Below the pieces are notes generated by a model. It ran no database searches and was not told the DNA's origin. It was given only the letters and a program-made list of their open reading frames with translations. The position numbers and the translations under genes are program-made. DNA of 41,638 nucleotides from Gemmatimonadota bacterium (GTDB lineage: Bacteria; Gemmatimonadota; Gemmatimonadetes; Gemmatimonadales; GWC2-71-9). Positions 1 through 41,638 of this stretch are shown here, piece after piece. Location: the NCBI GenBank assembly GCA_029862925.1, contig JAOTWJ010000012.1, forward strand, positions 1-41,638, written 5' to 3'. Position 1 is the stretch's first letter. Every line of letters begins with the position of its first letter.

Positions 1-1
1 G

Positions 2-553
2 CGGCGCCTCACGGCCGAGCTGCCGCTGGGATGGAAACAGCGGCTCGCGCTCGGCTGCGCCGTGCTGCACGAGCCGTCAGTCCTGTTTCTGGACGAGCCC
101 ACCTCGGGGGTCGACCCCATCTCCCGACGCCGCTTCTGGGACTTGATCTACGAGCTGGCCGAGGGCGGTACGACCGTCCTGGTGAGCACGCACTACATGG
201 AGGAAGCGGAGTACGCGCAGCGGCTCGCGCTGATGAACCGCGGACGGCTGATCGCGCTCGACCGGCCCGATCGCCTGAAACGGGACCTGCAGCAGCCCGT
301 GCTCGAGGTGCAGACCGACGACCCCTCCCGCGCGGTCGAGGCGTTGCGGGGTGCGCCCGGGATCCAGGAGGCCGCCATGTTCGGCCGGGCGCTGCACGTG
401 ATGGTCGACGACGCGGAGACCGGCGCGCGCGCGGTGCGCGAGCGTCTGGCCGGCGCGGGCCGCGCCGTCACGCGGGTGGAACTCATCGCGCCCTCACTCG
501 AGGACGTCTTCGTGGCGCTGGTGCGCCGCGAGGGCGGCGCGCCCGTCGGATGA
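2..553 (+). CDS. ABC transporter ATP-binding protein, C-terminal part (cut by window edge)
   Basis: The reading frame is open from base 2, so the start lies outside the window. The visible part has an ABC signature of the LPLGWKQRLALG type, a Walker B LFLDEPTSGVDP and the switch histidine in VSTHYMEEAE. The LPLG variant of the usual LSGG signature is typical of the second ABC domain of YbhF-like proteins. A regulatory tail of about 100 residues follows. The stop overlaps the next start (ATGA), so this ATPase is probably the energy module for the two permeases downstream. The substrate is not visible; YbhFSR homologues export drugs or cations. Confidence 0.93.
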   Translation, partial: RRLTAELPLGWKQRLALGCAVLHEPSVLFLDEPTSGVDPISRRRFWDLIYELAEGGTTVLVSTHYMEEAEYAQRLALMNRGRLIALDRPDRLKRDLQQPVLEVQTDDPSRAVEALRGAPGIQEAAMFGRALHVMVDDAETGARAVRERLAGAGRAVTRVELIAPSLEDVFVALVRREGGAPVG

Positions 554-1665
554 ACGTCCACCGGCTGCTGGCGGTGGCCCGCAAGGAGGCCATCCAGCTG
601 CGGCGGGATCCCCGCAGCCTGGCGCTCGCCTTCGCCCTCCCGCTCGCGCTCGTGCTCTTCTTCGGCTACGCCATCAGTTTCGACGTCAAGAACATCGAGC
701 TGGGCGTTCTCGACGAGAGCCGCAGTACGGCCAGCCGGGCGCTCATCGAGGCCTTCGTCGGGTCCGGCTATTTCACCGTCGCCACCCGGCTCGACCGCCT
801 CGACGACGCCGGGGCGGTGCTGGGCGGCCGCCGGGCCACGCTCGTCCTCGTGATCCCACCGGACTTCGCCGAGCACCTGGCGGCCGGGCGGCCCGCACCG
901 CTTCAGGCGCTGCTCGACGGCAGTGACGCGAGCACCGCCTCCATCGCCCAGAACTACGCGGACGCCGTCGTGGCGCAGTTCAGCACCACCCACGCGGCGG
1001 GCGCCGGCGGGCGCGCGCTGCCGCTCGACAGCCGCATCCGCATCTGGTACAACGAGACCCTCCAGAGCCGGAACATGGTGGTGCCGGGCCTGGTCGCGGT
1101 GATCATGTCGATCATCGCGGCGATGCTCACGGCGCTCACGATCGCCCGGGAGTGGGAACGCGGCACGATGGAGCAGTTGGCCGCCACGCCCGTGCATCGC
1201 CTGGAGGTCGTGCTGGGTAAGCTGCTCCCCTACGTCGTCATCGGCCTCGTGGACGTGGCGCTGGCAGTCGTGGCCGGCGTGTTCGTGTTCGGCGTCCCGT
1301 TCCGGGGGAGCGTCCTGCTGCTCGCCGGACTCACCCTGCTGTTCCTCCTCGGGGTGCTCGGGCTCGGCATGTTCATCTCGGCGGCGGTCAAGTCGCAGCT
1401 GCTCGCCACCCAGGCCGCGATCCTGACCACCTACCTCCCGGCCCTGCTGCTCTCGGGGTTCGTCTTCGCGATCGCGTCGATGCCCGCCGCGCTGCGCGGG
1501 ATCACGTACGTCGTGCCGGCTCGGTACTACGTCGCCGTCACCAAGGGCATCTTCCTCAAGGGGGTCGGCGTCGACGTGCTGTGGGTGGACGCCGTCGCCA
1601 TGATCGTCTTCGCGTCGGCGGGGATCGCGCTGGCGGTCGCGGCGTTCCGCAAGGAACTGGCGTGA
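550..1665 (+). CDS. ABC-2 type permease (YbhS/YbhR-like), first of two
   Basis: A 371-residue ABC-2 membrane protein. It has an N-terminal membrane anchor (about residues 22-42, ALAFALPLALVLFFGYA), a periplasmic loop of about 130 residues, then five hydrophobic segments at the C-terminus. The EWERGTMEQLAATP stretch before the membrane block is the family hallmark (E-RGT-EQL). The start is the ATG overlapping the ATPase stop; the longer upstream frame is only the shadow of the ATPase gene. It likely forms a heterodimeric channel with the next permease. Confidence 0.93.
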   Translation: MNVHRLLAVARKEAIQLRRDPRSLALAFALPLALVLFFGYAISFDVKNIELGVLDESRSTASRALIEAFVGSGYFTVATRLDRLDDAGAVLGGRRATLVLVIPPDFAEHLAAGRPAPLQALLDGSDASTASIAQNYADAVVAQFSTTHAAGAGGRALPLDSRIRIWYNETLQSRNMVVPGLVAVIMSIIAAMLTALTIAREWERGTMEQLAATPVHRLEVVLGKLLPYVVIGLVDVALAVVAGVFVFGVPFRGSVLLLAGLTLLFLLGVLGLGMFISAAVKSQLLATQAAILTTYLPALLLSGFVFAIASMPAALRGITYVVPARYYVAVTKGIFLKGVGVDVLWVDAVAMIVFASAGIALAVAAFRKELA

Positions 1666-2783
1666 GCCCCGCCGCGCTTCGCGTGCGCGAGATGGTCGCC
1701 AAGGAGCTGCGGCAGTTGTTCCGCGACGTCCGCACGCGCGGGATGATGTTCGTGGCCCCGGTGGTGCAGCTCGTCGTGTTCGGCTATGCCGTCAACTCCG
1801 ACATCCGCGACACGCCAACCATCGTGGTGGACCGTGACCGGACCGTCGAGTCGCGCGCCCTGCTCGACGCCTTCACCGCGTCCGGGTACTTCGAGATCGT
1901 CGCCATCGCCGAGACGCCGGCCGCAATCGTCGCCGCGCTCGACCACGGCCACGCCATGGTCGGACTCGAGATCCCGCCCGGCTTCGCCCGGGATCTGGCG
2001 GCGGGCCGGGCCACCGTGCAGATCGTCATGGACGGAACGCAGTCCGACGCGGCGACGACCGCCCAAGGGTACGCGCAGCGGATCACGCGCGCGTTCGCCC
2101 GCGACCGGGTCACGGGGGGGGTCACGCCCGCCGGCCCGGACCTCCGGCTGCGAGCGTGGTACAACCCCAATCTCGAGAGCCGCGTCTACAACGTGCCCGG
2201 CGTGATCGCGATCGTCATTCTGCTGATGGCGCTGCTGCTCACTTCGCTGGCCGTGGTTCGCGAGCGGGAGATCGGCACGCTCGACCAGTTGCGCGTGAGC
2301 CCACTGCGCCCCGGCGAGCTGATTCTCGGGAAGACACTGCCGGTGGGCCTGATCGCGCTCGCGGATCTGGCGCTCATCTCGGCCATCGCCGTGTTCTGGT
2401 TCGAGATCCCGCTGCGCGGCTCACCCGTCGTGCTGCTGCCTGGCGCCATCCTCTACATCCTCGCCGGGCTCGGGTTCGGGCTCCTGATCTCCACGGTTTC
2501 GAATACGCAGCAGGAGGCCTTCATGGCCATGTTCCTCTTCCTGCTGCCGGCCATCATTCTGTCCGGCTTCTTCTATCCGATCAGCAGCATGCCGCTGGCA
2601 TTCCAGCACCTCACGCTGCTCAACCCGGTGCGGCACTTCCTCGGCATCGTGCGGGCGGTGTTCCTCAAGGGGGAAGGCTACGCCACGCTCTGGCCCCAAT
2701 TCGTGGCGCTCACAGCGTTGGCATCGGCGAGCCTCGGCGTGGCCGTGTGGCGGTTTGCCCGACGCGAGGCGCGGGGCGACTGA
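1662..2783 (+). CDS. ABC-2 type permease (YbhS/YbhR-like), second of two
   Basis: A 373-residue paralogue of the preceding permease with the same architecture: N-terminal anchor near FVAPVVQLVVFGYAV, an extracytoplasmic domain, the REREIGTLDQLRVSP hallmark and five C-terminal membrane segments. The GTG start at 1662 overlaps the previous TGA by four bases (GTGA); an internal ATG at 1692 is the alternative. Paired permeases behind one ATPase suggest an obligate heterodimer. The next gene, a MerR-like regulator, lies 44 bases downstream and may control or follow this exporter. Confidence 0.92.
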   Translation: MSPAALRVREMVAKELRQLFRDVRTRGMMFVAPVVQLVVFGYAVNSDIRDTPTIVVDRDRTVESRALLDAFTASGYFEIVAIAETPAAIVAALDHGHAMVGLEIPPGFARDLAAGRATVQIVMDGTQSDAATTAQGYAQRITRAFARDRVTGGVTPAGPDLRLRAWYNPNLESRVYNVPGVIAIVILLMALLLTSLAVVREREIGTLDQLRVSPLRPGELILGKTLPVGLIALADLALISAIAVFWFEIPLRGSPVVLLPGAILYILAGLGFGLLISTVSNTQQEAFMAMFLFLLPAIILSGFFYPISSMPLAFQHLTLLNPVRHFLGIVRAVFLKGEGYATLWPQFVALTALASASLGVAVWRFARREARGD

Positions 2784-2789
2784 GCCGCC

Positions 2790-2819
2790 CTGCCTGCGTG
2801 GCCCATCCCGGGCTATCTT
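2790..2819 (+). promoter_or_regulatory. candidate promoter of the MerR-like gene, leaderless geometry
   Basis: A TATCTT -10-like hexamer (2814-2819) ends eight bases before the ATG at 2828, and a weak CTGCCT -35-like hexamer (2790-2795) lies 18 bases upstream of it. No Shine-Dalgarno sequence precedes the ATG. The geometry fits a leaderless or near-leaderless transcript. The -35 match is poor. Confidence 0.35.
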
Positions 2820-2827
2820 GCAAGATC

Positions 2828-3532
2828 ATGACCGGTCGTCTCTTCACGCTGCGCGCGGTGGCCCGCGAGCTCGGGCTGCCGGAATCGACCGTGCGCTACT
2901 ACCGCGACGCGTTTGCCGACGTCCTCCCCACGAGTGGCGAAGGCCGCCGCCGCCGACACCCGGCCGCGGCGTTGCCCTGCTTTCGGCTCATCGCCGAGGG
3001 GTTCGCCGCGAACCTCACGCGCGACGAGATCCGCAGCGACCTGGTGGCACTCCAGGATGGCGCCGCGCCCGCCGTCGAGCCGCCCGACCGCCGACCCGTC
3101 GTGATCGCGCCGCTGGTGCCGCACGCCCAGGAGTCGCCGCAGGAGCTGGTGGCCCTGATCCTCGACGGTGAGCGGGAGCGCCGCGAGGTGATGTGGCAGA
3201 TGGCGCGCGAGATCGTGCGCCTGGGCGAAGCGATCGAGCGACAGCACGCGGTGCTGAGCGAGCTCGTGCGGCAAGTGGAGCGCCAGGCCACCGCGCAACT
3301 GCTGCCCGCGCCCGACCCCGACGCCCCGGACGGGGCACGGATGACCGGCGAGCTCGACGCGCTGCGCGCCGAGCTGGCCCGTGAGCGCGAACTCGTCGAC
3401 CGGCTGCGGCGCTCGAAGCTCGAAATCGAGCGGCGCGCCGCCGAGGCCGAGGCGGCCCTGGGGGATGCCGACCCCGGCGGGCGGCTCCGGCGGGCCTTCG
3501 GGGTAAATCGGCCCGGGGCTAGACCGGGGTAG
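2828..3532 (+). CDS. MerR-like transcriptional regulator with C-terminal coiled coil
   Basis: A 234-residue protein. Residues about 3-70 form a MerR-type winged helix (LFTLRAVARELGLPESTVRYY, followed by a basic GRRRRH wing). The middle is proline-rich. From about residue 95 to 220 the sequence is rich in Glu, Arg, Leu and Ala and is predicted to be coiled coil, which would serve dimerisation. No effector-binding cysteines or GyrI-like domain are visible. The ATG at 2828 was chosen because it begins the HTH; the upstream frame is a shadow of the permease. It could regulate the upstream ABC exporter, but no operator is evident. Confidence 0.82.
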   Translation: MTGRLFTLRAVARELGLPESTVRYYRDAFADVLPTSGEGRRRRHPAAALPCFRLIAEGFAANLTRDEIRSDLVALQDGAAPAVEPPDRRPVVIAPLVPHAQESPQELVALILDGERERREVMWQMAREIVRLGEAIERQHAVLSELVRQVERQATAQLLPAPDPDAPDGARMTGELDALRAELARERELVDRLRRSKLEIERRAAEAEAALGDADPGGRLRRAFGVNRPGARPG

Positions 3533-3536
3533 CGCC

Positions 3537-4208
3537 GTGTGGTTCACGCGCGCCTCGGAGCGCCGGCGGATGGTCCGGCGGCAGCTCGCGGCCCGCGGCA
3601 TCGCTGACCGGCGGGTGCTCGCGGCGATGGCCGCCGTCCCGCGCGAGGAGTTCGTCGGGCCGGCCCAGGTCCGCGACGCGTACGGCGATCACCCGCTCGT
3701 GATCGGCTCCGGCCAGACCATTTCCCAACCGTACATCGTCGCCCTGATGACCGAAGCCGCCCACCTCGGACGGCGGAGCCGCGTGCTCGAGGTCGGCACC
3801 GGGAGCGGCTATCATGCCGCGATTTTGGCACGCCTCGCGGGCCACATCTGGACGATCGAGCGCCTTCCCGAGCTCGCGGCGACGGCGCGACGCCAGCTCG
3901 CGGCGACGGGAGCCGACAACGTCACCGTCCTGGTCGGCGACGGCACCGCCGGCTACCCGCCAGCCGCGCCGTTCGACGCGATTCTGGTCGCCGCCGCGGC
4001 CGCCGCCCCCCCGCCCGCCCTGCTGCGGCAACTCGCCCCCGCCGGGCGGCTCATCATCCCCGTCGGGCCCCTCGACGTCCAGGACCTCCTCGTCTACGAG
4101 CGGACCCCGTCGGGAATCGCCGCGCGCTCGCTGTGCGCGTGTTGCTTCGTCCCGCTGATTCCGAGCGGCGCCGGCACCCATGGCGGGGCCGCTCCACTGG
4201 CCGTATGA
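3537..4208 (+). CDS. pcm: protein-L-isoaspartate O-methyltransferase
   Basis: A 223-residue SAM-dependent enzyme that methylates L-isoaspartyl residues in aged proteins and so starts their repair. Family motifs are clear: VPREEFV near residue 36, TISQPYIVALM (about 61-71), SAM-binding motif I VLEVGTGSGYHAAIL (about 83-97) and the acidic WTIER that binds the ribose. The start is GTG at 3537. The C-terminus is slightly longer than usual (SGAGTHGGAAPLAV). The stop overlaps the next ATG (ATGA), so it is translationally coupled to the outer-membrane protein and metalloproteases downstream, an unusual partnership. Confidence 0.93.
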   Translation: MWFTRASERRRMVRRQLAARGIADRRVLAAMAAVPREEFVGPAQVRDAYGDHPLVIGSGQTISQPYIVALMTEAAHLGRRSRVLEVGTGSGYHAAILARLAGHIWTIERLPELAATARRQLAATGADNVTVLVGDGTAGYPPAAPFDAILVAAAAAAPPPALLRQLAPAGRLIIPVGPLDVQDLLVYERTPSGIAARSLCACCFVPLIPSGAGTHGGAAPLAV

Positions 4209-4888
4209 TTACCGACCGCCCCAGTCGCGAGCCGACACTGCCGATCCACGCATCCTCCCGTCGCCATGGCTTGACCGTCGCGATCGTGGCCGGCGCCACC
4301 CTCGGCGCCCCGGCCGTGAGTGCGGCTCAGGTCACCGTCTCGGCCCGACTCGGTCTCGTCGCCAGCACCGCCCTGCTCGAGGATTCGATCGTCGAGGCGA
4401 TCAGCCTGCGACCGAATCCCGCGCCCAGCGTGGGGATCGCGATCGACACGCGGCTCGACCCCCACTACGCCGTCGGAGCCGGGATCGCGGTGAGTCGGAG
4501 CGACCTCCGCAGTCGCGCGGCGAGCGGCGACGCGTCGGTGACCACCCTCACCCTCTGGCAGCCGTCGATCTTCCTGCGCTACGGGGCCAACCCCTGGCTG
4601 GGCCTCGAGGCGCGCGCCGGCGCGCTGATCTACGACCCCAGCACGACCGTGGGGAACCTGTTCAGCGGGGGCGCACCCGTAGCCCCCTCGCTCGGCCTCA
4701 CCGCCAGCGCGGAACGGCCGCTCGGCGGTCGCCTCCGCGCGGGACTCGCGCTCCAGTACGACGTGCATCGGTTCACCACGTCGACGCTCGAGAACCGTGG
4801 CTACAGCGGCAGCACGGTCGTCCATCGCATCGGAGTCGCCGTGACCCTGCGCCACCAGATGACCCATGCGCGCTCGCCCGCTCGCTGA
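4205..4888 (+). CDS. outer-membrane beta-barrel-like protein of unknown function
   Basis: A 227-residue protein with a signal peptide: basic N-region, hydrophobic core VAIVAGATLGAPAVS, and likely cleavage after SAA in VSAAQ. The mature part alternates hydrophobic and polar residues in short strands rich in Gly, Ser, Thr and Tyr, as in small porin-like barrels, and ends near VAVTLRHQM. The ATG at 4205 overlaps the pcm stop; a longer upstream frame is only pcm shadow. Its 3' end overlaps the following lipoprotein gene by 23 bases. No family is recognised with certainty. Confidence 0.75.
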   Translation: MITDRPSREPTLPIHASSRRHGLTVAIVAGATLGAPAVSAAQVTVSARLGLVASTALLEDSIVEAISLRPNPAPSVGIAIDTRLDPHYAVGAGIAVSRSDLRSRAASGDASVTTLTLWQPSIFLRYGANPWLGLEARAGALIYDPSTTVGNLFSGGAPVAPSLGLTASAERPLGGRLRAGLALQYDVHRFTTSTLENRGYSGSTVVHRIGVAVTLRHQMTHARSPAR

Positions 4889-5516
4889 GGGCGTGCTGCT
4901 CGTCGCGGTCTGCGGGCTGCTCGCCTGCGACGTCGCCACGGGGCCGCGCCGTCAGTCCACCTATCCGTTCGACCTGGCGGCCACCGGGCTCGTATTCCAC
5001 TGGCCGACCGACCGGCTGCCCGTCCGGGTCTGGGTGGATCCCGCGGCGGGACCCGTCCGTGCGTACGTGAGCGACGGCCTGCAGGAGTGGGCCGCCGTCT
5101 TCTTGTATGGAGAATTCCGGGGCGTCCTCGTGGGGGACCCGGCGCAAGCCGACGTGCTCGTGGAGGTGAACGGCGCGACGCCACCGGACGTGCCACGCAC
5201 GAACGACCCGCCCGTCGGCGCGTGCAGCGGGGTGACGAGCAACGACCGGACCCCCGACAACCGCCTCACGGGTCCTTTCCGGGTGACGCTCACCTGGGAC
5301 GGGCGCTTCTCCGCGACCGACGTGGCCAACTGCCTGCACCGCGTCGCCGCGCACGAGCTCGGACACACCATCGGACTGCTGCAGCACAGCAGCAGCACGC
5401 TCGACCTCATGTTCGCCTTTCCGGAAGTGGCGTCGCCCTCGCCAACCGATCGGGCGACCGTCGAGATCCTCTACCACACGCCCGCGACCCTCGCGCCGGC
5501 GGCGCGCCCCGAATGA
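4866..5516 (+). CDS. secreted lipoprotein metalloprotease, matrixin-like (copy 1)
   Basis: A 216-residue protein with a lipoprotein signal (lipobox GLLAC, Cys at residue 21). Near the C-terminus the zinc motif [13 protein letters not shown] is followed after a few residues by LDLMF, which fits a metzincin Met-turn. The third His is one residue further from the Gly than in the canonical HExxHxxGxxH. Cys pairs (GACSG, VANCLH) may form a disulfide. It overlaps the previous gene by 23 bases and is coupled to its paralogue by an ATGA overlap. It probably acts at the outer membrane or periplasm. Confidence 0.85.
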
Positions 5517-6142
5517 TCCGCGGCGGGACGATCCTGCTCGTGGCGCTCGTCGCCGCCTGCGGCGACCTCGTGCCGCCGGCGCGCCCCGACCCGTACGACG
5601 TCGGGATCCGACTCAACGACGGGTTCGAGCTGCGGTTCCACTGGACGCCTGCCAGCTTGCCGGTGCGCTTCTGGATCGAGCCCGAGGCCAACCTGCCGAC
5701 CGACGCCGCGGAGGCGATCCAGGCATGGGAGGCCGTCGCGTTGCTCGGGGAGTTTCGCGGGGTCGTCGTGGCGGACTCCGACGCGGCCGACGTGCTCGTC
5801 GTCCGCGCGGAGCCGATCGACATCAACGGGAACGGCGCCACGCGGCTCGACTGCCTCGGCCAGACCGAGATCAGCGTGGAGCTCGACACGACCGTGACCC
5901 TGCCGTTCGTGATCGAGCTGTTCCCGCGCCGCGGCGCGAGCCCCACGTCGCTCCGTTCGTGCCTCCGCACGACGCTGGCCCACGAGATCGGCCACACCCT
6001 GGGGCTGTTCCAGCACAGCGACGCGCCGGACGACCTGATGTACGCCCCGCCCCGCGTCGGCCGTCCCTCCGAGCGCGACGTGGCCAGCTTCGCCGCCCTG
6101 TATCACTCGATCCCGAGCGTGCGGCTCCCGGCGGGACGCTAG
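5513..6142 (+). CDS. secreted lipoprotein metalloprotease, matrixin-like (copy 2)
   Basis: A 209-residue paralogue of the preceding protein. It has a lipobox LVAAC (Cys at about 16), the shared segments [18 protein letters not shown] and [20 protein letters not shown], and the zinc motif [13 protein letters not shown] followed by DDLMY. It carries the same one-residue longer spacing before the third His. The two copies are clearly related but diverged, so the duplication is not recent. Its stop ends the pcm operon; 98 bases separate it from pckA. Confidence 0.85.
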
Positions 6143-6240
6143 CTGGCGCGCCGATCCGCCGCCCGTCAACAACCCCGATCCGGTATGTTACACTTACAGC
6201 CCCGCCAGTCGGGCGGGATCGGCAATTCCCGGACGGACGT

Positions 6241-7827
6241 ATGACCACACTCGACACTCGGACCATTTACCCGGGCCTCGAACCCCGCCAGCCGGTGCAC
6301 TGGAATCTCCGCACCGCGGCGCTCTACGAGGCCGCGATCTCCCGCGGCGAGGGACGCGTGGCGGCGGGCGGGCCCTTCGCCGCCGTCACTGCGCCGCACA
6401 CGGGTCGCTCGCCGAACGACAAGTTCGTGGTGCGGGAGCCGGCGTCGGAGTCGCACATCTGGTGGAGCAAGGTGAACCAGGAGATGAGCCCCGCGCACTA
6501 CGACGCGCTCAAGCGGGACGTGCTGACGCATCTCGGGGGCAGACCGCTGTTCGTGCGCGACGTGTTCGCCGGCGCGGAGGCCGCGCAGCGCCTCGCGGTC
6601 CGGTTCGTCACCGAGAGCGCGTGGCACGGCCTCTTCGTGTACAACATGTTCCTGCGGCCGGGTGCCGGCGAGCTCGACGGCTTTGCCCCCAATTTCAGCG
6701 TGCTCCACGCGCCCGAGCTGCAGGCGGACCCCACCCGGCACGGGACGCGCTCCGGAGCGTTCATCGTGCTCAACCTCGCCGAACGCACCGTCCTGATCGG
6801 CGGGACGCGGTACGCCGGGGAGATGAAGAAATCGATCTTCACGCTGCTCAACTACGTGTATCCGCGCCGCGGCATCCTGTCGATGCACTGCGCCGCGAAC
6901 GTCGGCCGGGAGGGCGACGTCGCCATCTTCTTCGGGCTGTCGGGCACCGGCAAGACGACCCTGTCGGCCGATCCGACGCGCGGCCTGATTGGCGACGACG
7001 AGCACGGCTGGAGCGACGAGGGCGTGTTCAACTTCGAGGGCGGTTGCTACGCCAAGGTCATCCGGCTGTCGCCCGAAGGCGAGCCGGAAATCTACGCGAC
7101 GACGCGGATGTTCGGCACGATCCTCGAGAACGTCGTGCTCGATGCCGACACCCGGGACGTCGACCTCGACAGCTCGGAGATCACCGAGAACACCCGGGCC
7201 TCCTACCCCATCCAGTCCATTCCCAACCACGTGCCCGGCGGCCAGTCCGGCCACCCCTCGAACATGGTCTTCCTCACTGCGGACGCGTTCGGCGTGCTGC
7301 CGCCCATTGCGCATCTGACGCCCGAGCAGGCGATGTACCAGTTTCTCGCCGGCTACACCGCAAAGGTCGCCGGCACCGAGCGGGGAGTGACCGAGCCGCA
7401 GGCGACCTTCAGCGCGTGCTTCGGCGCGCCCTTCCTCCCGCTCCACCCCGGCGTGTACGCCAAGTTGCTCGGCGAGCGTATCGCCAAGCACGACGTGAAG
7501 TGCTGGCTCGTGAACACGGGGTGGACCGGCGGGCCGTACGGTGAAGGCCATCGGATGCGCCTCGGCCACACCCGCGCGATGGTGCACGCCGCGCTCGAGG
7601 GATCGCTGCAGGAGGTGCCCACCCGCGAGGATCCCGTGTTCGGCTTCGCCGTACCAACGGCCGTGCCCGGTGTCCCGGCGCAGGTATTGAATCCCCGCGC
7701 GACGTGGAAGGACCCGGCGCGGTACGACGCCCAGGCGAAGAAGCTGGCAGCGATGTTCCGGGAGAACTTCGCCAAGTACGCCGACGAAGTGAGTGAGGCC
7801 GTCCGCGGCGCCGGCCCCCGTCTCTGA
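6241..7827 (+). CDS. pckA: phosphoenolpyruvate carboxykinase (ATP)
   Basis: A 528-residue enzyme that interconverts oxaloacetate + ATP with PEP + CO2 + ADP at the gluconeogenic branch point. It shows the PCK-specific kinase-1a loop GLSGTGKTT (residues about 232-240), the kinase-2/metal segment LIGDDEHGW, the substrate segment RSPNDKF, the [11 protein letters not shown] segment, and [15 protein letters not shown] near the C-terminus. Length matches the ATP-type family. The 98-base leader has a GC hairpin (CCCGCC/GGCGGG arms at 6201-6206 and 6212-6217) and a TATGTT sequence that could be a -10 element. An HD-domain gene follows after eight bases. Confidence 0.97.
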
Positions 7828-7835
7828 GCGGCGGC

Positions 7836-9098
7836 ATGGCCTCGATGAACGGTTTCGAGGTCGTCCGCGACCCGCTGTGGAACAACATCGGCATTGACGC
7901 CCAGGCGCTGGCCGTGCTCGACAGCGAGCCGTTCCAGCGCCTGCGCTACGTGCGGCAACTTGGCCACGCGTTTCTCGTCTACCCCGGCGCCACACACACG
8001 CGGTTCGAGCACGCGCTCGGCACCTTCCACCTGGCGTGCCGGGCTCTCGCCCTCCTCGGCGAGCGGGGAGCCCTCCGCGCAATCTCCACGGCCGACGCGA
8101 CGCTCGTCCGGCTCGCGGCCCTGCTGCACGACATCGGCCACTACCCGTTCTCGCACGCGCTCGAAGAGGCGGGGCTCCCCCGGCACGAGACCCTGGCCCG
8201 GGAGCACTTCGCGCATCCCGAACTCGCCGCCGCGCTCGCCACCACCGGGATTCCCGACGTGGCCGCCCGCCTCGAGGCGCTCATCGCGGGCACGAGCACG
8301 AGCCCGTGGCAGGCACTGATCTCCGGCACGCTCGACCTCGACAAGCTCGAGTACCTCACCCGGGATGGCCGCATGTGCGGTGTGCCCTACGGCACCGTGG
8401 ACGTGGACCGGCTGCTCCATTCCCTGACCCTGGTGGAGGGGCCGGCCGGGCTGGCCGTCGGCCTGCACGAGAAGGGCGTGAGCGCGCTGGAGTCGGTCCT
8501 CTTCGCCAAGTATCAGATGTACCGGAACGTCTATTGGCACCACGCCGTGCGCAGCGCCACCGTGATGTTCAAGCGGGTGGTGCGTACCGCGATCGCCCGC
8601 GGCGCCCTGCAGGCGGCGTGGATCGCGCACAGCACCGATGAGGCCCTGATGGAGGCATTGCGGGCAGACCCCGATACGCCCATCGCCGCCCGGCTCCGGC
8701 GGCGGCGCCTGTACAAGCGGGTGCTCGACGTGCCCGCCTCGGAACTGCCGCCCGGGGCGGGCGGGTGGATTGCCGAGGATCCCGACCTGGTGGAAGCCGT
8801 CGAAGACCGGCTGGCGGAGGAGCTGGGCGGCCCGCCCGGCAGTGTGCTGCTGGACTTCCCGGCCAAACCGGAGATGCTCGGGGGCGACGTGCCCGTGACG
8901 AATCGCCGCGGCGACGTGGTGCCGGCGCGCCTTGGCCTGCAGCAGGTCGCCGACGAGTTCCACACGGCGGCACGGCGGTTCCGGGTGTACGCCGCGGAGC
9001 CGCGCACGCTGCCGCGCACCGCCCTGCTCGACTTGGCCGAAGCCTCGTCCAGTGGCGTCCGCAGCGGGTTGTCGGAGAGCCGCGCGCTCTTGGGCTGA
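7836..9098 (+). CDS. HD-domain phosphohydrolase (dNTPase/SAMHD1-like family)
   Basis: A 420-residue protein. The N-terminal FQRLRYVRQLGHAFLVYPGATHTRFEHALG (first His/Arg of the site) and LLHDIGHYPFSHALE with H98-D99 are the metal-binding HD core, and SGTLDLDKLEYLTRDG supplies the second Asp. This arrangement is typical of the YdhJ/SAMHD1-like HD superfamily, hydrolysing nucleotides or related phosphoesters. The substrate cannot be read from sequence. It sits eight bases after pckA, so the two are probably co-transcribed. Confidence 0.88.
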   Translation: MASMNGFEVVRDPLWNNIGIDAQALAVLDSEPFQRLRYVRQLGHAFLVYPGATHTRFEHALGTFHLACRALALLGERGALRAISTADATLVRLAALLHDIGHYPFSHALEEAGLPRHETLAREHFAHPELAAALATTGIPDVAARLEALIAGTSTSPWQALISGTLDLDKLEYLTRDGRMCGVPYGTVDVDRLLHSLTLVEGPAGLAVGLHEKGVSALESVLFAKYQMYRNVYWHHAVRSATVMFKRVVRTAIARGALQAAWIAHSTDEALMEALRADPDTPIAARLRRRRLYKRVLDVPASELPPGAGGWIAEDPDLVEAVEDRLAEELGGPPGSVLLDFPAKPEMLGGDVPVTNRRGDVVPARLGLQQVADEFHTAARRFRVYAAEPRTLPRTALLDLAEASSSGVRSGLSESRALLG

Positions 9099-9102
9099 GG
9101 CG

Positions 9103-9291
9103 TCAGCCGGCGTCGCTGGGCCGGCCGCCGGCGTCGGCCAGCTGCGCCGCGAGGGACCGGTAGTACCGCGCGTCATCGGGCCGGGCGGCGGCGTCCATGG
9201 ACACCGCGCAGACCTCCAACGCGTAGAGAATGGCAGGTAGCTGATCCGCCGCGACCCGACCCACAGCCTCCACGTTCGGGCCGCGCGTCAC
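9103..9291 (-). CDS. 62-residue hypothetical protein coupled to PP2C gene
   Basis: A short acidic-helical protein with no recognised domain. Evidence for coding is positional: its GTG start overlaps the PP2C stop as GTGA, like other coupled pairs in this window, and it ends four bases before the convergent HD gene. The sequence contains a helix-like stretch (AADQLPAILYALEVCAVSMDA) and is Ala-rich. It would be the last gene of the flippase-FHA-PP2C operon. Confidence 0.5.
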   Translation of the reverse strand: MTRGPNVEAVGRVAADQLPAILYALEVCAVSMDAAARPDDARYYRSLAAQLADAGGRPSDAG

Positions 9292-10043
9292 GTGCCCGGC
9301 GCCCCGCCCTCCGGTACCCCGTCGATGCGCACGATGATCGCCGTGATGTTGTCCAGCCCGCCGAGACGGTTGGCTTCCGCCACGAGCGTGTCCACCAGCA
9401 CCTGCGGGTCGTCCGTGGACTCCAGCACCCGGTGCAGCTCCGGGTCGTCGAGCATGCCCGTCAGGCCGTCGGACGCCAGCAGGAAGAGATCGCCCGTCCG
9501 CACCGTGCCCACGTACGTATCCGGGGCGACGTCGTCGTTCGCCCCGACGCAGCGGGTAATCACGTTGCTGTAGGGATGCGTGCGGGCTTCCTCGGCGGAG
9601 AGGTAGCCGGCATCCACCTGTTCCTGCACGTACGAATGGTCCTTCGTGAGCTGGGCGAGGGTGCCGTTGCGCAGCAGGTACGCCCGGCTGTCACCGACCT
9701 GGCCAATGAGGTAGCGCCGGCCGTGCAGCAGCAGCGCCGTCGCGGTGGTGCCCATCCCGCGCTTGTCGTGTTCGGTGAGCGTCCGCTCGAAGATGGCCGC
9801 GTTCGCCTCACGGATCGCGTGGCGCAATCGGTCCGCGGCGGCCCGGTCGTCCTCGCCTTCCACCGCCCCGACCGCCCGGGCGATGATGCGCACCGCCATC
9901 TCGCTCGCGACCTCACCGGCGGCATGGCCCCCCATGCCGTCGGCCACGATGAACAGCGCGCGATCCGGGATCATGAGGTAGTTGTCCTCATTCCCGGACC
10001 GGACGATACCCACGTCGGTCCGCCCAGCGCAGCTGAACTGCAT
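9288..10043 (-). CDS. PP2C-family serine/threonine protein phosphatase
   Basis: A 251-residue Mn/Mg-dependent phosphatase of the Stp1/PrpC type. Motifs in order: TDVGIVRSGNEDNYL, FIVADGMGGHAAGEVAS (metal Asp and Gly), KRGMGTTATALLL, GQVGDSRAYLLRNG, LFLLASDGLTGML and GLDNITAIIVR. All metal-binding Asp residues are present. The ATG at 10043 is preferred over the TTG at 10055, which has no ribosome-binding site. It lies 13 bases after the FHA gene stop, so it probably dephosphorylates partners read by those FHA domains; no Ser/Thr kinase is encoded in this window. Confidence 0.93.
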   Translation of the reverse strand: MQFSCAGRTDVGIVRSGNEDNYLMIPDRALFIVADGMGGHAAGEVASEMAVRIIARAVGAVEGEDDRAAADRLRHAIREANAAIFERTLTEHDKRGMGTTATALLLHGRRYLIGQVGDSRAYLLRNGTLAQLTKDHSYVQEQVDAGYLSAEEARTHPYSNVITRCVGANDDVAPDTYVGTVRTGDLFLLASDGLTGMLDDPELHRVLESTDDPQVLVDTLVAEANRLGGLDNITAIIVRIDGVPEGGAPGT

Positions 10044-10056
10044 GGTCTCGATCAAG

Positions 10057-11331
10057 CTAGGGGTTGTCCGTTGGCAGGCGGACAGACTGAATCAGCTTCG
10101 TGGACCCGCCCTTGACGGGCTCGTCCCCCTCGGCCGGTTCGAAGAACGCGCGCACCTCCCCGAAACGCAACAACGCGCCCGGCGCGAGTGCCGTCTCGCC
10201 GGTCACGCGTTCCCCATCTACAAACGTGCCGTTCGTGGCGTTGAGATCGACCAACATCCAGATCCCCTCGCGCCGCTGCAGCTTGGCGTGCACCGTCGAC
10301 ACGCTGTCCTCCGGCAGGACCACGTCGTTGTAGTCGGCACGCCCGATGTTCGCCAGCGGCGTGCGCACAGGAACCCGTTGGCCCTTGAGGGCCCCGCTCC
10401 GCACGACCAGATGGGCCAGGGCCCCGGGACTCGCGCCGGCGCTCGGCGCGGCCGCCGCCGGCTCCGCGGGGGCGCGCGGCAGGGGGGGCACCGGCGCGGC
10501 GGCGGGCGCCCGGGCGGGCGGCCGCATCCCCGGCGGCAGCTGCACCCCACGCACCCCGAACAGCGTGTCCGCCAGTCGGCGAATGGCGCTGGGCGGTGGC
10601 GTGGGAGGCGCCGCCGCGGACGGCGCCGACGCCGCGGGCGGCGACGGCACCGCGGGCGGGGCCGGTGCCAGGTCCGCGTAGAAGCGGAATTCGTCGGTGC
10701 CCACGCGAATCACGTCGGCCCGCGCCAGAATCACCTGGCCCGTGACACGCTGGCCGTTGACGAACGTCCCGTTGGTGCTGCTGTCGACGAGAACGTAGCC
10801 ATTGGGGGTGGCGAGAATCTCGGCGTGGCGGCGCGACACATCCTTGTTGGTGACGACCACGTCGCATGCCGCGTCCCGGCCCAGTACGAGCGAGCCCTCC
10901 GCCGCGTACTCCCGGCCGTCGGTGAGACTGACCAGCCGCCCGCCACTGGAGATCGTCGCCTGCGGTGTCGGCGGCGCCCGCCGCTCCAGGTCCGGAGGGG
11001 GAGGCGCTCCCGGCGCCACCGCGTGCATGAACTGCGTGCTCCCGCTGCGCCGCTCATCGACGAACAGCAACTCGTGCCCGCCGATTTCGACCTTGTCGCC
11101 ATGCAGCAGGGGGCTGGGCTGCGCACCCAGCCGCACGCCGTTGATCTGGATCTCGGCCCGGTCGTCACCGCGCCGGATCGCCACCTGGCCGTCATGCCCC
11201 GCCTGAAGAATCGCGTGGCGCGGCAACACCCCGGGGCCGCGGACGACGACCGCCGCCTCGGGATCACTGCCCACCGCCGACTCACCGGGGGCGATCGCCA
11301 CGCGCCGCCCCGCTATTTCCAGAAACGACAT
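10057..11331 (-). CDS. triple FHA-domain protein
   Basis: A 424-residue cytoplasmic protein with three forkhead-associated modules. The first (about 5-95) is degenerate, lacking the GR..SRRH core. The second (about 145-225) has LGRDAACDVVV, VSRRHAEI and STNGTFVNGQRV. The third (about 325-405) has IGRADYNDVVLPEDSVSTVHAKL and NATNGTFVDGERV. Proline/alanine-rich linkers separate them. FHA domains bind phosphothreonine, so this is a scaffold in Ser/Thr phospho-signalling, consistent with the PP2C gene directly downstream. The ATG at 11331 was chosen because the upstream frame is shadow of the flippase gene. Confidence 0.92.
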   Translation of the reverse strand: MSFLEIAGRRVAIAPGESAVGSDPEAAVVVRGPGVLPRHAILQAGHDGQVAIRRGDDRAEIQINGVRLGAQPSPLLHGDKVEIGGHELLFVDERRSGSTQFMHAVAPGAPPPPDLERRAPPTPQATISSGGRLVSLTDGREYAAEGSLVLGRDAACDVVVTNKDVSRRHAEILATPNGYVLVDSSTNGTFVNGQRVTGQVILARADVIRVGTDEFRFYADLAPAPPAVPSPPAASAPSAAAPPTPPPSAIRRLADTLFGVRGVQLPPGMRPPARAPAAAPVPPLPRAPAEPAAAAPSAGASPGALAHLVVRSGALKGQRVPVRTPLANIGRADYNDVVLPEDSVSTVHAKLQRREGIWMLVDLNATNGTFVDGERVTGETALAPGALLRFGEVRAFFEPAEGDEPVKGGSTKLIQSVRLPTDNP

Positions 11332-11363
11332 GCACCTACGCTCACTGCGCTGGTTTGGACAAG

Positions 11364-12467
11364 CTAGTCCGCGCCGGGGGACCGTGCAACCGACGCTCCT
11401 TCCACCACCTCGGGCAGCTGGTCGGCGCCTTCGGCGCCCTTGAGCCAGTGCCAGAACACCGCCGAGCCGAATCCGACCGTCAGATACGACACGAGCAGAC
11501 GCCAGAGCAGAATGTAGGACGGCGTCAGCTCGCGCGGCACGTAGACGGACATCACCGCGGCCGACACGAGCTCCGCAAGTCCGGAGCCTCCGGGCGTGGG
11601 AGCGAAATACAGCAGGAACGTGATCAGGGTCTGCAACAACAGGACGTCCACGAACGGCGCGGGGATGCCGAGCATCTTCAATACGATGTAGCCGGCGACG
11701 AGCTTGTTCGCGTGCGCGGCCGCCGAGAGCACCACGGCGCCGGCCATGGCCAGCCATCCCGAGGGGCTCGCGAACCGCAGGACCGCCGCGTGCGCGCGAT
11801 CGACCCCCTCCTCCAGCTCGGTGATCCGCTCGACCCACCGTGTGTGGCCGCGCCGCTCGAACCGACTCCTGAGGGCGCGCGCCAGCGCGCGCGCGATGCC
11901 GGGAAACGCGATCAGGATGACGATCGACAGCCCGATCGCGACGAACCCGCCGAGGCTCAGGCGGAACAGGTCGTACAGGTCGAGCGCCTCGCCGATGACG
12001 CCGTGCTGGGCGAGCGAGCGGCCGGCCCCGAGGAAGATGGCCAGCGGCCCCGCGACGCCGAAGAAGATGATCGTGGCCACGAACGTCATCAGGCTCGCCA
12101 CCATGCCCTCGGGCAGCGGCGTGCCGTAGCGCTTCAGCACGTAGATCATCATCGGGCCGCCACCGGTCTGCGATGGCGTGAGGTAGCTGGCCCAGGTGTT
12201 CAGCCCCCCCGCCAGGATCGCGCCCTTGAGCGACTGATCCCGGTAGACGTGCCGGGCCACGACGTACAAGCGGAGTCCGCCGCCCAGCCAGTCGAGCGAG
12301 GCCAGGGCCAGCCCCACCAGCAGCCAGCCGAAACGGAGCGACACCATGGCCGACAGGAACCGCTCGAGGTTGTTCCCATAGAGCAGGAGCGCGGCGAACC
12401 CGAGTATCGAGATCGCGGCGAACACCTCGAGCCCGCGACGAAGCAGGCGGGGAGCCAGGACGGCCAT
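11364..12467 (-). CDS. flippase-like membrane protein (LPG synthase TM / UPF0104 family)
   Basis: A 367-residue integral membrane protein with about eight hydrophobic segments. Family marks include a GGGLRLYVVARHVYRDQSL segment in the first cytoplasmic part, SYLTPSQTGGGPMM and FAPTPGGSGLAE. This family includes the transmembrane domain of MprF and YbhN-like proteins, associated with lipid or glycolipid flipping; the cargo here is unknown. The ATG at 12467 is preferred to a TTG at 12506. It is the first gene of a minus-strand operon leading into the FHA and PP2C genes and is divergent from uvrA. Confidence 0.85.
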   Translation of the reverse strand: MAVLAPRLLRRGLEVFAAISILGFAALLLYGNNLERFLSAMVSLRFGWLLVGLALASLDWLGGGLRLYVVARHVYRDQSLKGAILAGGLNTWASYLTPSQTGGGPMMIYVLKRYGTPLPEGMVASLMTFVATIIFFGVAGPLAIFLGAGRSLAQHGVIGEALDLYDLFRLSLGGFVAIGLSIVILIAFPGIARALARALRSRFERRGHTRWVERITELEEGVDRAHAAVLRFASPSGWLAMAGAVVLSAAAHANKLVAGYIVLKMLGIPAPFVDVLLLQTLITFLLYFAPTPGGSGLAELVSAAVMSVYVPRELTPSYILLWRLLVSYLTVGFGSAVFWHWLKGAEGADQLPEVVEGASVARSPGAD

Positions 12468-12514
12468 GCGGAGAGCCAACCTACGCCGCCATCGGGCTGC
12501 GAGCAACCGACGCC

Positions 12515-12544
12515 TTGTAGGCGCCCGCGGAGCCCGGGTAAGCT
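12515..12544 (+). promoter_or_regulatory. uvrA promoter, probably leaderless
   Basis: TTGTAG (12515-12520) and TAAGCT (12539-12544) are separated by 18 bases, and the -10 hexamer ends six bases before the uvrA ATG. Transcription would start at or next to the start codon, and no Shine-Dalgarno sequence is present. No LexA-type palindrome is evident in the 83-base divergent region. Confidence 0.55.
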
Positions 12545-12550
12545 TCGCCC

Positions 12551-15376
12551 ATGACGGCCGACGCGCTGATCCTGCGCAACGCGCGCCAGCACAACCTCAA
12601 GGGTCTCACGGTGACGATCCCGCGCCGGGCGCTGACCGTAGTCACGGGACCGTCGGGATCCGGCAAGAGTTCACTCGCCTTCGACACGCTGTACGCGGAA
12701 GGGCAGCGGCGCTACATCGAGTCCCTGTCCACCTACGCCAAGCAGTTCCTGGAGCGGATGCCGAAGCCGGCCGTGGACCGGATGGAGGGGATCTCGCCCG
12801 CGGTGGCGATCGAGCAGAAGAACCCGACCACGTCGAGCCGCTCGACGGTGGGCACCGCGACGGAGATCTACGATTACCTGCGCCTCCTCTGGGCGCGAAT
12901 CGGCCGGGCCCATTGTCACCGCTGTGGTGCCGCCGTCACCGTGGATTCGCCCAGCTCGGCGGCCGACAAGGCGCTCCACGCGGCGGGCGGGCGGGACGCG
13001 CTCGTCGCGTTTCCGCTGCCGCAATCGGCGCACACGACCCACGAGCTCATCGTCGACAACCTCACCGCCATGGGGTTCGTGCGGGTGATCGTCGAGGGCG
13101 CCGGCGGGGATCCCGTGCGCCTCGACGCCCTGCCGGCCGGCGTCGCCCTCAACGAGCGCGAGGTGCTGGTGGTCGTGGATCGGCTCCGCCTGGAGGACGC
13201 ACAGCGGACCCGGCTGGTGGATTCCCTGGCAACGGCGTTCGCCGAAGGCGAGGGGACCGCGCGGGTGCTCGCGGACGGGGCCGAGTCGCTCGCGTTCTCC
13301 CGCCACCCCCGCTGCCTCCAGTGCGGGACGCCCGCACCCCGACTCACCCCCGCCTTGTTCTCGTTCAACAACCCCGCCGGTGCCTGTCCCGCCTGCAACG
13401 GCTTCGGAGCCGTGCTGGAGTACGACGAGTCGCTGATCGTGCCGGACCCGGGCAAGAGCCTCGCCGAGGGCGCGCTCGACCCGTGGACCAAGCCGCGCTA
13501 TGACGGGCGACGCCGGCTGCTGCGCGAGGCGGCGCGGCGTCGCAAGATCCCGTTCGACCGCCCGTGGCGGGCCCTGTCGGCCGCGCACCAGCGCCTGCTC
13601 CTCCACGAGAAGCAGGGACGGTTCGTGGGCGTCTTTCCGTTCCTCCGCCACCTCGAGCGCAAGCGCTACAAGCAGTACATCCGCGTCTTTCTGCGGCAGT
13701 ATCAGCGGGCGCTGCGCTGCCCCACGTGTGCGGGCGCCCGGCTGCGGGCCGAGGCTCTCGCGGTGTTCGTGCACGGGGACCCCATTGGCACCGTCGCCCA
13801 GCGCAGCGCCGACGAGTTGGCGGCGTGGCTCGTCTCCCTCAGCCTCACCCCCCATGAACACGCCATCGCGGCCACGGTGCTCCGCGAAGTCGATGCGCGC
13901 GTGAGCTACCTGCGGGACGTGGGGCTCGGGTATCTCACGCTGGACCGGCAGACGCGTACCCTCTCCGGCGGCGAGGCACAGCGCATCGCGCTCGCCAATG
14001 CGTTGGGGTCGCGCCTCGTCGAGACGCTCTACGTGCTGGACGAGCCGACCATCGGCCTCCACCCGCGCGACGTCGGCCGGCTGCTCGAGTTGTTGCTGCG
14101 GCTGCGGACGGCAGGCAATACGGTGGTCGTCGTCGAGCACGACCCGGCCGCCATCCGGGTCGCCGATCACATGCTGGAGCTCGGGCCGGGAAGCGGGGAA
14201 CTGGGTGGCGAGCTGGTCTACAGCGGGTCCGTCGCGGGCGCGGTGAGCGCCGGCACCCTCACCGGCGACTACCTGGCCGGACGCCGCTCCATCCCGGTGC
14301 CGGCCGAACGGCGCCGCGTCGGCCCCCGGTGGCTCGCGCTCCAGGGCGCGACCCTGCACAACCTGCGCGACGTGGACGCGCGGGTCCCGCTCGGGACGCT
14401 CACCGCGGTCGCCGGCGTATCCGGCTCCGGCAAGTCCACGCTGGTGCACGACGTGCTGTACCGCCAGCTCGCCGAGCGGCTCAAGGGCTCGCACGGCGCC
14501 AAGGAACACCTCGGCGAGCCCGTCGGCACCGTCCGCACGCTCACGGGGTGGGAAGCCCTCGACGACGTCGTGCTCATCGATCAGTCGCCGATCGGTCGTA
14601 CGCCACGATCGAATCCCGTCACCTACATCCGCGCGTTCGACGACATCCGCGCGCTGTTCGCCGATCAGCCCTTGGCACGCGCCCGCGGGTACGACGCGGG
14701 CACGTTCAGCTTCAACGCCGTCAAGGGCGGCCGCTGCCGGGCGTGCGAAGGCGCCGGGCACGTCCAGGTCGAGATGGTGTTTCTCGCCGACGTATTCCTC
14801 CCGTGCGACGCGTGCGAGGGCTCGCGCTTCGAGCGGGAGGTGCTCGATGTGCGCATCAAGGGCCGGTCCATCGCCGACGTGCTCCAGCTCACCGTGAACG
14901 AGGCGATCACGCGGTTTCGTCATCAGGAGCGGCTCGGCAAGGCGCTGTGGTTCCTCCAGCAGGTGGGCTTGGGATACCTCCGCCTCGGCCAACCCGCGAC
15001 GACGCTGTCCGGCGGGGAGGCCCAGCGCCTCAAGATCGCCCGGCAACTGGTGGCCGGGACCAAGAAGGGCGTGCGGCGGCTCTACATCCTCGACGAGCCG
15101 ACCACGGGGCTCCACCTGGAGGACGTCCGGACCCTGCTCCGCGTGCTCGACCGGCTCGTGGACCAGGGCCACACGGTCGTCGTGATCGAGCACCATCTCG
15201 ACGTCCTCAAGCGGGCCGACTGGCTGATCGAGCTGGGACCTGAGGGCGGGGCGAATGGCGGCCGGATCGTGGCCGAGGGACGGCCGGACGAGGTGGCGAC
15301 GGCCGACACGCACACTGGCCGGTATCTCCGCGAAGCCCTCGCGGCCACCCGCCCGCCCGCGGCCGCCGAGGCCTGA
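12551..15376 (+). CDS. uvrA: excinuclease ABC subunit A (UvrA)
   Basis: A 941-residue DNA-damage sensor of nucleotide excision repair, the usual UvrA length. It has two ABC modules (Walker A GPSGSGKSSL near residue 33 and GVSGSGKSTL near 625; signatures LSGGEAQRI and LSGGEAQRLK; Walker B LYVLDEPTIGLHP and LYILDEPTTGLH). Two CxxC...CxxC zinc modules are visible (CLQC...CPAC and CRAC...CDAC). The UvrB-binding region lacks the usual RKGEH segment and the QKNPTTSSRSTVGTATEIYDYLRLLWARIG stretch differs from E. coli type, so it may be one of two UvrA paralogues in this genome. It is transcribed alone, divergent from the flippase operon. Confidence 0.96.
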   Translation: MTADALILRNARQHNLKGLTVTIPRRALTVVTGPSGSGKSSLAFDTLYAEGQRRYIESLSTYAKQFLERMPKPAVDRMEGISPAVAIEQKNPTTSSRSTVGTATEIYDYLRLLWARIGRAHCHRCGAAVTVDSPSSAADKALHAAGGRDALVAFPLPQSAHTTHELIVDNLTAMGFVRVIVEGAGGDPVRLDALPAGVALNEREVLVVVDRLRLEDAQRTRLVDSLATAFAEGEGTARVLADGAESLAFSRHPRCLQCGTPAPRLTPALFSFNNPAGACPACNGFGAVLEYDESLIVPDPGKSLAEGALDPWTKPRYDGRRRLLREAARRRKIPFDRPWRALSAAHQRLLLHEKQGRFVGVFPFLRHLERKRYKQYIRVFLRQYQRALRCPTCAGARLRAEALAVFVHGDPIGTVAQRSADELAAWLVSLSLTPHEHAIAATVLREVDARVSYLRDVGLGYLTLDRQTRTLSGGEAQRIALANALGSRLVETLYVLDEPTIGLHPRDVGRLLELLLRLRTAGNTVVVVEHDPAAIRVADHMLELGPGSGELGGELVYSGSVAGAVSAGTLTGDYLAGRRSIPVPAERRRVGPRWLALQGATLHNLRDVDARVPLGTLTAVAGVSGSGKSTLVHDVLYRQLAERLKGSHGAKEHLGEPVGTVRTLTGWEALDDVVLIDQSPIGRTPRSNPVTYIRAFDDIRALFADQPLARARGYDAGTFSFNAVKGGRCRACEGAGHVQVEMVFLADVFLPCDACEGSRFEREVLDVRIKGRSIADVLQLTVNEAITRFRHQERLGKALWFLQQVGLGYLRLGQPATTLSGGEAQRLKIARQLVAGTKKGVRRLYILDEPTTGLHLEDVRTLLRVLDRLVDQGHTVVVIEHHLDVLKRADWLIELGPEGGANGGRIVAEGRPDEVATADTHTGRYLREALAATRPPAAAEA

Positions 15377-15439
15377 GGACCGCGGGAGAACGGAAGCCGC
15401 GGCGTCTGGCGGCACCCCGAAAACGGCCCGCACATTCCG

Positions 15440-15468
15440 TTGCCCCAGCCCGGGCACTTGCGTAAGAT
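15440..15468 (+). promoter_or_regulatory. promoter of tRNA-Asn
   Basis: TTGCCC (15440-15445) and TAAGAT (15463-15468) are separated by 17 bases and lie 31 bases before the mature tRNA 5' end, the expected geometry for a housekeeping sigma-70-type promoter with a short leader trimmed by RNase P. Confidence 0.6.
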
Positions 15469-15499
15469 GAAGCGCGCCCGGGCCACGCCCGGTGCCCAT

Positions 15500-15571
15500 T
15501 CCGGGGTAGCTCAATGGTAGAGCATTCGGCTGTTAACCGAAGGGTTGTGGGTTCGAGTCCCACCCCCGGAG
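15500..15571 (+). tRNA. tRNA-Asn (anticodon GTT)
   Basis: A complete cloverleaf: 7-bp acceptor TCCGGGG/CCCCGGA, D-arm GCTC/GAGC, anticodon stem TTCGG/CCGAA with loop CTGTTAA (anticodon GTT), five-base variable loop, T-arm GTGGG/CCCAC with TTCGAGT, and discriminator G. The 3' CCA is not encoded and must be added after transcription. It has its own promoter and terminator. Confidence 0.97.
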
Positions 15572-15587
15572 TTGCACGAACTCTCCG

Positions 15588-15619
15588 CGGGCGGGCCATT
15601 GGCCGGCCCGTTTCCGTCT
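15588..15619 (+). terminator. Rho-independent terminator after tRNA-Asn
   Basis: An interrupted stem, CGGGC-g-GGCC with a three-base loop and GGCC-g-GCCCG (15588-15610), is followed by TTTCCGTCT. It lies 16 bases after the tRNA and before the polysaccharide-export gene. Confidence 0.6.
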
Positions 15620-15675
15620 GGTCCCCGTGCGTGCGCCGGTTGACCGGGTTCGCGCCGCACATGACATTAGGCGCC

Positions 15676-16311
15676 ATGCGACCCCTCATCGCCGCCCTCC
15701 TCCTCGCCGTCGTCCTGCCACTCCATGCCCAGGAGCCCGAGCGCCTGATGACGGCGTCCACCGGCGCTCAGCAACTGCGGCCCGGCGATGTCCTCGAGAT
15801 CCGCGTCTGGGGACGGGACGAGTTTTCGGGCAAGTTCCAGATCGACGAGAACTGGCGCATCCAGTACCCGGTGCTCGGCGAGATCAGCATTCAGGACCTC
15901 ACGGTCAACCAGGTGCGCGAGCGCGTCCGCAGCGGACTCGAGCAGATCTTCCGCTCCCCCTTCGTCACCGTCACGCCGCTGTTTCGTATGGCCGTGCTGG
16001 GCGAAGTCAAGGCGAGCGGGCTCTACACCGTCGATCCCACGCTGTCCGTGCTGGACGTCGTGGCGCTCGCCGGGGGGCCCACCCCCGACGGCAACATCAA
16101 GAAGATCCGGCTGCTGCGCGCCGGCCAGGAAATCCGGCTCGACTTCGAGCGCGAGACGCTGCGCGGGCGCACGCTGTCGGAGATCGGCGTGCGCTCGGGC
16201 GACGAGATCGTCGTCCCTCGAAAGTGGTTCACCCGCAGCGACTTCCTCGTCGTCGCGGCATTGCTGCAGGTGGCCCTGTCCATCGCGATTTTCATCAACA
16301 CGACCAACTGA
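15676..16311 (+). CDS. polysaccharide export periplasmic protein (Poly_export/SLBB)
   Basis: A 211-residue protein with a signal peptide (RPLIAALLLAVVLPLHAQ). The polysaccharide-export domain begins LRPGDVLEIRVWGRDEFSG (about 36-120), and an SLBB-type segment VLGEVKASGLYTVDPTLSVLDVVALAGG follows. A hydrophobic C-terminal helix (FLVVAALLQVALSIAIFI) probably sits in the outer membrane, as in Wza-type channels. The protein is shorter than Wza (one SLBB). The ATG at 15676 begins the signal peptide; an in-frame ATG at 15661 is possible. No other capsule genes are next to it. Confidence 0.87.
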   Translation: MRPLIAALLLAVVLPLHAQEPERLMTASTGAQQLRPGDVLEIRVWGRDEFSGKFQIDENWRIQYPVLGEISIQDLTVNQVRERVRSGLEQIFRSPFVTVTPLFRMAVLGEVKASGLYTVDPTLSVLDVVALAGGPTPDGNIKKIRLLRAGQEIRLDFERETLRGRTLSEIGVRSGDEIVVPRKWFTRSDFLVVAALLQVALSIAIFINTTN

Positions 16312-16358
16312 CGGCCCACCCCTCCGCGCGCCGCGCGGCATGAGGTCCCGCGCGTGCC

Positions 16359-16402
16359 GTGAAGGAATCTTCACCTATAAATTAGTATATTGCTATATAT
16401 AC
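16359..16402 (+). promoter_or_regulatory. AT-rich promoter/operator region of the sulfide-oxidation module
   Basis: A patch of AT-rich DNA in GC-rich surroundings holds two perfect inverted repeats: GTGAAG-4-CTTCAC (16359-16374) and GTATAT-6-ATATAC (16385-16402). A possible promoter (TTCACC at 16370, TATATA at 16394, 18-base spacer) overlaps both. The AT palindrome resembles sites bound by ArsR-family sulfide sensors such as BigR/SqrR in general style, but no regulator gene is adjacent. The sqr start is about 70 bases downstream. Confidence 0.55.
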
Positions 16403-16473
16403 ATGTTAGCTTCCCCATCGCAGCGCCCGCGCCGGTCTGGGCGGGCCAACGCAGAGCCAGGAGGGGGGCAGCA

Positions 16474-17808
16474 GTGAACCGCATTGTCATTCTCGGGGCG
16501 GGAACGGCCGGCACGATCATGGCCAACCGCCTCTCCAAGCGCTACCGGGCCGAGCTGCGCGCCGGTGACATGTCCATTGCGGTGGTGGATCAGGACGACC
16601 GGCATGTCTATCAGCCGGGCTTGCTGTTCATCCCGTTCCGGACGTACGACCCCAGCGACACGATCAAGCCGCGCCAACGCCAACTCGGCGAGCACGTCAC
16701 GTACGTGCAGGCCGCCATCGACCGCGTGGAGCCGGACGAGGACCGCGTGTATCTCGCGGAGGGCCGCACGCTGGACTACGACGTCCTGATCGTCGCCACC
16801 GGCACGCGGATCGCACCCGAAGAGACCGAAGGGCTCACCGCCGAGGGGTGGCAGGACACGATGTTCGAGTTCTACACCCTCGACGGCGCCATCGCGCTGC
16901 GCGATGCGCTCGATGATTGGGACGGCGGTCGGATGGTGGTGAACATCGTCGACGTGCCGATCAAGTGCCCCATCGCGCCGCTGGAGTTCGTGTTCCTGGC
17001 CGACGAGTACTTCACCCGCAAGCAGATGCGGGACCGCGTCACGATCACGCTGGTGACACCGCTCGACGGCGCCTTCACCCGTCCGATCGCGGCCAAGTCG
17101 CTCGGCGACCTGTTGGCCGAAAAGAACATCGAGCTCGTGCCCGAGTTCGCCACCGGCGAAGTGGACGGCCCCAACCGCAAGCTGATCTCCTGGGACGACC
17201 GGACGATCGACTTCGACCTGTTGGTGACGATCCCCGCGCACATGGGGGCGGAGTATATCGGCCGCTCACCCGGGCTGGGGGACGACATGCAGTTCGTGCT
17301 CACGGATCCGGGCACGCTCCAGGCCAAGCGCAAGCCTAACATCTTCGCACTGGGGGACGCGACCAATCTGCCCACCTCGAAGGCGGGCTCGGTTGCGCAC
17401 TTCGAGGCCGAGGTGCTGGAAGACAACGTGCGGCGCTTCTTCACGGGCGAGCCGCTCGAGGCCGCGTTCGACGGCCACGCCAATTGTTTCATCGAGACGG
17501 GCTTCGACAAGGCGGTGTTGATCGACTTCAACTACGACGTCGAGCCCCTTCCCGGGAGGTTCCCCTCCACGCTGGGCCCGATGCCGCTCCTCAAGGAGTC
17601 GCGCCTCAACCATTGGGGGAAACTCGCGTTCAAGTGGGTCTACTGGCACCTGCTGTTGCCAGGCCGCGACCTCCCGGGTATCCCCGCGCGCATGAGCATG
17701 CGCGGGAAGCGCCGAGGCGACCTGCCTCGGCTGCAGCGCCATCACGTGCAGGGCGGCGCCCCGGAGGCAGCCGCATCGGACGAACCCGAAGCGACGCACG
17801 TCGCGTGA
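16474..17808 (+). CDS. sqr: sulfide:quinone oxidoreductase-like FAD enzyme
   Basis: A 444-residue flavoprotein of the SQR/flavocytochrome-c family that passes electrons from sulfide to quinone. It has an N-terminal FAD motif ILGAGTAGTIMANRL, a middle ATG motif (LIVATGTR), and the C-terminal FAD segment NIFALGDATNLPTSKAGSVAHFEAE. Only two cysteines exist, in DVPIKCPIAPLEF and HANCFIETGF, matching the redox pair needed for catalysis in SQR. The C-terminus has an amphipathic stretch (KLAFKWVYWHLLLPG) suited to membrane attachment. The GTG at 16474 follows a strong AGGAGG site. TusE-like and DsrE2-like sulfur carriers follow directly. Confidence 0.88.
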   Translation: MNRIVILGAGTAGTIMANRLSKRYRAELRAGDMSIAVVDQDDRHVYQPGLLFIPFRTYDPSDTIKPRQRQLGEHVTYVQAAIDRVEPDEDRVYLAEGRTLDYDVLIVATGTRIAPEETEGLTAEGWQDTMFEFYTLDGAIALRDALDDWDGGRMVVNIVDVPIKCPIAPLEFVFLADEYFTRKQMRDRVTITLVTPLDGAFTRPIAAKSLGDLLAEKNIELVPEFATGEVDGPNRKLISWDDRTIDFDLLVTIPAHMGAEYIGRSPGLGDDMQFVLTDPGTLQAKRKPNIFALGDATNLPTSKAGSVAHFEAEVLEDNVRRFFTGEPLEAAFDGHANCFIETGFDKAVLIDFNYDVEPLPGRFPSTLGPMPLLKESRLNHWGKLAFKWVYWHLLLPGRDLPGIPARMSMRGKRRGDLPRLQRHHVQGGAPEAAASDEPEATHVA

Positions 17809-17824
17809 ACCATAGGGGGGAACG

Positions 17825-18139
17825 ATGACCGCAGTCTTTGCAGGACGGCGGATCGAGGTCGACGCCGAAAGCTTCATGCAGAAGCCGGAACAGTGGACGC
17901 GCGAGATCGCCAGCGAGATCGCCGCCGGCAACGGGGTCGACCCGCTCACCGACCGCCACTGGCTGGTGATCGACTTGATGCGCGCGCGATATCTCGAGAC
18001 CGGCAGTGCGCCGTCCATCCGCTCGCTCGGCAAGGAATCCGGCGTGCCCATCAAGGAGCTGTATCAGCTCTTTCCGAAGGGCCCCGCCAAGCTCGCGGCC
18101 AAGATCGGCGGCATCCCCAAGCCGCGCGGCTGCGTCTGA
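17825..18139 (+). CDS. tusE: TusE/DsrC-family sulfur carrier
   Basis: A 104-residue protein of the DsrC/TusE family. The C-terminal arm GGIPKPRGCV keeps the penultimate cysteine (CysA) that carries sulfur, but the second cysteine of true DsrC, about ten residues earlier, is Ala (GPAKLAAKI). That single-Cys pattern is TusE-like, so a DsrC trisulfide cycle is not expected. It sits 16 bases after sqr and 22 before the DsrE2-like gene, so it likely accepts sulfane sulfur made by the SQR. A GGGGG purine stretch precedes the ATG. Confidence 0.9.
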   Translation: MTAVFAGRRIEVDAESFMQKPEQWTREIASEIAAGNGVDPLTDRHWLVIDLMRARYLETGSAPSIRSLGKESGVPIKELYQLFPKGPAKLAAKIGGIPKPRGCV

Positions 18140-18161
18140 CCGCGCCCGAGGAGAACCACCC

Positions 18162-18674
18162 ATGACTACCGCAACGCTGGACCGCCCGACCGTCGCGCCG
18201 GTGGACGCCGCGCAGACGATCGGCAAGGTGTCCATCATCGTCTCGAAGGGATCCCTCGAGGGGATCTATCCCGGCCTCATCATGGCCAACGGCGCCCGCA
18301 TGGAGGGCATCGACGCCAACGTCTTCTTCACGTTCTTCGGGATGGACGCGATCGTGAAGCAGCATCACGACCGCATCAAGGTGGCGACCGTGGGTAATCC
18401 CGGCCTGCACATCGCCACGTGGCTGGGCGGCGTGCCGGGCATGTCGGCCTTCGTCACCCGCATGATGCAGAAGGAAATGGACAAGCTGGACATTCCGCCA
18501 ATTCCCGAGTTCATCGAGATGATCGCCGACAGCGGTGCCGGGATCTACGCGTGCAAGGCGTCTGTGGACATGTTCAAGCTGAAGCGGGAGGACTTCGTCG
18601 AGCACGTAACCGACATCATCACGGTCGGCGACTTCTACGGTCTCGCAGCCGGGGGGCACATCATCTTCACCTGA
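18162..18674 (+). CDS. DsrE2-like sulfurtransferase (DsrE/DsrF/DrsH family)
   Basis: A 170-residue protein whose core VSIIVSKGSLEGIYPGLIMANGARMEG, VFFTFFGMDAIVK and IPEFIEMIADSGAGIYACKASVDMF matches the DsrE2-type family. The one cysteine (YACKA, about residue 137) is the conserved sulfur-binding position. Unlike many DsrE2 proteins it has no convincing transmembrane pair, so it may be soluble. GAGGAG lies seven bases before the ATG. Third gene of the SQR-TusE-DsrE2 module, it probably relays persulfide between the SQR product and TusE. Confidence 0.88.
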   Translation: MTTATLDRPTVAPVDAAQTIGKVSIIVSKGSLEGIYPGLIMANGARMEGIDANVFFTFFGMDAIVKQHHDRIKVATVGNPGLHIATWLGGVPGMSAFVTRMMQKEMDKLDIPPIPEFIEMIADSGAGIYACKASVDMFKLKREDFVEHVTDIITVGDFYGLAAGGHIIFT

Positions 18675-18852
18675 GCGGGACCAACGCAGACCCACGGCCC
18701 GGTCGGTCCGTCTCCGCCCGACTTCCGCCCCCCGGAGTCGTGGATCGCGAGGCGGGTCGCCGGGCCGATCCGCTTCCCCGCGTGGCGGGAGCCAAGCGAC
18801 GCGGGCGGTGCCTCCCGGCACCGCCCGCGCGCATCCGTCGGTTGGTCCCGCT
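18674..18852. repeat. intergenic element bounded by 12-bp perfect inverted repeats
   Basis: AGCGGGACCAAC (18674-18685) and GTTGGTCCCGCT (18841-18852) are exact reverse complements and abut the stop codons of the DsrE2-like gene and of the convergent hsp20 gene. The 155 bases between include a second perfect 12-bp hairpin. It could be a large structured terminator or a small non-autonomous element; no target-site duplication is seen. Confidence 0.55.
18801..18828. terminator. GC-rich hairpin between convergent genes
   Basis: A perfect 12-bp stem, GCGGGCGGTGCC/GGCACCGCCCGC, with a TCCC loop lies between the convergent DsrE2-like and hsp20 genes. There is no U-tract on either strand, so it would act as a non-canonical bidirectional terminator or as an RNA-stabilising structure. 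Confidence 0.5.
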
Positions 18853-18853
18853 G

Positions 18854-19312
18854 TTACTTGGTCCGGATTTCCACCCGGCGCGGCTTCGCCGCTTCGGCCT
18901 TGGGCAGGGTCACGGTCAACAGACCGTGCTCGAAGCGCGCCCCGATCTTCTCGGGATCCACCGTCCGCGGGAGCGTGAAGCTCCGCTCGAACCGGCCGCA
19001 GCGCCGCTCCACCAGGTGATACTCCGAGTCGCCGCTGTTCTCGGCGTACTCCTGCTTCTTCTCACCCGAGATCGAGAGCACGTTGTTCTCGATGTTCACT
19101 TCCACGTCTTCGAGCCGCAGCCCGGGCAACTCGGCGATCACCTCGATTGCGTCCTTCGTCTCGCGCACGTCCACGACCGGCGTCCAGGGACCGGTCATCG
19201 AGCCCGCCTGACCGAAGAACCGGTCGAACACGCGGTCAATCTCGCGACGGCTCGCGAACACGTCGTTCCAAGCCGCCGGGACATCGGCACGCCACAGGGT
19301 CGGGAAAGCCAT
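18854..19312 (-). CDS. small heat-shock protein (Hsp20/alpha-crystallin)
   Basis: A 152-residue ATP-independent chaperone. After a short N-arm (REIDRVFDRFFG), the alpha-crystallin domain runs from about residue 42: WTPVVDVRETKDAIEVIAELPGLRLEDVEV, NNVLSISGEKK and FERSFTLPRTVDPEKIGARFEHGLLTVTLPK, ending in a basic tail. The GLLTV motif is the family hallmark; a C-terminal I-x-I is weak (VEIRT). A clear AGGAGG lies just before the ATG. Upstream DNA has an 8-bp inverted repeat (19370-19390) that could be an operator; no CIRCE element was seen. Confidence 0.94.
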   Translation of the reverse strand: MAFPTLWRADVPAAWNDVFASRREIDRVFDRFFGQAGSMTGPWTPVVDVRETKDAIEVIAELPGLRLEDVEVNIENNVLSISGEKKQEYAENSGDSEYHLVERRCGRFERSFTLPRTVDPEKIGARFEHGLLTVTLPKAEAAKPRRVEIRTK

Positions 19313-19369
19313 AAATCCTCCTCATGCTGTTCTGGCTCCGCGGATTGGAGCCGCGTTCTGAGTGCAATG

Positions 19370-19390
19370 ACCGGTCGCCCATCGACCGGT
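19370..19390. promoter_or_regulatory. inverted repeat ACCGGTCG-5-CGACCGGT, candidate operator
   Basis: Perfect 8-bp arms with a five-base spacer, 58 bases upstream of the hsp20 start and 151 bases before the divergent M24 peptidase gene. A smaller repeat, GCAGAT-3-ATCTGC, lies at 19439-19453. The spacing suits a dimeric repressor in a divergent control region. The protein that binds is unknown. Confidence 0.4.
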
Positions 19391-19540
19391 TCGCGGCTCG
19401 AAAATGCAGAGGCCATGCCAATCGGATCTGCCAGAATTGCAGATCTCATCTGCCTACGGGACAACGGCTTGCGTCGTTTTGGCCGACGCGCTTTCTTAGA
19501 ACGCTATTGGTGTTCCCCACCTCCGGATCGAGGAGCCGCC

Positions 19541-20896
19541 ATGACCATCCGCACCCTCGCGCTCGCCGCCGTCCTGGCCGTCCCCGGCCTGCCGGCGCAA
19601 GCCCAACAGCCCGCGCCGAATCGGCCGTTGGGCACCCTCCGGGCGCAGACCGCCCTCGAGCAGCAGTGGCTCGCGGAGCGGCTCGAGCAGGTGCTGCCGC
19701 GGGTGATGCGGACCCACGGCATCGACATGTGGGTGCTTGCCATGCGGGAGTACAACGAAGACCCCGTCTTCCCCGCCCTGGTCTCCCCCACGACGTTCGC
19801 GGCCCGCCGCCGCACGATCTACGTGTTCTTCGATCGCGGCCCCGAGCGGGGCGTGGAGCGGCTCGCCCTCGGCGGCTCGTCGCAGGGTGGTTTGTACGAG
19901 GCGGTGCGCGACACCGAGCAGGCCCCCGACGGCCGGCCCCGCGAGTTGTGGGGCGCGGCGCAGTGGGAGTTCTTCGCGCGCGTGGTGCGCGAGCGCAATC
20001 CGCGTCGCATCGCCGTGAACATTTCGCACGAGCATCACTTCGCCGACGGCCTGAGCGCCGGGGAGTGGGAACAGATGCGTGCGGCCCTCGGCCCGGAGCT
20101 GACGGCGCGCGTGGTCCGCGCCGAGCGGCTCGCGATCGACTACCTGTCGCTGCGCGTGCCGTCGATGCTGCCCACCTATCGCCAGCTCCAGGCACTGGCA
20201 CACGAGATCATCGCCACCGCGTTTTCCAATACCGTGATCACGCCCGGCGTCACGACCACCGAGGACGTCGTCTGGTGGATGCGCCAGCGGCTCACCGACC
20301 TGGGCCTCGGCACGTGGTTTCAGCCGTCCGTGGACGTCCAGCGGCGCGGGGTGGACCTGCGCGATTCCGTCGCGCCGGTGATTCGACGGGGCGACGTTCT
20401 GCACTGCGATTTCGGGATCACCGCCCTCGGCCTCAACACCGACACCCAGCACATGGGGTACGTGCTGCGCGCGGGCGAGTCGGCCCCGCCCGCCGGGCTG
20501 CAGGGCGCGCTGACCGCGAGTAATCGGCTCCAGGACATCGTGATGGAGGAGATGCGGCCGGGGCGCACGGGCAACGAGGTGCTGGCGAGCGCGCGCACGC
20601 GGATGCGCGCGGCGGGCATCGACGGCACCGTCTATACGCACCCGATCGGGGACTACGGACACGGCGCGGGACCGCTGATCGGGCTGTGGGACCGGCAGGA
20701 CGGCGTCCCGCACCGGGGGGACGTGCCGTTGCTGGCGGGCACGTGGTTCTCGATCGAGCTGCAGGCGGCGACGACGGTGCCCGAGTGGGACGACCAACTC
20801 GTCCGCTCGCTGCAAGAAGAGGACGCCGAGCTTACCGCCGAGGGGACGATGCGCTGGATCCTGCGGCGTCAGACGGCGTTCCACCTGGTCCGCTGA
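19541..20896 (+). CDS. secreted M24-family metallopeptidase (Xaa-Pro aminopeptidase-like)
   Basis: A 451-residue protein with a Sec signal (ALAAVLAVPGLPAQA). The N-terminal half is creatinase-like. The C-terminal pita-bread domain shows the metal ligands in order: Asp in HCDFG, Asp in LNTDTQ, His in YTHPIGDYGHG, Glu in FSIELQ and Glu in QEEDAELT. The family cleaves N-terminal residues next to proline or has lost that specificity. AGGAG precedes the ATG by six bases. The GTG of the next gene starts four bases after its stop, so the two are co-transcribed. Confidence 0.88.
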   Translation: MTIRTLALAAVLAVPGLPAQAQQPAPNRPLGTLRAQTALEQQWLAERLEQVLPRVMRTHGIDMWVLAMREYNEDPVFPALVSPTTFAARRRTIYVFFDRGPERGVERLALGGSSQGGLYEAVRDTEQAPDGRPRELWGAAQWEFFARVVRERNPRRIAVNISHEHHFADGLSAGEWEQMRAALGPELTARVVRAERLAIDYLSLRVPSMLPTYRQLQALAHEIIATAFSNTVITPGVTTTEDVVWWMRQRLTDLGLGTWFQPSVDVQRRGVDLRDSVAPVIRRGDVLHCDFGITALGLNTDTQHMGYVLRAGESAPPAGLQGALTASNRLQDIVMEEMRPGRTGNEVLASARTRMRAAGIDGTVYTHPIGDYGHGAGPLIGLWDRQDGVPHRGDVPLLAGTWFSIELQAATTVPEWDDQLVRSLQEEDAELTAEGTMRWILRRQTAFHLVR

Positions 20897-20899
20897 CGC

Positions 20900-21988
20900 G
20901 TGACGGACCTCGACGCGCTCCCGACACCCGTGCTGCTGCTCGACCTTGAGCGGCTCGAGCGCAATCTCGCCCGGATGGCCGAGCGCTGCCGCACGCTGGG
21001 CGTGACGCTGCGGCCCCATCTCAAGACGCACAAGTGCGTGGAGGTCGCCGAGCGGCAGCGGGCCCACGGCGCGCGGGGGGTGACCGTCGCGACCCTGCAC
21101 GAGGCCCGGGTCTTCGCGGACCACGGGTTCGACGACATCACCTGGGCGTTTCCGTTGGTGCTGTCGCGGCTGGACGAGGCGCGGGAACTGGCGAGCCGCG
21201 TGACGCTGCGGGTGACGATCGACAGCACCGCGGCGCTCGACGCGCTCGAGCGCACCGGCCACCCACTGCACGTCTGGCTCAAGATCGATTGCGGGTATCA
21301 CCGCGCCGGGCTCGACCCCGCCGACCCGGCCACGCTCGACCTCGCCCGCCGGCTTGCCGCCTCACCCCGGCTCCGGTTCGACGGACTGCTCACCCACTCC
21401 GGCCACGCCTACCACGAGCCGGATCCGGCCGCACGCCGCGGGATCGCCGACGCGGAGCGCCGTGCGGTGGCCGAGCTGCGGGAACGACTCGCCGCCGAGG
21501 GGATCCACGTCCGGGCCTCGGTGGGGTCCACGCCGGCGATGGCGGTCGTCGAGTCGCTCGCTGGCGTGCAGGAAGCCCGCCCGGGGAACTACGTCTTCCA
21601 TGACGGCACACAGGTCGCACTCGGCACCTGCGCCGCCACCGACTGCGCGGTCACGGTGCTCGCCAGCGTCGTGTCGGCCCCGGCGGGCCGGACGCACTGC
21701 GTCACCGATGCGGGCGCGCTCGCCTTGTCGAAAGACGTGGGGCCGTCGGGGGGCGGGACCGGGATGGGCCAGGTGTACGACGACTATGCGGCTGGCACGT
21801 TGCGCGCGTCGGCCCGCCTTACGGCGCTCAGCCAAGAACACGGCATGCTGTCCAGCCGTCTCCCGGTGGGGCACCGCGTGCGCATCCTTCCCAACCACGC
21901 GTGCCTCACGGTCGCCTGTTTCGACGAGTACGCGGTCGTGCGGGGTGACCGTGTGGTGGAGCGGTGGCGGATCTGGCGGGGGCGCTGA
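20900..21988 (+). CDS. D-serine dehydratase-like (DSD1/D-threonine aldolase fold) PLP enzyme
   Basis: A 362-residue fold-type III PLP enzyme: alanine-racemase-like barrel followed by a D-ser-dehydrat domain. The PLP lysine lies in the family motif LRPHLKTHK (about 38-46), and a glycine-rich phosphate site follows later. The C-terminal zinc pair is His333-x-Cys335 (NHAC). That His-x-Cys pattern is the one described for eukaryotic D-serine dehydratases, whereas D-threonine aldolases use His-x-Asp, so dehydratase activity on a D-amino acid is favoured. It starts at GTG four bases after the M24 peptidase, suggesting joint handling of peptides or D-amino acids. Confidence 0.85.
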   Translation: MTDLDALPTPVLLLDLERLERNLARMAERCRTLGVTLRPHLKTHKCVEVAERQRAHGARGVTVATLHEARVFADHGFDDITWAFPLVLSRLDEARELASRVTLRVTIDSTAALDALERTGHPLHVWLKIDCGYHRAGLDPADPATLDLARRLAASPRLRFDGLLTHSGHAYHEPDPAARRGIADAERRAVAELRERLAAEGIHVRASVGSTPAMAVVESLAGVQEARPGNYVFHDGTQVALGTCAATDCAVTVLASVVSAPAGRTHCVTDAGALALSKDVGPSGGGTGMGQVYDDYAAGTLRASARLTALSQEHGMLSSRLPVGHRVRILPNHACLTVACFDEYAVVRGDRVVERWRIWRGR

Positions 21989-21992
21989 GGCG

Positions 21993-23228
21993 CTAGTCGG
22001 GCCGGCGCCGGCGGGACTCGAGCTCGGTGACGACGGCGCTGAGCGGCAGGTCCCGCGCCACCAGATCCACGAGCAGGTGGTAGAGCAGGTCGGCCACTTC
22101 GTGCCGGACCTCGGCGCGCGTGCGCGCCTCGATCACCTCGTTCGCCTCTTCGAGGATCTTGGCGCGCCGGGCGACCGCGTCGGCGAGCAGTCGGCGCGTG
22201 TAGCTCCCGTCCTCGGTAGCCACGGCCCGCGCCCGGATCACGTCCTCCAACTGCCGCAGCGAGAACGTCCGGTCCCCGAAACACGACGCCGTGCCCCGGT
22301 GGCACGTGGAGCCCTGCGGCTCGACCAGGAACAGGAGTGCGTTCCGCTCGCAGTTCACCTCGACCCGCACGAGCCGCGGGCTGGGGGTGGCCGTGTCGTC
22401 CGGACGCCACCACCCCCGTCGGCGAGACGGCAGGACGGCCTGGCCGCTTTCGATCGCCTCCGCCAGCGTCGCGCGCGTGGACTCGGTCACGAGCAGGACA
22501 CGGCCGTCACGGACATCCTGCACGACGGTCGGGACGGTCCCATCGCCCCTGGCGAAATCGATGACCGCCGCGAACCCCGCCGCCAGCGTGAGCGTGCCCT
22601 TGTAGAGCGCCATGCCGACCTTGGCGTCCACCCCCAAGCGGTCCAGTTCGGCGATCTCGCCGGCGGTGACGATGCCGCCCGCGGCCGTGACCGGTTTCGC
22701 GACGGCCTGCGCGAAGGCCCGGATCCGATCCAGATGCGCGCCGTTCTCCATCCCTTCGCGCTCGACCAGCGTGTAGAGAAACCCCGAGACGTGCGGCTCG
22801 AGCCGACGCGCGCGGTCGAGGGGATCCTCCGGCTGCTCCGCCGTCCACCCCTGATCCAGCACCCGGTCGTCGCGCGTGTCCACGGCGGCCACGAGCCGCG
22901 CCGCGGGGAATTGTCCCAGAAACTCCGGCTCGGCGCGCGTGCCGATGATCAGCTTGCGCGCGCCGGCCCGCAGCAGACGCTGCGCGCGCTCGGTGTCCCG
23001 GATGCCGCCCCCCACCCGGCACGGTGCGAGCGCGCACAGCTCTTCGACCAGGTCGATGTTGTCGCCTGTCCCGCGTGCCGCGTCGAGATCGATCAACGCG
23101 ATGTCGCCGACCCGCGCGAACTCGCGGGCGAGCTCGCGCGGGTCGGTTTCCGCCACGACCTCCAGCTCCCGACCCTGGCACAGCTGCACGGCCTGGCCCT
23201 TGGCGAGATGGATGCTCGGAATCAGCAC
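21993..23228 (-). CDS. hisA-hisIE: HisA-HisI-HisE fusion protein with altered HisA and HisI motifs
   Basis: A 411-residue fusion of three histidine-pathway domains: HisA-like barrel (about 1-228), HisI-like (about 232-325) and HisE-like (about 326-411). HisA keeps the phosphate loops (VGGGIR, AAGGI), Asp117 and GW, but the catalytic Asp near residue 7 is His (IPSIHLAKG) and the later RDG is REG. In HisI the metal motif DCDxD is NCERN, although the Cys sites CHRG and SCF remain. HisE keeps EEANEV and ADLLYHLL. The start is GTG 23228, six bases after GGAGGG; a longer upstream frame has no support. No other his genes are nearby. Confidence 0.88.
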   Translation of the reverse strand: MLIPSIHLAKGQAVQLCQGRELEVVAETDPRELAREFARVGDIALIDLDAARGTGDNIDLVEELCALAPCRVGGGIRDTERAQRLLRAGARKLIIGTRAEPEFLGQFPAARLVAAVDTRDDRVLDQGWTAEQPEDPLDRARRLEPHVSGFLYTLVEREGMENGAHLDRIRAFAQAVAKPVTAAGGIVTAGEIAELDRLGVDAKVGMALYKGTLTLAAGFAAVIDFARGDGTVPTVVQDVRDGRVLLVTESTRATLAEAIESGQAVLPSRRRGWWRPDDTATPSPRLVRVEVNCERNALLFLVEPQGSTCHRGTASCFGDRTFSLRQLEDVIRARAVATEDGSYTRRLLADAVARRAKILEEANEVIEARTRAEVRHEVADLLYHLLVDLVARDLPLSAVVTELESRRRRPD

Positions 23229-23412
23229 AGTCGACCCTCCCACACGTCCGGCGGCGCCCGGGCACACGGCACGCCCGGAACCCCGGCTTGGCGCGCCTCT
23301 CAATATGCCGGCCGTTCGCCGAGGGACTGTGCCCACGCTCACAGGCCCCGGTCTCGGTGACTTCGGCCCGTTCCCGAGGGTATGACCGGTACCACCCGTT
23401 TGGAGCCTGCTG

Positions 23413-24651
23413 ATGCGACGCGCCCTCCTGGCCCTGCTCGCCGTCGGTGCGACGGCCACGGCCTGCGACTCACCCGGAGTGGATCCCATCACGGCGCTGC
23501 CCCGCGCGCTCACCACCGCGGAAACGGATCTCATTGCCGCCGATAACCAGTTCGCCTTCAAGCTGCTCCGCGCCGTCGCGGCGGAGGAGTCGGGCGCCAA
23601 CCTGTTCATCTCCCCGCTGAGCGTCGGGATGGCCTTGGGGCTGGCGTACAACGGCGCCGCCGGAGCAACGCAGGACGCCATGCGGGAGACGCTCGAGCTG
23701 GCGGGGCTCACAGAGAGCGAGATCAACGCCTCCTATCGCAGTCTGATCGACCTGCTGCGCGGCCTCGACCCGACCGTCGAGTTCGTCATCGCCAACTCGG
23801 TGTGGTACCGCCAGGACCTCCCCCTGCTCCCGGCCTATCTCGACCTGGCCCGCACGTTCTTCGACGCGGAGGTCGCGGCACTGGACTTCGGCAGCCCGAA
23901 CGCCGTGACGACCATCAACGCGTGGGTGAACACCCAGACCCGCGGGCGCATCACCCAGATCGTCGAGCCGCCGATTCCGGGCGACGCGCTCGCGTACCTG
24001 ATCAACGCGATCTACTTCAAGGGCGACTGGACGTATCAGTTCGACCGCGGGAACACCGCGCCGGCGCCCTTTCAGCTGGCCGACGGCACGACGCGCCAGG
24101 TGGCCACGATGCGGAGCACCGAGCCGATCCCCATCCGCTACGCGCGCGTGGGCACCGTCACGGTGGGGGAGCTTGCCTACGGCGGGGACGCGTATCGCAT
24201 GACCATCGTGGTGCCCGACGATCCGAGCGACCTGCGCACGCTGGCCGCGAATCTCACCGCCGGCCAATGGGACGCGTGGCTCGCGGCGGTCGACACGCTA
24301 TCGCTCCTCGTCCACCTGCCGCGCTTCCAGCTGAGCTACGAGCGATCGCTCAAGGACGATCTGGCGGCCCTCGGGATGGCCATCGCCTTCTGCGATGACC
24401 CCGCGCAGAACTTCGATTTCACCCGGATGTTCGCCGGCCCGGAGAGGGCCTGCATCACCCAGGTCCGGCACAAGACGTTCGTGGACGTGAACGAGGAAGG
24501 GACGGAGGCGGCCGCCGTCACGTCGGTGGAGATCGGGGTCACCAGCGCCCCACCGATGTTCCTGGTGGATCGGCCGTTCCTGTTCGCCATCCGCGAAGCG
24601 CTGTCGGGCACGATTCTCTTCGTGGGCGCGATCGGCGATCCGCCCGCCTGA
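23413..24651 (+). CDS. serpin-family protease inhibitor, predicted lipoprotein
   Basis: A 412-residue serpin with a lipobox (ATAC, Cys at 18), so probably anchored in a membrane facing the periplasm or outside. Serpin landmarks: NLFISPLSVGMALGLAYNGAAGATQ near residue 64, LINAIYFKGDW, and the reactive loop. The hinge EEGTEAAAV is of the inhibitory type. By alignment with alpha-1-antitrypsin, counting from the hinge Gly, P1 would be Thr and P1' Ser in VTSAPP, implying an elastase- or subtilisin-like target rather than trypsin. It is convergent with the amidohydrolase gene (15-base gap). Confidence 0.93.
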   Translation: MRRALLALLAVGATATACDSPGVDPITALPRALTTAETDLIAADNQFAFKLLRAVAAEESGANLFISPLSVGMALGLAYNGAAGATQDAMRETLELAGLTESEINASYRSLIDLLRGLDPTVEFVIANSVWYRQDLPLLPAYLDLARTFFDAEVAALDFGSPNAVTTINAWVNTQTRGRITQIVEPPIPGDALAYLINAIYFKGDWTYQFDRGNTAPAPFQLADGTTRQVATMRSTEPIPIRYARVGTVTVGELAYGGDAYRMTIVVPDDPSDLRTLAANLTAGQWDAWLAAVDTLSLLVHLPRFQLSYERSLKDDLAALGMAIAFCDDPAQNFDFTRMFAGPERACITQVRHKTFVDVNEEGTEAAAVTSVEIGVTSAPPMFLVDRPFLFAIREALSGTILFVGAIGDPPA

Positions 24652-24666
24652 CCGGCCCACCGGCCG

Positions 24667-26304
24667 TCACGGCCGGCGGTACACCACCTCGCCGTGCACC
24701 ATGGTGAGGACCACGGGCACCTGATCGATCCGCTCCGGATCGATCGCCAGGATGTTCTCGCCCAGCACCACGAGGTCCGCGTACTTCCCGGGCTCGAGGG
24801 TTCCAAGGACATCGTCCAGGTAATCGGCGTAGGCGCTGTGATGCGTGTACGCGGCGAGGGCTTCCTCGACGGTGATCTTCTGACTCGGCACCCAGCCGTC
24901 GGGGTTGGCACCGTCCAGGGTGCGGCGCGTGACCGCCGCATAGATCCCGTACAGCGGATCGAGGGGCGCCACCGTCCAGTCGCTCCCGAATGTGAGGCGC
25001 ACCCCGTGATCGAGCAGATCGCGGAACGCGTACGTCGTCTCGAGGCGTTCCGGCCCGATCCGTTTTTCCGCCCAGCGGCCGTCGTCGATCGCGTGGTAGG
25101 GCTGCATGGAGGGGATCACGCCCTCGGGCCCGAAGCGCGCGATGGCCGCGCGAGTGAGGTGCTGGGCGTGCTCGATGCGGAAGCGCTGATCCGTGCGCCC
25201 GCTGGCGGCCCGGGCAGCCGCGAACACGTCGAGCAGCCAGTCATTCGCCCGATCACCGATCGCGTGCACCATGACGTGCAGCCCCGCCGAGTCGGCGGCG
25301 AGAATCTGGCGGCGCAGGGTCGCCGTGTCTTCGACCATGAGCCCGGTGGTCGCGGGCGCGTCGGCGTACGGTTGGTAGAACCAGGCGGTCGTCGAGCCGA
25401 GCGAGCCGTCGACGAACCCTTTCACGGCCCCCCAACGGAGCCGGTCGTCGCCCCGGCCGTGCCGCGCCACGTAGGTGGCGAGCCGTTCCCAGGTCGCGAT
25501 CGGCACGGCGGCGTACACCCGCAGGGGCAGCCGCCCGGCGGCCGCCGCCCGCTGGTAGGTCTCCAGGCCTTCCCAGCTCCCCATGTCCGTCACGTGCGTC
25601 ACCCCGCGGGCAACGGCATGCCGGAGGGCGGCGTCCAGGGCGCGGTCCAGGTCGGTCGGCGACGGCTCCGGAACGACCCGGAACACGAGGAGCTGGGCGG
25701 CATCCTTGAGGATCCCGGTGAGCTGGCCGTCCGCCGCTCGCACGATGGTGCCACCGGGCGGGTCGGGGGTTTGCGCCGTCACCGCCGCGAGCTCCAACGC
25801 GCGAGAGTTGGCGAGCGCCATGTGGCCATCGAGCCGGCTCACGAACACCGGCGTCTGCGGCGTCACCGAGTCGATCCACTCGCGCCGCGGCAGCTCCCCA
25901 CCCCACAGCTCGTGGTCCCACGTGCCGCCCAGGATCCACTCGTCGGGGTGCTGCCGCGCGAACTCGGCGATCCGGCGCACGAACGCCGCCGGGGTCGCCG
26001 CATCGCGCAGCTGCACGCCCGCCAACTCAAACCCGCCCGCGATGAAGTGCGTGTGGTTGTCCATCAGGCCCGGCACCACGAGGCGGCCGGCGAGCGCCAC
26101 GCGCTCCGTGGCCGGACCCGCGAGGCGCTCGATCTCGCCATCCGTCCCCACGGCCTGGATCCGGCCGTCGCGCACGGCGACGGCGGAGGCCGTCGCCCCG
26201 GTTCCCGTCCAGACGGCGCCGCCCGTGAACACCACGTCGGCCGGCTGCCCGCATCCGGTCAGCGCTACCATCGTGACCACCACCCCACGGCGTGAGCGTG
26301 ACAT
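24667..26304 (-). CDS. lipoprotein amidohydrolase (YtcJ-like, Amidohydro_3)
   Basis: A 545-residue metal-dependent hydrolase with a lipobox (ALTGC). Metal-site motifs in order: PGLMDNHTHF (HxH), the bridging-lysine region VKGFVDGSLGS, HAIGDRAND, RIEHAQHL and FGSDWTV. This is the YtcJ-like branch of the amidohydrolase superfamily, whose natural substrates are mostly unknown. The start at 26304 has a GGAGGGG site; an upstream ATG (26340) would precede the signal peptide oddly. It stands alone in its direction. Confidence 0.9.
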   Translation of the reverse strand: MSRSRRGVVVTMVALTGCGQPADVVFTGGAVWTGTGATASAVAVRDGRIQAVGTDGEIERLAGPATERVALAGRLVVPGLMDNHTHFIAGGFELAGVQLRDAATPAAFVRRIAEFARQHPDEWILGGTWDHELWGGELPRREWIDSVTPQTPVFVSRLDGHMALANSRALELAAVTAQTPDPPGGTIVRAADGQLTGILKDAAQLLVFRVVPEPSPTDLDRALDAALRHAVARGVTHVTDMGSWEGLETYQRAAAAGRLPLRVYAAVPIATWERLATYVARHGRGDDRLRWGAVKGFVDGSLGSTTAWFYQPYADAPATTGLMVEDTATLRRQILAADSAGLHVMVHAIGDRANDWLLDVFAAARAASGRTDQRFRIEHAQHLTRAAIARFGPEGVIPSMQPYHAIDDGRWAEKRIGPERLETTYAFRDLLDHGVRLTFGSDWTVAPLDPLYGIYAAVTRRTLDGANPDGWVPSQKITVEEALAAYTHHSAYADYLDDVLGTLEPGKYADLVVLGENILAIDPERIDQVPVVLTMVHGEVVYRRP

Positions 26305-26397
26305 GCTCCCCTCCCCGGGGGCGAAAGATGCCCGAGGCACGCCGGCCCCGCCACGGTGCAGACGTGGCGTTTTGCGACTGCCGGTTGTTACGAACTG

Positions 26398-26443
26398 AAA
26401 CTGATCAGGTTCTGTCGTTGATGTAAGACACGTGAGCGCTCAC
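26398..26443. promoter_or_regulatory. palindromes in the 279-base divergent region
   Basis: The AT-richer gap between the amidohydrolase and DNA polymerase III delta' genes contains a perfect 12-bp palindrome GTGAGC|GCTCAC (26432-26443) and a near-perfect one, AAACTGATCAGGTT (26398-26411, one mismatched pair). No convincing -35/-10 pair with proper spacing was found on either strand. These are candidate operators only. Confidence 0.4.
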
Positions 26444-26583
26444 TTTCATCTAGAATCGTCGCATTGACCCCTCGACACTCCAGTCGCCTGCGGTCCCGGA
26501 GTCATATTCTAACGCAATGAATTGAAACGACTTGCGGTGTTCCCACTACCACTTGCCCCTGGGACCTCCTACCTTTGTCACCG

Positions 26584-27648
26584 ATGCCTTTGACCCCCGT
26601 GTACGGGCACGAAGGCCTGCTCGCCCGGCTGGAAGCCTCGCTTGCTTCCGGCCGGTTTCCGCAGGCGGCCCTGTTCATCGGGCCGGCTGGTGCCGGCAAG
26701 CAACGTCTGGCCCTCTGGGTGGCGCAGGCGTTGCTGTGTGAACGGGGAGCCGGGCGGCCCTGCGACGAGTGTCAGGACTGTCGCCTGGCGCGGGGGCTGG
26801 GGCACCCGGACCTGCATTGGCTGGTGCCGATCCCCAGACCCAAAGGGAGCGACCCGGCCAAGCAGATCGACGAGGTCCGGGAGGCGCTGGCGGAAGTGTG
26901 GGCCGAGCGGCGGGCGCAGGGGCACTGGACGGCGCCGGACGGGGCGGCAAGCCACTCCCTCGCGTCGGTACGCTGGCTCCAGCGAGTGGTGAGCCTCACC
27001 CCCTTCCGGGCCCGGCGGAAGGTGATCATCGTGGGCGACGCCGAGCGCCTGGTAGTGCAGGAGGCCAGCCCGGAGGCAGCCAACGCGCTGCTCAAGATGC
27101 TGGAGGAGCCGCCGGCCGACACGACGGTCATCCTGACGGCGGCCGAGCCGCAGGCGCTCCTGCCGACCGTGCGCTCGCGCGTGGTCCCGCTCCGGGTGGG
27201 CGCGGTGGGGGACGACGTCGTACGCACGTTCCTGGAGCGCGAGCTGGATCCGCCGCCCAGGGGGAAAGCGTTGGAGCGGCGGGTCGTGCAGGCCGAGGGC
27301 CTGATCGGGCGGGCCGTCGCTGGGGACGAGGCTGGAACCGAAAGGGCAGCGACGCGCGCCCGGACGTTCCTCGAGGCGGTGAGCGGCGGTGCGCCCGAAT
27401 GGGCCGCTGTGGCGTTGGGCCAGGCGCCGTGGGGCGCCCGCGGCGACTTTGCGGCCATGCTGGACGCCCTGGCGATCGCGCTGCGCGAGCAGGCGGCCGC
27501 ATTGGCAACGGCGACGGACCGCGACGGGCTGAGGCGCCGGCTGGCGGCGTTACGTCGGGTAGACGAGGCCCGCGAGGGCGTCGGCACGAACGTGAACCCC
27601 CAGCTGACGTTGGCCACGCTGGCGCGGGAGTTGGAGCCGCTGGTATGA
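26584..27648 (+). CDS. holB: DNA polymerase III delta' subunit-like clamp-loader ATPase
   Basis: A 354-residue AAA+ clamp-loader protein. It has an intact P-loop GPAGAGKQ (about 36-43; in E. coli delta' this site is non-functional), the zinc-module cysteines CDECQDC and the sensor/arginine-finger region ANALLKMLEEPPADT...TVRSRV, which has SRV rather than SRC. The C-terminal half is helical and divergent. ATG 26584 is preferred to a TTG nine bases earlier. The stop overlaps moaC by four bases. It could also be annotated simply as a DnaX-like ATP-binding protein. Confidence 0.88.
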   Translation: MPLTPVYGHEGLLARLEASLASGRFPQAALFIGPAGAGKQRLALWVAQALLCERGAGRPCDECQDCRLARGLGHPDLHWLVPIPRPKGSDPAKQIDEVREALAEVWAERRAQGHWTAPDGAASHSLASVRWLQRVVSLTPFRARRKVIIVGDAERLVVQEASPEAANALLKMLEEPPADTTVILTAAEPQALLPTVRSRVVPLRVGAVGDDVVRTFLERELDPPPRGKALERRVVQAEGLIGRAVAGDEAGTERAATRARTFLEAVSGGAPEWAAVALGQAPWGARGDFAAMLDALAIALREQAAALATATDRDGLRRRLAALRRVDEAREGVGTNVNPQLTLATLARELEPLV

Positions 27649-28133
27649 CGACGCTGTCGCACCTCGATGCCGAGGGCCGGGCACGCATGGTGGATGTCAG
27701 CGGCAAGCCGGAGACGGCCCGGCGGGCCACGGCGGAGGGCACGATCATCCTCTCCCCAGCGGCCTGCGAAGGGATCCGCGCGCACGCCGGGCCCAAGGGC
27801 GAGGTGCTCGCGACGGCGGAGCTGGCCGGAGTGATGGGCGCCAAGCGCACGGCGGAGCTGATCCCGTTGTGCCACCCCATCGGGCTGGAGCACGTCGAGG
27901 TACGCGCGATGCTGGATGACACCCTGCCCGGCGTGCGCGTCCGGGCCACGGCCCGCGCGATGGGCCGCACGGGGGTCGAGATGGAGGCGCTGACCGCTGC
28001 CGCGGTGGCGCTGCTCACGGTCTACGACATGGTCAAGGCTGCGGGCCCCGAGTTCCGGATCGGCGACATCGTGCTCGTCGAGAAGTCCGGCGGGAAACAC
28101 GGAGACTGGAAACGGAGTGAGACGGATGGATAG
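27645..28133 (+). CDS. moaC: cyclic pyranopterin monophosphate synthase MoaC
   Basis: A 162-residue enzyme of molybdenum-cofactor synthesis that, after MoaA, forms cPMP. Motifs: LSHLDAEGRARMVDVSGK (3-18), PLCHPIGLEHVEV, GVEMEALTAAAVALLTVYDMVKA with the catalytic Asp and Lys, and the GGKHG C-terminal segment. It is coupled to the clamp-loader gene by ATGA and overlaps the transglycosylase gene start by eight bases. No other moa or mob gene lies in the window. Confidence 0.96.
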   Translation: MTTLSHLDAEGRARMVDVSGKPETARRATAEGTIILSPAACEGIRAHAGPKGEVLATAELAGVMGAKRTAELIPLCHPIGLEHVEVRAMLDDTLPGVRVRATARAMGRTGVEMEALTAAAVALLTVYDMVKAAGPEFRIGDIVLVEKSGGKHGDWKRSETDG

Positions 28134-28806
28134 ATCGAACGGACCGCACGGGCACACCACGCAGCGTCTGATGCTGCGGGGGCTGGGCCTGTTTGCGGTG
28201 CTGGTCGCCACGGGGGCGGCCCTGAGCGCGTTGCCGCACGGCGCACGCGCCAGTCGGGATACCGCACCCTACACCGGGACCGTGGCCGAATTCGGCCGCC
28301 TCCGGACGTCGCTGGACGCGGTCACCGGGGAGGCCGAGCTCTATCGCCTCGAGCTGGAGCGCACGCAGAACATCATCGAGCTGTCAGCCGCGTTTCAGGT
28401 GCCCGCGGACCTCGCCACGACCGTCTACGACGAGGCACTGCGGGCCGGGCTCGAGCCGAGGCTGGCCTTCGAGATCGTGCGCATCGAGAGCCGGTTCAAC
28501 CCCAACGCCGTGAGCGGCGCGGGCGCCATCGGTCTGGTGCAGGTGATGCCCCGCACCGCGCTGTTCTACGATTCCACGGTCACGCGGGAGCGGCTGCTCG
28601 ATCCGGTCACCAACCTGCGCATCGGGTTCCGGTTCTTCCGGGATTTGCTGCGGCGCTACGACGGAGATCTCCGGCTCGCGCTGCTGGCCTACAATCGGGG
28701 GCCGGGACGGGTGGGGGATCTGTTGGCGCAGGGGCGCGATCCGTCCAACGGGTACGCGCAGCAGGTGCTGATGGGGTATAAGGTGCGCGGGCCGCAGCCG
28801 CAGTAA
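28126..28806 (+). CDS. SLT-domain lytic murein transglycosylase
   Basis: A 226-residue protein with an N-terminal signal-anchor (LGLFAVLVATGAALSALPHGARA) and a soluble lytic transglycosylase domain. Catalytic Glu121 lies in FEIVRIESRFNPNAVSGAGAIGLVQVMP, and the AYNRGPGRV motif follows. It cleaves peptidoglycan glycan strands. A short helical region (about 55-90) precedes the catalytic domain. ATG 28126 was chosen over GTG 28117; both share the GGAG site. It converges on a MltD-like gene with a three-base gap, so two cell-wall hydrolases sit tail to tail. Confidence 0.9.
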   Translation: MDRSNGPHGHTTQRLMLRGLGLFAVLVATGAALSALPHGARASRDTAPYTGTVAEFGRLRTSLDAVTGEAELYRLELERTQNIIELSAAFQVPADLATTVYDEALRAGLEPRLAFEIVRIESRFNPNAVSGAGAIGLVQVMPRTALFYDSTVTRERLLDPVTNLRIGFRFFRDLLRRYDGDLRLALLAYNRGPGRVGDLLAQGRDPSNGYAQQVLMGYKVRGPQPQ

Positions 28807-28809
28807 ACG

Positions 28810-30393
28810 CTACGGCGCGCCGACGCGCAGCCGCTGGCCGACCTTCAGGACGTCGTCCTGGAGGTCGTTCCATTTCCGGAGGTCGCCGACGCCAACGCCA
28901 TACCGGCGGGAGATGGCCCACAGCGAATCCCCGGCCCGCACGGTGTAGACGCGACGTGCGCTCACCGCCGCGGAGGCGACCACGGGCTTCGGCACCCGGC
29001 CGCTGGCCGTCTCCCGCCGGGCAGCCGAACTGAGGGGCACCGTCAGCCGCTGCCCGATCCGGAGCCGGGTCGGCTTGACGCCGGGATTGGCGGCGATCAG
29101 CAGCGACGTCGCGATCCCGTAGCGCTGGCCGATCCCGGAGAGGGTCTCGCCCTTCGCCACCCGATGCTCGAGGAACGACACCCGCTCGTTGGCCGGCAGC
29201 TCGGCCCAGCGCTGAGCGACCAGCGGCCCCAGACCTGCCGGGATCCGCACGATCGCCTCCCGCTTGGGCGGGGTCACCCCGCGGACGAAGTGCGGGTTGA
29301 GCTCCACCAGCGCGCGCACCGTCGTGTCGGCCAGCCGGGCGAGGACGTCGAGGCCGGTGGCATCGGTCACGCGCACCTCGTCGAACACGAGCGGCTCCAG
29401 CGCCACGATGCTATCGAACCCGTAGCGTCCCGGATCTTTGGCGATGAGCGCCGCGGCGATGAGTTTGGGCACGTAGTCCCGGGTTTCACGCCGCAAGTAG
29501 CGCTTGTCGGAGAGGGCAAAGAACGTCGAGTCACTGGCGCCCTCGGCGCCCGTCCGCAGCCGGCGCAGCCCACGGGTCACGCGTCCAGGGCCGGCATTGT
29601 ACGCCGCCGCCGCCAGGTACCACGACCCGAACGCCCCGTTGAGGTCCGCGAGATGGCGCGCCGCGGCGTCCGTCGCTTTGAACGGGTCGCGCCGCTCATC
29701 CAGCCAAACATCCTGCATCAGTCCGTAGCGCCGCCCGGTGCCCGCGATGAACTGCCACATGCCGACCGCATGCGCCCAGGAAACGGCCGTGTTGGAGTAA
29801 CCGCTCTCGATCAGCGCGAGGTACACCATGTCCTCGGGCACGCCGTACTGCCGCAGGCGTTCCCGGATCATGCCCTCGTAGCGGGGCAGCCGGGTGAGCC
29901 AGATGGCGAACCGGTCGCGCGCCTCGCCCAGGAAGAAATCGACGTAATACTGCACTCGAGCGTGGTTGGCGAACGATTCCACGTCGATGTCGTAGGTGGG
30001 TCCGGTGGCGCTCGCCGTGCCTCCGCGGGAGCCGAACAACCGAGCGGTCTCGTCGGTCACGTCGCCCGTCGACACCGCGGCATCGGCCGGGTTCGCTCCC
30101 CGCACGGGGCCGGTCCGGCCGAAGTTCCCGAATTCGAGCGCCGCGAGGGCCTCGAGGGCCGCGAGATCGGCGGCGGAGTCTTCCGGCGAGCTCTCGAGCC
30201 CCGGCACCCCCATCAGGGCGCCCAGGCCCGAGTCGGTGCGCGACGCGAGCGCGATGGAGTCGGCGGCCCGTCCGTCTCCCGCCACCGGCGCCACGGCCGC
30301 GGGCGGGTGGGCGGGCGCGCAGGCCGCCGCAGCCAGCAACAGCCCGCCCGCCATTTGCCGCAATGCCCGCTGCTTGCGCCCTTGCACCCTCAT
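28810..30393 (-). CDS. MltD-like lytic transglycosylase with LysM repeats
   Basis: A 527-residue lipoprotein-like murein hydrolase (signal GGLLLAAAAC, Cys at 25). A low-complexity linker (about 26-135) is followed by the SLT domain with catalytic Glu in LALIESGYSNTAVSWAHAVGMWQF and the AAYNAGPGRV motif. Two LysM peptidoglycan-binding modules close the protein: HRVAKGETLSGIGQRYGI (about 409-455) and YTVRAGDSLWAISRRYGV (about 480-525). Its ATG overlaps the stop of the upstream 149-aa gene, so it is the last gene of a four-gene minus-strand unit. Confidence 0.93.
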   Translation of the reverse strand: MRVQGRKQRALRQMAGGLLLAAAACAPAHPPAAVAPVAGDGRAADSIALASRTDSGLGALMGVPGLESSPEDSAADLAALEALAALEFGNFGRTGPVRGANPADAAVSTGDVTDETARLFGSRGGTASATGPTYDIDVESFANHARVQYYVDFFLGEARDRFAIWLTRLPRYEGMIRERLRQYGVPEDMVYLALIESGYSNTAVSWAHAVGMWQFIAGTGRRYGLMQDVWLDERRDPFKATDAAARHLADLNGAFGSWYLAAAAYNAGPGRVTRGLRRLRTGAEGASDSTFFALSDKRYLRRETRDYVPKLIAAALIAKDPGRYGFDSIVALEPLVFDEVRVTDATGLDVLARLADTTVRALVELNPHFVRGVTPPKREAIVRIPAGLGPLVAQRWAELPANERVSFLEHRVAKGETLSGIGQRYGIATSLLIAANPGVKPTRLRIGQRLTVPLSSAARRETASGRVPKPVVASAAVSARRVYTVRAGDSLWAISRRYGVGVGDLRKWNDLQDDVLKVGQRLRVGAP

Positions 30394-30839
30394 GCGACCT
30401 CCCGCCGGAACATGTTCCCCAGCAGCCGGTTGGTCGCGTTGAGGACCGCGACCGCCGCGCCCCGGGCGGTATCATGATTCGCAAGGAACGAGCCAACGAG
30501 GCGATGCGTGGTGTCGTCCCCCTTGGACACCACTGAGACGATGAGCACGATCGTGTCGAACGCCCGGACGGCCTTGACCCCGAGCAGCTCGAACGCCACG
30601 CGCTGGCGCACGGACTGCTCGATGGCTCGGAGCGTGGCCTCGGCCGCGCAGCGCAACTCCCCGGTGTCGGACGCGACGCCCTCCGCCGTCCCGACCCACC
30701 GTTCGCCGGGGCCCAGCTCGAGCGTCACCTCGGCCCGGCACCGCCCGCTGGGCAGCCGGTCGAAACTGAAACCGACGAACCGCAGCCGTTCCCGGCGCAG
30801 GCCGGTCAGGGACTCGACCGGCGGAACCTCAGGCGTCAT
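30390..30839 (-). CDS. 149-residue hypothetical protein (LeuA regulatory-domain-like fold suggested)
   Basis: No family is recognised with certainty. The layout of strands and helices (VTLELGPGERWVGTAEGV, CAAEATLRAIEQSV, FDTIVLIVSVV, a Gly/Asp-rich turn, then AAVAVLNATNRLL) is reminiscent of the allosteric C-terminal domain of 2-isopropylmalate synthase, but no substrate residues can be named. It is translationally coupled to the MltD-like gene (ATGA) and follows the 84-aa gene by three bases, so it probably serves the same cell-envelope process. Confidence 0.7.
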   Translation of the reverse strand: MTPEVPPVESLTGLRRERLRFVGFSFDRLPSGRCRAEVTLELGPGERWVGTAEGVASDTGELRCAAEATLRAIEQSVRQRVAFELLGVKAVRAFDTIVLIVSVVSKGDDTTHRLVGSFLANHDTARGAAVAVLNATNRLLGNMFRREVA

Positions 30840-30842
30840 CGG

Positions 30843-31097
30843 TCAGTCCGCTCCGCCGAACTCGACTTCGAGCTGGTTCGTGGCGGCTTCCTCGGGGCTC
30901 CGCAGGAGGTCGGCGTCGAGCCGCGGCCGGCCGGCCTCATCCGCCGAGACCGTGATCAGCAGCACCTGCCCGTCGTCGAGCCCGAGCTTGAGCTGCCGGC
31001 AGTCGGACCGCAGCACGATGTCCTGGACCTGGCGATCGCGCAGGTGGCCCACCGCATCGGCAATCCGGCGGAGGTCATAGACGGAAGCGAGCGACAC
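30843..31097 (-). CDS. 84-residue hypothetical protein
   Basis: A small soluble protein (SLASVYDLRRIADAVGHL, CRQLKLGLDDGQVLLITVS, acidic tail EEAATNQLEVEFGGAD). No family recognised. The GTG at 31097 follows a GGGGG purine stretch, 22 bases after the stop of the upstream 80-aa gene. Codon third positions are strongly G/C as in the neighbours. The upstream frame continues open but as shadow of the next gene. Confidence 0.68.
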   Translation of the reverse strand: MSLASVYDLRRIADAVGHLRDRQVQDIVLRSDCRQLKLGLDDGQVLLITVSADEAGRPRLDADLLRSPEEAATNQLEVEFGGAD

Positions 31098-31119
31098 CGG
31101 GACCCCCGTTGGCGGGGAG

Positions 31120-31362
31120 CTAGGACAGGTGCTGGCTGAGGAGTTCCTGCAGCGCCTCGTCGGGAATGCGCTCGGCTTGCAGGAACAGCGACGACTTGGA
31201 GGACGACTCCAGCGGGAACGACGCCCAGAACGAGCGCCGCGGACCCTGGGCGGAGTTCCGGAAGGAGAGCATGAGCTGCCACGTCGCCTGGTTCGCCCGG
31301 CGCTCCGCAGCCGGATGGACATGCCAGACCTCACCCTCTCGCGACAGGATTCTCCAGGCCAT
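31120..31362 (-). CDS. 80-residue hypothetical protein
   Basis: A small protein with an aromatic N-terminal half (MAWRILSREGEVWHVHPAA, ATWQLMLSFRN, SFWASFPLE) and a charged C-terminus (AERIPDEALQELLSQHL). No family recognised. The ATG at 31362 has GAGGAG at optimal distance, the strongest reason for calling it. It heads a unit of 80-aa, 84-aa, 149-aa and MltD-like genes. The two short genes look like partners of the envelope enzyme but nothing shows their role. Confidence 0.7.
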   Translation of the reverse strand: MAWRILSREGEVWHVHPAAERRANQATWQLMLSFRNSAQGPRRSFWASFPLESSSKSSLFLQAERIPDEALQELLSQHLS

Positions 31363-31407
31363 GCGGTCGCTCCTCACAACGACGTCTGAATTGGCGGCGG
31401 GCCGTGA

Positions 31408-31436
31408 AAGATGGGCCGGATCGATGACACGGTCAA
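31408..31436 (-). promoter_or_regulatory. weak candidate promoter for the 80-aa/MltD unit
   Basis: On the minus strand TTGACC (31436-31431) and CATCTT (31413-31408) are 17 bases apart, about 50 bases before the 80-aa gene. The -35 is good; the -10 is poor (three of six). The 211 bases between this gene and the Tat peptide gene otherwise hold only a small hairpin GTGAC-4-GTCAC at 31540-31553. Confidence 0.3.
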
Positions 31437-31573
31437 GAGACGCGAGAGCCCGAGCGACCGGTCGTCTCCACCGTCTCTCCGCATCGCAGGCGGCATGCGC
31501 CGCCACCGCCCAATATCGGGCGTCGGCACGTCGGGGAGTGTGACTGGTGTCACCCGCTACCGGTGCGGAGCGG

Positions 31574-31819
31574 TCATCTCCCGGGGGGCTTCTGGTTCCA
31601 GGGCGCGTTGGGGTCCGCCGACTGCCGCCGCTGCTGCTGCTGGGAGGCCCCGGCGGCCTCGGTCGTGTCGCAATGCGGGTTCTGCGGGCATTTCTTGCTG
31701 GCGCTCTCCCCCTGACCCAGGAGGTGCCGCGGCGCGGCGAGGGAGGCCACGACGGGCGCCGTGTACACGAGGCCGGCGGCCAGCGTCTTCAAGAAGCTGC
31801 GGCGATCGTCCCTCGTCAT
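31574..31819 (-). CDS. 81-residue twin-arginine signal peptide, possible modified-peptide precursor
   Basis: A small protein opening with a Tat signal: RRSFLK at residues 6-11, hydrophobic core TLAAGLVYTAPVVASLAAP, then a hydrophilic remainder. The mature part is only about 45 residues, with two cysteines (KKCPQNPHC), a QQQQRR run and a Pro/Asn-rich end (DPNAPWNQKPPGR). Such a short mature region is unlikely to be an enzyme. Its ATG overlaps the methyltransferase stop (ATGA), making it the last gene of the HPrK-like/NTPase/PqqD/methyltransferase operon. It could be the operon's substrate; this is inference. Confidence 0.72.
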   Translation of the reverse strand: MTRDDRRSFLKTLAAGLVYTAPVVASLAAPRHLLGQGESASKKCPQNPHCDTTEAAGASQQQQRRQSADPNAPWNQKPPGR

Positions 31820-32970
31820 GGACCGTCCTCCCGGCGTGCCGGCGTGGCGGTGCGGTTCCGGAGCGTCTCGCCCACGAGACGGAGCGCCTCGTCGGGGGTC
31901 AACTCAGGATAGGACGCGCGGAGCCCTGCTGCAATACTGGCAACCGTGCGCCGGCCATCCGTGAGGTGGAGCACGACGGCCTCGATCTGCGTGCGCCGCG
32001 ACAAGTGCGGGGTCCCCTCCGGGGAAACGGCCGCCAGGTCCGCTAGGGCCGCGGGCACCGAGGCAAACTCGTGTCCGCGCCGCTCGGCCGTGCCCGCCGT
32101 GACGGTCCAGCCGAGCCACCCCGGCGCTCCGCCCGCCAACACGTCCGGCCCCACGTCGGCGATCAGCCGCGCCCCCGCGGCCACCGGGAGGGGCGGATCA
32201 CAGGGAAGGAAGAGGTGCCCCCACGATCCGGGGTCCGCGCCCGGGCCGTTGGACAGCGTGATGCCCTCCGCCAGCTCGAGATCGAACCAGTACGCGAGCC
32301 CGTGCACCGCCGTGTCCCGTTCCAGGGTCCACACCGCCCGCCCCCGCAGCGCAGCCACGTTCGTCGGCGTGGCAAACTGCAGCTCCGCAAGCGGCGCCGG
32401 TAGCGCCGCCAGGGCGTCGGGCGGGATCGCCACCTGGAGCGGCGCGTTGACGACGTACTCGCGCACGCAGTCCCAGCGAATGCCGTACGCCTGCTCCGAC
32501 GGTCCGAACGGGGCGATCTCCGTGTGGAGGCTCTCGGACGATACGGGCGCCACCCAGAACCTTGCCGCCGCGGGGACGAAGCGGCATGCGGGCGCGGCGT
32601 AACGGGCGTGCAGGTGAGCCAGCAGATGAAACACGCGCGTGTCCAGCAGGCGCGACGGGAAGTCCTCGAACACGACCACGTCGGCCGGCTCGGGCAGCTG
32701 CACGTCGGGCAGCCAGCCGCGGATCCACTCGATCCGGTCCGCATAGTCGTTGCGGCGGGCCACGCTCTTGGCGACGTGCACGATCGGGTCGCCGTCCACG
32801 GCCCAGACGCGGCTCGCGCCCGCGTCGGCGGCGAAGAACGCGAACGTCCCGACCCCCGTGCCGATTTCCAGCACCCGGTCGCCGGGACGGACCACGCGGC
32901 GCAGCGCGGCGCGAAACGCCTCGATGCGGGTCTGCTGGGTGAGGAGGTTCCGGTAGTATTTCGCGCTCAC
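31816..32970 (-). CDS. PRMT-like class I methyltransferase fused to a C-terminal PqqD-like domain
   Basis: A 384-residue protein. The N-terminal half is a SAM-dependent methyltransferase with motif I VLEIGTGVGTFAF (about 33-45), a following acidic AVDGDP, and DVVVFEDFPSRLLD, which resembles the catalytic Glu loop region of protein arginine methyltransferases. A beta-rich middle follows. The last about 70 residues (HLSRRTQIEAVVLHL, DGRRTVASIAAGLRA, TPDEALRLVGETLRN) look like the PqqD-type winged helix that binds peptide leaders. The GTG at 32970 overlaps the separate pqqD-like stop (GTGA). It likely modifies a small peptide or protein. Confidence 0.83.
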   Translation of the reverse strand: MSAKYYRNLLTQQTRIEAFRAALRRVVRPGDRVLEIGTGVGTFAFFAADAGASRVWAVDGDPIVHVAKSVARRNDYADRIEWIRGWLPDVQLPEPADVVVFEDFPSRLLDTRVFHLLAHLHARYAAPACRFVPAAARFWVAPVSSESLHTEIAPFGPSEQAYGIRWDCVREYVVNAPLQVAIPPDALAALPAPLAELQFATPTNVAALRGRAVWTLERDTAVHGLAYWFDLELAEGITLSNGPGADPGSWGHLFLPCDPPLPVAAGARLIADVGPDVLAGGAPGWLGWTVTAGTAERRGHEFASVPAALADLAAVSPEGTPHLSRRTQIEAVVLHLTDGRRTVASIAAGLRASYPELTPDEALRLVGETLRNRTATPARREDGP

Positions 32971-33239
32971 TCGAGCAGCCCTTCCGTCCGGAATCGCTCG
33001 ACCATCTCCGCCACATCGCGTTCTACGGCGGAGAGATCGCCACCGTCGGCGAACGTCGCATGCACGGCGCGGGCGATGTCCTGGAGCGTGAGCTCGCCGG
33101 TGCAGTGCTCCCACACCAAGGCCGCGGTCAGGTTCATGGCGTGCAGCCGCTGCGCCACGGGATCGAACGCCACCCATTCCTCGTCGAGTTGGCGGAAGAC
33201 GACGTCGCTGCGGACGCGCGGCTTCACGGGTGTGGCCAT
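32967..33239 (-). CDS. PqqD-family peptide chaperone-like protein
   Basis: A 90-residue winged-helix protein. The strand/turn FRQLDEEWVAFDPVAQRLHAMNLTAALVWEHC, the TLQDIARAVHATF helix and the acidic C-terminal helix ending in EGLLE match the PqqD/HPr-rel-A PqqD family. Family members bind leader peptides and present them to modifying enzymes. The stop overlaps the methyltransferase start by four bases, and the nucleotidyltransferase gene lies 42 bases upstream. Together with the PqqD-like tail of the methyltransferase this gives two leader-binding modules in one operon. Confidence 0.88.
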   Translation of the reverse strand: MATPVKPRVRSDVVFRQLDEEWVAFDPVAQRLHAMNLTAALVWEHCTGELTLQDIARAVHATFADGGDLSAVERDVAEMVERFRTEGLLE

Positions 33240-33281
33240 GAGAGCAAGATCATGTGGCCCCCGGCGCGCGGCAAGCCGGAC

Positions 33282-34376
33282 TCAACGCGCCACCTTGCGC
33301 CCCACACTCCCCCAGTGGCGCGCCAGGGCGCCGAGCCGCGTCCGGGCCTCGGGCCAGCGCCACCGCAAGTGGGCCTGCGGCGGCCAGAGGGCGTCCCACA
33401 CGACTCCCGCCCCGTTCCACACGTGCTCGACCGCCAGCAGCCGGCGGCCGACCCGTCCTGGCGTGATCGCGGCGCGCGTGGACGGACCGGCGGCGGCCGC
33501 CCACGCGAGCCAGCGGTCGAGCCGCAGCGAGGCCGCGAGCCGGCGCGCGCGCCAGTCGGAGGGGGCGGCCTCCAGGCGTGGCGGTCGGGCCAACCCGAGA
33601 TCGCGCGCGAGCACGTCGGCGACGATCCGGGCGACTCGCCCCGCCCGGAGCGCGCGCGCGGTGGCAGCAAACGTCGTCCCCTCGTCGGCGAGCACCTGCG
33701 GCCACAGCACCGCGAGGTCCACCAGGCTCACCACGTGCAGGAAGTCGTGGTGCACGAGGTGGTGCACCAGCAGGGCGGCGTGGTCACCGGGGCACGGGGC
33801 GGGCAGCCGGCCCTGCCTCGCGCGGTCCCACACCCCGCGAGGGAGGGGCGTGCGATCACGCGGCAGCAGCGACGTGAGGGGCTCCACGCCCCAGTGGAGA
33901 TCCACGACGGCGGACTCGACGTCCGAGGTCGCCGCGCGCACGAGCGTCAGCCCGGGCCGGAGTGGGGACGGGCCGCGGTCCGGATCGTCGGCTTCGACGC
34001 GGAACCCCAGGGACTCGAGCGTCGCCCGCGCCGCCGGCGCGGCGTCGCGCGCGACGTACACGTCGATGTCGGCCAGTTCGCGGGCGCCCGGCGGGTAGAG
34101 ATCGTCGACGAAGACGATGCCCTTCACGAACACATGGGGGAGGCCGGCCGCGCTGAACGCGGCCGAGATCGTCGTCGCCGTCTCACGCAGGAGTTGGCCG
34201 TGCAGGGCGCCGAGCAGACGCGGGACGTCTCGCGCGGGGGCCGCCGCCGGGGTCACGATGCCGGCAACGCCGAGCCGCTCCGCCACGCGCCGTGCGCCCT
34301 CGGGCGCAGTGTCCCCGAGCGTCTGTGCCGCGCGCGCGCAGGCGTCCCGGAGCCGCGCGACGGTGTCGGGGTTCAC
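33282..34376 (-). CDS. nucleotidyltransferase family protein (NTP_transf_5-like)
   Basis: A 364-residue protein. Residues about 80-125 contain the nucleotidyltransferase core: GLPHVFVKGIVFVDDLYPPGARELADIDVYV, with the catalytic DID. Downstream are VVDLHWGVEP and HHLVHHDFLHVVSLVDLAVL, characteristic of this family found in lasso-peptide and HPr-rel-A clusters. The C-terminal half is helical and Arg/Trp-rich. The GTG at 34376 overlaps the kinase stop (GTGA); the longer upstream frame is shadow of the kinase gene. It probably transfers a nucleotide or acts on a phosphorylated peptide; the substrate is unknown. Confidence 0.86.
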   Translation of the reverse strand: MNPDTVARLRDACARAAQTLGDTAPEGARRVAERLGVAGIVTPAAAPARDVPRLLGALHGQLLRETATTISAAFSAAGLPHVFVKGIVFVDDLYPPGARELADIDVYVARDAAPAARATLESLGFRVEADDPDRGPSPLRPGLTLVRAATSDVESAVVDLHWGVEPLTSLLPRDRTPLPRGVWDRARQGRLPAPCPGDHAALLVHHLVHHDFLHVVSLVDLAVLWPQVLADEGTTFAATARALRAGRVARIVADVLARDLGLARPPRLEAAPSDWRARRLAASLRLDRWLAWAAAAGPSTRAAITPGRVGRRLLAVEHVWNGAGVVWDALWPPQAHLRWRWPEARTRLGALARHWGSVGRKVAR

Positions 34377-35293
34377 GCGAGGAGGTCCTCGAGCGCGCGC
34401 ACCGCGTCGGCGGCCGCGCCGAAGGTGAGCGCCACGGTCTCGGCCGAGCGCGCGATCTCGAAGAGCCGATCGAACGCCTCGGCCGGTGAGCGACCGCTGC
34501 GCAGCACGCTCGTCAGGAGCGCGTTCAGTCCCTCGCGGCGGGATCGGGGCCGGACGTGCACCTCCGCGTCGCGCGCGAACGTCGGGAGCACGAGCAATCC
34601 CACCGGCGTCGGGTCCGCCCAGGCGGCTGCTCCTTCCGGTTCGTACCACGCCTCGGCGCTCCCCGGGGCCCAGAAGGGTGTGTCCTCGGGTGCCACGCCC
34701 GCCGCCGCGAGTGCGCGTGGGTCCAGCTTGAGGAAGCGGCGCACGGCGCCCGCCCGTCCCGACGCATCGAGCACCACCACGTCGTCACCGAGCACCGGGT
34801 GCCCGCGCCGCGACCACGCGAACGCGAGGCTCGACTTGCCCGTGCCCGCCTCCCCCGGAATCAGCGCGGCGCGGTCGTGCCGCACGAGTCCGGCGGCGTG
34901 GACGTGGACGTGGTGCGCGAGCGCCGCGAGCAGGAGCGTCGTCAGCACCCACTCGCACCCCTCGATGGCCTCGAGCCGCGTGCGGCACACGACGGGCGCG
35001 CCCGCTGGACCCTCGATCACGTACCCGCCCCCCTGCGTTCGCACGTCCACGCGGCGTGCGTCCGGGGCGCGGGGTGCCGCGGGGTGCACCGCGTACGACC
35101 GGAACAGGCGGCCGACGTCGGCGAGCAACGCCGGATCCCGCACGGCGACGGTGACGCGGCTCCCCGCGAGGTCGTACTCCAGCGGCGGTGTCTCGATCGC
35201 TATCCTCCGATTCGGTCGCCCCTCGACAACACGGAGTCCCGATGAGCAATCTACGTTGGTCTTCGACCTCACACCCGCGACGGGCGCCACCAT
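34373..35293 (-). CDS. HPr kinase-like protein (HprK-related kinase A type)
   Basis: A 306-residue P-loop protein related to HPr kinase/phosphorylase. The P-loop PGEAGTGKSSLAF is at about 146-158 and the following LGDDVVVLD at about 168-176. The N-terminal third (RVTVAVRDPALLADVGRLFRSYAVH) fits HprK-related kinases of peptide clusters rather than true HPr kinase, and no HPr gene is near. The ATG at 35293 is the furthest start; GTG 35272 is possible. Typical domain sequence starts near residue 35, so the start is uncertain. First gene of the peptide-modification-like operon; divergent from a small membrane protein gene. Confidence 0.84.
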   Translation of the reverse strand: MVAPVAGVRSKTNVDCSSGLRVVEGRPNRRIAIETPPLEYDLAGSRVTVAVRDPALLADVGRLFRSYAVHPAAPRAPDARRVDVRTQGGGYVIEGPAGAPVVCRTRLEAIEGCEWVLTTLLLAALAHHVHVHAAGLVRHDRAALIPGEAGTGKSSLAFAWSRRGHPVLGDDVVVLDASGRAGAVRRFLKLDPRALAAAGVAPEDTPFWAPGSAEAWYEPEGAAAWADPTPVGLLVLPTFARDAEVHVRPRSRREGLNALLTSVLRSGRSPAEAFDRLFEIARSAETVALTFGAAADAVRALEDLLA

Positions 35294-35348
35294 GGGCCGG
35301 CGAAACTTCCGCGGTCAGTCGCTCGTCGGGTCTGAAGAGGAGGATACG

Positions 35349-35627
35349 ATGCTCGAATTCCTGATGGCCGCCGGCACCGGCGCGGTCACCCTGGTGGGGT
35401 ACCTGAAGGCCCGGCACTTCGTGCGCGACCGGCTGCGGTTCGTCGATGCGGCCCACCGGCCCATCGCCCCGATCATCGCCGGCTCGGCGGCCGCGGTCAT
35501 CGCCGCCCCCGTCGTATGGCTGCTGCCCATCATCACGGCGCCGGCGGCCTTGATCTTCGGTGTAGGCGTGGGCTGGGGCGTGCATCACGGCTCGCGCGAC
35601 GCGCGCAAGCGGCTCTCCGGAGGGTAG
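35349..35627 (+). CDS. 92-residue small membrane protein
   Basis: It has an N-terminal amphipathic part (LEFLMAAGTGAVTLVGYLKARHFVRDRL) and two hydrophobic segments near IAPIIAGSAAAVIAAPVVWLLPIITAPAALIFGVGVGWGV, and ends basic. A strong AGGAGG lies six bases before the ATG. It is divergent from the HPrK-like gene across a 55-base gap. No function can be assigned. Confidence 0.8.
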   Translation: MLEFLMAAGTGAVTLVGYLKARHFVRDRLRFVDAAHRPIAPIIAGSAAAVIAAPVVWLLPIITAPAALIFGVGVGWGVHHGSRDARKRLSGG

Positions 35628-35669
35628 TCCGGCGGAACCCGCGGCGCGGCCGCGGTGTTCCAGCATCCG

Positions 35670-36011
35670 ATGCACCCCAGCACCGGTCTCTCCCGCGGTT
35701 GTGCTCTGATCCTGCTTGGCGCCTGCTGGCTCGTGCAGCCGGGCGTCGGGTGCGCGCTCCTGTGCGCGCTCGGCGGGCATGACCAGCCCGCGGGGGCCGA
35801 GCACGGCGCGCACCCGCCGGCGGCCAGTACGTGCCACACGAGCCTACGCGCGTCCTCACCCATCTCCTCGGTGGCCCTCTCCCCGGCGCTCCCGGCAGTC
35901 CGCAGCCTCGTCTCCACCTCCGCGATGGTGACGGACGTGGCCCCTTCCGCCCGTCCTGGTCCCCACCCTAGGATCGTCGTCCTGATCGAGCCGCCTCCAC
36001 CGCGCGCGTGA
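35670..36011 (+). CDS. 113-residue Cys/His-containing secreted protein
   Basis: A signal-peptide-like start (MHPSTGLSRGCALILLGACWLVQPGVGC) is followed by CALLCALGGHDQPAGAEHGAHPP and STCHTS, then a Pro/Ser-rich tail. The CxxxC...H...H...CH pattern is seen in small periplasmic proteins near metal-resistance loci, but no family is certain. Codon third positions are consistently G/C. A GTG at 35655 is an alternative start. It lies 48 bases before a His-rich outer-membrane protein gene, which suggests a metal-linked pair. Confidence 0.55.
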   Translation: MHPSTGLSRGCALILLGACWLVQPGVGCALLCALGGHDQPAGAEHGAHPPAASTCHTSLRASSPISSVALSPALPAVRSLVSTSAMVTDVAPSARPGPHPRIVVLIEPPPPRA

Positions 36012-36059
36012 ACGGAGTCGCACGCCCAGCGATCTCGTTTACGACACTCGGAGGGAGCC

Positions 36060-36884
36060 ATGGACACCCGCGCGTTCGCGCTCTGCGCCGTCGGCGCCTG
36101 CCTCGCCGTCGGCCCGCTCGCGGCCCAGCATGCCGACCACGAACACGCCGACGTGCATTCCCATCGGGGACCGGGTCCCCACTTCATCGATGCGTTCTTC
36201 ACGGAGAACGCGTACGTGGAGCGGAAGATCCGGCCCGACTTCGCATTCGCAACCGGCCCCGAGGGCGATCGCCTGCTGGGGAACCTCGAAGTGGAGTGGG
36301 CGCTATTCCCGCCCCTCTCGCTGATCGTGCATGCGCCCTTCCAGCACCTGCGCCCCGACGCCGGCGACACGCAAACTGGGATCGGCGACGTGAGCGTCGG
36401 GGCCAAGTACGCGCTCGTGAACGACCGCGCGCGGTTCATTCTCGCGATCGGGAGCGACGTCGCGCTGCCGACCGGCGATGAGGCCCGCGGGCTCGGCGCG
36501 GGCCACGCGGCGCTCGCGCCGTTCCTGCTCGCGTGGCTGCCCTTGGGCCCCGAGCGACGCTTCCTGCTCCAAGCCGGCGGCCATCTCGAGCTGCCGCTCG
36601 CGGGCGATGAGCCCGAGCACGCCGAGGTCGGCGCCGCGATCTCCTGGACCTCGCCCGTGGGACTCAGTCCCATTCTGGAGGGCCTCGTCGAGGTCCCACT
36701 CGACGGGGGGTCGGCGAGCTGGTTCGTCGCGCCAGAGACACGCTGGGAATTCTTGCCCGCGTGGGAGGCGGGCGCCGCCCTGCGCGTGCCCGTGGCCGGC
36801 CCGGAGGGCGACGAGGAGGACTGGCGCATCGTGGTGGGGCTGATCCGGCATTTCGCGCTGCCGGGTGGATCCGCGCGGCACTGA
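36060..36884 (+). CDS. outer-membrane beta-barrel / transporter-like protein with His-rich N-terminus
   Basis: A 274-residue protein with a signal peptide (ALCAVGACLAVGPLAAQ). The mature N-terminus is His-rich (HADHEHADVHSHRGPGPHF). The rest is beta-strand-like (GNLEVEWALFPPLSLIVHAPFQHL, GIGDVSVGAKYALV, RRFLLQAGGHLELPLAGDE) ending in VVGLIRHFAL, like the phenol-degradation-type/heavy-metal outer membrane protein family. A GGAGGG site precedes the ATG by five bases. The His-rich start suggests divalent-metal binding; the cargo is not known. Confidence 0.8.
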   Translation: MDTRAFALCAVGACLAVGPLAAQHADHEHADVHSHRGPGPHFIDAFFTENAYVERKIRPDFAFATGPEGDRLLGNLEVEWALFPPLSLIVHAPFQHLRPDAGDTQTGIGDVSVGAKYALVNDRARFILAIGSDVALPTGDEARGLGAGHAALAPFLLAWLPLGPERRFLLQAGGHLELPLAGDEPEHAEVGAAISWTSPVGLSPILEGLVEVPLDGGSASWFVAPETRWEFLPAWEAGAALRVPVAGPEGDEEDWRIVVGLIRHFALPGGSARH

Positions 36885-36941
36885 CGTTGGGGAGGGGGGT
36901 CGGCGCGCACACGCTGCGCGCCCGACCCGTGGCGCGTATGC

Positions 36942-37023
36942 ATGACCGGGGTGGGTCTCGACGCGCTGGCGCAGCCAAGCGCACGGCACACGCCGACAGG
37001 CGTGTCACCGTGAACCCACGACC
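36942..37023 (-). pseudogene. split tRNA-Lys-like remnant
   Basis: 36942-36961 is an exact 20-base copy of 37066-37085 (the 3' acceptor and T-arm of the neighbouring tRNA-Lys), and 37012-37023 is an exact 12-base copy of 37084-37095 (T-loop to variable region). Fifty bases of unrelated sequence, including hairpin ACACGCC-4-GGCGTGT, separate the two pieces. No anticodon arm or D-arm remains, so it cannot make a tRNA. Confidence 0.65.
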
Positions 37024-37066
37024 GTCCAAAACGGGACAGGCGCTTGGAATCTCAAAGAGCTGAGGA

Positions 37067-37139
<73 letters not shown>

Positions 37140-37195
37140 GTCGCAGCGAAAGGTGGTTCCGTCGCGGGCGGGAGACAAGCCGCGGCGCCCGCGCC

Positions 37196-37201
37196 TATAC
37201 T
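37196..37201 (+). promoter_or_regulatory. -10 element of the GNAT gene, leaderless geometry
   Basis: TATACT ends six bases before the ATG at 37208, with a C-run between and no Shine-Dalgarno sequence. A -35 hexamer is not obvious (AGACAA at the expected place). Same spacing as the uvrA promoter. Confidence 0.4.
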
Positions 37202-37207
37202 CCCCCC

Positions 37208-37756
37208 ATGCAGCTCGCCGCGCTCGGCCCCGAGGGCCGCTACCACACGCGTCTCCTCGCGCCCCCCGACCTGCGCGCGCTCCAAGCGCTGTTCGAGCGG
37301 GCCGCGGACTACTTCGCCATCGCCACCGGCGGGCCGCCGGCCTCCGACGAAGCGCCACGCGCGTTCGTCGCGGGACCGCCCACCAAGGACGTGAGCGCCA
37401 AGCGCGTCGTAGGTGCATTCACGACACACGACACGCTCATCGGCGTGCTCGACGCGCTCACCGACTGGCCAGACGACGGCACGTGGTCCATCGGCATGCT
37501 GCTGCTCGACCCCGCCCATCGAGGGAGCGGGCTGGGCGGGAGTCTCCTCGAGGCGTTCGAGCGGTGGGCGGCCGCCGAGGGCGCGTCCCGCCTGCGCACG
37601 GCCGTCGTGGGGCACCACACGGCGGGACTCGCCTTTCTCGAACGCCGGGGCTACGCCCGGGAATCCGCCCTCACGGACTACGACGCCGGGGGCCGCCGCG
37701 CCTCGGTGGTGTTCCTCGTGAAGCCGGTCCCGCAGGGCGCTCCCAGAGGGAAATAG
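37208..37756 (+). CDS. GNAT-family N-acetyltransferase
   Basis: A 182-residue acetyltransferase. Core strand WSIGMLLLDPAHRGSGLGGSLLEAFERWA (about 97-125) carries the acetyl-CoA pyrophosphate loop R-x-G-x-G-G, and HTAGLAFLERRGYARE is the C-terminal motif. The N-terminal part (LRALQALFERAADYFAIATGGPPAS) is typical of uncharacterised GNATs with a Y-F-A-x-x-x-G-x-P motif. The acceptor substrate is unknown. Its last codons run into the first unit of the 22-bp repeat array. Confidence 0.87.
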   Translation: MQLAALGPEGRYHTRLLAPPDLRALQALFERAADYFAIATGGPPASDEAPRAFVAGPPTKDVSAKRVVGAFTTHDTLIGVLDALTDWPDDGTWSIGMLLLDPAHRGSGLGGSLLEAFERWAAAEGASRLRTAVVGHHTAGLAFLERRGYARESALTDYDAGGRRASVVFLVKPVPQGAPRGK

Positions 37757-37964
37757 GGCCCCGGACACGGACAAAACGGGGCGTCTTTTCAGAGGGAAAT
37801 TCACGGGCTTTCAGAGGGGAAAAACGCCCATTTCGGGCGCAAACCGGCTTCCCGCCGAGGGGAAACGGCCCCTCCCCAGAGGGGGAACCGGGGGCTCCCC
37901 GAGGGGAGACCGGGGGTTCTCAGAGGGAAAACCCTCTTGTCTCAGTGGGAAAAACCCTTACTTT
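37744..37964. repeat. degenerate 22-bp tandem repeat array, about ten units
   Basis: A CAGAGGGGAAA-like core recurs at 37744, 37790, 37812, 37856, 37877, 37900, 37921 and 37943, with weaker copies near 37768 and 37834. From 37790 the units march at 22 bases. Consensus core CAGAGGGGAAAACCGGGG, then a pyrimidine-rich end. The period is not a multiple of three, so this is not coding. Some units form local hairpins (GAGGG-4-CCCTC). It fills most of the 261-base gap before the SWIB gene. Confidence 0.8.
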
Positions 37965-38017
37965 GGGTCGCGTGTAGAGGCTGGAGCATCGACTTCCCCC
38001 ATTCTCGCGAGGTGAGC

Positions 38018-38326
38018 ATGAGCGCGAAGAAGAGCAGACGGCCCGTCAAGAAAGCGGCCAAGCGCAGGAAGAAGCGGAAACCCAACCCGGCGTTCATGCG
38101 CCCGGTGAAACCGGATGCGGCGCTGGCAGCCGTGGTCGGCAGCAAGCCGTTGCCCCGTACGCAGCTGACCAAGAAGCTGTGGGCGTACATCAAGCGCAAG
38201 AAGCTCCAGGACAAGCGCAACCGGCGGATGATCAACGCGGACCCGGCGCTGCGCGCCGTGTTCGGCGGCCGGTCGCAGGTGAACATGTTCCAGATGACCA
38301 AGCTCGTCAGCAAGCACGTGAAGTAA
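38018..38326 (+). CDS. SWIB/MDM2-domain protein with lysine-rich tail
   Basis: A 102-residue basic protein. Residues 1-24 are a Lys/Arg-rich tail (SAKKSRRPVKKAAKRRKKRK). The rest is a SWIB (BAF60b) domain: PDAALAAVVGSKPLPRTQLTKKLWAYIKRKKLQDKRNRRMINADPALRAVFG and MFQMTKLVSKHVK. SWIB domains are best known from eukaryotic chromatin remodellers and as a C-terminal domain of chlamydial topoisomerase; stand-alone bacterial forms may be nucleoid-associated. ATG 38018 has AGGTGAG upstream; the longer frame starts inside the repeat array and is not credible. Confidence 0.88.
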   Translation: MSAKKSRRPVKKAAKRRKKRKPNPAFMRPVKPDAALAAVVGSKPLPRTQLTKKLWAYIKRKKLQDKRNRRMINADPALRAVFGGRSQVNMFQMTKLVSKHVK

Positions 38327-38426
38327 CCGCCGGGCTCGCCTGGCGCGTGTAGGTGCAGGTGAGCGAAGCGGAGCGTCGCAGTGCAGTCTGTCGTGCACGC
38401 AGTCAGCAGCATCACCAGCCCTACAT

Positions 38427-38452
38427 GGGGGTCGGCGCGCTCGCCGACCCCC
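38427..38452. terminator. GC hairpin between SWIB gene and rnhB
   Basis: Perfect 11-bp stem GGGGGTCGGCG/CGCCGACCCCC with a CGCT loop, between the convergent SWIB and rnhB genes. No U-tract follows on either strand, as with the hairpin at 18801. Probably bidirectional. The rest of the 204-base gap shows nothing else. Confidence 0.55.
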
Positions 38453-38530
38453 AACTTGCCCGGGGGTGAGTGGGGAACCTGACGAGTCGCAGCACGGGAC
38501 GGCGTGAGCATACAGCCTCGCCATCCTGTC

Positions 38531-39175
38531 TCACGTCCTCGCGTCCATCCCCACCGCCGCAAACAACTCCAACTGCCCCACCGGCTCGAAGCTGCGGCGA
38601 TGATGCGGCGTGGGGCCGGCGAGATCGAGTGCCGCGAGATGGGCCCGCGTGGCGTAGCCCTTGTTCGTTTCCCAGGCGAACGCGGGGTAGCGCCGTGCGA
38701 GCGCGGTCATGAGCCGGTCGCGCGCGACCTTGGCGAGGATGGACGCGGCGGCAATCGACAGGCAGCGCGCGTCGCCCCCCACGATGGCCTCGTGCGGATA
38801 CCCCAGGTCGCGGAGCGGGAGGCCGTCCACCAGCACGAAGTCCGGTGACACGGTGAGCTGGGCGAGCGCGCGCCGCATGGCGCGCACGCTCGCACGCAGC
38901 ACATTGTGGCGGTCGATCTCGCGCACCGACGCGGCACCCAACCCCCACGCCACGGCGCGTTCCCGTATGAGAACGGCGGCCGCTTCCCGCTCGGCCGCCG
39001 TCATCAGTTTCGAATCGCGCAGTCCGCGAAAGCGGGCCCGCTCGTCCGGCAGCACCACCGCCGCCGCTACGACCGGCCCCGCCAGCGGGCCGCGCCCTAC
39101 CTCATCGACGCCCGCGACGCAGCGCAGCCCCGTCGCCCACAGCGCCCGCTCGCGAGAGAGCGTGGGGGCGCGCAC
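38531..39175 (-). CDS. rnhB: ribonuclease HII
   Basis: A 214-residue enzyme that cuts RNA in RNA-DNA hybrids and removes single ribonucleotides from DNA. It has the type-2 RNase H signature VAGVDEVGRGPLAGPVVAAAVVL (catalytic DE), later DSK, LVDGLP (third Asp) and the GDA...SIAAASILAKVARDRLM motif. Start is GTG 39175, three bases after the rplS stop. Last gene of the ffh-to-rnhB operon. Confidence 0.96.
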   Translation of the reverse strand: MRAPTLSRERALWATGLRCVAGVDEVGRGPLAGPVVAAAVVLPDERARFRGLRDSKLMTAAEREAAAVLIRERAVAWGLGAASVREIDRHNVLRASVRAMRRALAQLTVSPDFVLVDGLPLRDLGYPHEAIVGGDARCLSIAAASILAKVARDRLMTALARRYPAFAWETNKGYATRAHLAALDLAGPTPHHRRSFEPVGQLELFAAVGMDART

Positions 39176-39178
39176 GGC

Positions 39179-39526
39179 TCAGGACTCGCGCTTCTCCCGA
39201 ATGCGCGCCGCCTTGCCCGACAGCGCGCGCAGGTAGTAGAGCTTGGCGCGCCGCACCTTGCCGCGCCGCACCAGCTCGATGGTCGCGATGCTCGGCGAGT
39301 GGAGCGGGAAGATCCGCTCCACGCCCACGCCCGCCGAGACCTTGCGCACGGTGAACGTCTCGCTGATGCCGCCGCCGCGCCGCCCGATGCACACGCCCTC
39401 GAACGCCTGCAACCGCTCCTTGTCTCCCTCCCGCACGCGCACCTGCACGCGCAGCGTGTCGCCCGGGAGGAAATCCGGCAGGTCGTCCCGCAGACCCTCG
39501 CGCTGTAAGACGCTGAGCTTGTCCAT
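39179..39526 (-). CDS. rplS: 50S ribosomal protein L19
   Basis: A 115-residue ribosomal protein at the 30S-50S interface. Conserved stretches: [52 protein letters not shown], and [26 protein letters not shown] 39526 (MDKLS) is preferred to ATG 39535 because a GAGG site lies nine bases before the former and touches the latter; the resulting length equals E. coli L19. Confidence 0.97.
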
Positions 39527-39540
39527 GATCGTCATCCTCG

Positions 39541-40245
39541 TCAGTCGGTCCCGGGGGACCGGTGTTCCGCCTCGAAGCGGGCCCAGAGATCGGGCCGTCG
39601 CTCTCTCGTCAGTCGTTCCGCCTGAGCCTGCCGCCAGGCGGCAATGCGCGCGTGGTCGCCACTCAACAATACGTCGGGCACCGCCAGCCCGCGATACGTC
39701 GGCGGGCGTGTGTAGCTGGGCGGGCTCAACAACCCCTCGTAATGGGAGTCCCCCGCCGCCGACGCGTGGTCGCCGAGCGCCCCCGGCAGCAGGCGCACGA
39801 CCGCGTCCATCACACAGAGCGCCGCGAACTCCCCGCCCGACAGCACGAAGTCGCCGACGCTCACCTCTTCGACCCCCGCCCGCTCGGCCACGCGCTGATC
39901 CACATCCTTGTAGTGGCCGCAGAGCAGCGTGACCTCGGGCGCCAGACTGTACCGCACCGCGTCTCCGTGCCGAAACGGCACGCCGCGCGCGGACAGCAGC
40001 ACCACCGGCCCCTCGGGCGCCAGGGCCTCCAGCGCCTCGTAGAAGGGCTCGGGCTTCATCACCATGCCGGCCCCGCCGCCGTACGCGGTGTCGTCAACGG
40101 TCCGGTGCCGGTCGTGCGTGGAGTCGCGCAGGTCCACCACGCGGTACGCCACGAGCCCTGCCCGCCGCGCGCGACCCATGATGCTCGTCTCGCACGGCGC
40201 CCGGAACAGCTCCGGGAAGATCGTCACCACGTTGATCGTCAACAC
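39541..40245 (-). CDS. trmD: tRNA (guanine-37-N1)-methyltransferase
   Basis: A 234-residue SPOUT-knot enzyme that makes m1G37 in tRNAs and prevents frameshifting. Motifs: [10 protein letters not shown] at the start, [31 protein letters not shown] (the usual CGRYEG is CGHYKD, as in Bacteroidetes-type TrmD) and the knot segment [26 protein letters not shown]. Start is GTG 40245, two bases after the rimM stop. The upstream frame is rimM shadow. Confidence 0.96.
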
Positions 40246-40247
40246 CG

Positions 40248-40772
40248 CTACGGCTCCAGCAGCCCCGGCGGCGGATCGATCTCGATCTCCCGCCGCGTCC
40301 GGTCGGTGCGGACCAGGATGGGCGGACGGAACGGCACCAGCACTTCCCGTCCCTCGCGCTCCATCACCAGCACCTGTCCGCCCGGCACCGGCAGCAGCCC
40401 CCGCGCCGTTCCCACGACCTCTCCGTCCACGAGCACGGTCGCCCCGGGCACCTCGTACTCGTAGAGCCGCGTGTCGCGGTCGTCCGCGATCGTGGCCGTC
40501 GGCACGCCAAACGCGCGCTGGGTGGGCCACCCCTCGAGCGCCGAGCGCTCGTCGAGCCCCGCGAACTTGAGCAGCCAGCGCCGGTGATAGGGGCGCGCCC
40601 GCTCCAGCGTCAGGTCCGGTCCCAGCGGCTGCCCCGCCTCGTCCACGGGCGTCAGCACCCTGCCCGGCACGAAGATCTCCGCGGGCCGGTCGGTGAGGAC
40701 AAAGACCGTCGCCTCACCCTTCAGCCCGTGCGGTTTGGCGAAGCGCGCCACCAGCAGGTAGCCCGCTTCCAC
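40248..40772 (-). CDS. rimM: ribosome maturation factor RimM
   Basis: A 174-residue protein assisting 30S head assembly with S19. N-terminal RimM domain: LLVARFAKPHGLKGEATVFVLTDRP (about 6-30), then a PRC-barrel C-terminal domain with LYEYEVPGATVLVDGEVVG and VLVPFRPPILVRTD. Start is GTG 40772, nine bases after the rpsP stop. The order rpsP-rimM-trmD-rplS is the conserved bacterial one. Confidence 0.95.
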   Translation of the reverse strand: MEAGYLLVARFAKPHGLKGEATVFVLTDRPAEIFVPGRVLTPVDEAGQPLGPDLTLERARPYHRRWLLKFAGLDERSALEGWPTQRAFGVPTATIADDRDTRLYEYEVPGATVLVDGEVVGTARGLLPVPGGQVLVMEREGREVLVPFRPPILVRTDRTRREIEIDPPPGLLEP

Positions 40773-40781
40773 CGCCGCCCG

Positions 40782-41069
40782 CTACTCCGTCGCGGCGGGC
40801 GCGGCAGGCGCGGCGGCGCCGGGCGTGCCGAAGACGCCGGCCTGCTTGAGCAGCGAGCGGACCGTCTCGGTCGGCAACGCGCCCTTGGCCAGCCAGGCAC
40901 GTGCCCGCTCGGCGTCCACCTGAATCACCGCCGGCTGCTCCCGCGGCTTGTAGTGGCCGAGCGTGTCCACGAACCGCCCGTCGCGCGCCGCCGTGCTCTC
41001 GGCGACCACGATGCGGTATTCCGGCTGCTTCTTCCGGCCGACCCGGCGCAATCGAATGCGTGTAGCCAT
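40782..41069 (-). CDS. rpsP: 30S ribosomal protein S16
   Basis: A 95-residue ribosomal protein. The N-terminus TRIRLRRVGRKKQPEYRIVVAES and GRFVDTLGHYKPREQP are diagnostic for S16. ATG 41069 was chosen; a longer in-frame start at 41096 would add an unconserved N-arm. The C-terminus has an Ala/Pro-rich extension (GAAAPAAPAATE). Confidence 0.97.
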   Translation of the reverse strand: MATRIRLRRVGRKKQPEYRIVVAESTAARDGRFVDTLGHYKPREQPAVIQVDAERARAWLAKGALPTETVRSLLKQAGVFGTPGAAAPAAPAATE

Positions 41070-41092
41070 GTGTCGTCTGTCCCTGCTGTGAG

Positions 41093-41638
41093 TCACTGCA
41101 AGCGGAGCTTGCCCATGCCCTTCATCACCTGTCGCATCTGCTCGAACTGCTTGAGCAGCTGGTTCACTTCCTGCACGGGGCGCCCGGCCCCGCGCGCGAT
41201 CCGTGCGCGGCGCGAACCGTTCAGGATCTGCGGCCGCTGCCGCTCCGCGGGCGTCATCGAGAGGACGATCGCCTCGGTGTGCTTGAGCCGGCGCGGATCC
41301 ACCTTGGCCTGCTTCAGCGCCTTGGCGGGCACGCCCGGCAACATGCCCAACAGCCCTTCGAGCGGGCCCATCTTCTGCACCTGGCGCATGGCGTTGAGGA
41401 AATCCTCGAGATCCATGCCCTTCTTCGACGTCGCCTTCCGCGCCAGCTGCTCGGCTTCCGACGCGTCCACCGCCTCCTGCGCCCGCTCCACCAGCCCCAC
41501 CACGTCACCCTGCTGCAGAATCCGCCCGGCCATCCGCGTCGGATCGAACACGTCGAGCGCGTCGATCCGCTCGCCCGTGCCCACGTACTTGATGGGGGCG
41601 CCGGTGACGCCGTAGATCGACAGCGCCGCGCCACCGCG
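41093..41638 (-). CDS. ffh: signal recognition particle protein Ffh, C-terminal part (cut by window edge)
   Basis: The frame is open to the last base, so the N-terminal and most of the GTPase domain lie outside the window. The visible 181 residues start in the end of the G domain (GAPIKYVGTGERIDALDVFDPTRMAGRIL) and contain the methionine-rich M domain with FLNAMRQVQKMGPL and the SRP RNA-binding helix-turn-helix SMTPAERQRPQILNGSRRARIARGAGRPVQEVNQLLKQFEQM. It binds signal peptides and 4.5S RNA for co-translational targeting. rpsP follows after 23 bases. Confidence 0.97.
   Translation of the reverse strand, partial: RGGAALSIYGVTGAPIKYVGTGERIDALDVFDPTRMAGRILQQGDVVGLVERAQEAVDASEAEQLARKATSKKGMDLEDFLNAMRQVQKMGPLEGLLGMLPGVPAKALKQAKVDPRRLKHTEAIVLSMTPAERQRPQILNGSRRARIARGAGRPVQEVNQLLKQFEQMRQVMKGMGKLRLQ

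Follow-up and report, generated by a model that had tools for sequence, protein, structure and literature searches.

A five-gene cassette from a Gemmatimonadota bacterium resembles pathways for linear phosphorylated peptides and may encode a Tat-exported RiPP

Linear polyphosphorylated peptides (LPPs) of Bacillota, described by Popov et al. 2026 (PMC13381572), are encoded in gene clusters that have their own peptidase and exporter; the kinase LppK polyphosphorylates Ser3 of the core, and the RiPP recognition element (RRE) binds a YxxP motif (PMC13381572). In the phosphorylated lasso peptides, such as paeninodin and pseudomycoidin, PadeK, PsmK and PsmN modify the lasso precursors, and a His-Lys-Asp-Asp set is the motif of the lasso kinases (PMC9266682). 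The leader motif bound by the RREs of lasso peptides and LPPs is [Y/W]xxPx[L/V/I]. A further related system, the HPr-rel-A set, includes a TIGR04352 kinase and a TIGR04353 (PqqD_rel_X) protein.

We analyzed a 41,638-nucleotide stretch of contig JAOTWJ010000012.1 (assembly GCA_029862925.1) from a Gemmatimonadota bacterium, hereafter the window, and confirmed five packed genes on its minus strand at positions 31574-35293. These genes encode an HprK-like kinase, an NTP_transf_5 nucleotidyltransferase (NTase), a PqqD protein, a PRMT-like methyltransferase (MT) and an 81-aa Tat peptide, with the following features.

34373..35293, minus strand: HprK-like kinase (Hpr_kinase_C and HprK_rel_A matches; start uncertain)
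34781..34900, minus strand: kinase catalytic stretch with His132, the P-loop GEAGTGKS with Lys153, and Asp170-Asp171 (homolog alignment)
33282..34376, minus strand: NTP_transf_5-family nucleotidyltransferase (PF14907, E=3.9e-21)
32967..33239, minus strand: free PqqD-family RRE (PF05402, E=5e-11)
31816..32970, minus strand: PRMT-fold methyltransferase, extended by helices at its C-terminus (profile and fold matches)
32662..32670, minus strand: FED motif, matching the position of the first of the two Glu residues in the PRMT double-E loop (alignment)
32221..32229, minus strand: GSW at the position of the PRMT THW loop, with Thr and His lost (alignment)
31574..31819, minus strand: 81-aa Tat-signal peptide, the proposed precursor or substrate (conserved in 8/8 family cassettes)
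31799..31804, minus strand: twin arginine Arg6-Arg7 of the Tat signal (sequence)
31748..31765, minus strand: Tyr19-Thr-Ala-Pro-Val-Val24, a candidate [Y/F/W]xxPx[V/I/L] RRE-recognition motif in the Tat hydrophobic region (motif count)
31697..31705, minus strand: Ser39 and Ser41, which closely follow the expected signal cleavage region and are candidate sites of phosphorylation (peptide comparison)
31580..31588, minus strand: Pro-Pro-Gly near the C-terminus, the conserved tail of the family's peptides (peptide alignment)

The junction sequences and domain calls bore out the first-pass annotation, which had described five minus-strand genes with overlaps at three of four junctions. GTGA overlaps were read at the kinase/NTase (34373-34376) and PqqD/MT (32967-32970) junctions and an ATGA overlap at the MT/Tat junction (31816-31819); the 42-nt gap between the NTase and PqqD genes was the only junction without a 4-nt overlap. 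The cassette was flanked by lytic transglycosylases, small unknowns and one GNAT, and no adjoining exporter or peptidase gene was found among these neighbours.

In each of the eight family cassettes, from the window and seven other genomes, the Tat peptide was located directly 3' of the MT. The MT and Tat peptide recurred, mostly with PqqD and the kinase, in 20 other loci, a count that, like the others given here, overstates the independent evidence because the sequences are related; these loci came from Gemmatimonadota, Planctomycetota, Poribacteria, KSB1 (where the search covered one genome) and Myxococcota. The packing and co-occurrence are not due to chance, because homologous Tat peptides adjoin the MT in the seven further family genomes and lie near it in other phyla. 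We observed the gene orders KIN-NTF-PqqD-MT-Tat, PqqD-MT-Tat-KIN and PqqD-KIN-MT-Tat-NTF; the Tat gene and the MT stay together in related genomes, so that the separation named by the first-pass annotation as refuting its reading did not occur, but the order varied across families. In f10 the Tat peptide was found between the MT and the kinase, and f2 contained MT-less kinase/PqqD sets with Tat peptides of 54-59 aa bearing WxxPxV. One locus (L036) had PqqD-MT-Tat without an adjacent kinase or NTase, another (L034) lacked the kinase and had its Tat peptide directly behind a separate 3' fragment of its disrupted MT gene, and a third (L093) had the motif with no cassette. A plasmid search with the MT gave no match; with an MT-less kinase it gave three short matches, and the one region opened carried no annotation.

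The kinase matched Hpr_kinase_C with an E-value of 2.5e-5, below the Pfam cut-off, and its best NCBIfam match was HprK_rel_A (TIGR04352; E=2.8e-17, 62.7 bits versus a cut-off of 200), while the PqqD protein scored 18.1 against the cut-off of 35 for TIGR04353. Four relatives (L241, L246, L147 and L096) were likewise under the NCBIfam curated cut-offs. The window cassette therefore has the same kinds of genes as the HPr-rel-A set and is related to it, but, contrary to the earlier assumption, its scores do not place it among the members. The kinase start is uncertain because homologs begin ~35 residues later, and the true start is probably ~35 codons downstream of the annotated one. Residues E114, H132, GxxGxGK153, D170 and R186 of the kinase were invariant across 16 homologs; R99, D103 and D105 of the NTase were also invariant. 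The remote similarity to HprK and the presence of an HPr gene in the genome could indicate a regulatory kinase that acts on conventional HPr beside chance neighbours, the case that the first-pass annotation had itself set against its reading. However, HPr is encoded separately, in one operon together with EI and a canonical HprK of 322 aa, to which the window kinase aligned over only 72 residues, and the packing and co-occurrence described above are not accidental. We rejected conventional HPr as the substrate and regard this explanation as most improbable.

The 81-aa peptide matched TAT_signal weakly (E=0.024), and the Pfam and NCBIfam signal models were both weak; it nevertheless has the features of a Tat substrate, namely a twin arginine followed by a hydrophobic stretch, and the genome encodes TatC (E=1.1e-62). 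Many family members had no clear A-x-A cleavage site. The motif [YF]xxPx[VILM] was present in 24 of the 25 Tat peptides and absent from all 24 ordinary Tat signals of relatives that served as controls, and in 21 of the 25 peptides its Tyr/Phe was located exactly 13 residues past the first Arg. These controls, drawn from TIGR01409, formed a second set, because the first, made up of Tat-like proteins encoded in the loci, was of insufficient quality. Both a lasso-type leader motif, [Y/W]xxPx[L/V/I/A/F/Y], and a discrete RRE are present here, the former as a sequence motif. In six other kinase loci, PqqD is fused directly to a Tat segment, with the kinase gene alongside; the best matches to a model of such a fusion were leader-bound structures of TbiB1, a lasso RRE, and their E-values were weak. 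The fusions have an invariant Ser, and the aromatic motif residue is missing from them and from L162. The motif and the gene fusions support the earlier suggestion that the peptide's leader may be read by PqqD. Against this reading, an RRE ligand is needed as a strand, whereas the Tat h-region is usually helical. Beyond the signal, most Tat peptides, although not that of L065, had a Ser shortly past an AQ/GQ-type junction, and the tails were of low complexity and poorly conserved. A basic residue soon past this Ser was seemingly commoner in MT-bearing loci, a pattern that is a lead only because it came from a regex and related sequences.

The MT matched PRMT_C (E=1.4e-7), and its top PDB match was PRMT6 both by profile (E=8.9e-52) and by fold (E=1.8e-26). 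Profile, structure model (pLDDT 89) and fold comparison revealed the Rossmann and β-barrel fold of the eukaryotic-type enzymes PRMT6, PRMT3 and PRMT1, with 19-25% identity over ~310-320 columns. The first double-E Glu was kept; in contrast to these enzymes, the MT has GSW for THW and extra C-terminal helices, and the second Glu was not conserved in the MT family. Arginine methylation is doubtful because the PRMT active site is incomplete. The proposal that the MT carries its own PqqD-like leader-binding C-terminus retained a weak match (hhalign 77%) over a 43-column helical stretch only; this is at best half a domain, and the modelled C-terminus consisted of helices with no RRE β-sheet. The stretch was missing from the MTs of L062, L067 and L070. 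A role in anti-phage defence was rejected, the one PADLOC match, in which 136 residues of the MT aligned with mad2 (E=1.1e-12), being read as a shared methyltransferase domain.

Related MTs were also found in lasso clusters of Gemmatimonadaceae, Planctomycetota and Myxococcota, and the MT loci split cleanly into a Tat type and a lasso type; no locus had both kinds of genes within 6 kb. No asparagine-synthetase-like cyclase or B2 peptidase was found within 6 kb of the window cassette or the other Tat-type loci, in agreement with the first-pass observation for this locus, and assignment as a lasso cluster was rejected. In the MT tree, 20 Tat-type MTs and two of neither type formed a Tat clade (SH-aLRT 99) that was separate from all 21 lasso MTs; the MTs of L070 and L170 lay in this clade, with no Tat peptide seen. 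The window cassette shares with the phosphorylated lasso systems the kinase His-Lys-Asp-Asp set, the nucleotidyltransferase, the PqqD-type B1 and the YxxPx[L/V] leader, whereas it lacks the cyclase, the B2 peptidase and a lasso precursor, and its MT belongs to a different clade. The same kinase, NTase and PqqD with a related MT in Gemmatimonadaceae lasso clusters could suggest a degenerate lasso cluster that lost its cyclase and B2 peptidase, but the Tat-type MTs of several phyla group in a clade of their own, the Tat operons have intact, overlapping genes and are conserved together with a distinct kind of precursor, and the Gly/Thr pattern of lasso leaders is absent from the peptide. Such a loss is very unlikely.

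The closest precedent, missed by the earlier comparison with lasso peptides, was the linear LPP family. Its discrete RRE, HprK-like kinase and NTP transferase are all present in the window cassette, and both systems have a YxxPxV leader motif, a variable linear core and no macrolactam cyclase. In contrast, the window leader is a Tat signal, and of the LPP motif YxxPxVLxHQxIxFETxxS the peptide has YxxPxV only, without the HQxIxFETxxS part. The SpI-type peptidase LppS and the MsbA-like exporter of LPP clusters do not adjoin the window cassette, which adds a PRMT-fold MT and lies in a host outside Bacillota. LPP phosphorylation was shown experimentally, whereas the window cassette is known from sequence.

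We consider it reasonably probable that the operon makes a linear, Tat-exported, LPP-like RiPP whose Tat signal is the RRE-bound leader, with an MT added; its chemical steps, binding, order of events, export and cleavage are what we infer from the genes. The loci that lack a kinase, an NTase or a Tat peptide, the peptides with no aromatic residue, Ser or clear A-x-A site, the motif in L093 outside any cassette and the incomplete PRMT active site count against it. The 81-aa peptide would be the precursor, with residues ~1-36 as Tat signal and leader and the remainder as variable core. By analogy with the lasso and LPP RREs, the free PqqD would bind Tyr19-x-x-Pro22-x-Val24 in the Tat hydrophobic region and present the core to the HprK-like kinase, which would phosphorylate, perhaps polyphosphorylate, a Ser near the signal cleavage site (Ser39/Ser41). 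The NTP_transf_5 enzyme may then add a nucleotidyl or sugar group to the Ser phosphate, and the PRMT-fold enzyme may methylate the core. Because the RRE would cover the signal, export would wait until modification is complete, and the Tat translocon and a housekeeping signal peptidase would replace the dedicated exporter and peptidase of lasso and LPP clusters.

Alternatively, the Tat peptide could be a secreted or membrane-anchored partner of enzymes that decorate another target, for example a surface glycan or lipid, with PqqD as a Tat-signal chaperone. REMPs are chaperones of redox-enzyme Tat signals, and a PqqD protein over a Tat signal would resemble such a proofreading chaperone. The low-complexity, poorly conserved tails are consistent with this role, although RiPP precursors likewise combine a conserved leader and a variable tail. 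LPP and paeninodin clusters often occur in capsule loci (PMC13381572), but none of the genes adjoining the window cassette is a glycan gene, and LppK and PadeK/PsmK act on the peptide bound by their RRE. We therefore regard the partner role as unlikely and favour the linear RiPP.

The five-gene set, which is found again in several bacterial phyla, seems to be undescribed; the literature searched contained no relevant paper that linked Tat export to RRE peptides or lasso peptides to PRMT. We lean slightly towards a widespread RiPP class beyond Bacillota, including the PqqD-Tat fusions, in which one peptide stretch serves as both Tat signal and RRE-bound leader, export follows phosphorylation, transfer by the NTase and, in some members, methylation by a PRMT-fold enzyme, and Tat with a general signal peptidase replaces exporter and protease. 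If true, this would provide a concrete, testable substrate for the orphan HprK-like/PqqD/NTP_transf_5 sets of Gram-negative bacteria and extend the 2026 LPP family past Bacillota. It would also couple RiPP maturation to the Tat pathway and bring PRMT-fold enzymes into RiPP tailoring, in lasso and Tat-type clusters alike.

The analyzed cassette comprised five genes:

34373-35293, minus strand, HprK-like kinase (weak domain match, under curated cut-offs)
33282-34376, minus strand, NTP_transf_5 nucleotidyltransferase (NTase; domain search)
32967-33239, minus strand, free PqqD, a RiPP recognition element (RRE; domain search)
31816-32970, minus strand, PRMT-like methyltransferase (MT; domain search)
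31574-31819, minus strand, 81-aa Tat peptide (weak domain match, under curated cut-offs)

Three of the four junctions were 4-base overlaps, and the remaining junction was a 42-nt gap. The cassette was flanked by an opposite-strand gene for a 92-aa unknown protein on one side and by small unknowns and SLT/LysM lytic transglycosylases on the other; no exporter or peptidase gene was found among the neighboring genes inspected. The downstream neighbors were also present at four related cassettes (L032, L033, L035 and L036).

A search of the order (201 genomes) revealed close MT homologs with 41-58% identity in seven further members of the family; a second family had distant homologs (~30-36%). The Tat peptide directly followed the MT gene in all eight members of the first family, although at L034 the MT gene was disrupted and the peptide followed its separated 3' portion; most of these peptides were missed by a simple gene caller because they are short. 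Named relatives placed the window in Gemmatimonadota. Cassettes were also present in KSB1 (L065), Poribacteria (L067), Planctomycetota (L068) and other Gemmatimonadota (L062-L064, L066, L069), and phylum-wide searches added Planctomycetota (L147-L149, L160) and Myxococcota (L162). The first-pass annotation had asked whether the genes co-occur and stay in order: the Tat gene and MT stayed together in related genomes, and the order varied by group: kinase-NTase-PqqD-MT-Tat in the family studied, PqqD-MT-Tat-kinase in family f10 and PqqD-kinase-MT-Tat-NTase in Planctomycetota. The spread was patchy, with a Tat match in 13 of 394 genomes of the class; L036 contained PqqD-MT-Tat with no adjoining kinase or NTase, and L034 had no kinase. 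The Myxococcota Tat peptide (L162:4795-5160), upstream of PqqD-kinase-MT-NTase, had a K/R/A/T repeat tail (TRKRATRKRA...).

The Tat peptides shared RRxFLKK followed by an aromatic-x-x-Pro-x-aliphatic motif (24/25, including L093, which was not near a cassette), and in 21 of these 24 the aromatic residue lay exactly +13 from the first Arg. The motif was absent from 24 clear Tat signals drawn from relatives by TIGR01409 (0/24; Fisher p = 4e-13, overstated by relatedness of the peptides). Because the RREs of lasso peptides and of linear polyphosphorylated peptides (LPP) of Bacillota bind [Y/W]xxPx[L/V/I/A/F/Y] (PMC13381572), the Tat hydrophobic region likely holds an RRE ligand. This reading was supported by MT-less kinase/PqqD sets of Gemmatimonadaceae (L239-L241), which encoded 54-59-aa Tat peptides with WxxPxV, and by six kinase-adjoining loci (L245-L247, L249, L250, L252) at which PqqD was fused to an internal Tat segment and a short tail. 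In the fusions, Arg-Arg, Pro and one Ser past an AxA-like site were invariant and the motif aromatic was missing, as if tethering made it unnecessary. For one fusion model (mean pLDDT 67), the top PDB matches were leader-bound forms of the lasso RRE TbiB1, at weak E-values of 0.04-0.3 that offer only a hint. The fusion tails were often Cys-rich, and the kinase beside them was HprK-like. Separately, L244:3285-3804 contained a tandem of three short genes in which a YE(A/P)P...REVHYAG motif recurred, adjoining PqqD, a kinase and a radical-SAM-like protein; it looks like another RiPP precursor array.

Both profile and fold searches pointed to a PRMT fold for the MT (model pLDDT 89). In the double-E loop, the first Glu was invariant (FED) and the second was not conserved in the MT family; GSW replaced THW. 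By sequence and model, it is a PRMT-fold enzyme and putative methyltransferase. The MT had been credited with its own leader-binding domain; the PqqD likeness of its C-terminal extension held for the helical half only and the extension was missing in some relatives, so such a domain is unproven.

In the second family, the distant MT homologs belonged to lasso-peptide clusters that also encoded PqqD, kinase and NTase, an Asn_synthase cyclase and a Transglut_core3 B2 peptidase, together with precursors following the pattern YxxPxLxxxG...T. Several Planctomycetota and Myxococcota MTs had the same surroundings. Among the 61 MT genes tabulated, cyclase and B2 genes were absent within 6 kb of every Tat-type MT, and Tat peptides were absent from all lasso-type loci. 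In a quick tree with several weak branches, 20 Tat-type MTs grouped with two that had no identified precursor (SH-aLRT 99), the 21 lasso MTs all fell outside this group, and L160 (Tat) was placed among MTs without Tat or lasso neighbors. This split in both neighbors and tree made a decayed lasso cluster unlikely and pointed, at the sequence level, to a stable grouping of the Tat-type genes. PRMT-like MTs were common lasso-cluster tailoring genes in Gemmatimonadaceae, Planctomycetota and Myxococcota (L039-L054, L150, L151, L155, L156, L168, L177), and many of the Gemmatimonadaceae cores ended in or near [RK][TS]. Stand-alone PRMT-like MTs of Planctomycetota and Myxococcota (L153, L154, L157-L159, L161, L163-L167, L169, L171, L172, L174-L176) had no kinase, RRE or precursor nearby.

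Kinase residues Glu114, His132, Lys153 and Asp170 were kept in 16/16 aligned homologs, matching the His-Lys-Asp-Asp set essential in lasso kinases (PMC9266682). Conventional HPr was rejected as the target, since this genome encodes HPr, EI and a canonical HprK together in one operon, so that the cassette kinase is not needed there. The same genome also had, at L258 (G000:C52), another HprK-like kinase, accompanied by a B2-like transglutaminase and a gene resembling an NTase. In LPP, the kinase LppK polyphosphorylates core Ser3 (PMC13381572); by a loose pattern, 27 of 32 Tat peptides had a Ser soon past an AQ/GQ-type junction, the counterparts here being Ser39/Ser41. The NTase relative PsmN has been linked to hexose transfer onto phosphorylated Ser of pseudomycoidin (PMC9266682), so an NTase step would come after the kinase.

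The cassette is proposed to work in a manner like LPP systems; however, the peptidase, exporter and full leader motif that define LPP were not found, and it is therefore classed as a variant rather than a member. All of its chemistry is what we infer: the kinase would phosphorylate the Ser39/Ser41-type Ser and the NTase would act next. Most likely, PqqD serves as the adaptor for modification of the cassette's own Tat peptide in the cytoplasm, ahead of export by the Tat pathway, whose TatC is encoded in this genome.
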